DNA of 45,688 bases from a virus. Below, piece after piece: positions 1 to 45,688 of this stretch (position 1 is the stretch's first letter; each line of letters opens with the position of its first letter). The DNA lies in the IMG/VR virus record IMGVR_UViG_3300030329_003991, positions 3,036 to 48,723 of that record, one strand, 5' to 3'. The position numbers and the translations under genes were made by a program. Below the pieces are notes generated by a model that saw only the letters and a program-made list of their open reading frames with translations, did no database searches and was not told the origin of the DNA.

Positions 1-70
1 GAAGTTTCAAAAAGGTTTAGCAGAGCTTAAAAAAGCTTTAGAACCTGAAGAGGTAGAAGCAGAAGCATGA
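1..70 (+). CDS. C-terminal end of an unidentified gene (5' truncated)
   Basis: An open frame runs in from the left edge (codons start at base 2) and stops at TGA 68-70. It shares an ATGA junction with the next gene. The visible 22 residues are charged and helical, with an alternating Lys/Leu segment and an acidic Glu/Ala tail (ending EPEEVEAEA). Its place upstream of the lysis block, while a fibre gene runs off the right edge, suggests the end of a tail-fibre or intramolecular-chaperone protein. That is inference from position only. Joining it directly to the fibre start at the right edge would not keep the frame. Confidence 0.55.
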   Translation, partial: KFQKGLAELKKALEPEEVEAEA

Positions 71-519
71 TTGTAAGAAGGTGTAGTCAGGGTCATCGAG
101 TGAGACTCCATAGAAATACAACTCCTGGTGCAACCAGAGTAAAGAAATATCCAGATGGATCAGAAGAGACTCTGACTTATCCTTCATCGTATACATATTT
201 TGTAGATGTAGATGGTGAAATAGTAAAGAAAACAAATAGTTTTAAAGTAGCTGAAGAATTTTATGTATCTGAATGTGCTAAAAAACATGGAGACGGACAT
301 GGTAGATTGATAATAGGAACGCATCATATGATTAATGGTGTTGCTACTACTCAATCTGATTATCCCACAGATTCAAATACAAAATCAGAAATAAAAGATT
401 TTTATGATAAGCGTAATATTTCTTATGGTTCTAGTGAAACAAAAGTAGAGTTATTATCTAGAATAGTAGGACTTACACATCGTGGTAATCAAGAAGTTTC
501 AAAACATATAAAGGTATAA
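67..519 (+). CDS. Hypothetical protein with a SAP/HeH-like C-terminal helix pair
   Basis: A 150-residue protein whose start overlaps the upstream stop as ATGA. The N-terminal two thirds has beta-type alternation and no family I recognise. Residues about 106-135 (KSEIKDFYDKRNISYGSSET, then KVELLSRI) match the helix-linker-helix pattern of SAP/HeH domains, which often bind DNA or close phage structural proteins. It lies directly upstream of the lysis genes. It could be a minor virion or DNA-associated protein; the SAP call is only pattern-level. Confidence 0.6.
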   Translation: MIVRRCSQGHRVRLHRNTTPGATRVKKYPDGSEETLTYPSSYTYFVDVDGEIVKKTNSFKVAEEFYVSECAKKHGDGHGRLIIGTHHMINGVATTQSDYPTDSNTKSEIKDFYDKRNISYGSSETKVELLSRIVGLTHRGNQEVSKHIKV

Positions 520-521
520 TA

Positions 522-713
522 ATGATAAAAAAAATAATGGCTGTAATAATAGCACTTTCATTTGCAGGTGCAACTCCAGAGTATGTAACTCAGTATGAAG
601 AACTTGCTTCTAGTGAAGAAGTTAAAAAGAAAAAGAAGAAAGGTAAAAAATTAGCTCAAAAAGGCAAAAAGAAAAAGAAAGGTTTTTTCTCTAAGGTTTT
701 CGGCTCTAAGTAA
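522..713 (+). CDS. Small secreted or membrane-anchored lysine-rich protein
   Basis: A 63-residue protein. Residues 1-20 resemble a signal peptide or anchor: two lysines, a hydrophobic core (IMAVIIALSFAGA) and a small-residue AGA/T site. The rest is extremely basic, with two long Lys runs near residues 35-40 and 49-53, and ends GFFSKVFGSK. The stop overlaps the next start as TAATG. A basic periplasmic peptide next to an endolysin could act in lysis, for example as a spanin-like or envelope-disrupting peptide. I do not recognise the family. Confidence 0.6.
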   Translation: MIKKIMAVIIALSFAGATPEYVTQYEELASSEEVKKKKKKGKKLAQKGKKKKKGFFSKVFGSK

Positions 714-1006
714 TGAATAACCCTATTGCAAAATTAGTATCTTGGCAAATAAAGACAGGACAATTAGATAGTTGGACATCATATCATTTAGCAGTGGGTG
801 CTTTCTTATGTAAGATATTTCAATGGCTTAATTGGAGTGATTTCTGGTGTGTCTTTGGAGTATTTATAATTGGAGTACTGTGGGAAGTTTTTGAATGGTT
901 GGTAGAAGGGGATGAAGAAACATATGGAACTAAAGAAAAGTGGGCATATAATACAGCATCAGACCTATTTGTTGAGACAGCAATAGCTTGGTGGATGGTT
1001 CTTTGA
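713..1006 (+). CDS. Small membrane protein in the lysis block
   Basis: A 97-residue, Trp-rich protein with at least two hydrophobic segments: residues about 24-50 (YHLAVGAFLCKIFQWL, then the SDFWCVFGVFIIGVLW stretch) and the C-terminal TAIAWWMVL. The polar loop between them is acidic (VEGDEETYGTKEKW). It overlaps the previous gene by one base (TAATG) and the next through TTGA. Several short membrane proteins ahead of an endolysin is the usual setting of a holin, so it is a holin candidate by position and topology only. Confidence 0.65.
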   Translation: MNNPIAKLVSWQIKTGQLDSWTSYHLAVGAFLCKIFQWLNWSDFWCVFGVFIIGVLWEVFEWLVEGDEETYGTKEKWAYNTASDLFVETAIAWWMVL

Positions 1007-1323
1007 GTGGAAAACCTGATACCGCCAGAAGCTATCGTACCACCATTCTTGATGATAATGCCATTGTTAGCATTAATCTTAAGTGGTTGGGGCAGATTGC
1101 TGTACTCATTGGAATGTTGGTCTATGGTTATTGGCAGATTGAAACAAGGATTAGAAACCTTGAAGGTAAAATGGCTTCTGCGGATGAACAGATTGGGAGC
1201 CTACTTGATAAGCACATCTTGGAAGAACGGGTTGAAAGAGAAGAGCTTGCGGAGAAAGTAGCATTTTATGAAAAAGAATTTAACATTAACCCATTTAGTT
1301 GGGGAAAAAAGAAGAAGAAATAA
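1003..1323 (+). CDS. Single-span membrane protein with a coiled-coil tail
   Basis: About 106 residues. The frame extends up to TTG 988 and GTG 991, but TTG 1003 forms a TTGA overlap with the upstream stop, matching other junctions in this phage, so I place the start there. A transmembrane segment (LGQIAVLIGMLVYGYW) near residues 31-47 is followed by a Glu-rich coiled coil and a Lys-rich C-terminus (GKKKKK). The layout (short N-terminus, one span, coiled coil, basic end) resembles inner-membrane lysis accessory proteins of the i-spanin or holin type. No family is recognised. Confidence 0.65.
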   Translation: MSGKPDTARSYRTTILDDNAIVSINLKWLGQIAVLIGMLVYGYWQIETRIRNLEGKMASADEQIGSLLDKHILEERVEREELAEKVAFYEKEFNINPFSWGKKKKK

Positions 1324-1640
1324 TGGATTTTATGGCAGTTTATGGAGAGGCTGGGATGATAGGCGTAGTGGGGGCTATGTTTGTATACCTAGTTGTTTCC
1401 CTTTCGAACAAGTCAGCACGACAGCAAGAAACATTGGAGGCGTTAAAGATTGAAAATGCAGGCCAATCAGAGACATTAGAAAATATGGAAGGGATGATTA
1501 TAAAATTAATTAATAGATGGAATCAATCAGATGATAAGCTTGATAGAAAATTTGATGCTCTTACTAAAGAGATAAATGATCTTGACAATCAAGTATCTGA
1601 AATTAAAGGTTCTTTATCACGAATAAATGGAAAACATTAA
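1323..1640 (+). CDS. Membrane-anchored coiled-coil protein, possible spanin or holin
   Basis: 105 residues starting at the ATG that overlaps the upstream stop (TAATG). An in-frame ATG exists at 1299 but would overlap the previous gene by 25 bases. A hydrophobic segment at about residues 9-26 (GMIGVVGAMFVYLVVSL) leads into a long amphipathic coiled coil with a DKLDRKFDALTKEINDLDNQ heptad pattern. This resembles an i-spanin or a phage DUF-type membrane coiled-coil protein next to the endolysin. The exact role is not shown by sequence. Confidence 0.65.
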   Translation: MDFMAVYGEAGMIGVVGAMFVYLVVSLSNKSARQQETLEALKIENAGQSETLENMEGMIIKLINRWNQSDDKLDRKFDALTKEINDLDNQVSEIKGSLSRINGKH

Positions 1641-1786
1641 TGGATAGTTTAAAAGTATCAGCAATATCATTCGCCAATTATGGTGTTTATCTAGCTGAAA
1701 TTAATTTATTTCTACAATGTGTTGTCGCAATGATGAGCATTGTATACCTTGGTCACAAAATAGTTAAAATAAGAAAGGATAAATAA
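1640..1786 (+). CDS. Very small membrane protein (48 residues), holin candidate
   Basis: A short ORF fits exactly between its neighbours with TAATG overlaps at both ends (ATG 1640, stop 1784-1786). The product is 48 residues with a hydrophobic centre (residues about 22-38, including INLFLQCVVAMMSIVYLG) and a very basic tail (HKIVKIRKDK). The exact nesting between two genes makes it very likely to be translated. One span plus a positive C-terminus, two genes before the endolysin, suggests a small holin or antiholin. This is inferred from position. Confidence 0.6.
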   Translation: MDSLKVSAISFANYGVYLAEINLFLQCVVAMMSIVYLGHKIVKIRKDK

Positions 1787-2013
1787 TGGACGTTAAATCA
1801 ATGTTAGTAAAACTAGCTGAAGAACAAGCAGATAAAATGAAAGAAGAAGTTATGAATCATTTATCTTCTGATGAAATGTCAGATAGTATTGCAACTGCAA
1901 TAAATAAAAAGATTGATATACCCTTTGTATCTGAAGATAAAGAGCAGGTATTTTTTGAAAAAATGGTAGATGTAGTAACAGATGTACTGGAAGGTATATT
2001 TAAAGGTAAGTAA
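1786..2013 (+). CDS. Small hypothetical acidic helical protein
   Basis: 75 residues with no membrane segment. It is mostly helical and charged, with a DVLEGIFKGK C-terminus. It overlaps both the preceding small membrane protein and the following endolysin by TAATG, so it belongs to the same translationally coupled lysis operon. No family is recognised. It could be a phage-specific lysis regulator or an unrelated small virion protein. Confidence 0.55.
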   Translation: MDVKSMLVKLAEEQADKMKEEVMNHLSSDEMSDSIATAINKKIDIPFVSEDKEQVFFEKMVDVVTDVLEGIFKGK

Positions 2014-2393
2014 TGTTTAAGTTTGGTAAGAGAAGTAAAGAAAGACTAAAAGGCGTTGATGCTAGATTAGTAAATGTTCTTAATGAGCTTATTAAGATAA
2101 TGGATGTTACCATAATAGAAGGATTGCGAAGTGAAGAAAGACAGAAAGAGCTGTTGGCTAAGGGGGCTACGAAAGTCAAGTACTCAAAGCACATGGAAGG
2201 CAAAGCAGTTGACCTAGCTCCCTACCCAATAGATTGGAAAAATAGAGACGGATTTCATTACATGGGTGGAATGATTCGTGGTATAGCCCAACAACTTGGT
2301 GTTAAAGTTCGTTGGGGAGGGGATTGGGATTCTGATGGTGATGTTAAAGATAATGGATTTGATGATTTAGTTCACGTGGAGATACTTGATTAA
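2013..2393 (+). CDS. Endolysin, M15/VanY-like LAS peptidase
   Basis: 126 residues matching the peptidase M15 (LAS metallopeptidase) fold. A substrate-groove Arg appears in EGLRSEERQ (36-44). The zinc-site motif SKHMEGKAVDLAP (58-70) provides H60 and D67, and the C-terminal FDDLVHVEI (116-124) provides the catalytic acid and the third zinc ligand, H121. Such enzymes cut peptidoglycan stem peptides (L-Ala-D-Glu or D-Ala-D-Ala type). There is no cell-wall-binding domain and no signal peptide, so export would need a holin, consistent with the small membrane proteins just upstream. Confidence 0.88.
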   Translation: MFKFGKRSKERLKGVDARLVNVLNELIKIMDVTIIEGLRSEERQKELLAKGATKVKYSKHMEGKAVDLAPYPIDWKNRDGFHYMGGMIRGIAQQLGVKVRWGGDWDSDGDVKDNGFDDLVHVEILD

Positions 2394-2809
2394 TGCCAAA
2401 AAGGCACTACACATTAAGAGATTGGTCAGGCGGTATCAATAATAGACGAGACCCAAGAGATATATCAGAAAACCAAAGCTCATTTATACAGAATATGTCT
2501 ATAGATGCTTTAGGGAAGATAAAGACATTGGGTACTATATATGCACACAGTAAAGATGCAGATGGTTCTACCGATATGAGTGAGTACATAGTGAATAGGA
2601 CTTGTGAAATAGAAGGTTCTGGTGGCTATGGATTGTTCTATTTTGAGTCTGATCATAGCCGTGATAATGACCAAACAATAACGGAAACTAAGTCTGGTAC
2701 TGCATTGGGTTTAGGTACTTCTGCTAGTGGTAATGTAGGTAAAATAAATTTCACTAGAGTTAAAAGTACAACTGATACTCCAGCTGATATTCCTGAAGGT
2801 AGTGATTAA
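2393..2809 (+). CDS. N-terminal piece of a tail-nozzle or stabilisation protein
   Basis: 138 residues. The opening (YTLRDWSGGINNRRDPRDIS, then an SxFIQNMSIDALGKIKTLG pattern) is the typical start of large beta-propeller phage tail proteins of the T7 gp12/P22 gp10-like nozzle type, where it normally continues into several hundred further residues. Here it stops after a Ser/Thr/Gly-rich stretch and the next gene starts on the overlapping TAATG. The two products probably assemble as one functional protein, or this is a lineage-specific gene split. The family assignment is inferred from motif style. Confidence 0.6.
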   Translation: MPKRHYTLRDWSGGINNRRDPRDISENQSSFIQNMSIDALGKIKTLGTIYAHSKDADGSTDMSEYIVNRTCEIEGSGGYGLFYFESDHSRDNDQTITETKSGTALGLGTSASGNVGKINFTRVKSTTDTPADIPEGSD

Positions 2810-5622
2810 TGCCTTTACCTTCAGATAGCTATATGACTCTTGTAGGTGGATTAAATTCTACCAATAGCACTATATACACTGGCAACCTAATAAAGATAGG
2901 TGATGTTGTAAAAATAAGTGGAACTGCTAGTAATAATGGTACATTTACCGTTACTAATATAATATCTAATGCTAATACAGCAGAAGGTTCTGGTACAACA
3001 TTTACTGACGCTACGTGTGACACAACAAATACAGACGCTACCGTTACTCATGATGCTAATGATCAAATAGTGGCAGGCTTATCAGTAAGTGGAACAGGAA
3101 TCCCAGCGTCAACATATATTGCTTCAATAACTAATTCAACTACATTTGAATTAACTAAGCCCGCTACAGCAAGTAATACCAATACCACTCTTACATTTGG
3201 AGATATGGACATATACTATACACTGAAGGGCGGGACTATAACTAATGAAACTTCTGCTACCTCAACTGATCCGCAGATAGAAGTTGTAAGAGCTCCTGGC
3301 GACAAGTTGGTTGCACTTGGAGATGTTGACTCTGCTAATGGTGTGGACATATGGTCAAATAATGCTACTACTGATTATGCTGGTACTAGTCCTGCTAGTG
3401 CTGATGGATGGGAAGCTTCTGCTATAAGCCCAACCTTAAATGGAAATAATGCTAAGTATATATATCATTTCGCAGATGAAGCATTAAGGGTTTGTAACAT
3501 TAATGAAGAAAATACTAGCATGGTTAAATGGTATGGCTATATACAAAGGCAACAATTCAATAACCAGAAAGGTGCTCTATTTGCTGAGTGGCAAGAGCAT
3601 CCAAATTCTTTAGCATCTCCAAAGATAGCAGAAGGTACTTTTACCTATTGCTATGGGCATGCTACGCACGATGGTACTGATAATGCTGCTAGTTATTATC
3701 AAAATAATAGAGGTGTAGCTAGAGTTAAAAAAGATACCACAAGTGATTTACAATTAAATGGTTCTCATAATGATTCAACGACAGCATTTACATTTGAAAA
3801 TTCAAGTTCAGAGAATGTATTAGACCAAGCATCAACAGGGGAAGTTATAACGATTGACGAAGCACTTGGTGTCTTCCCTAAAGAATTTTTATTTTGCAAA
3901 AAAGAAGCATCGGTTGAAGGTCAAACTACAATAACATATAGTAGGGCATATGGTGGTGCATTAGTTGGGGGAACAGCTCCAGATTCTTACTCGGATCACG
4001 ATACTCCTATTATAGAACGTGGCTTAGGATTTAATATAGCTGTTAGTGATGGAAGTGCAAGGGGCGAATGGGAAGATGGTACTTATGAGTTTTATCAATC
4101 ATTTGTATATGATGGAAATCAAGAATCTATACCAGTTCAAATGGGCGGTGGACAAGCAGATGATAGCTTGGAAGCATTTACCCATACAGCAGATGGTCAA
4201 AAATCACTAAGATTATCTGTATTCGCAGATGTGGTTTATAGTGGAAGAATTACTGGCGGTAGAGTCTATACGAGATTAAGTGGAACTGATGATGACCTTA
4301 TATTAATAGCAGATATAGATATAGTTAAAGGCGTCAGGACTACAATGGAAGGAGATCATGTAGCATGGACATATGATTCAGACGCTGATGACGGTTATTA
4401 TTTTGAAGGTGACGCTACAGGCAACATACCTAGGCCAGGTATAGATACCTATACATCAATAAATGGCTTTGGCCCCGATGTTAATTTTGTAGCTATTGGT
4501 GGTAAGGGTGAGATATATAAAGCATCTGTAGTCGCTAACAGAAGAACGTTTATTGCCAATGTAAAAATAAAGGGAACTGGTGGTGAGCTAGAAAAATTTG
4601 GTGACAGGATAATGTATAGCGAGATAGGAAAATATGATACATTTGTAGAGCATAATTTTATAGATGTATCTAAAGGTGATTACGGTGAATATACTGCACT
4701 TGAATCATATGCTGATAGATTACTAGCATTTAAACATAATCTTGTACATATTATAAATATATCAAGTCCTAGTGTATCTAATTGGTATCTTGAAGAAACT
4801 GTAAAACATTTTGGAGTAAACCACCCATTTAGCGTAACTAAGACAAATAATGGAATAGTGTGGGCATCTGATGATGGTTGTTATTTATATAATGGGTCAA
4901 CAGTTACTAATCTTATTGACAGGAAAATAGCAGTAAATATGGCATCATATACAACAACAGATGTTAATTGGCAGAGTTGGTATCGTGGTAGCGCATTAGC
5001 AAAGGATGTTATGTTGGGATATGACCCTATAAGTAATTCCCTTTTAATGGTAAGAAGTCCTAGTGATAATACTACCACTTCAAATACTGGTTGGGTTTAT
5101 GATTTTGATAGCAAAGGATGGACATACCATACAAGATTGTTTTCAGACAGTTATATATCTACAAACTTTATAGTCGATTGGAATAATAATTTATCCTTTG
5201 GATTAAAAAATAGTAGTACAATTGAGTTTAAAAAGTTCCTTCCTGTATCAGCTTCTTCATCAGAACAGGAATTAGTTACAAGAGATATAGATTTTGGGGA
5301 GCCTGGATTAACTAAAAAGATTTACAAGGTAGTTGTAACATATAAGTCTAGCGCTACTCAAGCAAATCCAATGGAATATTCAGTTGATGGCAAACAAAGT
5401 TGGACAGATATAACAACTGGAGATGGAACCATAACAACTGGAGCAGGTGATAGCGATACATTGCCAACTTCTAGTGCATGGGATGTTGCAGTATTTAAAC
5501 CTGCAAGTCCAATAGCATGTCAGAGTATACAGTTAAGATTAAATCTTCCAAGCTCTGGTACTTTTGAGATAAATGATATGACAATAGAATACAGAACTAT
5601 ACGTGGTAAGGAAGCATCGTAA
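2809..5622 (+). CDS. Large tail-nozzle protein, beta-propeller type, with an inserted Ig-like domain
   Basis: 937 residues. Residues 1-150 are Thr/Asn/Ser-rich with the VSGTGIPASTYIASI pattern of small Ig-like beta domains common in phage tail proteins. The middle holds propeller-like repeats: EKFGDRIMYSEIGKYDTF, YGEYTALESYADRLLAFK, and the VKHFGVNHPFSVTKTNNG stretch followed by VWASDDGCYLYNG. The last 100 residues form a beta-sandwich (MEYSVDGKQSWTDI; FEINDMTIEYRTIRGK). This fits the short-tail tube and nozzle protein between connector and fibres. The upstream 138-residue gene appears to be its missing N-terminus. There are no enzymatic motifs. Confidence 0.62.
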   Translation: MPLPSDSYMTLVGGLNSTNSTIYTGNLIKIGDVVKISGTASNNGTFTVTNIISNANTAEGSGTTFTDATCDTTNTDATVTHDANDQIVAGLSVSGTGIPASTYIASITNSTTFELTKPATASNTNTTLTFGDMDIYYTLKGGTITNETSATSTDPQIEVVRAPGDKLVALGDVDSANGVDIWSNNATTDYAGTSPASADGWEASAISPTLNGNNAKYIYHFADEALRVCNINEENTSMVKWYGYIQRQQFNNQKGALFAEWQEHPNSLASPKIAEGTFTYCYGHATHDGTDNAASYYQNNRGVARVKKDTTSDLQLNGSHNDSTTAFTFENSSSENVLDQASTGEVITIDEALGVFPKEFLFCKKEASVEGQTTITYSRAYGGALVGGTAPDSYSDHDTPIIERGLGFNIAVSDGSARGEWEDGTYEFYQSFVYDGNQESIPVQMGGGQADDSLEAFTHTADGQKSLRLSVFADVVYSGRITGGRVYTRLSGTDDDLILIADIDIVKGVRTTMEGDHVAWTYDSDADDGYYFEGDATGNIPRPGIDTYTSINGFGPDVNFVAIGGKGEIYKASVVANRRTFIANVKIKGTGGELEKFGDRIMYSEIGKYDTFVEHNFIDVSKGDYGEYTALESYADRLLAFKHNLVHIINISSPSVSNWYLEETVKHFGVNHPFSVTKTNNGIVWASDDGCYLYNGSTVTNLIDRKIAVNMASYTTTDVNWQSWYRGSALAKDVMLGYDPISNSLLMVRSPSDNTTTSNTGWVYDFDSKGWTYHTRLFSDSYISTNFIVDWNNNLSFGLKNSSTIEFKKFLPVSASSSEQELVTRDIDFGEPGLTKKIYKVVVTYKSSATQANPMEYSVDGKQSWTDITTGDGTITTGAGDSDTLPTSSAWDVAVFKPASPIACQSIQLRLNLPSSGTFEINDMTIEYRTIRGKEAS

Positions 5623-6308
5623 TGCCATTAAATGAAAGAGAAATGAGAAAGATAATTAATACTAAACAAGGTTCTGTTGAGTTTAGTGGTAAGCCATCTG
5701 CAAATGGAATGCTAGATGGTCAAATAGCTATTGAGAAGAAATCTAATAGCCAATTAGCTCTATATAGAAAGAAGTATGGAAAGCTATATAAGATGTATAT
5801 GACGTCAAATGGTGATCAATATGTGGATAAAACATTAACTACTAATGCTTTAAAGTATACTAATAAGTTTATAGATTATCGTACATATACACATAATTTT
5901 ACTGATGACCTACCAAATACAAAGATATATGTTCCTTGGGTTGGGCCGTCAGAACAAACAGCTTTATTAGAACCTAGAAGTAGTTATTTAACACCATTTA
6001 ATATGGTATGCCATAAAGTATTTTTTAGAACACCTGCTATAGATACAGCAGCTACTGATATTGTTTTTGGTATAGAAAAAATTGATAGTGGTGATACAAC
6101 TAGAGATAGCGTATGTACCTTCGATGCTACATCATCTTGGAGTGATAATACTAATTTTGTCATTAATCAATCTGATTGGAGTGCAGCTCCTTCAGTTGGG
6201 GCTGGTGACTTAATAGCCCTTACAATAACTGCAGACAATACAAATATAGTAACGAGTGAAAAACATTTTTTTATGACCTCCGTTTGGAGAGTAGAAGTAA
6301 CAATATAA
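5622..6308 (+). CDS. Virion structural protein, tail-associated (unassigned)
   Basis: 228 residues, coupled by TAATG to the nozzle gene. The N-terminal 70 residues are basic and helix/strand-mixed (MPLNEREMRKIINTKQGSVE). Residues 75-228 read as a beta-sandwich with many Tyr/Thr/Asp and a C-terminal FFMTSVWRVEVTI strand, the style of receptor-binding or tail-decoration domains. I recognise no named family. Its place between the nozzle and internal-protein genes supports a tail role. Confidence 0.6.
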   Translation: MPLNEREMRKIINTKQGSVEFSGKPSANGMLDGQIAIEKKSNSQLALYRKKYGKLYKMYMTSNGDQYVDKTLTTNALKYTNKFIDYRTYTHNFTDDLPNTKIYVPWVGPSEQTALLEPRSSYLTPFNMVCHKVFFRTPAIDTAATDIVFGIEKIDSGDTTRDSVCTFDATSSWSDNTNFVINQSDWSAAPSVGAGDLIALTITADNTNIVTSEKHFFMTSVWRVEVTI

Positions 6309-6318
6309 AGGTAATATT

Positions 6319-7458
6319 ATGTGGATAAATAAAGGCAAAAAAGTTCCATTAATGGGTTTTCAAACAGGGGGATACATACCAGGTTTATCAGGTATGCAAT
6401 TTAGAGGTGGTTTAAGTAGAGATATTAGAAAGACTCAAGAAGATATAGAAGAACAAGCTGGTGATCTTGCTAAACATCAAAAGAAAACAGGCTTATGGGG
6501 TAAGGTAGGTGGCTGGTTAGGAGAGAAGGGTTTGCAATATGCTCTAACCGCAGCTTCAGCTAGCAACCCTATGTTAGCAGCTTTAATGAAATCTCCAGTA
6601 GGTAAGGCAGCTGTAAAAGGAGCAGGTACAGGTTTAGGGCAACTTTTTGGAAGTAAAGCAGCTGGTAAGGCTCCTAAAATAGAAGACTCTAGCACTGGTT
6701 TACTAGGTGGACAATACGATATACTTAGAGATGTTAAGCAGAAAAGTGAGGATGCTATAGCTGGGAAGGCTTTAGGGGCAGGTGCAAGTAGATTTCTTAG
6801 AGCTGGTGGAGGTGAGTATCTTGAAGGTAAATTTGATGATGTAATGAAAGATATGAGATTAGCTCAAATGGCGGGCGAAGAACTACCTGATGCTTATGAT
6901 AGTGCTACTGATGTTGGTTCAGCTTTTGATGATATTGATATTGAAGGAGATGTTGATATTGAAGATTTTGATGAATCATTTCTTGAACTTCCAGAAGAGA
7001 TTACCTATACAGGAGGGGATGTGATGACTACTCCTCAGGATATACTTACAGGTCAAGAAGGTGGATATGTACCAGGTTATAAAAATGGTGGTAGAATATA
7101 TGGAATGAATAGAACCCCTGAAGGTATGATGCAAGCTATTTATGAAATGCCTACTGAAGATGGAAATAGGTATTATTTAGGTGAATCTCATAGACCTCAA
7201 CCAAGCCTAAGTACTCAAACTGCTCGTCAAAAAGCAATGCAAAGAGCCGTAAAAATGCCAGAGGACTCTATTTCATTTGAAATGGTACAGCAAATATTAA
7301 ATCAACAGGCTCCAGAGCCAGAAAATAAAGGAATAAAAATGAAGAAAGGATTACTGAATCTTTTAGGGTTTCAAAATGGTGGCAACGTTCCAATGTTTAA
7401 CCCAATGAGTTCTCATGGAGCAATAGATTCATTAATGTTAATGGAAAAACTTAAGTAA
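6319..7458 (+). CDS. Gly/Ala-rich internal virion protein with Q-x-G-G motifs
   Basis: 379 residues. Residues 60-120 are Gly/Ala-rich and amphipathic, like membrane-active ejection proteins, and residues 200-230 are very acidic. Three Q-x-G-G-x-[VI] motifs occur: FQTGGYIPG (14-22), GQEGGYVPGYKNGGRI (245-260, with an adjoining variant) and FQNGGNVPMF (351-360). The C-terminus, SHGAIDSLMLMEK (365-377), recurs in the next gene and at 14271-16058. No catalytic motif is visible. By position it should be ejected with, or line the path of, the DNA. The ribosome site (AAAGGTAAT) is plain. Confidence 0.55.
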   Translation: MWINKGKKVPLMGFQTGGYIPGLSGMQFRGGLSRDIRKTQEDIEEQAGDLAKHQKKTGLWGKVGGWLGEKGLQYALTAASASNPMLAALMKSPVGKAAVKGAGTGLGQLFGSKAAGKAPKIEDSSTGLLGGQYDILRDVKQKSEDAIAGKALGAGASRFLRAGGGEYLEGKFDDVMKDMRLAQMAGEELPDAYDSATDVGSAFDDIDIEGDVDIEDFDESFLELPEEITYTGGDVMTTPQDILTGQEGGYVPGYKNGGRIYGMNRTPEGMMQAIYEMPTEDGNRYYLGESHRPQPSLSTQTARQKAMQRAVKMPEDSISFEMVQQILNQQAPEPENKGIKMKKGLLNLLGFQNGGNVPMFNPMSSHGAIDSLMLMEKLK

Positions 7459-7468
7459 GGATAGTATT

Positions 7469-8926
7469 ATGGCAGACACAGTACCTGCAATGTTAGAACC
7501 TGGTGAGTTCGTAATCAGAAGAGATGCGGCTAAAAAGATAGGTCAACCAGCTCTACATGCATTAAATAATTTCGACAGGAATCATGGCTCACACGGAGCT
7601 ATTGATGAACTTATAGCCTTAGGTAATTTAGGTATGCAAGAGGGTGGTGAGGTAAAGGAACCTTTTGGACAAAGAGCTACGAATGCTATTATAAACGCAA
7701 GGATGGGTTTATTGGGTATGCTTGACCCACAATTAAAACATTTTCGGAGTGATGATATGGAAGATGCTTCAGAATGGCAAAATGTTTTAGGTCGTGGAAT
7801 GACATATAATAAAATGAATGAAGATATGGAAGGCTCAGCGGAAGATTTTAGGAGTTTACAGGAAACTGAGTTTACAGAGGGGCCAATGAAAGGAGCTGTT
7901 TTAAGAAATATACTATCTGAATCAATAAAGGATGGTGATCTCGGTGGTTCAGATATTAAAGAAGAATTTTCATTAGAAACAGATAAGAACCGATATAACC
8001 TAGAACCTGAACATTGGTATTCTCCTATAAAAATGCAAACAGGTGGCAATGTCAATGACCCATTACAAATTGGTAAAAGAATGGCTGATCCTTCTATATA
8101 TGAAGGTAGCACTCTTGGCGTTGTAGATGAAGATGCTTCTCTTATATCTGATTTACAAAGGATGCGTAGAGATATAAATCTATTAAAGCTACAAGAAATG
8201 CGTTATCCAGACTCTAAGATGTTTAATAAATATAGACAGCATATGGCTGAAAATAATAGTGTTATGAGCCAAGAAGAAATGATGGGAATACTTGGTAAAG
8301 CAGCTAGGAAAACTCAAGGCATGTTTAAGCCTAAAGGTTATCAAGGTGGTGGGCATGTATATGAATATGGTGAATCTGAAACTGGTATACCATCATTGCA
8401 GGATATATTTAATCAAGCTAATATACAACCCAATGAAGACAATATAGATAGATTTCAAGAATATGATTCATCAAGAGAAGAAACTAGGGTTGATAGTTAT
8501 TACGATAACTTAGAAGCTGTAAGAGTTGGTAGTTCTGCTAAGGCTGAAGCAGCTAGAAAAAAATCCCAAAAAATTGGTAAAGGATTTACTGGTATGGGTG
8601 CAAGAGAAGCTGGGGTAGAGGATACTTTATCTAGCTTGATGGGTGCTCAAGAAAGAGCAGGTGAAAAAGAATATAGAGGATTATTTGAAGATATACGTGG
8701 AATGCGTGAAGACTATACGAAAGAACAAACTGGATTGCTCTATGACCTAGATAGAGCTGAAGGTACTATAGAAGCAGATAGTCCTGAATATGATCCCGCA
8801 AATAACCCTCCAGGATATGAAGGTTATGGAGAACCATCTGATGGAGCATCATACACAGATACAAATGGTGAAAATTGGGTGTATGATGGAATGGCTCATC
8901 AGTGGAAAAAGGAACAAGGTGAATAA
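7469..8926 (+). CDS. Internal or tape-measure-like virion protein with Q-x-G-G motifs
   Basis: 485 residues. It opens with DTVPAMLEPGEFVIRRDAAK (3-22), a phrase normally found inside tape-measure or internal virion proteins after a Gly-Gly-rich stretch. Here it starts the protein, right after a gene ending in FQNGGNVPM. Q-x-G-G copies are MQEGGEV (56-62), MQTGGNV (189-195) and YQGGGHV (291-297), and SHGAIDELI (41-49) matches the upstream C-terminus. The remainder is acidic and helical with a Gly/Tyr-rich tail. This gene and 6319-7458 may be products of one split gene. Confidence 0.55.
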   Translation: MADTVPAMLEPGEFVIRRDAAKKIGQPALHALNNFDRNHGSHGAIDELIALGNLGMQEGGEVKEPFGQRATNAIINARMGLLGMLDPQLKHFRSDDMEDASEWQNVLGRGMTYNKMNEDMEGSAEDFRSLQETEFTEGPMKGAVLRNILSESIKDGDLGGSDIKEEFSLETDKNRYNLEPEHWYSPIKMQTGGNVNDPLQIGKRMADPSIYEGSTLGVVDEDASLISDLQRMRRDINLLKLQEMRYPDSKMFNKYRQHMAENNSVMSQEEMMGILGKAARKTQGMFKPKGYQGGGHVYEYGESETGIPSLQDIFNQANIQPNEDNIDRFQEYDSSREETRVDSYYDNLEAVRVGSSAKAEAARKKSQKIGKGFTGMGAREAGVEDTLSSLMGAQERAGEKEYRGLFEDIRGMREDYTKEQTGLLYDLDRAEGTIEADSPEYDPANNPPGYEGYGEPSDGASYTDTNGENWVYDGMAHQWKKEQGE

Positions 8927-8928
8927 AT

Positions 8929-10203
8929 ATGGCAACTAGATACGATGTAATAAGAAGACCTGGAGTTCAACTAATTCAGGAAGAGCCTATGTCTGCTCTA
9001 GATTCTCTAGCTTCTGCTTTAGGGGATTACTATTCTCCTGAAGAAATCAGAGCTCGTAAAGCTGATAGAAGAGCAGATGCTAGAGTTCGTTTAGAACAAG
9101 ATAGATTTGATGAACTTAAAGAGCAAACTGATTTTAATCAAGAACAGACACGTATAGCAAATAGAAGGCAAGCTGCATTAGATGAGCGCCAAACTTTAGT
9201 ATTTAATCAAGGTCAAGAAGATAGGAAATTTAATAGAGCTAAAGAAGATTTTGATCTTGCATTGGCTCCACTTTTAGAAACTGGCGATATGGAAGGCGCT
9301 ATTGAGTTCCTAGATTCATACACTACAGATAATCCTAGACTTTCTGCTATAGCGAAACAAAGAGAAAAGAATTTAAATAGAAGAAATTCTCAGTTAAATT
9401 CAGCAGTAACCGCATTAGAAACTCTAGCTCCTGGATTGTCTGATAAGTTTTCTGCAAGCACTCTTAAATCTATGTTATTTAGAGACCCCAATGCAATTGC
9501 AAATCAGATAATGCTTGGTGAAATAGGTCAAATAACAAAAGGTAAGGAAAGGGAATATGAAGCTAGAAAGACAATTTTAGCTGGACAATTAGACCAATTG
9601 AAAACAGCAGTGGCTGGAACTGAAGCATATAATAATTTAGTAAATGATATAGAGACTACTATGTCAGGTATAAGAGAGTATGGTGGAATTGGTATATCTG
9701 GAGGTGGTGGTGAAGATCCCCTTGGTGATATTACTGATTTAATTGGTAATGAAAATCTTGATCTTGAGGAACCTGATTTTTTTGAAACTTTAACAGCTGT
9801 TTTTAGCCCAGAAAAAAGAGAAGGGCTTGAAAAAAAAGTTAGTTCTCCAAAATATGCTTTATCTAAAGTTTCTAAAGATATAAAAGATATAGAAACATTT
9901 GCGAAAAGATATATTAGGCCTGGTACAGAGAGTGAAGTTGGAATGAGTTTAGCTGGCTCAACCATAGGTAGAAGAGATTATGATAGGACTATGATGCAAA
10001 GATTAAAGGCTAAAAAAAGTGACCTTAAAGATTATGTATCACAATTTTATCATCCAAGTGAAGGATTTCTTAATGATGAATTGCGGAAAGAATTTAGAGA
10101 GAAGTATAAAGGTAGAAGTTACGATAAATATTTGATTCCATTTTTTGATTCTCTATGGGAAACGAAAACACTAAATTTAGATATATTAGGTGGTAATGAA
10201 TAA
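8929..10203 (+). CDS. Coiled-coil internal virion protein
   Basis: 424 residues. The region from about 45 to 105 is a strongly charged Arg/Glu/Gln coiled coil (RLEQDRFDELKEQTDFNQEQ). It is followed by a helical domain, a Gly-rich hinge near residue 255 (GGIGISGGGGED) and a basic helical C-terminus. It overlaps the next gene by eight bases. Size, composition and position just ahead of a 1243-residue ejection-type protein match the smaller internal virion proteins of short-tailed phages. No enzymatic motif seen. Confidence 0.5.
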   Translation: MATRYDVIRRPGVQLIQEEPMSALDSLASALGDYYSPEEIRARKADRRADARVRLEQDRFDELKEQTDFNQEQTRIANRRQAALDERQTLVFNQGQEDRKFNRAKEDFDLALAPLLETGDMEGAIEFLDSYTTDNPRLSAIAKQREKNLNRRNSQLNSAVTALETLAPGLSDKFSASTLKSMLFRDPNAIANQIMLGEIGQITKGKEREYEARKTILAGQLDQLKTAVAGTEAYNNLVNDIETTMSGIREYGGIGISGGGGEDPLGDITDLIGNENLDLEEPDFFETLTAVFSPEKREGLEKKVSSPKYALSKVSKDIKDIETFAKRYIRPGTESEVGMSLAGSTIGRRDYDRTMMQRLKAKKSDLKDYVSQFYHPSEGFLNDELRKEFREKYKGRSYDKYLIPFFDSLWETKTLNLDILGGNE

Positions 10204-13200
10204 ACAAAGTTTATTACAAACTTATAGAGATAAATATCCACATCTTAATGATGTAGATGATAATACCTTATATACAAGTCTTATACAGAAGTTTCCTCAT
10301 TATAAAAATCAATTAGAGGATTATAATACTGAGTACGGTAAATCTCTATGGGATTCTATGCCAAACGTGATAAAGTCTGGTTATAATAAATCTTTACAAG
10401 GAATGGCTCAAGAGATAGCAACTGGTAGAAAAAGATTTGATCTTAGCGGATATGAACCTGGTGTTATAGAGGACTTAGGTTCTGAGATATTGTCATTCTT
10501 TATGCCCGCTGATTTTGCTCTTACTTTAGCTACAGGTGGTGTTGGCGCAGCTTTAGGTAAGAAAACCTTATCTAAAACTATCTTTAATAAGTTAAGAAGA
10601 AATGGCATAAGAAGTGATATAGCTAGAAGGGTAGCGAGCAATAGCGTTGCTAACTTTTCACGCCAAGCTGCATCTAGTGTTGGTGGTGGTACTCTTATGT
10701 TGGGCTCTTATCAAGGAGCTGCTAATGCATTACAACAAAAACTTGAAACAGGCGAGATAAAACCTGGTGAAGTAGTTAAAGAGTTTGGCAAGGGGGCTGT
10801 TCTTGGTGGGGTTACCGCAGGTACAGGTTCTTATTTAACAGCTAGGGGTGCAAGTAAGTTATCTAGATTGGGTGCTGAGATAGGGACATTTGGAACAGGT
10901 GCTCCATTAATGGAAGGTGAGATGCCAACACCTCAAGATTATTTACATACCGCAGGAATGATACTTGGTATAAAAGGCGTAAGTCAATTCCTCAAAACAC
11001 CTCAAAAATTAAAACAAATCAGAGAGCAAGGTACATTATTTGAATTAAAACCAGAGTATAAGATGGAAATACCTGGTGAAAAACTTGGTATGGATTATGC
11101 TAAGGCAAGTGTTGATGTAGCAGATAGAAGAAGAATAGCTAAGGAAAGATGGGTTAGGAAGTCTGATAAAGGCGGTGAAGTATATATAATGCCACAGGCT
11201 AATATGGATACTGCTAAGACATACAAGGTCTACGATAAGGAAGGCAAGAAATCATATAGTATTAAAAAAGAAAAATTCCATAACGAGTTTGAGCTATCTG
11301 ATAAGAGTTTAATGGGCGATTCTATTACTACTATGAGCCATGATAGGATAAGAAAGTTAGAAAAGGAACTTGGTTTAGATGAAGCTTCATCACAGATAAG
11401 AAGAAAGGGTATAACTGGTCAGGAATCTCATGATGTTATATTAGGTTCAGATGGTCTCCCACTTCAAAATAAAAAATTAAGACTATCGGAAATGAATTCC
11501 GCTGATCTAAATTCATATAGGAATACTTTACTTAGAGAAAAGCAATTACAAATATATAAAGCAGATATGCGTCGCAATGGATGGGATACTCAAGATGTAT
11601 TTAAACATACATTTTTAGAAGAATGGGTTCCGAAACCTTTCAAAGGATTAGTAGCTGGTGTTATGCCTGCTGAAATGAGAGGTACTCAAGACCCAGCTAG
11701 ACGTAAATATGTTCGTGATCTTGCAAAGTATCAAGATAAATCTGTTGCCTTAACTGGTGAGTATATGACAGATATCTACGCATTAAATAATGGTACCCTT
11801 AAACCACCCAAGAGTGAATTGAAAGAGTGGCTTGACAGAGGGCTTTCTAGAAAGGAAGCTGAGAATGCTTATTGGGAAAGAATGACAGAGTTAAAAGAAG
11901 CTGGTAAATTACCTGAATGGAATAAGTTTACTGATAAAATGTTTAACCATGCTAGAGAATCTGGTATTGAAATTCCTGGCTATTATGAGAATTATGTTCC
12001 GCAGATAATGAAAAGAGAAATTGCGAAGATTGTATTTGATGACTTATTAACTATAAGAGAAAGAGAATCTGGTCTAATAAAACAGCAAATGAAAGCACAT
12101 AATCTTAAGGAAAAACAAAACGCAAATTCTTCCATTGATGATTTGCTTAGTACTTTTAATAATGTAGACGATTTTATCAAGAATAACCCAGAGCAAGCAA
12201 GATTTATGAATGAGCTTATAGAGAAATCATTGCATAAATTAAATCCACAAACTAGACAGATAATAGAAGCTAATAGAAAGCAAGGTGATTTTAGCGCATT
12301 GAAGGCTTATTCATTAGTAGGTAAGACAATATATAATGATATATTTAGCACATTTGGAAATCTTGAAATGAAAAGAACTGCTAAAATGCCTGTAGAATTC
12401 CTTGAAAGAAACTTAGCATTACTCATGTCTCAATATGCAAGTAGGGCATCTAGAAGAATTGCTCAAGTAGATATGTTTGGATTAAAAGGTGAAAAGTTTG
12501 ATGCATTAATAAGGAACGTAGAGGGACGGTCTCCACAAGATGCTAGTATAATGAGAGAATTGCATCATCACGCTACAGGGTTGATAGAATTTAGTGATAA
12601 ATTTAATTACTCACCTAGAGTTAAAGAACTTTGGAAAAAAGTAATGGAATGGGAAACTGGAACTAAGATAGGTTTAGGTTTTGCTACTATTCCTAACGTA
12701 ACTCAATCTATGATATCATCAGCAATGGACGCTGGGTATTGGAGATTCTTTAGAGGTCTAGCATCACTAAGAAAGAAAGAAGTTAGGCAAATGATAAGAG
12801 AATCTGGTGCTACCAGTTATAGTCAGTTAGCTGAAATGCTTGGTATGAATGAGACTACTGCTTTAACCAGCGGTATTGTAGATGGATTAGCGAAGTATAC
12901 TGGCTTTAAAGGTATTAATAAAATGAACCAGATAATGGCCGCTGCTACCGCTAAAGTATTTGTAGATGATTTACTTAAGATGTCTACAAAGGGTATGACA
13001 AAATCAAGAAGGAAATGGGCAAAGAGTAAGCTTGGTGAGTTGGGAGTGGATTGGAAAGTAGGTGAACTGAATTATAAAAATCCGTCTGATTTAAAAGTTA
13101 TTAAGAGTGCAATGGAAAGATTTGCTAGAAACACTCAGCTACAAAGAGATATACTTAAAGACCCATTGATATTTAATAATCCAAGAACTAAAATGTTTAC

Positions 13201-13927
13201 ACAATTTAAGAGATTTGGATATAGGCAGGCTCAGTACACTAAGGATGTTTTACGCCATGATATAGCTCATGGTAATATACTACCTCTTCTTAGATTGGGA
13301 ATAGGTGGCTATGCAGGTGGTCAATTTGTTCATGTTGCTAAGAAGATTGCTAGAGAGTGGATATCTGGCGAAGATTATTATGATCCTAGTTCAGAAAAGA
13401 CTTGGCCCAAAGACTTAACAGACCTCGTAGATAACTTAGCTGCCGCAGGAGGTCTTGGTCTAGTTGGGGATGTATGGTCTGCTGCTTTAGAAGAAGGTGG
13501 TAGTTTAACTAGGGCTATGAAGTTTATAACATTCCCCCCTATTGCTTCAGATATTGAAAATTTCTTTGATAGATTTTTATCGCCAATGGAAAATGATTTC
13601 AAGAACTTACAAGGTGATGCATTAAAAAGAGCACCATCAAGATTTGCAAAATTTATAGGAGGTTCAACACTTAGGGAATTAAGCAAGAGGATAGAGCCAC
13701 GAGGAATGACATTAGAAAGATTAACAGCCCAAAGAAGTAGAGCTGTATCTAATATATTAGACCAATTAGAAAAAGCTTCCGAACCTGAAGATTATGATAG
13801 AGCGTTAGCTAGTGTAAGGTTGTGGAATGAAGCTCATCCAATGGTTCCCATAAGTTCAGAGAGTATAAGTGCTAGAGCAATTGTTCAACGCAAGATGCGT
13901 AGATATAAGAAAAAGGTATTAGGTTGA
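10196..13927 (+). CDS. Very large internal or ejection-type virion protein
   Basis: About 1243 residues from ATG 10196 (the frame also has a GTG six bases upstream). A hydrophobic, Gly/Ala-rich region near residues 85-110 and around 200-225 could enter membranes. A conserved-looking GYYENYVPQIM phrase lies near residue 595, a long helical middle follows, and MFTQFKRFGYRQAQYTKD lies near residue 996. These phrases resemble the large polyvalent or internal virion proteins of podoviruses that carry LPD-type domains and are ejected into the host. No lytic transglycosylase motif is evident. The family call is inference. Confidence 0.6.
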   Translation: MNKQSLLQTYRDKYPHLNDVDDNTLYTSLIQKFPHYKNQLEDYNTEYGKSLWDSMPNVIKSGYNKSLQGMAQEIATGRKRFDLSGYEPGVIEDLGSEILSFFMPADFALTLATGGVGAALGKKTLSKTIFNKLRRNGIRSDIARRVASNSVANFSRQAASSVGGGTLMLGSYQGAANALQQKLETGEIKPGEVVKEFGKGAVLGGVTAGTGSYLTARGASKLSRLGAEIGTFGTGAPLMEGEMPTPQDYLHTAGMILGIKGVSQFLKTPQKLKQIREQGTLFELKPEYKMEIPGEKLGMDYAKASVDVADRRRIAKERWVRKSDKGGEVYIMPQANMDTAKTYKVYDKEGKKSYSIKKEKFHNEFELSDKSLMGDSITTMSHDRIRKLEKELGLDEASSQIRRKGITGQESHDVILGSDGLPLQNKKLRLSEMNSADLNSYRNTLLREKQLQIYKADMRRNGWDTQDVFKHTFLEEWVPKPFKGLVAGVMPAEMRGTQDPARRKYVRDLAKYQDKSVALTGEYMTDIYALNNGTLKPPKSELKEWLDRGLSRKEAENAYWERMTELKEAGKLPEWNKFTDKMFNHARESGIEIPGYYENYVPQIMKREIAKIVFDDLLTIRERESGLIKQQMKAHNLKEKQNANSSIDDLLSTFNNVDDFIKNNPEQARFMNELIEKSLHKLNPQTRQIIEANRKQGDFSALKAYSLVGKTIYNDIFSTFGNLEMKRTAKMPVEFLERNLALLMSQYASRASRRIAQVDMFGLKGEKFDALIRNVEGRSPQDASIMRELHHHATGLIEFSDKFNYSPRVKELWKKVMEWETGTKIGLGFATIPNVTQSMISSAMDAGYWRFFRGLASLRKKEVRQMIRESGATSYSQLAEMLGMNETTALTSGIVDGLAKYTGFKGINKMNQIMAAATAKVFVDDLLKMSTKGMTKSRRKWAKSKLGELGVDWKVGELNYKNPSDLKVIKSAMERFARNTQLQRDILKDPLIFNNPRTKMFTQFKRFGYRQAQYTKDVLRHDIAHGNILPLLRLGIGGYAGGQFVHVAKKIAREWISGEDYYDPSSEKTWPKDLTDLVDNLAAAGGLGLVGDVWSAALEEGGSLTRAMKFITFPPIASDIENFFDRFLSPMENDFKNLQGDALKRAPSRFAKFIGGSTLRELSKRIEPRGMTLERLTAQRSRAVSNILDQLEKASEPEDYDRALASVRLWNEAHPMVPISSESISARAIVQRKMRRYKKKVLG

Positions 13928-14274
13928 GGTTTTTATTATCTTTAATTTTAATAATAGGATGCCAAGACGAATTACCAGAAAAGCAAGAAGCTTTAGAATA
14001 TTCCTCTGCTTCTATATGTGATTGCTATGATAGTGCAGTATTGATACTAGGAACTATGTTAGATACAAGATTATTACACGATACATATGAATCATACTTG
14101 GCAGACCAAGATGATGTTTTAATCATAGAAGGATTGAAGAATGACTTCAATGTTCTAAGGGAAGAATGTTTATCTTCCTATGGTGCTAACCTATTTGTAA
14201 CAAGTGAGTGTAACTATCCTTGTGACCTAAGCTTGTTATCTACTCAACTACATATACTAGGCATACAAGTATGA
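13924..14274 (+). CDS. Putative phage lipoprotein
   Basis: 116 residues starting at TTG 13924, which overlaps the upstream stop as TTGA. The N-terminus MRFLLSLILIIGC is a short lipoprotein signal: one Arg, a hydrophobic core and an IIGC lipobox with Cys13. The mature part is acidic, with Cys pairs (CDCYD and later C residues) that could form disulfides in the periplasm. A lipoprotein inside the late operon may serve in superinfection exclusion or act as an o-spanin. It is far from the lysis genes, so exclusion is somewhat more likely. Both are inference. Confidence 0.6.
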   Translation: MRFLLSLILIIGCQDELPEKQEALEYSSASICDCYDSAVLILGTMLDTRLLHDTYESYLADQDDVLIIEGLKNDFNVLREECLSSYGANLFVTSECNYPCDLSLLSTQLHILGIQV

Positions 14275-16058
14275 GTTCTTTAAAGAATCTATACACTGGC
14301 CACGTATTAAGGCTGAATAAATACCAAAATGGTGGGGATGTAGAGCGTGATTATAGCCAAGAATTACCACACAAGATTCCGTGGTACACAAAAAGTTTAA
14401 TAGAAATGATGGGAGATGATTTACAGAGACCAGTTGATTGGGATGAAGAGGGAAATATATCTAAAGTAAGTAAGCAATCATGGAGCCCTAAAGGTGTTGA
14501 GCAAGCATATAATATATTTATTGATGAGTTGGGATTTTCCCCAAATATGGTTAATAAAAGTAATATTTTTTTAAAGATGCTTCCAAGAGAAATAGCTCAT
14601 TATTACAGAACTGGAGATGTTTCACCATCTTTACAAAAAATTAGGAAGCCTTTACTTGATATTTATTTTGATAAAGAAAGCAAAAGTCAATCAGAACTTA
14701 TTGATGCTTTAAAAGAGTATGATGATATAATAGATATATATACCGATGAAGGGGAAGAGTGGATACCAAAAGCAGTGAGCTCTGGTTTATTAAATCCAGA
14801 TAATTTAGAAGAATTATATCATGAAAAATACAGCGATAAGTGGTATAAGAAACCAGAAGGTAAGCAAGAGGGTGGATTTGTAGAGCCTGTATCTACAGGT
14901 GTTCATAATAATATAGATAATTTAATGTTACAAGAAAAGTTAGATAATACTTATGATCCTGGAGTTATGTACGCTCATAGAACATTGGGGCAAAGGGTTG
15001 CAGATTGGATTCCATCTCAGCATAAAGACCCAATAAAAGCTAAGGAACAAGAACGTGGATTACAAGAGTTTATAGATTTTTTCACTCCTCAAACAAAAAC
15101 AGAATTGGCTTTAGAAGTGATACCTGGTGCTGGTCTTATTAAACATGTAGCTAGAAAAGCTCCTGATATTGCTAAAATGGTTAAAAAGGCTGGTATAACA
15201 TCACCTCTTACACACCACACAACTGGTGATAGAGCTCTTAATATATTAAAAGAAGGTAGAATTAAAGGAGGGGAGGGGGAGTTTCCTGGTAAGCCATTTA
15301 AAGGAGATTCTAAGAAAGCAATAGATGCAAAAATTAAAGAACTCGAAGGGAAAACATTATCAAGTGCTGATGAGTTGCAATTTTATGCGGATGAATTAAC
15401 ACCAGGTTCACCAGCAGTTTCACTTACCAGAGACCCAAGTTATCTTACAAGATCACATGGTCATGTAGGTACAGATGTCTCATTTATATTTGATAGGCCT
15501 TCATTAAGGAAGTATGGGTATAAAATTGAACCATTTGCTGAATCTGGTTTTCAGAAAACACGCCCCAATATATATAAGAAATTCCCACCTAAAAAGTATA
15601 ATCTGAATTGGATGAATCCTCGCTTTGAATTTGAAGAAAGAGTTAGGGGGAACTTATCTCTTAAAGATTTAAAAATGATAAATGTAAATGATATATATCT
15701 ACCTATATCAGGTAGTTCAAAAGCTACACATACAATACCATTGCTAGAAGAATTAGTGGCTAGAGGTAAAAAAGGAACCCCAATTATACTTTCAAATAAA
15801 TTTAAAGATAGAATATTAAGTAGGCTTAATGAAATTAAATTTGAAGATAACTATATAAAGCACGGGAAACCTACAAAAAAATATAAATCAAAATTAGAAC
15901 GACATAAAATAAAAAGAAATAAAGAAAAGAAAACTTTAAAATCTTTACTAAAATTACCAAGCTATAAAGATCCTTTCAAAAAGAGTAAGCCTAAGCATTA
16001 TGAGAAATGGGCAGAAGAAGAGGATTTACTTAAAGGGGATGAATTTAAAGGTTTTTGA
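14271..16058 (+). CDS. Virion protein with Q-x-G-G motifs and an ADP-ribosyltransferase-like C-terminal half
   Basis: 595 residues with an ATGA overlap to the lipoprotein gene. The N-terminal part shares motifs with the internal proteins upstream: KYQNGGDV (17-24), KQEGGFV (198-204) and NNIDNLMLQEKL (213-224). From about residue 313 the order THHTTGDRALNILKEGRIKG, SLTRDPSYL (384-392), VSFIFDRPSLRKYGYKI (403-419) and FEFEERVRG (452-460) resembles the H/R...STR/T...ExE order of ART-fold domains found in phage polyvalent proteins. The tail is very basic. If correct, the protein could be injected to modify a host target. This is pattern-level inference and should be tested by structure. Confidence 0.5.
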   Translation: MSSLKNLYTGHVLRLNKYQNGGDVERDYSQELPHKIPWYTKSLIEMMGDDLQRPVDWDEEGNISKVSKQSWSPKGVEQAYNIFIDELGFSPNMVNKSNIFLKMLPREIAHYYRTGDVSPSLQKIRKPLLDIYFDKESKSQSELIDALKEYDDIIDIYTDEGEEWIPKAVSSGLLNPDNLEELYHEKYSDKWYKKPEGKQEGGFVEPVSTGVHNNIDNLMLQEKLDNTYDPGVMYAHRTLGQRVADWIPSQHKDPIKAKEQERGLQEFIDFFTPQTKTELALEVIPGAGLIKHVARKAPDIAKMVKKAGITSPLTHHTTGDRALNILKEGRIKGGEGEFPGKPFKGDSKKAIDAKIKELEGKTLSSADELQFYADELTPGSPAVSLTRDPSYLTRSHGHVGTDVSFIFDRPSLRKYGYKIEPFAESGFQKTRPNIYKKFPPKKYNLNWMNPRFEFEERVRGNLSLKDLKMINVNDIYLPISGSSKATHTIPLLEELVARGKKGTPIILSNKFKDRILSRLNEIKFEDNYIKHGKPTKKYKSKLERHKIKRNKEKKTLKSLLKLPSYKDPFKKSKPKHYEKWAEEEDLLKGDEFKGF

Positions 16059-16069
16059 TACCCAAAACC

Positions 16070-17401
16070 TTAGAATGGTTTAGGTGTACCACTCACGTTA
16101 TCACCTCTCTCTTTAGCTAACTGCATAGCAGCACCCTCACTATCTGCAACTAAGCAGCTATTCCCATGATACCCAACCTCACAAGTATTTGTACTACCAT
16201 ATCTATTCTTAGCTACTATAAGCTGTAAGTAGCAATCACTATTACCATCATCACCATATCTAGATACCCAAGGATAATGAGAAAATAATACTATCTCTGC
16301 ATCCTGCTCTAGGTTTCCAGATTCAGCAAGGTCAGACAATCTAGGTAGCCTATCATTTCTATGTTCCATATTTCTATTCATTTGAGACACCAATATAACT
16401 GACATGTCATTGGACTTAGCTAACCATTTATAGTTTCTGGTGACATCACCAATCTTATGCCTTAGGTCGCGTCTATCATTAGGGTGGTATTCTATTAATC
16501 CTATATGATCGTCTATTACTACATCTGGTTTAATAGCTCTTATCTCTTTGAATGTTCCATCTAAATCCCTAACGTCGTCGAACATAAATAACTTATCTTT
16601 ATACACTTCAGATATAATATTAGTAGCATCAAATATACTATTCTTTTCCAATCCTATATTACTTCTAAGATTTCTATATTGTATACTACTGCATTCCATA
16701 GCCATAAACTTCTTCATCATCTCTGTATTAGGCATTTCTCTATTAAACATAACTACTCGTTTGCCATCATGCACTAAATTACGTGCTATATTTGCAGATA
16801 CTGTTGTCTTTGCATTACCAGGTCTACCTGCTATGATAGTTATCTCACCACGAGTCATTCCATTTATAACTTTATCTACCTTATCTATCCCTGTTTTAAT
16901 AAGAGTAGTAGATTTGAATATAGAATCTGTTGTTCTTAGTAGTAAATCATCTAGGTCAAATTCTTTATTTGGTTGTAAGTTTATTATATTTCCTATAGTA
17001 GTATGTGCATCTTCAAGTAACACTTGAGTCTCTTTAGAGTTATCATGTATATTTTTAGAGATACTATGAATCTGTCTATCAAGTCTTCTTCGTAACCAAT
17101 CGCTATGTAGTAACTTAGCGTAAGTTATTGATTTAGATGGGGATACAACAAGCTCTAAAAATCCTGTTATTTCATATATAGGAGAGTAGTCGGAATTTTG
17201 TATATCAATTGTATCGGCTACAGTATTAGAGTCTATATCTTTCTTTTCTTTATCTAATTTAATTATAGCTTTCCAAACTCTCTGATTAAAGTCATTGTAG
17301 AAAAAATCTGGGCTAGGTATCCATGACCTAACGCAATCTAGCTGCTCAGAGTCTGTTATAATACATCCAAGCAATGCTTTTTCTAGCTCTATATTTTTCA
17401 T
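16070..17401 (-). CDS. DnaB-type replicative helicase
   Basis: 443 residues. It has a DnaB N-terminal helical domain (ELEKALLGCIITDSEQ) and a RecA-type core. Walker A is AGRPGNAKTT (191-200), in which the usual Gly before the catalytic Lys is Ala. FNREMP (219-224) corresponds to the FSLEMS motif of DnaB, a Walker B strand lies in the PDVVIDDHIGLI phrase, and the VSQMNR and LPRLSDLAESGNLEQDAEIV stretch ends the motor. It should unwind the fork 5'-3' as a hexamer. It is the last gene of the leftward cluster, only 11 bases from the convergent late operon. No primase domain is fused. Confidence 0.9.
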   Translation of the reverse strand: MKNIELEKALLGCIITDSEQLDCVRSWIPSPDFFYNDFNQRVWKAIIKLDKEKKDIDSNTVADTIDIQNSDYSPIYEITGFLELVVSPSKSITYAKLLHSDWLRRRLDRQIHSISKNIHDNSKETQVLLEDAHTTIGNIINLQPNKEFDLDDLLLRTTDSIFKSTTLIKTGIDKVDKVINGMTRGEITIIAGRPGNAKTTVSANIARNLVHDGKRVVMFNREMPNTEMMKKFMAMECSSIQYRNLRSNIGLEKNSIFDATNIISEVYKDKLFMFDDVRDLDGTFKEIRAIKPDVVIDDHIGLIEYHPNDRRDLRHKIGDVTRNYKWLAKSNDMSVILVSQMNRNMEHRNDRLPRLSDLAESGNLEQDAEIVLFSHYPWVSRYGDDGNSDCYLQLIVAKNRYGSTNTCEVGYHGNSCLVADSEGAAMQLAKERGDNVSGTPKPF

Positions 17402-17775
17402 TCTTGTTCCTCTAGTTTTGGTGGTAGTCTATCTAATGTTTTCTTTTCATATGTATCTTTAAGAGATGATTGTTCATCATGGTTAGTGACCATTTTAACA
17501 AAGTACTTTATATTATATCCCTGCTCTAGATATCCACGGTTTCTGAACATGTCTATCATTCTATATAGTATATCGTCGTCTATATTTTTTATTTCATTTA
17601 ATAAGTAATATATATCCACTTCCCTTACTGATCGTACATTATCCATATCAATGAGTAGCTTTTCTATAGACTTTAAAGACTTTATAGAACGAGACATCTT
17701 TAATATATCTATTTGATTAGCAAAGCTTTTTTCTTCGAAAGTACTACTACATAATGGGCATTTTATTTTCTTCAT
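17398..17775 (-). CDS. Small zinc-motif protein upstream of the helicase
   Basis: About 125 residues. The start is placed at the ATG overlapping the upstream stop (TAATG) rather than the ATG 12 bases earlier. It opens MKKIKCPLCSS, a single C-x2-C pair, followed by a helical domain with DNVRSVREVDIYYLLNEIKN. It couples to DnaB through ATGA. A short protein translated with the helicase suggests a helicase loader, replication accessory or winged-helix protein. No family is recognised. Confidence 0.6.
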   Translation of the reverse strand: MKKIKCPLCSSTFEEKSFANQIDILKMSRSIKSLKSIEKLLIDMDNVRSVREVDIYYLLNEIKNIDDDILYRMIDMFRNRGYLEQGYNIKYFVKMVTNHDEQSSLKDTYEKKTLDRLPPKLEEQE

Positions 17776-18563
17776 TATAATCCACAAAATCCTTCTTCAC
17801 ACATAAATAACTCTTGCTGATCTGCAAATTCAACATCATCTATATGTACGCATGAACTGTGTAGGTACACCCCCCCTTTTCCCTTTCCTCTATCTATTAA
17901 GGAATTTCTTATGCTCTCATCTATTTCTATTATCTTACCCCAACTCTCTTTGTCATTATCTTTTATTTCTTTCCATCCTTTATTGCTATGATATGGACAG
18001 AATACGCATGCAGATTTAGGTGGTATTGGGAATGAATGTTTTTCAAATACTTTTATACAATCTTTACGCTCTAGTCTACTATCTATTAATGGATATCTAT
18101 ATGTAACACGAGGCATTGTTGATGTTTTCATCCTCTCTATCTCATCCAAGCTTATACCTAACCATATCTCTGTCATTGGCATTCTATACTTAGGTTTCAA
18201 TCCATATATCTTCCTTATGCTTTTTATTACAGGTCTTATTTTATAATGATTAGTACATTGCCTTCTAAGCATACCTGTTTTATTTGGATTATCTACAAAA
18301 GCTGGTATACCTGCAAACCTACTAGTTTTATCTTTATCTAGTAGGTCTTCATATAGATTCATTTCATCTGATACTATTATCTCTATACCGTTATTATCTT
18401 TAGCCCACTTCTTTAGTATGTCTAGTATCTCATATGTTCTAGGTAGTTCAGCACCTGGGTCTGCAAATATAGCGTAATCAGCTCTATCTATTTCCCCAAG
18501 AGAACTCATTATATACATTGCAGTACTTTGCACACCTAAGCCTAGGCTTATAACTTTCATCAT
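17775..18563 (-). CDS. PAPS-reductase / adenine nucleotide alpha-hydrolase-like protein
   Basis: About 262 residues from the ATG overlapping the upstream TGA (an ATG nine bases earlier is also in frame). The N-terminus VISLGLGVQSTAMYIMSSL is a PP-loop variant of the ATP-pyrophosphatase family, and DYAIFADPGAELPRTYEIL follows as in PAPS-reductase-like phage enzymes. The CTNHYKIRP and ACVFCPYH phrases give Cys residues that could bind a metal or Fe-S cluster. PAPS-reductase-like proteins act in sulfur transfer, in DndC-type DNA phosphorothioation and in nucleotide modification. The substrate here is unknown. Confidence 0.78.
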   Translation of the reverse strand: MMKVISLGLGVQSTAMYIMSSLGEIDRADYAIFADPGAELPRTYEILDILKKWAKDNNGIEIIVSDEMNLYEDLLDKDKTSRFAGIPAFVDNPNKTGMLRRQCTNHYKIRPVIKSIRKIYGLKPKYRMPMTEIWLGISLDEIERMKTSTMPRVTYRYPLIDSRLERKDCIKVFEKHSFPIPPKSACVFCPYHSNKGWKEIKDNDKESWGKIIEIDESIRNSLIDRGKGKGGVYLHSSCVHIDDVEFADQQELFMCEEGFCGL

Positions 18564-19012
18564 GTCTTGCATGTATCACATTCACCTTCTTGAAGTCTAA
18601 CTCTATTAAATATACTACCAGGAAGCTTTTCATACATCCCGCTTAGTCGAGTATTATAATGCCTATGGAATGCATTTTTACAACCTTTACATCTAAATGG
18701 TTTATTAGGAGTTCCTTCCCATCTTATTCTAGATGACTCAGACATCTTGGCGATAGTATCTTCCTCTGGACTAAACCACTCTTCATCAAAGTAATATTTT
18801 AATGTTTCAATCTCTGCTTCAACTGCTCTTCTAGCATCCTGCTCGTATTCAGTAAGCGTTCCTCTGAATCCTAGCTTCCTTCCTCCGTTTCTTTTATGTA
18901 TTGTAGTAGGGTCATTAACTGATCCATTGGCATTATAGCGTATATTTCGCCTCTTGACTCCTTTACCAATTGAAGGTGTGATTCCCCTACCTGTTCCGAG
19001 GGCTTCAACCAT
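18560..19012 (-). CDS. Zinc-ribbon protein overlapping the resolvase gene
   Basis: 150 residues if the only canonical in-frame start (ATG 19012) is used. That overlaps the resolvase gene by 142 bases in another frame. The N-terminal 45 residues are basic and Gly-rich, the middle is helical (TLTEYEQDARRAVEAEIETL), and a C-terminal zinc ribbon has FRCKGC near residue 106 and ECDTCKT at the end. A strong GGAGG-type ribosome site lies at the end of the resolvase gene but no ATG/GTG/TTG follows it in frame, so the true start is uncertain. Likely nucleic-acid binding. Confidence 0.6.
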   Translation of the reverse strand: MVEALGTGRGITPSIGKGVKRRNIRYNANGSVNDPTTIHKRNGGRKLGFRGTLTEYEQDARRAVEAEIETLKYYFDEEWFSPEEDTIAKMSESSRIRWEGTPNKPFRCKGCKNAFHRHYNTRLSGMYEKLPGSIFNRVRLQEGECDTCKT

Positions 19013-19200
19013 TCTGCTATCCTTTTCCGCACCTTACATTGCACGGTGTAATTTTCTATTGTTAAGTCTACTTCTGGGTGGAGTCCTAATGACCTACCAT
19101 CAGAACCCCACGCTCTCTTAGAATCTAGTCCGTATTCCTTTGCTTTATTTACGCACTCTCTTTCGAACCGATTTCCTTTTGCTTTGCTTTTTGACGGCAC
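18871..19200 (-). CDS. Hjc-like Holliday-junction resolvase / PD-(D/E)XK nuclease
   Basis: 109 residues. SKAKGNRFERECVNKAKEYG (4-23) carries the N-terminal catalytic Glu13, and the HPEVDL and YTVQCKVRK phrases (41-59) carry D45 and the QxK signature. This order and size match archaeal-Hjc-type resolvases and small phage PD-(D/E)XK endonucleases that cut branched DNA during recombination and packaging. It sits beside a DNA-binding zinc-ribbon gene and in the same operon as the Rad52-like and Cas4-like genes, forming a recombination set. Confidence 0.75.
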   Translation of the reverse strand: MPSKSKAKGNRFERECVNKAKEYGLDSKRAWGSDGRSLGLHPEVDLTIENYTVQCKVRKRIAEWLKPSEQVGESHLQLVKESRGEIYAIMPMDQLMTLLQYIKETEEGS

Positions 19201-19205
19201 GTTTT

Positions 19206-19460
19206 CTACTCCTCTTCTTTTTGAAGGGACTCTCTAGAAACTTTTTCAATCCCTTTGTTACTTTCTGAAAGAAGTTCATTTGCTTTTACCTCCATGTATT
19301 TTACATAGTTTTCTTTGTCACCCTTCATCTCTAAATAATTAAAGAAAAAGTCACTAAGAACTTCTATGTGTTTTCTGTTTGACATTGTTAGACTTGTTAG
19401 TTCTGCTATTGCTTTAACAAAATCTTTATTAGTGAATTTAGATTTCTTTTTTTTCACCAA
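19206..19460 (-). CDS. Small hypothetical helical protein
   Basis: 84 residues, Lys-rich at the N-terminus (MVKKKKSKFTNKDFV) and otherwise helical, with an acidic Glu tail. No motif recognised. It overlaps the upstream membrane-protein gene by 23 bases and lies five bases before the resolvase start, so it is part of the leftward early operon. Confidence 0.5.
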   Translation of the reverse strand: MVKKKKSKFTNKDFVKAIAELTSLTMSNRKHIEVLSDFFFNYLEMKGDKENYVKYMEVKANELLSESNKGIEKVSRESLQKEEE

Positions 19461-19656
19461 TTATTTCCTTCATAGTCTTTCTATGTATTAATATAAATAC
19501 TAAACACATTGCACTAAATATATATATGTTTATTACTGCATAGTTTTCTAACAAGATTAATAACTGTGTTTCAAATATACTCATATTACTCCTTTTAAAG
19601 CTAGGTGGTCTATTTGGAATATTAACTCCTTGGGGCCAACCATTATTTGACATCAT
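19438..19656 (-). CDS. Small membrane protein with two possible starts
   Basis: 72 residues from ATG 19656, preceded by a GAAGGAAA ribosome site. A second, stronger AAAGGAG site precedes an in-frame ATG at 19584, giving a 48-residue form. The long form adds a Pro-rich N-terminus (GWPQGVNIPNRPPSFKR). One transmembrane segment (AVINIYIFSAMCLVFILI) is followed by basic residues. An inverted repeat (19604-19613 and 19679-19688) brackets the outer start. Dual-start membrane proteins are known from holin/antiholin pairs, but its place in an early operon leaves the role open. Confidence 0.5.
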   Translation of the reverse strand: MMSNNGWPQGVNIPNRPPSFKRSNMSIFETQLLILLENYAVINIYIFSAMCLVFILIHRKTMKEIIGEKKEI

Positions 19657-19688
19657 TTTTCCTTCATTCAAATAAAATATAGACCACC
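19604..19688 (-). repeat. 10-bp inverted repeat around the outer start of the 19438-19656 gene
   Basis: GGTGGTCTAT at 19604-19613 and its exact complement ATAGACCACC at 19679-19688. In the leftward transcript the arms enclose the outer ribosome site and start (19656). The structure ends about 10 bases before the inner AAAGGAG site. It could favour the inner start, but a 65-base loop makes this a weak hairpin. Confidence 0.4.
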
Positions 19689-19704
19689 ATAACTTTAGTT
19701 CTTA

Positions 19705-19881
19705 TTACTCTTCAATCTCATCTATTATCATATTAGATAAGCTTATAAGCTCTTTAACTTCCCTTTCTATTCTATGTACTCTCCATAGATGACTTAGTTG
19801 AAGTGCTAACATCATTAACATAGTAAATTCCCAATAGGGAAAATACTCTGCACTGAATAATGCTTCCCAATAGTATCTCAT
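19705..19881 (-). CDS. Small amphipathic protein (58 residues)
   Basis: A short ORF from ATG 19881 to TAA at 19705, coupled by ATGA to the upstream zinc-ribbon peptide. The N-terminus is aromatic-rich (MRYYWEALFSAEYFPYWEF), then there is a short hydrophobic stretch (TMLMMLALQL) and a charged helical tail (HRIEREVKELISLSNMIIDE). It may associate with membrane. The exact coupling to its neighbour supports translation. No family known. Confidence 0.5.
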   Translation of the reverse strand: MRYYWEALFSAEYFPYWEFTMLMMLALQLSHLWRVHRIEREVKELISLSNMIIDEIEE

Positions 19882-20054
19882 TTACTTTTCCTCTTTTTAT
19901 TTTTTATTGTTATCTTTCTCCAATCAGGCACTACACCATCCTTATCAAAATATTTATCTTCATCAGTATTAGATTGCTCTATACAATTATGACAGAGCCC
20001 TATCCTGTTACTAGTAGGCTGATCACACTCATGACAATGGAATAACATAGGCAT
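19878..20054 (-). CDS. Small zinc-finger protein (58 residues)
   Basis: It starts at the ATG overlapping the methyltransferase stop (TAATG) and ends in ATGA with the next peptide. Cys pairs FHCHECD (C7, C10) and LCHNCI (C21, C24) form a compact zinc ribbon, and the C-terminus is very basic (ITIKNKKRKSK). This architecture fits a small nucleic-acid-binding regulator. Double coupling to neighbouring genes makes it very likely real. Confidence 0.6.
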   Translation of the reverse strand: MPMLFHCHECDQPTSNRIGLCHNCIEQSNTDEDKYFDKDGVVPDWRKITIKNKKRKSK

Positions 20055-21313
20055 TACTTCAATCTCCTTGCTATCTCTGCTACTACAGGTACGCTAACTG
20101 CGTTACCTAACTGTTTATATCTTTGTGTATCAGATATGTTAACCTCATTACCATTAGTATCTATACCCTTAGTAGTCCAAAGGTCTGGAAAGCCTTGTAA
20201 TCGCTCACATTCCAAAGGAGTTAGCCTTCTTATATGTGGCCCACTCTCAACATAAGCTGAATAGTTAGTACCATATTGCTTAGAAGCTGGTAGTGTAGAA
20301 CAAATTGCTTCCTGGGTATGTACAACCCCTCCCTGCTTATCATGTATCCTATATTTAGTAGGCTTTTCAGCTATAGTATATTGCTGCATACCTGTATCTA
20401 ATGTTTGTGCTTCTTTCTTACCAACTCTTCCACGCCTAGTCTTACTATTAGGCACAGCTAAGTTAATAGAATCTCCTTCTTCTGCTACTGCATATCCTTT
20501 CTTGGTTGCTTCTGGTACTTTGACCTCATACAATCCTGTCTTAGAACCCATACCACCACCATTCTTTATGGTTCTTGAAGTACCTGTTATATCATACACC
20601 CTAGTTGCTTCACTGTCTTTACCTACAGTTCCTATTTGTTTAAGACCTGTAACTACATAGGTTTCATTACTAGCATGAACACCTTTTCTATAATCAGCAG
20701 TTATTGTTGTACTAATTTTACTGACCTTCCCCGATCCTCTGCTCTCTCCAAGTATCGTAGAGCTTTTTCCGATAGGAAATACTTCTGCTCCACCTCTGCT
20801 TCCAAGATGTCCGATAATATATATCCGCTCTCTATTTTGGGGTAGAAACCAGCGAGTATTGAGTAGTTGACACTCAACGGTATAATCAAGGTCGGTAAGA
20901 ATTCCGTAGATCGTAGCAAATGTTCGTCCACGATCGTGGTTAAGTAGACCTTTAACGTTTTCGAGTACAAAGTAAGGGATTGGTTTTTCAACTCCTCTGA
21001 AATATCTGAGAATCCTCGCGATTTCAAAAAAGAGAGTACCTCTGGTGTCATCAAAACCTTTTCGTCTTCCAGCCACGCTAAATGCTTGGCATGGAAATCC
21101 TCCAGAAAGGATGTCAATGTTATCTGGTAAATCTCTTTCGGGTCGAATAGTTGTAACATCTTCTAACTCCTCAGCGTTGGGATAGTTATATCTATAAACA
21201 GACTTAGCATACTTATCTATCTCTGAATATCCTACCCATTCAAATTCATATCCTGCTTCTTCAAAGCCTTTATGGAATCCACCTACTCCACTAAATAAGT
21301 CTAGTAGCTTCAT
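20054..21313 (-). CDS. DNA C5-cytosine methyltransferase
   Basis: 419 residues with the ordered C5-methyltransferase motifs: I DLFSGVGGFHKGFEEAG (5-21), IV GGFPCQAFS (71-79, nucleophile C75), VI ENVKG (118-122), VIII QNRERIYIIG (159-168), a variable target-recognition region about 190-340, and IX/X PLECERLQGFP...QLGNAVSVPV at the C-terminus. It transfers methyl from SAM to cytosine C5. No cognate endonuclease is adjacent, so it is an orphan enzyme likely protecting phage DNA from host restriction. A role in priming further base modification is possible but unproven. Confidence 0.93.
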   Translation of the reverse strand: MKLLDLFSGVGGFHKGFEEAGYEFEWVGYSEIDKYAKSVYRYNYPNAEELEDVTTIRPERDLPDNIDILSGGFPCQAFSVAGRRKGFDDTRGTLFFEIARILRYFRGVEKPIPYFVLENVKGLLNHDRGRTFATIYGILTDLDYTVECQLLNTRWFLPQNRERIYIIGHLGSRGGAEVFPIGKSSTILGESRGSGKVSKISTTITADYRKGVHASNETYVVTGLKQIGTVGKDSEATRVYDITGTSRTIKNGGGMGSKTGLYEVKVPEATKKGYAVAEEGDSINLAVPNSKTRRGRVGKKEAQTLDTGMQQYTIAEKPTKYRIHDKQGGVVHTQEAICSTLPASKQYGTNYSAYVESGPHIRRLTPLECERLQGFPDLWTTKGIDTNGNEVNISDTQRYKQLGNAVSVPVVAEIARRLK

Positions 21314-21528
21314 TTGTTTTCTATATAAATCCGTATATACTCAGCGTACTTCATTGGTAGGTCTTGGTCATATGCCCTTGGATGCAATCCATTAGCTACT
21401 GCATGTTTAGTTCTTGGGCCATTAGCTCTTAACCTTAATTTGTATTTATCTCTATTTAATCCCTTCTTTATTAGTCCTAAAGCTATCTGACCTTCTTCAT
21501 TATTTGGTATTCTTATTTGAAATTTCAT
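21310..21528 (-). CDS. Small basic hypothetical protein
   Basis: 72 residues, ATGA-coupled to the methyltransferase and preceded by an AAAGGAG ribosome site. The central segment is strongly basic (KLRLRANGPRTKHA). No family is recognised. Coupling suggests joint expression with the methyltransferase. Confidence 0.55.
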   Translation of the reverse strand: MKFQIRIPNNEEGQIALGLIKKGLNRDKYKLRLRANGPRTKHAVANGLHPRAYDQDLPMKYAEYIRIYIENK

Positions 21529-21547
21529 TTATTCTCCTTTAAATTTT

Positions 21548-21569
21548 GGGGTGTTTAAAGGTACACCCC
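21548..21569 (-). terminator. GC-rich stem-loop between the HTH gene and the methyltransferase unit
   Basis: GGGGTGT / ACACCCC form a perfect 7-bp stem around an 8-base loop in an otherwise AT-rich 80-base gap. No clear U-run follows on the leftward strand, so an attenuator, processing site or factor-dependent terminator is more likely than a standard intrinsic terminator. Confidence 0.45.
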
Positions 21570-21609
21570 CAACCTTTGCTACTACCACTAACCAAGTGTG
21601 AAACAAACA

Positions 21610-21810
21610 CTATTTTATCAATCGGTACTTTGCGAATCCTTTGGAATTATCAGTTATAATATCCATCCCCTTACTGTGTCTTAGGTAATGAATAATAGAT
21701 GCTAACCTCATTACTTTAAAGTTGTTCCAAGCATTAACAGGATGTATTGTTTTACCTGCATTTAACCAAGTTATTATTCGTTGTGTTTTGCTTTTTCTTT
21801 TTCTAGGCAT
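21610..21810 (-). CDS. Small helix-turn-helix DNA-binding protein
   Basis: 66 residues. The pattern QRIITWLNAGKTIHPVNAWN...MRLASIIHYLRHSKGMDI matches the phage winged-helix/HTH family (HTH_39-like) in which a helix pair reads x-I-x-x-W/H-L-x-x-G-K-x-I-x-P-x-x-A-W, then R-L-x-x-x-I-x-x-L-R-x-x-G. The N-terminus MPRKRKSKTQR is basic. It probably binds DNA as a regulator or replication accessory; no target site could be tied to it. It overlaps the preceding gene by 37 bases. Confidence 0.7.
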   Translation of the reverse strand: MPRKRKSKTQRIITWLNAGKTIHPVNAWNNFKVMRLASIIHYLRHSKGMDIITDNSKGFAKYRLIK

Positions 21811-22013
21811 TTCATCTCCTTGTTATATATTTCTCTCAAATCCTTTATTAGTCTATTATCTTCTGAAATAGATAGTTCATATATAGATTTATCTCTGGTG
21901 TATTTTTTTGATGTGTTTATCATTATTGCTAAACCTTCTTTCCAACCAAACTTATCTGTAAATGTCCTTTCTATCTCATTCCACTTCTCGATCTCCAATA
22001 GGCTTTCCTCCAT
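21774..22013 (-). CDS. Small hypothetical charged protein
   Basis: 79 residues, helical and rich in Glu and Lys (MEESLLEIEKWNEIERTFTD). It overlaps the genes on both sides by 37-38 bases. No recognised motif. Confidence 0.5.
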   Translation of the reverse strand: MEESLLEIEKWNEIERTFTDKFGWKEGLAIMINTSKKYTRDKSIYELSISEDNRLIKDLREIYNKEMKCLEKEKAKHNE

Positions 22014-22215
22014 ACTCTGAATATAATCTACTGGGGTATACCTCCTCTTCCTCTGGAGACATACCCTCAGCTAGATTACGTTCTGCTATTTCGTTATACT
22101 CTTTCCTTAATCTACTTAGAAGATTATCTATCTGTTTAGATGCGAAATTAGACTCATGTTTCTCATTTTCAAGAGAATCAATAATGAGAGTATATTCGCT
22201 ATTCGTTATTTTCAT
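21976..22215 (-). CDS. Small hypothetical coiled-coil protein
   Basis: 79 residues whose ATG follows directly after the stop of the upstream gene (TAA-ATG). A central coiled coil (SKQIDNLLSRLRKEYNEIAE) is followed by an acidic tail with a Pro-Ser stretch. No family is known. Its position right after the ssDNA-binding candidate suggests a role with recombination proteins. Confidence 0.5.
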   Translation of the reverse strand: MKITNSEYTLIIDSLENEKHESNFASKQIDNLLSRLRKEYNEIAERNLAEGMSPEEEEVYPSRLYSEYGGKPIGDREVE

Positions 22216-22809
22216 TTAGAATGGAAGGTCGAGTACCTTACGCTTTCCTTCTGCCCATTTAAAGACAGTTACAGCCTTCGGTGTTGTTACTTCCTCCCCA
22301 TCTCTATTAGTCCATTTATCATGAACCACCTTTATAACAACTGGCGCTCCTTCTGCTTGATCTGCAGATAGCAATGGAAGTGAGTAGACCTTATTACCAT
22401 CCACCTCTTTCTCTTCTGGTGATATACCAAGACCATCTAATAGGTCTTTATATCCTTTGTTCGAACCAGAATTAGAAGATAGGTTTGGGTACTTATCAGT
22501 ATCAGGGTCTTTAAACCTAAAGAAACCTTTAGACTTAACATCCCTACCTGCGAAACCAGGTTCTGATGATTCCTCAGATACAACAAAGGTTAAGTTGTAT
22601 ATATCAGAAAGAAACTTTCCTTTAACTACAACGTTCTCCTTTATAGATAGCTCTTTGACATGGGCGAAATAACTACCTTCTGGTAATTTCTCTCCACCTG
22701 TATCTAGTAGTGGATCATAGTATGATGTACCACCAGACATGTCTCCAAGAACAGAATCTACAGATCCCCTGTTACTTTTAGACTTTTCGTCTGTTGCGAA
22801 AATGCTCAT
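22216..22809 (-). CDS. Putative ssDNA-binding or recombination-accessory protein
   Basis: 197 residues, acidic and Ser/Gly/Asp-rich. A core strand set (KLPEGSYFAHVKELSIKENV, then NLTFVVSEES, GRDVKSKGFFRF and KVYSLPLL) resembles DUF669-like phage proteins thought to be single-strand DNA binding. It is coupled (ATGA) to the Rad52-like gene upstream. SSB plus annealase pairs are common in phages. The family assignment is by pattern and gene order only; a short acidic C-terminal tail of the usual SSB type is absent. Confidence 0.45.
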   Translation of the reverse strand: MSIFATDEKSKSNRGSVDSVLGDMSGGTSYYDPLLDTGGEKLPEGSYFAHVKELSIKENVVVKGKFLSDIYNLTFVVSEESSEPGFAGRDVKSKGFFRFKDPDTDKYPNLSSNSGSNKGYKDLLDGLGISPEEKEVDGNKVYSLPLLSADQAEGAPVVIKVVHDKWTNRDGEEVTTPKAVTVFKWAEGKRKVLDLPF

Positions 22810-23420
22810 TCATTCTCCTCTTCTTTTATTATTTCAATTCTAGCTAATACCCTCGAAACATCTCCTCTTTCTACTTCACCATTATCGACCTTACGAGTTA
22901 TCTTAGCTTTCCATTCCTCTGAAAGACCTTCCATTGCTTCTGAGATAGTAGCTCTATCTTGTTCTGTCAATGTAACATCTTCCACTCTGTTTCTATAGAC
23001 ATCATCAGCTATATTAAGATACATATTAAATGCCTTCTTAATACAATCTGTATTAGCTGCCTTTATGTCATTACCTATATCAACGAATCCGCCTCCTTCT
23101 CTTCTAGTCTGTATCCTGTGTGCTGCTGTACAGTCTCCAGTTCTCCATATACCTCCATCAAACCACTTTAATCTACCATGTACCATAAAGGCTTCACTGC
23201 CTAATGTTTCAGTTTTCATTACTTGCCAACTCCAACCTGGATAATGCTTATCTGCAACATCTCTCATATAAGAGAACTCTACATAGTCAGCACCCATCTT
23301 ATTCTTAATGAAAGATTTAGGTGTATCTATATTAGAGACATTACTATGTGTACTCATTATCACTTCTGGTAGTGGTATACTACCATTTGGTATGAGGTCA
23401 GCTAATGAGTAATCACTCAT
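22806..23420 (-). CDS. Rad52/Sak-like single-strand annealing protein
   Basis: 204 residues. The arrangement GADYVEFSYMRDVADKHYPG, GWSWQVMK, HGRLKWFDGG, IWRTGDCTAAHRIQ, GGGFVDIGNDIKAANTDCIK and KKAFNMYLNIADDVYRN matches Rad52/Rad22 and phage Sak annealases, including the conserved GNDIKAANTDCIKKAF helix. The C-terminal 60 residues are charged and may bind a partner. It would anneal complementary ssDNA, working with the adjacent SSB candidate and the Cas4-like nuclease upstream. ATGA overlaps both neighbours. Confidence 0.72.
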   Translation of the reverse strand: MSDYSLADLIPNGSIPLPEVIMSTHSNVSNIDTPKSFIKNKMGADYVEFSYMRDVADKHYPGWSWQVMKTETLGSEAFMVHGRLKWFDGGIWRTGDCTAAHRIQTRREGGGFVDIGNDIKAANTDCIKKAFNMYLNIADDVYRNRVEDVTLTEQDRATISEAMEGLSEEWKAKITRKVDNGEVERGDVSRVLARIEIIKEEENE

Positions 23421-23647
23421 GCTTCTCCTCCTTCACTTTGTGAAAGTATCTCGAATAAGCTCTCATCCTCTTCTGCTAAGGTACTAGCGTACTCTAACTT
23501 ATCTTTAAATCCCTTGAGTTCCTCTTCTGGATTAGCTACTACATGCATCAAGTTGCTTAATGCTATCTCTAATTGAAGTACTCTAAAGTCTAACATCGAG
23601 ATTTCTTTCCTTAAATTAGTAGGTTTTTTATTTCTCTTTACACTCAT
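23417..23647 (-). CDS. Small hypothetical coiled-coil protein
   Basis: 76 residues from the ATG that overlaps the upstream stop as ATGA; a longer frame begins 45 bases earlier inside the previous gene. It has a basic N-terminus (MSVKRNKKPTNLRKE), a Leu-rich helix and an acidic tail. It lies between the nuclease and the annealase genes, so it may help recombination. No family is recognised. Confidence 0.5.
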   Translation of the reverse strand: MSVKRNKKPTNLRKEISMLDFRVLQLEIALSNLMHVVANPEEELKGFKDKLEYASTLAEEDESLFEILSQSEGGEA

Positions 23648-24525
23648 ACTATACCTTCTTTTACATATGGACAAACATCTCTTACGTCGCAATAGCTTTT
23701 ACACTTATTGCCTCCCCATCTCTCTTCTTCATTACACATATCTGGTAACTCTTTAAATTCTAATGCATGTAATAGTGCATCTCTCTTTGTAAGAAATTTT
23801 TCTAATAGGTGATCATCGTGTATCAAGGGAACTTCTACTAGATATATGTTCTGATTAACACCTCTAGATGTAGCTACCTGCACACCACCATCTCTAACTG
23901 TGGCTTGTATAAACATCTTTTCTACGGGATAACCATTTTGTTCTAGTAGGTATCTATAGAAGTTAAGTTGCCACTTCCAATCTCCAAAATCTGCCTTCTC
24001 AGGATCATTGTAAAATACCTTTACCTGTTTAGGAGTTCCTCTCTTTCCCCACTTTCCACTTTTCCTATATACTTCAGTAGGATGATTGTCTGTATAATAT
24101 TGTATACCTAATAATTGTACTATCTTATATGAGCCTACATTTTTATAGTCTATAAGATGTTTTTCCTTGGAATCATATAGGTCTAATATACCTGTTATTC
24201 CTAATTCTTCTAGTTTTAGCTCTGATTTTAGATGGCTAACATCTTCTGCTGCTGTCTCTAACTTTAAATGATGTAGAGTACCTGCAAGCGAGAAAGCATT
24301 GCCTTGTGGATTAATATAATAATCTTCTGTTCTTTGTAGGTAAGCCTGGCATGTACCACTTAATAACTCTGTTGTAGATGGCTTCCTATCAGGATCTCTC
24401 TGTTGCGACATATGTATTAAAGTGGGTAGAGTTATTCCCATCTTCTCTACATCTACATTACCCTTATGAATATCTTTTATACTTACCTTATCTCCATTAG
24501 GATATTTAAAACCTTTTAATGGCAT
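23644..24525 (-). CDS. Cas4/RecB-type PD-(D/E)XK nuclease with predicted Fe-S cluster
   Basis: 293 residues. Nuclease motifs in order: GTLHH (82-86), ITGILDLYD (110-118, D115), LIDYKNVGSY (124-133, D126 and K128) and WQLNFYRYLLEQNG (185-198, Q186/Y190). Cysteines C59 near the N-terminus and C275, C279, C285 near the C-terminus (KCKSYCDVRDVCP) reproduce the 1+3 Cys arrangement of the Cas4/AddB Fe-S cluster. It probably resects DNA ends for the Rad52-like annealase. There is no CRISPR array or other cas gene, so a phage recombination role is preferred. Confidence 0.82.
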   Translation of the reverse strand: MPLKGFKYPNGDKVSIKDIHKGNVDVEKMGITLPTLIHMSQQRDPDRKPSTTELLSGTCQAYLQRTEDYYINPQGNAFSLAGTLHHLKLETAAEDVSHLKSELKLEELGITGILDLYDSKEKHLIDYKNVGSYKIVQLLGIQYYTDNHPTEVYRKSGKWGKRGTPKQVKVFYNDPEKADFGDWKWQLNFYRYLLEQNGYPVEKMFIQATVRDGGVQVATSRGVNQNIYLVEVPLIHDDHLLEKFLTKRDALLHALEFKELPDMCNEEERWGGNKCKSYCDVRDVCPYVKEGIV

Positions 24526-24701
24526 TTATTTGGCCCCCTATCTTCATTTAATATACAAACTTCAAGGGCTTTTACACAAGAACTTTTTGTAGATTTATTA
24601 ACTTTTTTTGCTTGGTTCTTATCTACTAGTTTGCTCCTTCTAATTATCTCCATTACTTCTTCTTCTGTATTTTCTTCTAATAACTTTTTAAATATTCCCA
24701 T
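24516..24701 (-). CDS. Small hypothetical protein upstream of the nuclease
   Basis: 61 residues, helical, basic in the middle (KLVDKNQAKKVNKSTKSS) with Cys at the C-terminus. It overlaps the nuclease start by ten bases and lies 12 bases from the amidoligase gene. No motif recognised. Confidence 0.45.
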   Translation of the reverse strand: MGIFKKLLEENTEEEVMEIIRRSKLVDKNQAKKVNKSTKSSCVKALEVCILNEDRGPNKCH

Positions 24702-24713
24702 TAATAACCTCCA

Positions 24714-25925
24714 TTAATTACTAAAGTATTCTCTTGCTGTGTTACGATACTCCTCCCAATAAGGCATATGAGGATTATCTGAAAACATGATAGTTCTCTC
24801 TACTATGTAGTCAAATACTTCTCTATCTATACCTATCATCCTACGCATTACAGAGAGTCTACTTCTATCCGCAGAACCCTTGAGAAAGAAATCTCTATGC
24901 TCCCACTCATCATCCCTTGATAATTTTATACCAGTCTCTACTATAGATTGACATATCCTAATCCAATTACTTATCTTCCTTTTGTTAAGAGTTCCTGAGT
25001 GATATCTAAACTCTATAGTTCCTAGATAGTATCTAGCATGTATATTTAATCCTGTATATCTAGCATCATTGTACTTATCCGTAGATGGACTACTACCTGC
25101 TGCTGAATACCATTCTGATATAAAATCACCTTCGCTATCTATACGTCTAAGGCTATCTAGAGATAATGGTACAGGTCTACACCAGTTAGAATTTTTTCTG
25201 CTAGGAGGCATCATCTCATATATATATTTTTCTACATATGTATTTACTATTGCTATTGATACTAAATCTTTCCAGGTAGTATCGGTGGCATCTATGTGAA
25301 CATGTAATCCACAGCTCCTATTAACTCTTCCATAATATTTATAAGACCAATTTATAAGATTGTTTATAGTTTTATATAAATTAACTCCATTAGATGGTAT
25401 AGATACCCACTCAACAGTTTCATGATCTTCTATTCTATTTATACTACCATCAGATGTAAATCTCCAATTTTCTGGGTGTTCTAAATCCCCCGTATCTACA
25501 TATAAACATTCAGCTTCTATACCTACTAACCTATCTTTACAATGCTCATCTGGATTAGAGGTAACTGTAATTGAAGTTGGTTTATTCTCCATTACAACTT
25601 CTGGGCCATCATGATTTTCATAGCAGTACTCGCAATAATATTCATCACCAACTCTAAAAGCGTATTCAAAATAAGCAGTATCTCCACAAGCCTCGCACCA
25701 AAATCCAACATCATTAAAACAATCTTCACAATAATGACTATCATGTATACAGGAGGTATGCTCCCAATAGACATTATCACTACATCCATCACATACTTGG
25801 TACTCATCATTATTGCATGTAGAGCATATATTACCATTTACTGATGAATGACTCTCTTCTACATCATTGTGTTCATCATGACAATGCCAACAGGTAAAAC
25901 CTACAGGTTTTCTCTCTTCACTCAT
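24714..25925 (-). CDS. Zinc-finger amidoligase 1 (COOH-NH2 ligase fold)
   Basis: 403 residues. Residues 12-101 hold Cys pairs (C12/15, C34/37, C45/48, C66/69, C77/80, C98/101) forming a tandem zinc-binding array. The catalytic domain is amidoligase_2-like: GIEAEC (135-140), a CGLHVHID metal/nucleotide motif (205-212), RYTGLNIHARYYLG (289-302) and TIEFRYHSGT (303-312). Such enzymes use ATP to join a carboxyl to an amine. This is one of two amidoligases flanking the glutamine amidotransferase. The substrate is unknown; the zinc array may bind nucleic acid or protein. Confidence 0.82.
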   Translation of the reverse strand: MSEERKPVGFTCWHCHDEHNDVEESHSSVNGNICSTCNNDEYQVCDGCSDNVYWEHTSCIHDSHYCEDCFNDVGFWCEACGDTAYFEYAFRVGDEYYCEYCYENHDGPEVVMENKPTSITVTSNPDEHCKDRLVGIEAECLYVDTGDLEHPENWRFTSDGSINRIEDHETVEWVSIPSNGVNLYKTINNLINWSYKYYGRVNRSCGLHVHIDATDTTWKDLVSIAIVNTYVEKYIYEMMPPSRKNSNWCRPVPLSLDSLRRIDSEGDFISEWYSAAGSSPSTDKYNDARYTGLNIHARYYLGTIEFRYHSGTLNKRKISNWIRICQSIVETGIKLSRDDEWEHRDFFLKGSADRSRLSVMRRMIGIDREVFDYIVERTIMFSDNPHMPYWEEYRNTAREYFSN

Positions 25926-25934
25926 TATACTCTC

Positions 25935-26243
25935 CTATGAAATGCCAGTATAGGTGCTCATCACACCTATTAGTAGGCTATTAAAAACTCTTATCCAGCC
26001 AATATCTTTTAAGCATCTATACAATTCATCCTCTATGTTACTACTATTAACATCTTTATCTATTTTCTTACCGCCAAGTTGCTCTATTTGATCTTTTAAG
26101 AACTCTAAATATTGTTCATAACTATGCTCAGAGAGAAAGGGATTTTTCTTAGCTCTCTTATACAAAGTCTCTATTACATACTTCTTAGACTTAAAGCGAA
26201 CAGGATTCGGTAATCCTAAGAGTAGGACTTTCTTTTTTGACAT
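25935..26243 (-). CDS. Hypothetical protein between amidoligase 1 and the amidotransferase
   Basis: 102 residues, starting at ATG 26243 after a perfect AGGAGGT ribosome site inside the amidotransferase gene (53-base overlap). It has a basic N-terminus (MSKKKVLLLGLPNPVRFKSK), a helical middle and a C-terminal hydrophobic run. No family is recognised. Its location inside the amidoligase block makes it a candidate accessory or substrate protein. Confidence 0.55.
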   Translation of the reverse strand: MSKKKVLLLGLPNPVRFKSKKYVIETLYKRAKKNPFLSEHSYEQYLEFLKDQIEQLGGKKIDKDVNSSNIEDELYRCLKDIGWIRVFNSLLIGVMSTYTGIS

Positions 26244-27417
26244 TATTACCTCCTAATAGTGTTTCTTTAGCATGAGGTTCGCAATCTATACATACTCCAA
26301 AGCCAGAGCAGGTGGTCATATCATCTTCATCTACATACTCATCACACCAACCACACTTTACTACTTCACCTCCATCTATACAGCTGGTACATACATAGCA
26401 AAACTTATCGTATGTCCATTTTAATTCAGAAGCGGTATATTCCTTCTCACAATACTCACAGTCACTTACAACAACTCCTTTTTCATCAATTCTATGTTCT
26501 GGAGTAGAGTATTCATTATCTGCTTTCCAGCAGCTATAACACATATCATCTTTATACTCAACATCTCCACAGCCAACACAGTAATCATCATAGCCTTGTA
26601 TGTAATTAGAACTACTATCTGTACATCCAGTTGAAGTAGAGCCGTTATATGCTCCATATACACCGTACTTATTATAAGATGAGTATTGACTTACTGAATA
26701 GAAATCCACATCTTCATAGTATGGCTTACTATCGAATTTATCTGTATCAAATGTAAATATCTTATCTGCTACCACTTCTTGCATAGATATATTAAGACCA
26801 GATCTCTTAAGTGCTTGTTCCATTATTTTTTCAGTAGATGCCCAGAATAAAATCTTAGCTCTCTTCCAATAAGCTACACACATTGGTCTATTATCTTCTC
26901 TAGCTAGGTGTATTACTTTGTTGCTATCCTTTACCCAGGTAACTGCAAAGTCTCCATCTATATCCGTAAATGCATCTTCCATCTTATTCCTATTAAGAGA
27001 TGCAAATATCACCTCCGAATCCACTTGTACATCCTTACCCATAGAGTTTGCTATCTTATTGTAATTATAGATAACTCCATTATGAGCTCCTACAACTTCA
27101 CCTATGGTAAAAGGGTGTGTATTCCTTATATTAATAACTCCATGTGTAGCTAGTCTGACATGACCTATTACTATAGTTGTATCTCTACTAACATCCCCTA
27201 AGAGGTTATCCCATTCTTTAGAATGGACTAAAGTGGAAGAGTCAGATAGAGACTTGTAAGTCTTTCTAGTATTTGGAGTCATAACTGCAAACCCAGTACT
27301 ATCTTTACCTCTTACAGAAGATTCATCAGCTAGATTAGTTAGGACATTCCTAAGAATATCTATCTGTCTGTCATTTTGGCTATTATGCTTCTTAGCGAAG
27401 CCAAATATTCCACACAT
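26191..27417 (-). CDS. Class II glutamine amidotransferase with a C-terminal zinc-finger array
   Basis: 408 residues. The N-terminal Ntn-type GATase is complete: nucleophile C2 in MCGIFGF, RGKDSTG (36-42), GHVRLATHG (85-93), NTHPF (99-103), AHNGVI (111-116) and DSEVI (133-137). It should release ammonia from glutamine. No synthetase domain is fused. Residues 265-380 carry at least five Cys pairs (CVGCG, CYSC, CEYC, CYVC, CGWC, CIDC), matching the arrays in both amidoligases. It probably feeds ammonia to one of the ligases. Start ATG 27417. Confidence 0.85.
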   Translation of the reverse strand: MCGIFGFAKKHNSQNDRQIDILRNVLTNLADESSVRGKDSTGFAVMTPNTRKTYKSLSDSSTLVHSKEWDNLLGDVSRDTTIVIGHVRLATHGVINIRNTHPFTIGEVVGAHNGVIYNYNKIANSMGKDVQVDSEVIFASLNRNKMEDAFTDIDGDFAVTWVKDSNKVIHLAREDNRPMCVAYWKRAKILFWASTEKIMEQALKRSGLNISMQEVVADKIFTFDTDKFDSKPYYEDVDFYSVSQYSSYNKYGVYGAYNGSTSTGCTDSSSNYIQGYDDYCVGCGDVEYKDDMCYSCWKADNEYSTPEHRIDEKGVVVSDCEYCEKEYTASELKWTYDKFCYVCTSCIDGGEVVKCGWCDEYVDEDDMTTCSGFGVCIDCEPHAKETLLGGNNVKKESPTLRITESCSL

Positions 27418-27440
27418 ATTATCTCCTTTTAGTTATGCTA

Positions 27441-29471
27441 CTATTCGTAGCTTTTTATTTTATCTTCAATATATTTTAGAGCAGATTTGCCCCCTATATT
27501 TTTTATTACATCAAGTCCATGTTCATCTCTTAAGACCATGTCCTTAATTCTTTTCCATTTCTTATCATTACGCTCCAAGTTCTTTGCAGCTACCATTATT
27601 CTATTACATAAATGAATCCAACTCATTACAGGAGCTGCAGATATAGAACCTTCATGATACCTAAATTCTATTGTTCCATGAAAGAACCTGGAGTGTATAT
27701 TGGTACCTCTATATCTAGAGCCGTTGTACCTATCTTCTCCAGGATCAACATTAGATAACTCCCTATAGGAGAAGTTAACTAATTCTCTTAAATTATTTAT
27801 AGATTTATATATATGTTCATTACCTAGTGAACTACCATAGTCCTTATCTATTACTTTACAATACTTACTATCTCTTCTAATTTCTGGTAGAGATTGAATA
27901 ATTGGAGCTTCTACACAGTTTATTATCATTAGTAGGCTTCTTAGTTCTCTCCATTTAAAATCTCTAGCATCCATATGTACATGAATACCGCAGCTACTAT
28001 CTACCCAAAAGTCTTGATCTTTGGAGGCATTTTCAAGTTGAAGTAAACCAACCTCTATATAATCACCTCTAACTGGCCTTATATTCTTAAATTCTACTCC
28101 ACCATCATTTAGGGAAGCATCATTTACAACTCTCCAATTTCTTGGAGCCCATACTTCATCTTCTGGGTGTACATCTTCATGAAAGTCATGGTAGGTCATA
28201 ATTTCACTCTCTACACTTACATATCTATTAATATTATGCGTATTGGTTGTAAAGGGAAAAATATCTTCTATAATATCAAAGCCGTTAACTGGTGTAGCTA
28301 TACTTTGCCCTAGAGTTGTATCATAGCAGGTAGTGCATAGAATCATTCCATTATATCTATCGCAATCATGAATTAACTCATCATATGCTGAAGTTATATA
28401 ATCCCAGCCCTGTCTAAGAGCTTCCTCTAAATTTATAATAGAGGTATTATTACATCTATTACACGATAAGAATATATGGTCTAAACAGTTATTACATACA
28501 TCAGTAACTCCAGTTTTTAATAATAATTTTTTAACTGCAGTAAATCTATCTCCCTCAAATATATCTCCTGCGAAATGCCTCATAAATCTACTATTGTTGC
28601 AAAAATTACATTCTCTCTCAGTAGAAACGGCACAACTACCACAATAATAGACATCTTTATAGTAATTAACTTTTGAATAATTATGCTTATTAGTAGCTAC
28701 TCCACAAGTATGACAATTATATCTATTACTCATTATAGCTTTATGACAATTTCTATAACAATTTTCTATATATTGAATTACTCCAATTGGAATATCTCCA
28801 AAATCATCATAACAATCTATTTGCATATCTCCTTTTGGAGTTCCAAACTCGTATTTAGTATCAATTATATCTAGGTACCTATTTATAAATCTATTATTGG
28901 TCTTATAATAGGTCATATCACTAAATCTATCTATATAACTATAATCTCCTAAATAATCAATATCATTATAATACTTGGAATGACCTCGCATGAAATTACC
29001 TTGTAGACCAAAATTAAGTCTACCATATGTATCTGCACAACCATCTGTTATCATAAAATTATACTCTATGATCATCTCTCCAGTTCCATCTTCAAATTCA
29101 GTTCTTTTGTAGATAGAATTTACACCTGGCCGAGGAACTAGGAGCATAATATCTTCTATCCTAGTAGCAAACATTATATCGTTATCTTCAATAGACCTTA
29201 GAATTATATTTGGAATCATTATATTTCCAATCTCAATATTAGCTACATATTCAATAACTCCAGCTCTACCAGCTCCCTTACGAGTAACAGCATCAAGACC
29301 TGTAGAAACATTATTTACTTTCTCTTGATCTTCTGGGTGAGTAGCAATATCTCTTAAGGATGTTGTAAAGTCATTACAGTAGTTATGTAATGATGCACTA
29401 TTTTCTGACTCCCTCCATGAGTAAACTCTAGAAGTTCCTAAGATATAAGCCTTATCTCCAATTAAAGACAT
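27441..29471 (-). CDS. Zinc-finger amidoligase 2 with a large N-terminal extension
   Basis: 676 residues. Residues 1-240 are of unknown fold. A Cys-rich array at about 253-382 has CHTC (253-256), CGSC (277-280), C288/C291, C326/C329, C337/C340 and C379/C382. The amidoligase domain follows: VESEI (420-424), CGIHVHMD (494-501), RYRGTNIHSRFFHG (586-599) and TIEFRYHEG (600-608). The order of domains mirrors amidoligase 1, but with a larger N-terminus, so the two could act on different partners or form a complex. It overlaps a 50-residue peptide gene upstream by 20 bases. Confidence 0.8.
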   Translation of the reverse strand: MSLIGDKAYILGTSRVYSWRESENSASLHNYCNDFTTSLRDIATHPEDQEKVNNVSTGLDAVTRKGAGRAGVIEYVANIEIGNIMIPNIILRSIEDNDIMFATRIEDIMLLVPRPGVNSIYKRTEFEDGTGEMIIEYNFMITDGCADTYGRLNFGLQGNFMRGHSKYYNDIDYLGDYSYIDRFSDMTYYKTNNRFINRYLDIIDTKYEFGTPKGDMQIDCYDDFGDIPIGVIQYIENCYRNCHKAIMSNRYNCHTCGVATNKHNYSKVNYYKDVYYCGSCAVSTERECNFCNNSRFMRHFAGDIFEGDRFTAVKKLLLKTGVTDVCNNCLDHIFLSCNRCNNTSIINLEEALRQGWDYITSAYDELIHDCDRYNGMILCTTCYDTTLGQSIATPVNGFDIIEDIFPFTTNTHNINRYVSVESEIMTYHDFHEDVHPEDEVWAPRNWRVVNDASLNDGGVEFKNIRPVRGDYIEVGLLQLENASKDQDFWVDSSCGIHVHMDARDFKWRELRSLLMIINCVEAPIIQSLPEIRRDSKYCKVIDKDYGSSLGNEHIYKSINNLRELVNFSYRELSNVDPGEDRYNGSRYRGTNIHSRFFHGTIEFRYHEGSISAAPVMSWIHLCNRIMVAAKNLERNDKKWKRIKDMVLRDEHGLDVIKNIGGKSALKYIEDKIKSYE

Positions 29472-29604
29472 CTCTTACTCCATCTATTATTAATAAAAAT
29501 AAATCCTTAAATTTAAGACCTATTCCTAAATATAACAATGTCATTAGACTAAAGTGATGCTCTCCACATGAGCCTAATAAGTGGTGTAATATCTCTTTCA
29601 TCAT
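29452..29604 (-). CDS. Small hydrophobic peptide (50 residues)
   Basis: From ATG 29604 (ATGA with the upstream stop) to TAA at 29452, overlapping the amidoligase 2 start by 20 bases. The sequence is hydrophobic in the middle (SLMTLLYLGIGLK, then DLFLLIIDGV) with His/Cys near the N-terminus. It may be a membrane peptide expressed with the amidoligase. Tight coupling is the main evidence. Confidence 0.5.
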   Translation of the reverse strand: MMKEILHHLLGSCGEHHFSLMTLLYLGIGLKFKDLFLLIIDGVRDVFNWR

Positions 29605-29807
29605 TTCTCCTCTATTTTATACTTAAGTGCTAATGTATTCCAAAGTATATAGAAAGCTGTAAGAGCAGCAATTCTATCTGCAGGATTAATACGATCAATT
29701 ATATCCAAAGCCATATCTCTAGCCTGGAATATGTCATCTGCATCAGCAAATAGAGGTATAGGCTTAACTACATCCTTACCATCTCTTAATATATCACTAT
29801 CTTTCAT
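29601..29807 (-). CDS. Small hypothetical protein
   Basis: 68 residues, acidic N-terminus (MKDSDILRDGKDVVKP) and helical C-terminal half (NPADRIAALTAFYILWN). It overlaps the upstream gene by 11 bases and the downstream peptide by ATGA. No family known. Confidence 0.5.
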   Translation of the reverse strand: MKDSDILRDGKDVVKPIPLFADADDIFQARDMALDIIDRINPADRIAALTAFYILWNTLALKYKIEEK

Positions 29808-30036
29808 TTTCTAACTCCTTATGTTCTTCTATTGTGAAAGTGTGAAATGATGGATTAACTGTTAATCTACTATTATCTTCAGTTTTAAACACCATCATAG
29901 GTTTTCCATTTAAGAGTTTAGTTCCTTTATAAACTACTCTCCTAAATTCTTTTCCATCGTTAGTTCCAATTGTATAACATTCTCCTTCAGAAAGGAGTGA
30001 ATGAATTTCTCCATAATTATTATTCAGATTTCGCAT
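29797..30036 (-). CDS. Small hypothetical beta-rich protein
   Basis: About 79 residues from ATG 30036; a TTG 33 bases earlier would add 11 Lys-rich residues but is less likely. Short beta-strands (GECYTIGTNDGKEFRRVVYK, then KPMMVFKTEDNSRLTVNP) suggest a small SH3/OB-like fold. A TTATTGTCTG box lies about 27 bases upstream. Function unknown. Confidence 0.5.
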   Translation of the reverse strand: MRNLNNNYGEIHSLLSEGECYTIGTNDGKEFRRVVYKGTKLLNGKPMMVFKTEDNSRLTVNPSFHTFTIEEHKELENER

Positions 30037-30062
30037 TTTGTTTTTCCCTTTTTTTTTAAAAA

Positions 30063-30072
30063 CAGACAATAA
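30063..30072 (-). promoter_or_regulatory. TTATTGTCTG box upstream of the 29797-30036 gene
   Basis: TTATTGTCTG on the leftward strand, identical to the box at 30933-30942 and one base different from 30438-30447. An A/T tract follows rather than a clear -10, so here the box may be an operator rather than a -35 region. Confidence 0.4.
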
Positions 30073-30099
30073 TTATTATTTATCTTGAAATTTATCCAA

Positions 30100-30180
30100 T
30101 CACGATAACTTGCCCTGGAGAACTTCATTAACTCTAGTAATGTTGTGCTTGGACTTGATTAGTTTAGGATGCTGTTCCAT
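30100..30180 (-). CDS. Possible 26-residue peptide
   Basis: ATG 30180 to TGA at 30100, a basic peptide (MEQHPKLIKSKHNITRVNEV...). It fills the 120-base gap between two genes but its ribosome site (GTAGAGAT) is weak. Without conservation data it may be spurious. Confidence 0.3.
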   Translation of the reverse strand: MEQHPKLIKSKHNITRVNEVLQGKLS

Positions 30181-30192
30181 AATTTATCTCTA

Positions 30193-30399
30193 CTACAGCT
30201 CTGATCTATCTATTATAGTTATTTCATCCTCATGAATCACCCAACTACTATCTGCACCTACTACATCACTTTCTATTACTAAATAACCAGTCTCTTCTAA
30301 TGTTTTAAGTTGATCACTCTCCAATATAATAACTCCTACTTTATCATTATCTTTATTATGGCTAAAGTAATCTAATATATCTCTTAATAGATTCCTCAT
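30193..30399 (-). CDS. Small acidic hypothetical protein
   Basis: 68 residues with an AAAGGAG ribosome site and an acidic, beta-rich C-terminal half (GYLVIESDVVGADSSWVIHE). Anti-restriction or DNA-mimic roles are possible for such small acidic early proteins, but nothing specific is recognised. It has its own promoter-like sequence with the TTATCGTCTG box 39 bases upstream. Confidence 0.5.
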   Translation of the reverse strand: MRNLLRDILDYFSHNKDNDKVGVIILESDQLKTLEETGYLVIESDVVGADSSWVIHEDEITIIDRSEL

Positions 30400-30418
30400 T
30401 TTTACTTACTCCTTTTTT

Positions 30419-30447
30419 ATATACAATTAAAAAAAACCAGACGATAA
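30419..30447 (-). promoter_or_regulatory. Candidate early promoter with TTATCGTCTG box
   Basis: On the leftward strand TCGTCT is followed, after 17 bases, by TATAAA. The wider box TTATCGTCTG (30438-30447) matches the boxes at 30063 and 30933. It would drive the 30193-30399 gene and those downstream. Confidence 0.45.
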
Positions 30448-30460
30448 CTATTAACTCCTA

Positions 30461-30895
30461 TTACCATGTTTTTTCACGAGGATGGAGAACCTTAGGCTCT
30501 ATTTTCTTTCTACTCCTGGTTGGCGTTGGGCCAAATTTCCTTCTGGCTCTCCTTATCCTCTTCTCATCTAACTCCAGTTGGCGTGCCTTCTCTTCTAAAT
30601 TAAGTATTTTATATAACTCCCCATATTTAACAGATATCTTTTTATCTCTATCATGTATCTCAAAATCTTTTCCATCTCCTATGGCTCTTCTATAAGGGCC
30701 TCTTAATATCTTAAATATTACCTCTAAGGTAGGTAGAGGTATACTATAATCAAAATCAGTACCTTGCAGCTCTAAATTAAATCCTCCCTTAAAAGGCCTG
30801 GAGATAATAGCCTTTACTACACCTCTACTATCTACATCAGCAGTTCCCAAGTATTTATTAATAGGCGTATATTTACTGTTATATTCTTGCTTCAT
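30461..30895 (-). CDS. Hypothetical protein with a basic C-terminus
   Basis: 144 residues. The N-terminal 70 are beta-rich (GVVKAIISRPFKGGFNLELQ). The C-terminal 50 are Arg/Lys-rich (EKRIRRARRKFGPTPTRSRK), suggesting nucleic-acid or capsid contact. It lies after the TTATTGTCTG-type promoter at 30933. No family recognised. Confidence 0.55.
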   Translation of the reverse strand: MKQEYNSKYTPINKYLGTADVDSRGVVKAIISRPFKGGFNLELQGTDFDYSIPLPTLEVIFKILRGPYRRAIGDGKDFEIHDRDKKISVKYGELYKILNLEEKARQLELDEKRIRRARRKFGPTPTRSRKKIEPKVLHPREKTW

Positions 30896-30913
30896 AATTT
30901 TAACTCCAATATT

Positions 30914-30942
30914 TAACTTTGAAATTTTCGCACAGACAATAA
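30914..30942 (-). promoter_or_regulatory. Candidate early promoter with TTATTGTCTG box
   Basis: On the leftward strand TTGTCT is followed, 17 bases on, by TTAAAT. The full box TTATTGTCTG spans 30933-30942. The start codon of the 30461-30895 gene lies 38 bases downstream. Confidence 0.45.
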
Positions 30943-30983
30943 TTTAAAACCATACTATATATTTAATTGTTTAATACTAAGTG

Positions 30984-31015
30984 AATAAAAAAATAGGGAG
31001 AACGTATCTCCCTAT
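30984..31015 (-). terminator. Intrinsic terminator after the 31033-31437 gene
   Basis: ATAGGGAGA (30993-31001) and TCTCCCTAT (31007-31015) form a perfect 9-bp stem with a 5-base loop. On the leftward strand a run of seven T (30986-30992 read in complement) follows immediately. It separates the gene at 31033 from the operon that begins at 30895. Confidence 0.8.
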
Positions 31016-31032
31016 CTTTTATTCGGATCAGG

Positions 31033-31437
31033 TTACTTTTTACAGTTAGGTTGAACTTCTGTAACAGATGTTCCAAGAGCTTCCAAAGTCTCATTCCATT
31101 TGTCCATAAGTTCAGGAGTTAATGCTGCTTGGAATGCTTCCCATGCGTCCTTTATGGGTTGCGGTGCATTATCCATCTTGTTAGTTCGTGGAGTAGATAC
31201 ATCTAATCCAGTTTCATTAGTTACATGTACGGCGATCTCTTCATTTGTCATAGTATTGATTTGATCTCCAACTTGATTTTGAGCGATTGCCCTAGCTTGT
31301 TTCATGGTTAGCTTCATGATGTGTGATTCTCCTTTATGAGTATCGTTTTTGTTATTAGTAGTTACACCTAGCTCCGAAATGGCTTTTTGAGATTCAGTCT
31401 CAATAACCAAGTTGTCAGTTTTAGGTGCATTTTTCAT
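31033..31437 (-). CDS. Hypothetical early protein, separately terminated
   Basis: 134 residues from ATG 31437, or 94 from ATG 31317, which has an AAAGGAG site about 11 bases upstream. The 31317 form begins MKLTMKQARAIAQNQVGDQI, a helical protein with a Pro/Gln central stretch and an acidic helix (PELMDKWNETLEALG). If 31317 is the true start, the palindromic repeat at 31388-31402 lies in the leader, not in coding sequence. Own terminator and large upstream gap suggest a strongly or separately controlled gene. No family recognised. Confidence 0.55.
   Translation of the reverse strand: MKNAPKTDNLVIETESQKAISELGVTTNNKNDTHKGESHIMKLTMKQARAIAQNQVGDQINTMTNEEIAVHVTNETGLDVSTPRTNKMDNAPQPIKDAWEAFQAALTPELMDKWNETLEALGTSVTEVQPNCKK
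31388..31402. repeat. Palindromic repeat copy A (TGAGATTCAGTCTCA)
   Basis: A 15-base near-palindrome (one mismatch) whose flanks (AATAA, then AAGTT) also resemble copy B at 31538. It is a possible operator if the downstream start is 31317. Confidence 0.45.
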
Positions 31438-31759
31438 GCCTTAAATTACGAATTTATATGGCCTATGCAAGTTATATATGTAGTTAATATTTAGGAGTTA
31501 CATCAGCCAGGTGTGTTATTGTCTGGTTCGATGATAATGAGACTCAGTCTCAATAATAAGTTATTGTGATTTGATGAGATTGAGACTCATTCGCAATAAT
31601 TAATACAGGAGATAGAGGCCAGGAGTTAACCATTGGAGAACTAAAACGGGTTTTTCAACCTAATTAGGAGAACCCATTTAGGAGATGCCGCCCCCCCAAC
31701 CGCGCAATATAGACTCACACACATTGTAAGCCAATTTTCTAACTTTTACTGAGTGTATA
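31438..31759. other. 322-base gene-free region with palindromes, AGGAG repeats and a GC-rich block
   Basis: No ORF of note lies here. It contains a plus-strand TTATTGTCTG box (31516-31525), the palindrome at 31538-31552, a second TGAGACTCA (31581-31589), CCTAATTAGG (31659-31668) framed by GGGTT and AACCC (31648-31675), several AGGAG copies (near 31493, 31608, 31620, 31667, 31679), and a GC-rich patch with seven C in a row (31687-31705). It is the largest non-coding gap. A regulatory hub, origin or packaging site are all possible. Confidence 0.5.
31538..31552. repeat. Palindromic repeat copy B (TGAGACTCAGTCTCA)
   Basis: A perfect inverted repeat: 7-base arms TGAGACT / AGTCTCA around one C. 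It is followed by AATAATAAGTTATTGT, similar to the flank of copy A 150 bases away. Typical in size for a dimeric repressor site. Confidence 0.5.
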
Positions 31760-31975
31760 TCAGTATGGGGCTATTTCTCTATTCTTTACTTTTATGATCT
31801 TGAATTCTCTAATATCGACTGATTTACCGTATTTTAGCCAATATATAGCATTTTCTGCTTCTTTTCTCGCTACAAAGGTTTGTATAGGGTAATCCTCATT
31901 TATTTTGGGAGTGAAGGCTTTACCTCTTATCATGTACCAAGTCTCATTTTCTCTTTCTTCTACTATTCCGTACAT
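31760..31975 (-). CDS. Small hypothetical protein
   Basis: 71 residues (MYGIVEERENETWYMIRGKA...), mixed beta and helix, with a basic C-terminal half. There is no strong ribosome site (AAAAAGGTTG). No family recognised. Confidence 0.5.
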   Translation of the reverse strand: MYGIVEERENETWYMIRGKAFTPKINEDYPIQTFVARKEAENAIYWLKYGKSVDIREFKIIKVKNREIAPY

Positions 31976-32135
31976 TTTTCAACCTTTTTTCTTTATATAA
32001 TATACATATTTGTGCTATTTTAACACAAGTCTTTTTTAAAAATATTGTAAATTGGGTTTGAAGTGGGGTGTGTGTATAGCTTTATTTGGCGATATTTTGC
32101 CGTTTTAAGGCTAAAACTAGCATTTTACGGGTATA
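31976..32135. other. 160-base AT-rich gap
   Basis: No gene seen. A 5-bp stem TACGG (32126-32130) / CCGTA (32139-32143) overlaps the end of the upstream-lying 32136-32456 gene and may be a weak terminator. The phrases GGCGATATTTTGCCG and TTTTGGCGATTTAAAGCC are imperfectly repeated around it. Confidence 0.35.
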
Positions 32136-32456
32136 TTACCGTATTATATCGATTTTAAACGGTTTTGGCGATTTAAAGCCCATTTTGCTATTTTGTACAT
32201 AATATAAGTGATTTAATATCTCGTGTTCTGCTTCATTTCCACGTACTCCTGCGGTAGCTGTTATCTTTTCTGTCTCATATACTACTTTTTCAGTTACCTC
32301 TGGTATTTCTATCCATTTCACATTCTCGAATAATTTGTCCATGTCCAGGTCTAGACTGTCGCTTTGTAGTAATATTAGAAGCATTCCCAAATATTTTATC
32401 ATAATTTTCTTTATATCTTTTAATATTGGATGTTCTATCCCTATCGCCTTTTCCAT
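32136..32456 (-). CDS. First gene of the leftward operon, hypothetical
   Basis: 106 residues, beginning MEKAIGIEHPILKDIKKIMI with a hydrophobic stretch (YLGMLLILLQ) and an acidic middle. No family recognised. It stands directly after the leftward promoter at 32555-32583, so it is probably among the earliest expressed proteins, a typical position for host-takeover factors (inference). Confidence 0.5.
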   Translation of the reverse strand: MEKAIGIEHPILKDIKKIMIKYLGMLLILLQSDSLDLDMDKLFENVKWIEIPEVTEKVVYETEKITATAGVRGNEAEHEILNHLYYVQNSKMGFKSPKPFKIDIIR

Positions 32457-32554
32457 TCATTTGACTTTCTTTCTTTTTATATTACGTTAGTAATATATTT
32501 CTTTCTTTTATAAGTATATAAGTTATATATGTACTTCGGGTTTTCCTGCCCTGT

Positions 32555-32583
32555 AATATACAAACTATATTCGCTTATCACAA
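32555..32583 (-). promoter_or_regulatory. Leftward early promoter
   Basis: On the minus strand: -35-like TTGTGA (32578-32583), exactly 17 bases, then -10-like TATATT (32555-32560). It lies about 100 bases ahead of the leftward gene cluster and back to back with a matching rightward promoter. Confidence 0.55.
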
Positions 32584-32622
32584 GTATTTTTTTTAAAAAA
32601 CGAAGGTAAAATAAATTTTATC

Positions 32623-32651
32623 TTGTATTAAAGACATGTGATTCGTATATT
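32623..32651 (+). promoter_or_regulatory. Rightward promoter of the divergent region
   Basis: TTGTAT (32623-32628), 17 bases, TATATT (32646-32651). The ATG at 32652 touches the -10 box, so transcription would start inside the first annotated codons. Either ATG 32664 is the real, almost leaderless start, or another promoter is used. The element matches the one upstream of the portal gene (TATATTATGT in both). Confidence 0.5.
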
Positions 32652-32900
32652 ATGTCTCAGTATATGGGCAAATTACGAAACATTGCAAGAGACTATTGTG
32701 CTAATTGGAATGTTGGCAAATGCTTGGGGTGCGTAGTGAAGGAAGTGGATGATAGAGTGATTCACATAGTAGACTCGGAATTAGCTGGGAAAGACTGTAT
32801 AGTTGAGAAAGGATGTACTTATTTTGATGAATTTGTGATACCAGGAATAACGGATGAAAGACAAAGAAGAGAAGCGACAATTTCGAAAAGAGTTTCGTAA
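32652..32900 (+). CDS. Small Cys-containing hypothetical protein
   Basis: 82 residues from ATG 32652, or 78 from ATG 32664. Cys residues occur as C16, C24/C27 (KCLGC) and C49/C55, a possible metal site. A -10-like box ends immediately before the first ATG, so the second may be used. First gene of the rightward operon; no family recognised. Confidence 0.5.
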   Translation: MSQYMGKLRNIARDYCANWNVGKCLGCVVKEVDDRVIHIVDSELAGKDCIVEKGCTYFDEFVIPGITDERQRREATISKRVS

Positions 32901-32985
32901 AGCTGTTAAAATAATAGATACTGTGAGAAAAAAGGATCTTCCTGTAAAAGCATATGTTATGCGAGAGAAGGTTCCCTCATGGTAA
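32854..32985 (+). CDS. Small basic peptide (43 residues)
   Basis: ATG 32854 to TAA 32983-32985, overlapping the previous gene by 47 bases and the HExxH gene's leader. An AGGA ribosome site lies eight bases ahead. The product is very basic and helical (MKDKEEKRQFRKEFRKAVKI), plausibly nucleic-acid binding. The ORF fills the gap between neighbours, which supports it. Confidence 0.5.
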   Translation: MKDKEEKRQFRKEFRKAVKIIDTVRKKDLPVKAYVMREKVPSW

Positions 32986-32999
32986 AAAAAGGAGAGAGA

Positions 33000-33290
33000 A
33001 TGAAGTTAGTAATAGGTGGACATGATTATGACATAGTAGAGATGCGTGATCAAACAAAGGATGGGAAAGACCTTTTGGGTTTACATGACCCTAAATTAAA
33101 TACTATCTCATTAGATAGTGATATGGCTAATACTAGAAAGCATGAGACCTTATTGCATGAAATAGTTCATGTGATACTGATGAATGCTGGGTTTAGCGAC
33201 CACGATGAGAGTTTGATAGATGCTATATCAAATGGATTTTTACAACTTGGAGTAGGAGAGTTTGTATGGAAAAAAGCAAAAAGCTCATAA
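33000..33290 (+). CDS. Small zincin-like metallopeptidase (HExxH)
   Basis: 96 residues from ATG 33000 after GGAGAGAGA; another in-frame ATG at 32979 is less likely. TLLHEIVHVIL (50-60) gives the HExxH zinc motif (H53, E54, H57), preceded by PKLNTISLD strands, as in ImmA/SprT-like phage metalloproteases. The third ligand is not obvious (D65-D67 or E68). Possible roles: cleaving a host repressor or processing a phage protein. It overlaps the next gene by 25 bases. Confidence 0.65.
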   Translation: MKLVIGGHDYDIVEMRDQTKDGKDLLGLHDPKLNTISLDSDMANTRKHETLLHEIVHVILMNAGFSDHDESLIDAISNGFLQLGVGEFVWKKAKSS

Positions 33291-33616
33291 TAGACCAATG
33301 TGAGAGGGATTTCCCACAGAGCACTACAGAGTTTCGCAGTGTTCTTGAGGAAATGTATGAGTTATTCGCTAAGAAGCAGAATGATTATGGGCCTGGTAAT
33401 ATAGCCATGGGAACTATGTTAGAGACAGAAGAAGAGATTCGTATGAGTCTTATGGGTATAATAGTCAGGATGAATGATAAAATAAATAGATTAATAAACC
33501 TTGTAGTTAAAAAGAATAAAGAACCTGAGAATGAGTCAGTTATTGATTCATTCATAGATATTGGTAATTATTCTGTTATGGCAAGAATATTATTGGAAAG
33601 AAAATGGGGAAAATAA
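33266..33616 (+). CDS. DUF1599/Nmad1-like nucleotide-modification-associated protein
   Basis: 116 residues. AKKQNDYGPGNIAMG (35-49) and GIIVRMNDKINRLINLVV (64-81) followed by ESVIDSFIDIGNYSVMARIL (90-109) match the phage DUF1599 pattern, named nucleotide modification associated domain 1 because of its gene neighbourhoods in modified-DNA phages. It is all-helical and MazG-like in feel, with acidic residues that could bind metal. This supports, but does not prove, a modified-base pathway here. Confidence 0.65.
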   Translation: MEKSKKLIIDQCERDFPQSTTEFRSVLEEMYELFAKKQNDYGPGNIAMGTMLETEEEIRMSLMGIIVRMNDKINRLINLVVKKNKEPENESVIDSFIDIGNYSVMARILLERKWGK

Positions 33617-33690
33617 TTAAAAGATTTTTCTATTGGATGGAAGCTTTGGTCTTAATATTACTTATTAGGGTCATTAAGGAGGTGTCATGA
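33604..33690 (+). CDS. 28-residue membrane peptide
   Basis: ATG 33604 (inside the previous gene's last codons) to TGA 33688-33690, which overlaps the next ATG as ATGA. It has a hydrophobic core (WMEALVLILLIRVI) flanked by Lys/Arg. The exact coupling to the phosphoesterase start suggests real translation. Confidence 0.45.
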   Translation: MGKIIKRFFYWMEALVLILLIRVIKEVS

Positions 33691-34454
33691 GAATAAAGAA
33701 GGCTATCGTAACACCTGATAAGCATTTTCCATTTGAGGATAAACCCGCTATAAAGGTAGTATGTAAAGCTATCGAGCTTGTAAAGCCTGATATATATGTA
33801 GACCTTGGCGACACTGGCGAGTGGGAAAGTGTATCTCATTGGCAATGGAAAAAGAAAAAGAGACCGCCTTTGGAATATCAACTTCCTTTTGTACATGATG
33901 AAATAGAAGCAGTTAATAAAGGAATGGATATTATTGATAAGGCTCTAGATAAAGCAGGAACTAAAGAAAGACACTTTTGTGAGGGAAATCATGATGACTG
34001 GCTTAACAGATTCGTTGAGGAAAATCCTTTCTTGGCTAAGGAATTCCTCGTTAAGAATGCGCTTAATCTTAAAGACCGTGGTTACAAGTACCATAAAATC
34101 GGAAAGATGCTTAAAATTGGTAAGCTTAATTTTTACCACGGGCATCATTTTGCTGGAATTAATCACACTAGGAATCATCTTCTTAGGCTCGGGGGTAATG
34201 TTATGTATGGGCATCATCATGATATTCAGCAAAGCTCTGTTACGCACATTGATGGGGTCAAATCGGCTTGGTCAATAGGGTGCTTAAAAGACATGACGGC
34301 TGAAGCAAATGAATGGCTAGGGAATAGGCAGCATAATTGGCAACATGCTTTTGCTTTAGTGCATTTCCATAAGAATGGAAACTTCAATGTCACTATTCAC
34401 CAAATAGTAAATGGTGTTACGGTGGTTGAAGGTAAGACAATTAACGGAAATTGA
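33687..34454 (+). CDS. Calcineurin-like metallophosphoesterase
   Basis: 255 residues with the phosphoesterase signature: DKH (11-13), GDTGEW (41-46), GNHDD (100-104), HGHH (151-154) and GHHHD (175-179). It binds two metals and hydrolyses phosphodiesters or phosphomonoesters. Phage examples act in DNA processing, nucleotide metabolism or RNA end repair; the neighbours do not decide. It has a good GGAGGTG ribosome site and a TTGA overlap with the terminase small-subunit candidate. Confidence 0.85.
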   Translation: MRIKKAIVTPDKHFPFEDKPAIKVVCKAIELVKPDIYVDLGDTGEWESVSHWQWKKKKRPPLEYQLPFVHDEIEAVNKGMDIIDKALDKAGTKERHFCEGNHDDWLNRFVEENPFLAKEFLVKNALNLKDRGYKYHKIGKMLKIGKLNFYHGHHFAGINHTRNHLLRLGGNVMYGHHHDIQQSSVTHIDGVKSAWSIGCLKDMTAEANEWLGNRQHNWQHAFALVHFHKNGNFNVTIHQIVNGVTVVEGKTINGN

Positions 34455-35215
34455 AGAAAAGGACTATAAATGGAGTGGATCACATTGTTTATGCTGATCA
34501 AGCTGATTTTCGCAGTACCCATCCCTACACCGATCTTGTTAAGGATTGGAGAGAAGGTCATGAGAAAGATTGGGTTCTTACAGATGACGGTCAAGTATGT
34601 CAAGTCTTAAAGAGGGGTGTATTAAGAAATAATAAAGCAGGTAAGACATATAGTAACTATATTAGAACAGCTATAGGTTCTTTTGTTTGTAGGAAAAATA
34701 TTAAGATAGAAGGTGAACTTAGAAAGAATATATATACATTAGGTAAGGGTGATAAGACAGCTTATGAGATAAGAAGAGATAGAGAGAAGCCTACGAAAAG
34801 AGAATTTCTCTTTGCTAAGTACGTTGCGAAGGGAGACGATATGGTGGATGCCTTTCTTAAGGTATATCCAACTCAAAGTAGGGACTACGCAAAACAAGAA
34901 TCTCAGATTCTAATGAATACAAAAAGGATAAGAAATTTGATCAGGGAAGAAATAGATAAGATAATGAATGAAGCAGAGATAACACCTCTGTATATCTTAG
35001 AAAAAATGAAGGGTATCATTGAGTCAGATGAGTCTAAAGATAGTGATAAGGTCTCTTTATTAAGAGAGTTGGTTACTATAGCTGGAATGAAAGATACAGA
35101 GAAGCGCTCGGAGTCTGTTACTGTATTTCAGGGATTCTCACCTGAGCAACTCGATGCTATCGGTGGAAACAATGTAAAGAAAATAGCGAGCGGAAAAAGA
35201 GAAAAAGAGGTCTAA
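34451..35215 (+). CDS. Terminase small subunit (candidate)
   Basis: 254 residues from TTG 34451, overlapping the previous TGA as TTGA. The C-terminal half (REFLFAKYVAKGDDMVDAFL, KVYPTQSRDYAKQESQILMN, IRNLIREEIDKIMNEA) resembles terminase small subunits, with an HTH-type DNA-recognition helix followed by the small-subunit oligomer region. The N-terminal 100 residues are an extra domain of unknown function. It lies three genes before the large subunit, so the assignment is good but not certain. Confidence 0.65.
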   Translation: MKKRTINGVDHIVYADQADFRSTHPYTDLVKDWREGHEKDWVLTDDGQVCQVLKRGVLRNNKAGKTYSNYIRTAIGSFVCRKNIKIEGELRKNIYTLGKGDKTAYEIRRDREKPTKREFLFAKYVAKGDDMVDAFLKVYPTQSRDYAKQESQILMNTKRIRNLIREEIDKIMNEAEITPLYILEKMKGIIESDESKDSDKVSLLRELVTIAGMKDTEKRSESVTVFQGFSPEQLDAIGGNNVKKIASGKREKEV

Positions 35216-35451
35216 TGAACCTTTTCGAAATATGCATGCAAGTTCTTAATGATGCATCAGAAGGTGGTCTTGACTTTGATAAAGATACTGATCGTGAAAA
35301 TATAGCAAACGATATATACGAGCTATATTATGAAAGTAGTAAGCTTATTAATCAGAATACATATCCAGATAGTGGGTACTTTATCGATGTTAAAGATTAT
35401 TATTCTGACGATATATCACATACAAGATTTGTAAATGCAGATGAAGACTGA
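35215..35451 (+). CDS. Small acidic hypothetical protein
   Basis: 78 residues, very acidic (Asp/Glu/Tyr-rich: DKDTDRENIANDIYELYYES). TAATG-coupled to the previous gene and overlapping the next by 17 bases. No family recognised; a DNA mimic is one possibility. Confidence 0.5.
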   Translation: MNLFEICMQVLNDASEGGLDFDKDTDRENIANDIYELYYESSKLINQNTYPDSGYFIDVKDYYSDDISHTRFVNADED

Positions 35452-35821
35452 TAAATTAGCTGTATATGGCACACTTAGAAATGGTGACCGTGATACTTGG
35501 AAGGTTGATGGTTATCAAATAGTGTTCCCAGGACATCATGAATACCCAGCTGCTCTTATGGATAGAAATGCAAAGGAAGCGGTTGTTGAGGTAATAGATG
35601 TTGATTATACAGATCTGCATGGATATGATAAATACGAAAGTGTAGATACAGGTCTTTATGAGAGAAGAAGAGTTCAGGTCTACAATGATAGTGGCGATGA
35701 GCAAGAAGCATGGATGTACATCATCGGGCCTGCTCTTATGCAATATAATAAGGTTTTTGAATTAGTTCCTGAACAGGATTGGTTATCAAAAAGAGCAAAG
35801 AAAAGAAGAATGTCAACATAA
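35435..35821 (+). CDS. AIG2-like / gamma-glutamylcyclotransferase-fold protein
   Basis: 128 residues. YGTLRNGD (11-18) is the signature loop, and DKYESVDTGLYERRRV (65-80) gives the usual catalytic Glu68 followed by the Y-x-R strand. Enzymes of this fold cleave gamma-glutamyl amides to 5-oxoproline and are often found beside amidoligases. Its placement between the terminase subunits, about 8 kb from the amidoligase genes, suggests a link. It overlaps the terminase large subunit start by 43 bases. Confidence 0.75.
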   Translation: MQMKTDKLAVYGTLRNGDRDTWKVDGYQIVFPGHHEYPAALMDRNAKEAVVEVIDVDYTDLHGYDKYESVDTGLYERRRVQVYNDSGDEQEAWMYIIGPALMQYNKVFELVPEQDWLSKRAKKRRMST

Positions 35822-37377
35822 ATAAGCATAACGTATCTGAGAAGGAACGTGTGCTTGAATTAGCTAGAAAAGACCTAATAGCTTTTGGGCAGCTATTTAT
35901 GCCTGAGGATTTTATGAAGTCTTCCCCTGCGCCCTACCATTATGAATTAAATGATCTCTTATTGAATAATGATAGAAAGCGTTGTTGTATCATATTACCC
36001 AGAGGTCATTCCAAATCTACATTAGCTAAAGCTGCTTTGATGTATCATTTATACTTCAATCCAGAGGGTAAGAAAGAATTTATAGCTTGGGTAGCTGAGG
36101 AACAATCTCAAGCTATAGACCATATAAAATATATACAAAATCATATAGAAGTAAACCCAGCTCTTAATTATTATTTTGGAGACCTTAGGGGCTCTAAATG
36201 GACTGAAAAAGAATTTACGACAAGTAAAGGCGATAGAGTTATAGCTAAGGGTACGTCTCAAAGATTGCGTGGTAGGTCTCAATTAGGACTAAGATATACC
36301 AAGATCATTCTTGATGACTTTGAATCAGAATTAAATACAAAGACCCCAGATAGAAGAAGAGAGATAAAAGAATGGGTTATGTCAACAGTGGAACCAGCTT
36401 TGGAAAACTCTGCTGATAATGAGGGTTCGGTTTGGTTGATTGGAACCATTGTTCACTTTGATTCTTTTTTACAGAGTATATATGATGGGTATTTAGAAGC
36501 TAAAAGAGATAAGAGAAAATATGCTTGGGATGTTATGTATCATAAGGCTATTGATTCAGATGGTAATGTTCTTTGGCCTTCGTACTTTTCAAAGTCTAAA
36601 TTAGAAGATATTAGAAGAAGATTTGAAGATGTTGGGTTGGTGCATAAGTTTGCACAGGAATATCTCAATGAAGCTAGGGATTTAGAAAATGCTAAGTTTA
36701 AGACAAATAGGTTGGAATTCTATGATCACGAGTTTGTATCTAAAAATAACTTTGCCTATCTAATTAATAATGAAGATGCAATACCAGTTAATGTTTATAT
36801 CGGGGTTGACCTAGCTTATGAAGCAAATGAAGGAAGCGATTATCAAGTGGTAATGGTTATTGGAATAGATAGCGATAGAAACTTTTATGTCATTGACTAC
36901 ATGAGAGAGCATATTCCTTTATATGAAATGCCTGAAAAAATAATAGAATACGCTAAAGAATATTCGCCTGTTAAGAGGGCAAATGTAGAGCATGTTGGCG
37001 CTCAGGGAATTATAAAAGATGCTGTTAATAAGATGGCAGCTAGTGATAGAAAGATAGCACCAGGTATAGCATTGGGCGTTAGACCACCAACTCAAATTAA
37101 AAAAGAAGATAGACTAGAGTCTTTATTATGTCCTATAGTGAATAGGCGTAAGTTATTTATAAAAAGAAAGCAAACAGAATTAGTAGATGAGATGTTTCAA
37201 TTTCCAAAAGGTAGGAATGATGATGTTTTGGACGGTCTTTGGTATGCCATTAATAATGCTCGTCCACCATCTAGTATGAAATTTGATGCTGAAAAATTTG
37301 ACGAAATGATGGAAAGAAAAGATAAGGCATCTATTAAAAGAAAGGTAGTTTCATGGATGACAGGACAAAGAATTTAA
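35779..37377 (+). CDS. Terminase large subunit
   Basis: 532 residues if begun at TTG 35779; a GTG about 24 codons in, near a GAGAAGGA site, is a plausible alternative. The ATPase has Walker A LPRGHSKST (73-81) and Walker B IILDDFE (176-182), and the SVWLIGTIVH phrase gives the coupling motif. The nuclease domain has YIGVDLAYEANEGSDY near residue 335 and DDVLDGLWYAINNAR near 477. It packages DNA into the prohead through the portal encoded next. No intein or frameshift seen. Confidence 0.9.
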   Translation: MVIKKSKEKKNVNINKHNVSEKERVLELARKDLIAFGQLFMPEDFMKSSPAPYHYELNDLLLNNDRKRCCIILPRGHSKSTLAKAALMYHLYFNPEGKKEFIAWVAEEQSQAIDHIKYIQNHIEVNPALNYYFGDLRGSKWTEKEFTTSKGDRVIAKGTSQRLRGRSQLGLRYTKIILDDFESELNTKTPDRRREIKEWVMSTVEPALENSADNEGSVWLIGTIVHFDSFLQSIYDGYLEAKRDKRKYAWDVMYHKAIDSDGNVLWPSYFSKSKLEDIRRRFEDVGLVHKFAQEYLNEARDLENAKFKTNRLEFYDHEFVSKNNFAYLINNEDAIPVNVYIGVDLAYEANEGSDYQVVMVIGIDSDRNFYVIDYMREHIPLYEMPEKIIEYAKEYSPVKRANVEHVGAQGIIKDAVNKMAASDRKIAPGIALGVRPPTQIKKEDRLESLLCPIVNRRKLFIKRKQTELVDEMFQFPKGRNDDVLDGLWYAINNARPPSSMKFDAEKFDEMMERKDKASIKRKVVSWMTGQRI

Positions 37378-37385
37378 AAAATTTC

Positions 37386-37414
37386 TTGCGTTAAGAGATT
37401 TTTGGTATTATATT
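37386..37414 (+). promoter_or_regulatory. Promoter ahead of the portal gene
   Basis: TTGCGT (37386-37391), 17-base spacer, TATATT (37409-37414). The -10 and next bases (TATATTATGT) are identical to the rightward promoter at 32646. The likely start of transcription is near 37421, giving a very short leader before the portal frame. Confidence 0.55.
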
Positions 37415-37444
37415 ATGTGCGTATACAACTAATTAATGGGGTAG

Positions 37445-39436
37445 ATTATTTCTAGTATAAGGGAACTTGAGAGTACGCAAGTCGATCACTCTGAAGTTAA
37501 TAAACAGCTTTGGCAGTCTTGGCGTGACTCTAGAGTAAATTGGGATACCGAAGCAAGAGATTCTATAGATTTCTTCCTAGGTAATCATTATAGCCAAGAA
37601 GAGTCAGAAGCGTTAAGAGCAGTTGGTCAAGGTGATTTTGTTATTGACCGTGTTTACGCAGCTGTTGAAAAACTAAAATCACTGTTAACATCACGGTCTC
37701 CTAAATTTAGTGCAGTAGGTAGAGAAGATTCAGATAGTAGATTGGCTCTTGTTTGGCGAACTCTTTTGGAATATATATGGGATATTTCAGATGGAGACAC
37801 TCAATTTAAACAAGCAGTTCACGATTATGCAACCGCAGGTATTGGATATTTTTATGCATATATAGACCCAGAAGCTGATTATGGTCGTGGGGAAGTGAAG
37901 TTTACATACCTTGATCCATTTCGTGTATATGTAGACCCAGCATCACGCAATAGACATTTTGAAGATGCTTCAGGTGTTATTCTATCCACTATATTAACAG
38001 AAGACCAAATAATAAATTTATACCCTAAGGTAGAAGAACACCTAAGTGATATTGAGACTTATTCTCAAGAAGAGGATTATCCAGCATCTACTAGAAGAAA
38101 TAGTTCCGTATCCTTTACCCCAGATATTGTTCACGACAGAGACCATCATAGATTAGATAGATATAGAATACTTGAAAGGTTTACTAAGATAAAGGTTCCT
38201 TTCTATCGTGTATTTAACAAAGAGAATGGTTCTGAAGCTATATTAAATGATGAGCAATATAATCAGTTTATTGAAAAGAATTCATTATTATTAGAAGCGG
38301 GCTTAGTTGAAATAGTACAAGTACCGCAAACAAGGATAAAGATCTCCGCAACAGTAGGAGACGTTTTATTATATGAGAGTATACTTAATACTGATATATA
38401 CCCTATCGTTCCAGTTCCTAATATTTGGACTGGCACACCATATCCAAAATCAGATATAAGTAAAATAAAAGACTCTCAAAGATTATTAAATAAGCTTTTC
38501 TCTCTCACTCTATCCCACGCTCAGGCCTCTGCTGGACTTAAGTTATTAGTTCCAGAGGGGAGCGTAGATGATTTGGGGCAGTTGGAACAGGATTGGGCAA
38601 ATCCCAATGCAGTAATACCATATAACCCAGAGTTCGGTGCACCGCATTTCCCTGCCCCACAATCACTATCTTCGGAGTTTTATAATTTAATAGGGAGAAT
38701 AGAGCATTATATAGATTTAAGTCTTGGTATTCCTGAATTGCTTCAAGGATTTAAAGAAGCTGCGCCAGAAACTGTACGTGGAACATCTATGCTATCTGAG
38801 ATGGGCGAAACACGTGGAAAGGCAAAACTTAGGGATATTGAGAGTAGTCTTAATAGACTTGGCAAATGTTTATATAACTTAGCTAAAGGTCATTATGATT
38901 ATCAAAAAACATTTAGAATCGTACAACCAAATAATGATTTGACAGAATTTACAATCAATCAAATGTATGATGATAAATCTCAAGAAGTAGGAGCTATACA
39001 TAATGATATTACTATAGGTAACTACGACGTGAGAATAATATCAGGATCAACTTTACCATCTAATAGGATGGCTGAATACAATATGTATTTGGAAGCATTT
39101 AAGTTGGGACTGGTAGACGATGTCGAGGTTTTAAAGAAAACTGAAATCTTTGACAAAGAAGGCGTTTTAAAACGTAAAGGGCAAATGGCTCAAATGCAAG
39201 GCATGGTACAGCAATTACAAGAACAGGTTAAAAAACTTAAAGGCGACCTACAAACTGCTGAACGTGAAAACGTTAATGCTAAAAAGCAAGTTGAAGCTCA
39301 GAAATTTAAATCACAACTTAAAGAGGTTCTGACCGATAGTAAGTTTAAAACTAAGGTAAATCTAGATAAGTTAGAAAGAGTAATAAATGCCGAAGAAGAC
39401 GTTTTGAAAGCTAGCAAAGACAGAAAAAAAGTGTAG
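37445..39436 (+). CDS. Portal protein with no canonical start codon
   Basis: About 663 residues. The first Met-type start in frame after the N-terminal region would be TTG 37742, but 99 codons before it clearly encode portal sequence (RDSIDFFLGNHYSQEESEAL, then GDFVIDRVYAAVEKLKSLLT). The in-frame ATG at 37436 is followed by GGG and TAG (37442-37444), so the open part begins at ATT 37445. Real initiation may use ATT/ATA, amber readthrough or the ATG may be an assembly error. Portal features: large head-tail connector core, C-terminal coiled coil (QGMVQQLQEQVKKLKGDLQT). It forms the dodecameric DNA gate. Confidence 0.82.
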   Translation: MISSIRELESTQVDHSEVNKQLWQSWRDSRVNWDTEARDSIDFFLGNHYSQEESEALRAVGQGDFVIDRVYAAVEKLKSLLTSRSPKFSAVGREDSDSRLALVWRTLLEYIWDISDGDTQFKQAVHDYATAGIGYFYAYIDPEADYGRGEVKFTYLDPFRVYVDPASRNRHFEDASGVILSTILTEDQIINLYPKVEEHLSDIETYSQEEDYPASTRRNSSVSFTPDIVHDRDHHRLDRYRILERFTKIKVPFYRVFNKENGSEAILNDEQYNQFIEKNSLLLEAGLVEIVQVPQTRIKISATVGDVLLYESILNTDIYPIVPVPNIWTGTPYPKSDISKIKDSQRLLNKLFSLTLSHAQASAGLKLLVPEGSVDDLGQLEQDWANPNAVIPYNPEFGAPHFPAPQSLSSEFYNLIGRIEHYIDLSLGIPELLQGFKEAAPETVRGTSMLSEMGETRGKAKLRDIESSLNRLGKCLYNLAKGHYDYQKTFRIVQPNNDLTEFTINQMYDDKSQEVGAIHNDITIGNYDVRIISGSTLPSNRMAEYNMYLEAFKLGLVDDVEVLKKTEIFDKEGVLKRKGQMAQMQGMVQQLQEQVKKLKGDLQTAERENVNAKKQVEAQKFKSQLKEVLTDSKFKTKVNLDKLERVINAEEDVLKASKDRKKV

Positions 39437-39511
39437 GGACATTACACGGTTCTGCTTTTGTTGGACATCATAAAGGTGAAGCCATAAAACAAAAGAAATC
39501 GAGGAAATAAA

Positions 39512-40273
39512 ATGGAAAATACCGAACACGGAGAGGCTACAGTAATAGAGCAAGTCGAAGGCGAAGCTTTACCGCCAATTGTTGACGAAAGACCTCAGCA
39601 GGAAGGATACGAAGCTCCAGTGGAGCAAGATGAAGCTAAGAAGTTTCAATCTATGTATGATAAAAAAGCTGCTGAGTACGAAAGACTCAATAAGGAAGTG
39701 GAGGATCTTCGCAAGTATGAACAGTTAGGTAATGTTTTAAAACAGAGACCTGATGTAGTAGATGCAATGAGACACCAACTTAGTGGCCAAGCAAGTGAAC
39801 CACAGCAACAAAGGTCTAATAGTCAAGTTGACGAAGATTCTTTTGATCCGTGGGAAGCTTACTACAAACCTGGTTCACCTTCATATGAAATGAGGGTTGG
39901 GCAGGAACGTGCTCTCGTAAGTGAGGCCGTTAACGAACAGTTATCAGGCATACGTGAGCAGATGGCGTTAAATAATGTTAGGCGGGAACTAGAAACAAAG
40001 TATGGTATGCAAGACCCAGAGCATGTTAATGACTTTTTACAATTCGCTACTAATCCAAGAGATGAAGTTCCTTTGGAAGTTCTGATAGATGTTTATAGAA
40101 AACATCGTGGAAGTACGAATGAACAAGCTACCCAGAATATGGAAGCAGTTCAAAAAAGCCAAAATATAGCTCCTACGGCAGGCATTGTACAAGGTGCGGC
40201 TCCCGAGAAACCAAGCGAGATTGATGATGTTTGGTCAGGCATTATGAATGCGTCAAACAAAAACAGAATATAA
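39512..40273 (+). CDS. Scaffolding protein (candidate)
   Basis: 253 residues between portal and capsid. It is acidic, Gln/Glu-rich and low in aromatics, with a coiled coil (SMYDKKAAEYERLNKEVEDL) and a C-terminal segment (KPSEIDDVWSGIMNAS) as in phage scaffolds. It would guide capsid assembly and leave afterwards. The assignment rests mainly on position and composition. Confidence 0.7.
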   Translation: MENTEHGEATVIEQVEGEALPPIVDERPQQEGYEAPVEQDEAKKFQSMYDKKAAEYERLNKEVEDLRKYEQLGNVLKQRPDVVDAMRHQLSGQASEPQQQRSNSQVDEDSFDPWEAYYKPGSPSYEMRVGQERALVSEAVNEQLSGIREQMALNNVRRELETKYGMQDPEHVNDFLQFATNPRDEVPLEVLIDVYRKHRGSTNEQATQNMEAVQKSQNIAPTAGIVQGAAPEKPSEIDDVWSGIMNASNKNRI

Positions 40274-40293
40274 AAAACTTAAGGAGTTTTTAA

Positions 40294-41646
40294 ATGGCAA
40301 CTATTAACCAGGGTATCACTAATGTTGCTACTCCAGGTGCGGCAGCTTCAGGCTATCACACAAGGAGATTATTCAACTTTAGTGACCGTGTGGCCGACTT
40401 AGCTCCCGATGAATCTCCATTCTTCGTATACCTTTCCAAGGTAGCTAAAGTCCCTACGGATGACCCACAATTCCGATTCTTGGAAGACCGAACAAAGGTT
40501 TCTATGACAGACCGCAGTTTTTTACTTGCGGGTTCTCATAGTATACCAGCGGCAGGTTCTTCCTTGTCCTATACAGTAGACACCTCAGGCGGTGCATCTG
40601 TTGATTGGCTTGTAAAAGGAATGGTGTTTGTAGTAGATTATACAGAAAGCAATTCTCCCGAATCAATTATTGTTCGGTGTGAATCAGCTCCTGTTGACGC
40701 TGGAAGCACTACAACTTTTCAAGGCAAGACAATTTCTGCAATTGACGGTGCAGAAACTGGAGCAGATAACGCTAAGTGTACTGTAATAGGTACTTCTTTC
40801 GCAGAAGGAACAGGTTCACCTGATGTATGGTCAGAAGAACTTGACACAGATTATGGATATACCCAGATCTTCAAAACTGCGTGTGAAATGTCAAATACAG
40901 CAAGAGCTACTCATTATCGTGGATACGCTGATGAATGGCAACGTGTTTGGAATAACAAACTACGTGAGCATAAAGTTGATATTGAAAGAGCTATGCTCTT
41001 TGGTCAGCGCGCAAGCACTGGTGGTATTCAATACACAGAAGGTATTTGCGGACATGTTATTAAGAATGGAACATCAGTAGTTGATGATTCCGCTCTTTCT
41101 TATTCATCTGGAGCGCCCTACTTTCGTAGTTCGGCTACCACTGAATTAACATACGATCGCTTACTTGCTGATTTCGAAGTAGTTTACGACCCAGCTCGTG
41201 GTGGCACAGATTCAAAACTTGCACTAGCAAGTCTACCTGTGATCACTTTCTTTAACAAACTTGGTGCAGATGCATTCATGAATAGAACATTGGTTGATGG
41301 AACATCAACTGGTGTTAATGATGTATCTAATCTTCGTTACAATATTCAAGCCAAAGATGGTGCATATGGTCATAAAATGATGGCTATTGAAACCATTCAT
41401 GGTACAATGAATCTTGTTAAAGAACCTTTGTTCCGTGGTTTTGCATCAGGCTTTTTACAGCTTGTTGACCTTGATCACGTGGCTTACAGACCTCTTGTTG
41501 GTAACGGTGTAAATCGTGACACACACGTGGTAAGTAACGTACAAAGTGCTGATGAAGATTTGCGTAAAGATATGATTCTAACAGAAGCAGGTCTTGAAGT
41601 TTCACTTCCTGAAACTCATTACTTGATCAACTTAGAAGGAGTCTAA
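40294..41646 (+). CDS. Major capsid protein
   Basis: 450 residues with a strong AAGGAG ribosome site. The N-terminal arm (RLFNFSDRVADLAPDESPFF, then VYLSKVAKVPTDDPQFRFLE) and the ARATHYRGYADEWQRVWNNK / LREHKVDIERAMLFGQ helix look like HK97-fold coat proteins of the SU10/DUF5309-type. Gene order terminase-portal-scaffold-capsid supports it. GC content and codon use appear higher than in neighbouring genes, consistent with strong expression. Confidence 0.85.
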   Translation: MATINQGITNVATPGAAASGYHTRRLFNFSDRVADLAPDESPFFVYLSKVAKVPTDDPQFRFLEDRTKVSMTDRSFLLAGSHSIPAAGSSLSYTVDTSGGASVDWLVKGMVFVVDYTESNSPESIIVRCESAPVDAGSTTTFQGKTISAIDGAETGADNAKCTVIGTSFAEGTGSPDVWSEELDTDYGYTQIFKTACEMSNTARATHYRGYADEWQRVWNNKLREHKVDIERAMLFGQRASTGGIQYTEGICGHVIKNGTSVVDDSALSYSSGAPYFRSSATTELTYDRLLADFEVVYDPARGGTDSKLALASLPVITFFNKLGADAFMNRTLVDGTSTGVNDVSNLRYNIQAKDGAYGHKMMAIETIHGTMNLVKEPLFRGFASGFLQLVDLDHVAYRPLVGNGVNRDTHVVSNVQSADEDLRKDMILTEAGLEVSLPETHYLINLEGV

Positions 41647-41648
41647 TA

Positions 41649-42101
41649 ATGAGACAAGATTATCTTAATGAAAATAGTGGCGCAACTGGTTCTTTCAAAA
41701 ATAAAGCGCAACTTCTTACAGCAGCTATTACGCTTACTGAAAAAGATAGTGGTAAAGTTATGTATGTTGAGTCTTCGGGCGGTGCATACTCGATAACTTT
41801 GCCTACGGGTGCAGACATTAAAGACGGAATTTATTACAAATTCTGGGTTAATGAAAATACCCCTAGTAATGCAATAACAATTGCAGCTGGAAGTGCGATT
41901 ATTTTTGGTAAGGTTAATGAAACTGAGGTTGATACTGGTGATGATGGCCCAGGCTCAAGTGCTGATGGCGCAACAGGTGTATCCAATGTTATTTGGGGAA
42001 CATCTGCGTTAAAGGGTGATTATCTAGAATTCTCAGCCTATGACGGAGAGTGGTATCTTACTGGACAGTCTGGTAAAGATGGCGCTGTAACCACATCTTA
42101 A
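41649..42101 (+). CDS. Head decoration or small capsid-associated protein
   Basis: 150 residues directly after the capsid gene. It has beta-strands with the TLTEKDSGKVMYVESSGGAY, SITLPTGADI and AITIAAGSAIIFGK pattern common in phage head-decoration and minor capsid proteins. Two GC-rich stem-loops follow. No enzymatic motif. Confidence 0.6.
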   Translation: MRQDYLNENSGATGSFKNKAQLLTAAITLTEKDSGKVMYVESSGGAYSITLPTGADIKDGIYYKFWVNENTPSNAITIAAGSAIIFGKVNETEVDTGDDGPGSSADGATGVSNVIWGTSALKGDYLEFSAYDGEWYLTGQSGKDGAVTTS

Positions 42102-42120
42102 TCTGAATAAATAAAGATAA

Positions 42121-42163
42121 CAGTTAATGGAACTGTGGGGGTTATCAATAAAAGGTAGCCCCC
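42121..42163 (+). other. Two tandem RNA stem-loops after the decoration gene
   Basis: First CAGTT/AACTG (42121-42135, 5-base loop). Then a 10-bp stem GGGGGTTATC/GGTAGCCCCC with two G-U pairs and a 7-base loop (42137-42163). No U-run follows, so it may be an mRNA-stabilising, processing or attenuating element at the end of the highly expressed capsid unit rather than a full terminator. Confidence 0.55.
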
Positions 42164-42182
42164 GAAATCCATAAGGATAAAT

Positions 42183-42377
42183 ATGGCAAATTTTAATGTA
42201 ACGACAAAAGTAATAATCAACACAATAAGCCCTAACGCTGATTCAGTATCGGGTTCTTATGCTAAAGAAGTAAATGACTATATACAAAGTGTTGATGATA
42301 GTAAAACAATACGTTCTATTCATAGCGTCCAAATGAGGGATGGTAGAATTATGACCGTTATAATACATGATTCGTAA
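42183..42377 (+). CDS. Small hypothetical protein after the stem-loops
   Basis: 64 residues with an AAGGATAAAT ribosome site, beta-rich (FNVTTKVIINTISPNADSVS). TAATG-coupled to the next gene. No family recognised; position suggests a minor head protein. Confidence 0.5.
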   Translation: MANFNVTTKVIINTISPNADSVSGSYAKEVNDYIQSVDDSKTIRSIHSVQMRDGRIMTVIIHDS

Positions 42378-42634
42378 TGCATTGTCAACATTGTAAAAAA
42401 GATAATTCAGAAAATTGGTTTTATTGCAGAACTTGTGGCAAAAGAGCGTCAGAGCCTGCATATACAACTAATCTTTATATGATGAGTGAGGTGGGTAAAA
42501 GAACTGATATAGAGTTTTCAACTACTACAATGGATAGCCATATAGATAAGATTAAAAAAGATAGAGCGAAAAAGAGTGCAAAATTTTGGGATAGTAAATT
42601 AAAGGATAATAGGAGTAGATATGCCAAAGGGTAA
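42377..42634 (+). CDS. Zinc-ribbon protein in the head operon
   Basis: 85 residues. The N-terminus MHCQHCKKDNSENWFYCRTC has two C-x2-C pairs (C3/C6, C17/C20) forming a zinc ribbon. The C-terminal half is Lys-rich and helical (SHIDKIKKDRAKKSAKFWDS). It may bind DNA or connect head proteins. It overlaps the AT-hook peptide gene by 14 bases. Confidence 0.6.
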   Translation: MHCQHCKKDNSENWFYCRTCGKRASEPAYTTNLYMMSEVGKRTDIEFSTTTMDSHIDKIKKDRAKKSAKFWDSKLKDNRSRYAKG

Positions 42635-42707
42635 AGGAACATATGGTTCTAAGCGTGGTAGACCACCTAAGAAAAATAAAAATAAAAAAAAGAAATATAA
42701 AAGGTAG
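42621..42707 (+). CDS. AT-hook-like basic peptide (28 residues)
   Basis: ATG 42621 with a clean AGGAG site; stop 42705-42707. The product is MPKGKGTYGSKRGRPPKK followed by a Lys/Asn tail. KRGRPPKK is an AT-hook core that binds the minor groove of AT-rich DNA. Half the residues are Lys or Arg. A small DNA-condensing or virion-packaged peptide fits an AT-rich genome. Confidence 0.6.
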   Translation: MPKGKGTYGSKRGRPPKKNKNKKKKYKR

Positions 42708-42713
42708 ACTATA

Positions 42714-43160
42714 ATGGCTACTCTTAAAGTAAAAATACAAGAAGATATAATACTTGATAATCAAGATTATGGCTCTAAGAGAACATTTGAGATTGCAAGT
42801 GTTGATGAGATTTATAAAAGAATTGTTACTGTTCCAGCAAATGGAGATACAACAATTGCTACATTTGCAGCCGCGGTGAGTACATCAACTGGGGCTTTTG
42901 ATGTTAATGATGTAAGATATATAAGATTAACAAATTTAGATAGTAGTAACTCTGTCAATGTTGCCCTTGTTGGAGCAAGCGACAATGCTCAGTTTGTTGT
43001 TGAGGCGGGAAAAAGTTTAATGTTTGGAACGCCTGATGATTTTATGTTAGGAGAAACAGATACGTCTCCAGCTTTTAGTGGATTTGAAGATTTATCTAAG
43101 ATATTAGTTGACTCTGGAACTAATGCTGTTAATGTTGAATTATTTATAGCGAGTGTATAA
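42714..43160 (+). CDS. Virion structural protein, unassigned
   Basis: 148 residues, beta-rich with a Val/Ala/Thr-rich centre (NSVNVALVGASDNAQFVVEA) and an acidic C-terminal half. TAATG-coupled to the next gene. This type is common among decoration or head-completion proteins; no specific family recognised. Confidence 0.55.
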   Translation: MATLKVKIQEDIILDNQDYGSKRTFEIASVDEIYKRIVTVPANGDTTIATFAAAVSTSTGAFDVNDVRYIRLTNLDSSNSVNVALVGASDNAQFVVEAGKSLMFGTPDDFMLGETDTSPAFSGFEDLSKILVDSGTNAVNVELFIASV

Positions 43161-44293
43161 TGGCAACATTTGAAGCACAAGTAGAAGGATTAACAAGTCT
43201 TGCAATAGATGGTAGTAGTGCACCTACGCAAACTGAATTAACTCAATTTCTAACAGACGGTGCAAAAGAAATTATTAATGTATTACCAAATAGGCTACAA
43301 GCATTATGCGCATCTGAACAAACATTTACATCTGGTACAGCAGATACCTTAAATACTGGAAGTATTTTGTTTGTTACTAGGAATGATGGCGACATAAATC
43401 AACCATGTAGAAGAATTCCAGCGCCATTAGCTGATAAAGCAAAAGACCCTGATGATATGTTATATGCATCTATTACAGACCCAGTATATTTTATTAAAAA
43501 TAATACATTAGATGTACTTCCAGATGGCGGTTCTTGTAAATATTCAGAAGTTCAATATCCAGCTGTTGCTTTTGGTGATAGTGCAATAGCAAGGTTTCCT
43601 GATGAAGCAGAGCATTTAGTTGCTTTATATGGAGCTATAAAATCTTTACAAAATGTATTGGGAAATAAAAGCTCTAATGCAGATATAACAACAGCATTAA
43701 CAGCTATAAATGCTGAGGTTGATGAATGTTTAGCTATAGCTGATTTAATAAATACTCAAGTTGACAGCGCTGTTTCTGAATTGGCTGAAGCTGCTACATC
43801 AGTTGATAATAGCATAGATACTGCGGTAGCTGCTATTACCACAGCTCTTGGTAGGGTCAATACTGCTGTCGCTCTAGCAAATGTTGAATTTGATTTAATT
43901 AATCCAGAAGTTGACCTAGCAAATGCTCAAGTTGATGCTGAAGATATAGAACTTGCTAATGGTTATATATCAACAGCAAGAGGATATGGAGACGCTGGTT
44001 CTAAATATATATCAGAAGCTCAAACATCATTAGCTGAAGCTCAGGGATATGCTAGTGAAGTAAATGCTAGAACCAATCAAGTCAATGCCCAAGTAGATGT
44101 TGCTCAGGGATATATATCAGCTGCTCAGGGTTATGCAAATGAGATTCAATCTAAAATTCAAATAGCAAATTCTTATGCCAATGAAGCACAGACTAGGCTT
44201 CAGGTTGATACAGCGCAATATGCATGGTATGAGAAGCAACAAGCTAAATTACAAAAAGACTATGAAGATGGTCTTGCTAAGGTTATGAGTTAA
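43160..44293 (+). CDS. Structural protein with head-tail adaptor-like N-terminus and repetitive coiled-coil C-terminus
   Basis: 377 residues. Residues 1-170 look like an adaptor domain (LTQFLTDGAKEIINVLPNRL; DEAEHLVALYGAIKSLQNVL). Residues 190-360 are an Ala/Gln/Asn-rich helix with recurring phrases (VNAQVDVAQGYISAAQGYAN, NEIQSKIQIANSYANEAQ), suggesting a long fibrous coiled coil. Low-complexity repeats grew by duplication. Likely a virion connector or whisker. Confidence 0.6.
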   Translation: MATFEAQVEGLTSLAIDGSSAPTQTELTQFLTDGAKEIINVLPNRLQALCASEQTFTSGTADTLNTGSILFVTRNDGDINQPCRRIPAPLADKAKDPDDMLYASITDPVYFIKNNTLDVLPDGGSCKYSEVQYPAVAFGDSAIARFPDEAEHLVALYGAIKSLQNVLGNKSSNADITTALTAINAEVDECLAIADLINTQVDSAVSELAEAATSVDNSIDTAVAAITTALGRVNTAVALANVEFDLINPEVDLANAQVDAEDIELANGYISTARGYGDAGSKYISEAQTSLAEAQGYASEVNARTNQVNAQVDVAQGYISAAQGYANEIQSKIQIANSYANEAQTRLQVDTAQYAWYEKQQAKLQKDYEDGLAKVMS

Positions 44294-44295
44294 TT

Positions 44296-44652
44296 ATGGC
44301 AGTACATGATATAAGTGTAAAATCATTGGTTAGTAGAATAAGGCAAGTATTTCCTGATGCTCCTGAAAATTATATTTTAAATTTAGTTAACGATGCTTTA
44401 GTTGAAATGGGTATGTATAATACTAAAGTAGTACATGCTAAAATAAGTACAGTCGCTGACCAAATGTATTACGATATATCTGATGGCGCAGAAGATTCAA
44501 GTGGAAATAAATTAGAAGTAAATAAAATTATTAGAGCTTATTTAATGGATAGTGATGGTGACTATATACAGATACCTAGGTTAATTGATAAAGACCTGTT
44601 ATTGGGAGATGCATCATCTGAAAGTGCAGTAGAGGTTCCAGATGGCGAGTAA
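44296..44652 (+). CDS. Small head-tail connector (candidate)
   Basis: 118 residues. ISVKSLVSRIRQVFPDAPEN and NLVNDALVEMGMYN followed by a beta-hairpin region resemble small phage connector proteins. It overlaps the next gene by 11 bases. Assignment by gene order and pattern. Confidence 0.55.
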   Translation: MAVHDISVKSLVSRIRQVFPDAPENYILNLVNDALVEMGMYNTKVVHAKISTVADQMYYDISDGAEDSSGNKLEVNKIIRAYLMDSDGDYIQIPRLIDKDLLLGDASSESAVEVPDGE

Positions 44653-45073
44653 TATAAAATATCCAGAAGATAACGCACTCTATTTTACAGAGGGAAGTCG
44701 TTTAGGATTGATCACAAAAGTAGATAGTGATGGCGATGCTGTAACATCTACAAGAAAGAAGTGGAAGGCTATAAGTGAAGCTGTTACTGATGGATTATTA
44801 ATTCATTATTATTCAGAGCCTAATGGCGTTGTTTCTATTAATAGTTCCTTAGACATAGATAATACATTACAACGTGCTGTTGTAGACTATGTTAAAAAGT
44901 GTTTGTATATGGATAGGGCTGGTGCAGCCACTGATCCTAATGTTGTGCAATCGGCAACGCTATTATCCGCTTCTCATAAAAAGAATTTCGATGACGCAGT
45001 ACGAAGGTATGGCGCTAAAAAACGTGATAAAACTGGAGGTACTAGAGTAGTAAAAGTACCTAACTTAATTTAA
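44642..45073 (+). CDS. Second small head-tail connector (candidate)
   Basis: 143 residues. LQRAVVDYVKKCLYMDRAGA and HKKNFDDAVRRYGAKKRDK are the helical C-terminal phrases typical of connector or completion proteins. Together with the preceding gene it probably bridges portal and tail nozzle. It starts at ATG 44642. Confidence 0.55.
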   Translation: MASNIKYPEDNALYFTEGSRLGLITKVDSDGDAVTSTRKKWKAISEAVTDGLLIHYYSEPNGVVSINSSLDIDNTLQRAVVDYVKKCLYMDRAGAATDPNVVQSATLLSASHKKNFDDAVRRYGAKKRDKTGGTRVVKVPNLI

Positions 45074-45075
45074 TA

Positions 45076-45112
45076 ACTCAGATAGGGAGCATTCTCGCCT
45101 CGCAAGCTGAGT
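45076..45112 (+). other. Inverted repeat between two structural genes
   Basis: ACTCAG (45076-45081) and CTGAGT (45107-45112) with an inner GAG/CTC stem in a 58-base gap. No U-run. Possible transcript-processing or attenuation site. Confidence 0.4.
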
Positions 45113-45131
45113 AACATAATAGGAGAATAAG

Positions 45132-45521
45132 ATGGCAAACTTACAAAAATTCAGAACACATGAAGCTTTGAATACAACTGCAGCTGGGGGTTTTTCAGTT
45201 GCAGATGCATCATCAGGCGGATTAGGGGGAAGTTCTGGGGCTCAAATTACAGCTGGTTCTAGTGCTGACGTAACCAATACAAAGCATATGGATTTAGCCC
45301 CATCAACACACCAAATCATGATATATGCAGCTGGTGATATTTATTTTAATTTCGCTACTTCTGATCTTGATATAGATGCAGATATAGATTTAATATTACC
45401 TGGTGGTAGCTTAACAAGTCTTGCAGTTCCTGTTGGCGTGAAAGGAGCGAGTGATACATTGAGATTTAATTTTAATTCTACATCAACAACACAGCACGCT
45501 GTTAGAATAGTAGAGGTTTAA
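45132..45521 (+). CDS. Small Ser/Gly-rich structural protein
   Basis: 129 residues with a TAGGAGAATAAG ribosome site. It is Ser/Thr/Ala/Gly-rich, with beta-strands such as APSTHQIMIYAAGDIYFNFA and DLILPGGSLTSLAVPVGV. It resembles small decoration or tail proteins and lies immediately before a fibre gene. No family recognised. Confidence 0.55.
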   Translation: MANLQKFRTHEALNTTAAGGFSVADASSGGLGGSSGAQITAGSSADVTNTKHMDLAPSTHQIMIYAAGDIYFNFATSDLDIDADIDLILPGGSLTSLAVPVGVKGASDTLRFNFNSTSTTQHAVRIVEV

Positions 45522-45522
45522 C

Positions 45523-45688
45523 ATGATTGGTAAATTAATAGATTCCGCTGGATTTCTAAGCTCTGGCGGTACAATAGGTGGCGACCTGACCATCGATGGA
45601 GATTTAACTGTAAATGGTGATGGTGAAGGAAATTATGATGAAATAATCAATGGTAATTTAGTTTTATCTTCTGGAAGTAAACTTGGAG
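45523..45688 (+). CDS. Tail fibre or spike, N-terminus only (3' truncated)
   Basis: Begins at ATG 45523 and runs off the right edge. The opening MIGKLIDSAGFLSSGGTIGG, then DLTIDGDLTVNGDGEGNYDE, is the repeat-like N-terminus of beta-helical tail fibres and spikes. The rest is beyond the window. Confidence 0.65.
   Translation, partial: MIGKLIDSAGFLSSGGTIGGDLTIDGDLTVNGDGEGNYDEIINGNLVLSSGSKLG

Follow-up and report, generated by a model that had tools for sequence, protein, structure and literature searches.

A four-gene phage cassette of two zinc-array amidoligases, a class II glutamine amidotransferase and a small orphan protein, and its probable amide-forming chemistry

Four adjacent genes of an uncultured phage probably encode a glutamine-fed, ATP-dependent amide-forming machine, the substrate of which is most likely not a DNA base. 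They lie in a 45,688-nucleotide stretch of IMG/VR record IMGVR_UViG_3300030329_003991 (hereafter the window, meaning the whole stretch analysed; the record has a further 3,035 bases not included in it). The chemistry class is fairly secure and rests on sequence and fold.

Organisation of the cassette

All four genes are on the minus strand, in the order AL2, GAT, X, AL1, with reading frames that overlap or abut. AL2 (27441..29471, 676 aa) has an N-terminal region of ~240 aa, three tandem CxxC units (residues 253-382) and an Amidoligase_2 domain (~411-676). GAT (26191..27417, 408 aa) consists of a class II (Ntn) glutamine amidotransferase domain (residues 1-~230) and three C-terminal CxxC units, and its reading frame overlaps by 53 bases that of X (25935..26243, 102 aa), an orphan protein encoded between GAT and AL1. 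AL1 (24714..25925, 403 aa) carries three N-terminal, LIM-like CxxC-x17/18-CxxC units and an Amidoligase_2 domain (148-328). The first-pass annotation had described two amidoligases flanking a class II glutamine amidotransferase, with zinc modules N-terminal in AL1, central in AL2 and C-terminal in GAT; the coordinates of these three genes, their enzyme families and the placement of the modules were all borne out, and X, which is coupled to AL1, was added as a fourth cassette gene. A PD-(D/E)XK exonuclease-like recombination gene (23644..24525, minus strand; PF12705, 6.9e-6) follows downstream as a backbone neighbour outside the cassette, and was present in 37/42, 12/14 and 9/10 related loci of the types AL2-GAT-X-AL1, GAT-X-AL1 and GAT-AL1, respectively.

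Catalytic domains

Both ligases matched Pfam Amidoligase_2 (PF12224) well above its curated cut-off of 22 bits (AL1, 92.6 bits, E=4.6e-26; AL2, 78.9 bits, E=7e-22), and GAT matched GATase_6 (E=5.8e-18) as well as GlmS/PurF. Each protein was aligned with its relatives, using 16-19 diverse sequences per alignment. Invariant residues were E137, E139, E172, H208, H210, E305, R307 and H309 in AL1 (relatives at 26-42% identity to the window protein), and E421, E423, E460, H497, H499, E602, R604 and H606 in AL2 (23-29% identity), so that the acidic (ExE), HxH and ExR motifs of glutamine synthetase (GS)-like carboxylate-amine ligases are kept in both, and would correspond to the GS ligands. In GAT, C2, R88, N113, G114 and D133 were invariant across 16 sequences (30-52% identity), and the class II glutaminase set of N-terminal Cys nucleophile, Arg, Asn-Gly and Asp is complete. 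GAT-II-like Ntn domains may also have other gamma-glutamyl or amide bonds as substrates.

The predicted model of the AL2 C-terminal domain has a GS-like fold, with YbdK as a match (Z 12.5, rmsd 4.0, 231 aligned), and further matches to plant glutamate-cysteine ligase (Z 12.1), glutamine synthetases (~10) and Dop (9.5). The N-terminal ~240 aa of AL2 are weakly conserved and poorly predicted, and profile comparison found no relation between this region and GAT, X or the ligase. When ligase domains were placed in a tree, the AL1s and AL2s of the lineage each formed a group of their own, distinct from other phage amidoligases, with three AL2s falling near the AL1 group; the deeper branching is unsure because the branches are long. 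These sequence relationships are consistent with an origin of AL1 and AL2 by duplication within the lineage.

Zinc-type modules

AL1, GAT and AL2 contain 6, 6 and 7 CxxC motifs against 0.68-0.75 expected, and none of 20,000 residue shuffles reached these counts. In the AL1 of the window the motifs recur at strikingly even intervals (18, 7, 17, 7, 17, with Cys throughout); AL1 proteins typically have three CxxC-x17/18-CxxC units with seven residues between one unit and the next, and AL2 has three with longer loops. The units are putatively metal-binding, as judged from motif and fold. The AL1 profile matched LIM-containing PDB chains (best E=1.6e-4), one Omnitrophota ligase lies at the Pfam LIM cut-off, and at least one phage protein among the structural matches is already labelled 'LIM domain containing protein'. 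The canonical LIM arrangement (double-finger spacing, two residues linking the fingers and a His as third ligand) was not found in the AL1 array, which is LIM-like only. LIM domains are mostly macromolecule-binding.

Profile alignment by hhalign related the AL1 array to the AL2 array with good probability (93%, E 3.6e-7), and gave marginal matches for the GAT units (41%, E 2.8e-4, to AL1; 16% to AL2), so that a module common to all three proteins, as first proposed, holds for the two ligases and is marginal for GAT. The number of GAT units also varies by clade: the window GAT has three, GATs of the GAT-X-AL1 clade have two, those of the X-less GAT-AL1 clade have none, and those of AL2-bearing loci have one in 28/42 and three in 11/42. 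The absence of CxxC units from GATs of the GAT-AL1 clade indicates that a shared zinc dock is not essential, and the suggestion that all three proteins bind the same partner is weakened by this variation and by the marginal profile matches. A C-terminal CxxC pair is also present in GATs of the known phages FBPa8 and QDWS535.

The small protein X and its coupling to AL1

Relatives of X were found in 56 distinct phage loci, and in IMG/VR it was never seen without GAT or AL1 or both; where the set is partial, the contig or locus ends within it. At its N-terminus the family conserves a basic stretch, and it also has an NPF motif. X had no match in Pfam, PHROG or NCBIfam, and no significant relative in named phages (best E 0.9). 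Its predicted model (pLDDT 66) contains helices at residues 20-32, 42-57 and 70-80, forming a three-helix core (block pLDDT 76-88) with disordered ends that make conserved flexible tails; a fold search with the model gave no significant match.

A codon-level comparison of the 56 loci was made for the Shine-Dalgarno-like TAGGAG of AL1 (25926..25941, minus strand), which in the window makes use of the TAG that ends X. In many relatives the AL1 Shine-Dalgarno-like site is formed by the last X codons (ATA GGA GTC), so that the conserved GV ending of X mainly reflects the ribosome-binding site of AL1, a sign of translational coupling. X was also considered as a tag like Pup, with a conserved Gly at its C-terminus; as the GV ending is largely this ribosome-binding site, the tag is kept only as the remote reading given below. 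Loci in which the AL1 site follows or spans the stop retain a weaker [GA]-I-[AST] tail. Ligases of the X-less clade (L247, L248, L250, L255 and similar) have a conserved C-terminal extension of ~190 residues. Fusion of X into these long ligases was likewise rejected, as hhalign found no relation of the extension to X.

Distribution among phages

Scanning IMG/VR with AL1 yielded 28 relatives, and profile scans with X, AL2 and GAT added more; a single-sequence AL2 scan returned no relatives, and an alignment-based scan found some. After loci with identical proteins had been merged, 42 distinct loci had the order AL2-GAT-X-AL1, 14 had GAT-X-AL1 and 10 had GAT-AL1, the last with a longer ligase in nearly all. 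Catalytic motifs are invariant in the aligned relatives despite low identity. The co-conserved operons that the first-pass annotation proposed to look for are thus present with a fixed gene order, and what that annotation had named as telling against it did not appear: the motifs of the amidoligase domains are conserved, and synteny is kept in related phages. Its proposal of an amidation or conjugation pathway agrees with the families, the intact catalytic motifs and the conserved synteny, though the pathway may simply amidate rather than conjugate.

The cassette loci have common surroundings (terminase, exonuclease, p22216-like, helicase and other genes), and this one backbone around all cassettes indicates one uncultured phage lineage. 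Since the X-bearing cassettes all come from it, their linkage is partly shared ancestry. The first 20 kb of the window had no DNA-level match to named phages, and the terminase has ~26-28% identity to the best among the matches listed. Two contigs, IMGVR_UViG_3300030101_002855 (L050/L055, 64 kb) and IMGVR_UViG_3300030708_000851 (L096/L101, 80 kb), each carry two separate X loci, and are possibly two related phages joined in assembly. A DUF1599 gene is common in the backbone of AL2-less relatives (12/14 and 10/10). A PAPS-reductase-like protein is encoded at 17775-18572 of the window (minus strand; phrog_424, 1.9e-35) and is rare among relatives; this gene and a C5-methyltransferase gene were rejected as pathway members, as neither is co-conserved. 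PADLOC found no defence model.

A related pair beside conjugation genes in Omnitrophota

A pair of zinc amidoligase and GAT was detected in two Omnitrophota genomes by profile scan, and in 6/285 when whole Omnitrophota genomes were searched, the former two included. In the loci examined the ligase, with 3-4 CxxC units, adjoins a GAT with one C-terminal unit (L177, L178, L271-L276; the contig of L272 ends before GAT). The pair thus resembles the window in having a zinc ligase beside a GAT with CxxC, and differs in its order (AL then GAT) and in having neither X nor AL2. Where the flanks are long enough, the neighbourhood includes a type IV secretion (T4SS) coupling protein, PC4, RadC and a replication-relaxation-like gene, and the setting looks like an integrated conjugative element. 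The zinc-bearing pair is not phage-only. Near the pair, L178 (10047-12775) carries patatin-like, nucleotidyltransferase-like and E2-like genes that by eye resemble CBASS, and L275 (3644-5294) an AbiEii toxin-like gene (PF08843, 1.1e-35) with a probable partner.

Comparison with known systems

That amidoligases and GATs are paired in phages is established, and a 2009 survey by Iyer et al. was reportedly the first to link the two families. The combination is documented in LUZ24-like phages (PMC3890496) and in OM43 phages, where both amidoligase and GATase are reported (PMC10580990), and, second-hand through the latter paper, in phiEco32 and Marvin. LUZ24-like and phiEco32-type cassettes (COOH-NH2_lig PF14395, Amidoligase_2, GATase_6, ATP-grasp, GGCT) resemble the window in that an early operon holds Amidoligase_2 beside a class II GAT or close to it, and in some such phages in a C-terminal CxxC pair of the GAT; unlike them, the window has two Amidoligase_2 paralogues with zinc arrays, and X. 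Neither ATP-grasp nor COOH-NH2_lig (PF14395) was found by Pfam or PHROGs in window ORFs of at least ~200 aa, nor was GGCT, the gene for which could be shorter. The pairs of Arthrobacter phages Ottawa and Salgado, like those of OM43 phages, bear a likeness to the window; in Ottawa amidoligase and GAT are adjacent, as here, but the ligase is without a CxxC array. PafA/Dop, YbdK, glutamate-cysteine ligase and glutamine synthetase have the GS-like carboxylate-amine ligase fold in common with AL2 at about 8-14% identity, and the window adds zinc arrays and a dedicated GAT partner. In the literature searched, no experimental characterisation of PF12224 was found. Within the searches made, the paired zinc-array ligases, the X family, the four-gene order and the pair beside conjugation genes appear to be undescribed.

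Proposed mechanism and alternative substrates

GAT would hydrolyse glutamine and pass ammonia to a ligase, which would activate a carboxylate as an acyl phosphate and then form the amide. The LIM-like zinc arrays may keep the enzymes assembled or dock them onto a macromolecule that serves as substrate. X, whose gene occurs only next to GAT/AL1 and is translationally coupled to them, may act in the complex as adaptor, regulator or substrate, and AL2 may be an AL1 duplicate now serving a second carboxylate or acceptor. The most likely substrate would be a carboxylate carried either by a protein or by a peptide precursor of the cell envelope, and not a DNA base.

Cell-wall modification, in which the cassette would amidate or remodel peptidoglycan stem-peptide precursors (for example, as a superinfection block), is a function proposed for phage amidoligase/GAT cassettes (PMC11945000), among them phages with amidoligase, GAT, ATP-grasp and GGCT, including phiEco32/LUZ24-like ones (PMC10580990, PMC11945000), and it gains from the CxxC pair likewise found in FBPa8 and QDWS535. 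It is nonetheless rather unlikely here, given that no ATP-grasp or GGCT domain was detected in the larger window ORFs, that the LIM-like arrays suggest a macromolecular partner, that the cassette sits among recombination and replication genes, and that the pair is also found beside conjugation genes. About as doubtful is a role in small-molecule metabolism, with GAT and amidoligases acting as auxiliary metabolic genes that make an amidated or gamma-glutamyl metabolite: among solved structures, YbdK and glutamate-cysteine ligases come closest to the ligase fold, and a role in nitrogen and amino-acid metabolism was proposed in the ZRK32 phage paper (PMC10945688), but soluble enzymes of metabolite synthesis seldom carry tandem zinc arrays or have a small partner dedicated to them, and no co-conserved biosynthetic neighbour was seen among the genes tested.

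Amidation of phage DNA at a base that bears a carboxyl handle is a distinctly improbable reading, even with a precedent in the CmoA/CmoX/CmoY 5-carboxymethylcytosine pathway, where CmoY acts on the modified base and some ligases carry a glutamine-hydrolysing domain (PMC12783734). That system is like the window in its ATP-dependent amide ligation in a phage, and the window has a C5-cytosine methyltransferase (20054-21313, minus strand; PF00145, 6.8e-71), a match to DUF1599, 'Nucleotide modification associated domain 1' (33266-33616, plus strand; 5.3e-6), and a cassette positioned in a replication operon. Yet CmoY is asparagine-synthetase-like, a ligase of another fold, and the methyltransferase is ordinary, with GGFPCQ (PCQ) and Asn (GNAV) instead of the CmoX hallmarks (an SPPC motif and Arg350, with CmoA alongside). 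It occurs in 6/14 GAT-X-AL1 loci, and the available stretches of the 42 AL2 loci showed none. With SPPC/Arg350 missing and no CmoA seen, a CmoX-type carboxymethylcytosine route is not supported in this genome. It would be an equally long shot, suggested by analogy, for X to be the dedicated substrate, tag or adaptor of a pupylation-like phage protein modification, in which the two zinc-array ligases would act on X with GAT-derived ammonia or an amine, and the pair would be a host-takeover or anti-defence tool common to phages and conjugative elements.

Implications

Amidoligase_2 is widespread in phages, and this lineage has a compact, strictly ordered four-gene version of the glutamine-fed machine proposed above, together with a module that is probably for docking and X, a partner protein of its own. 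The occurrence of the pair beside conjugation genes suggests an interaction between mobile element and host, rather than the metabolism of one phage, and the conserved zinc arrays may serve as handles for identifying the target.
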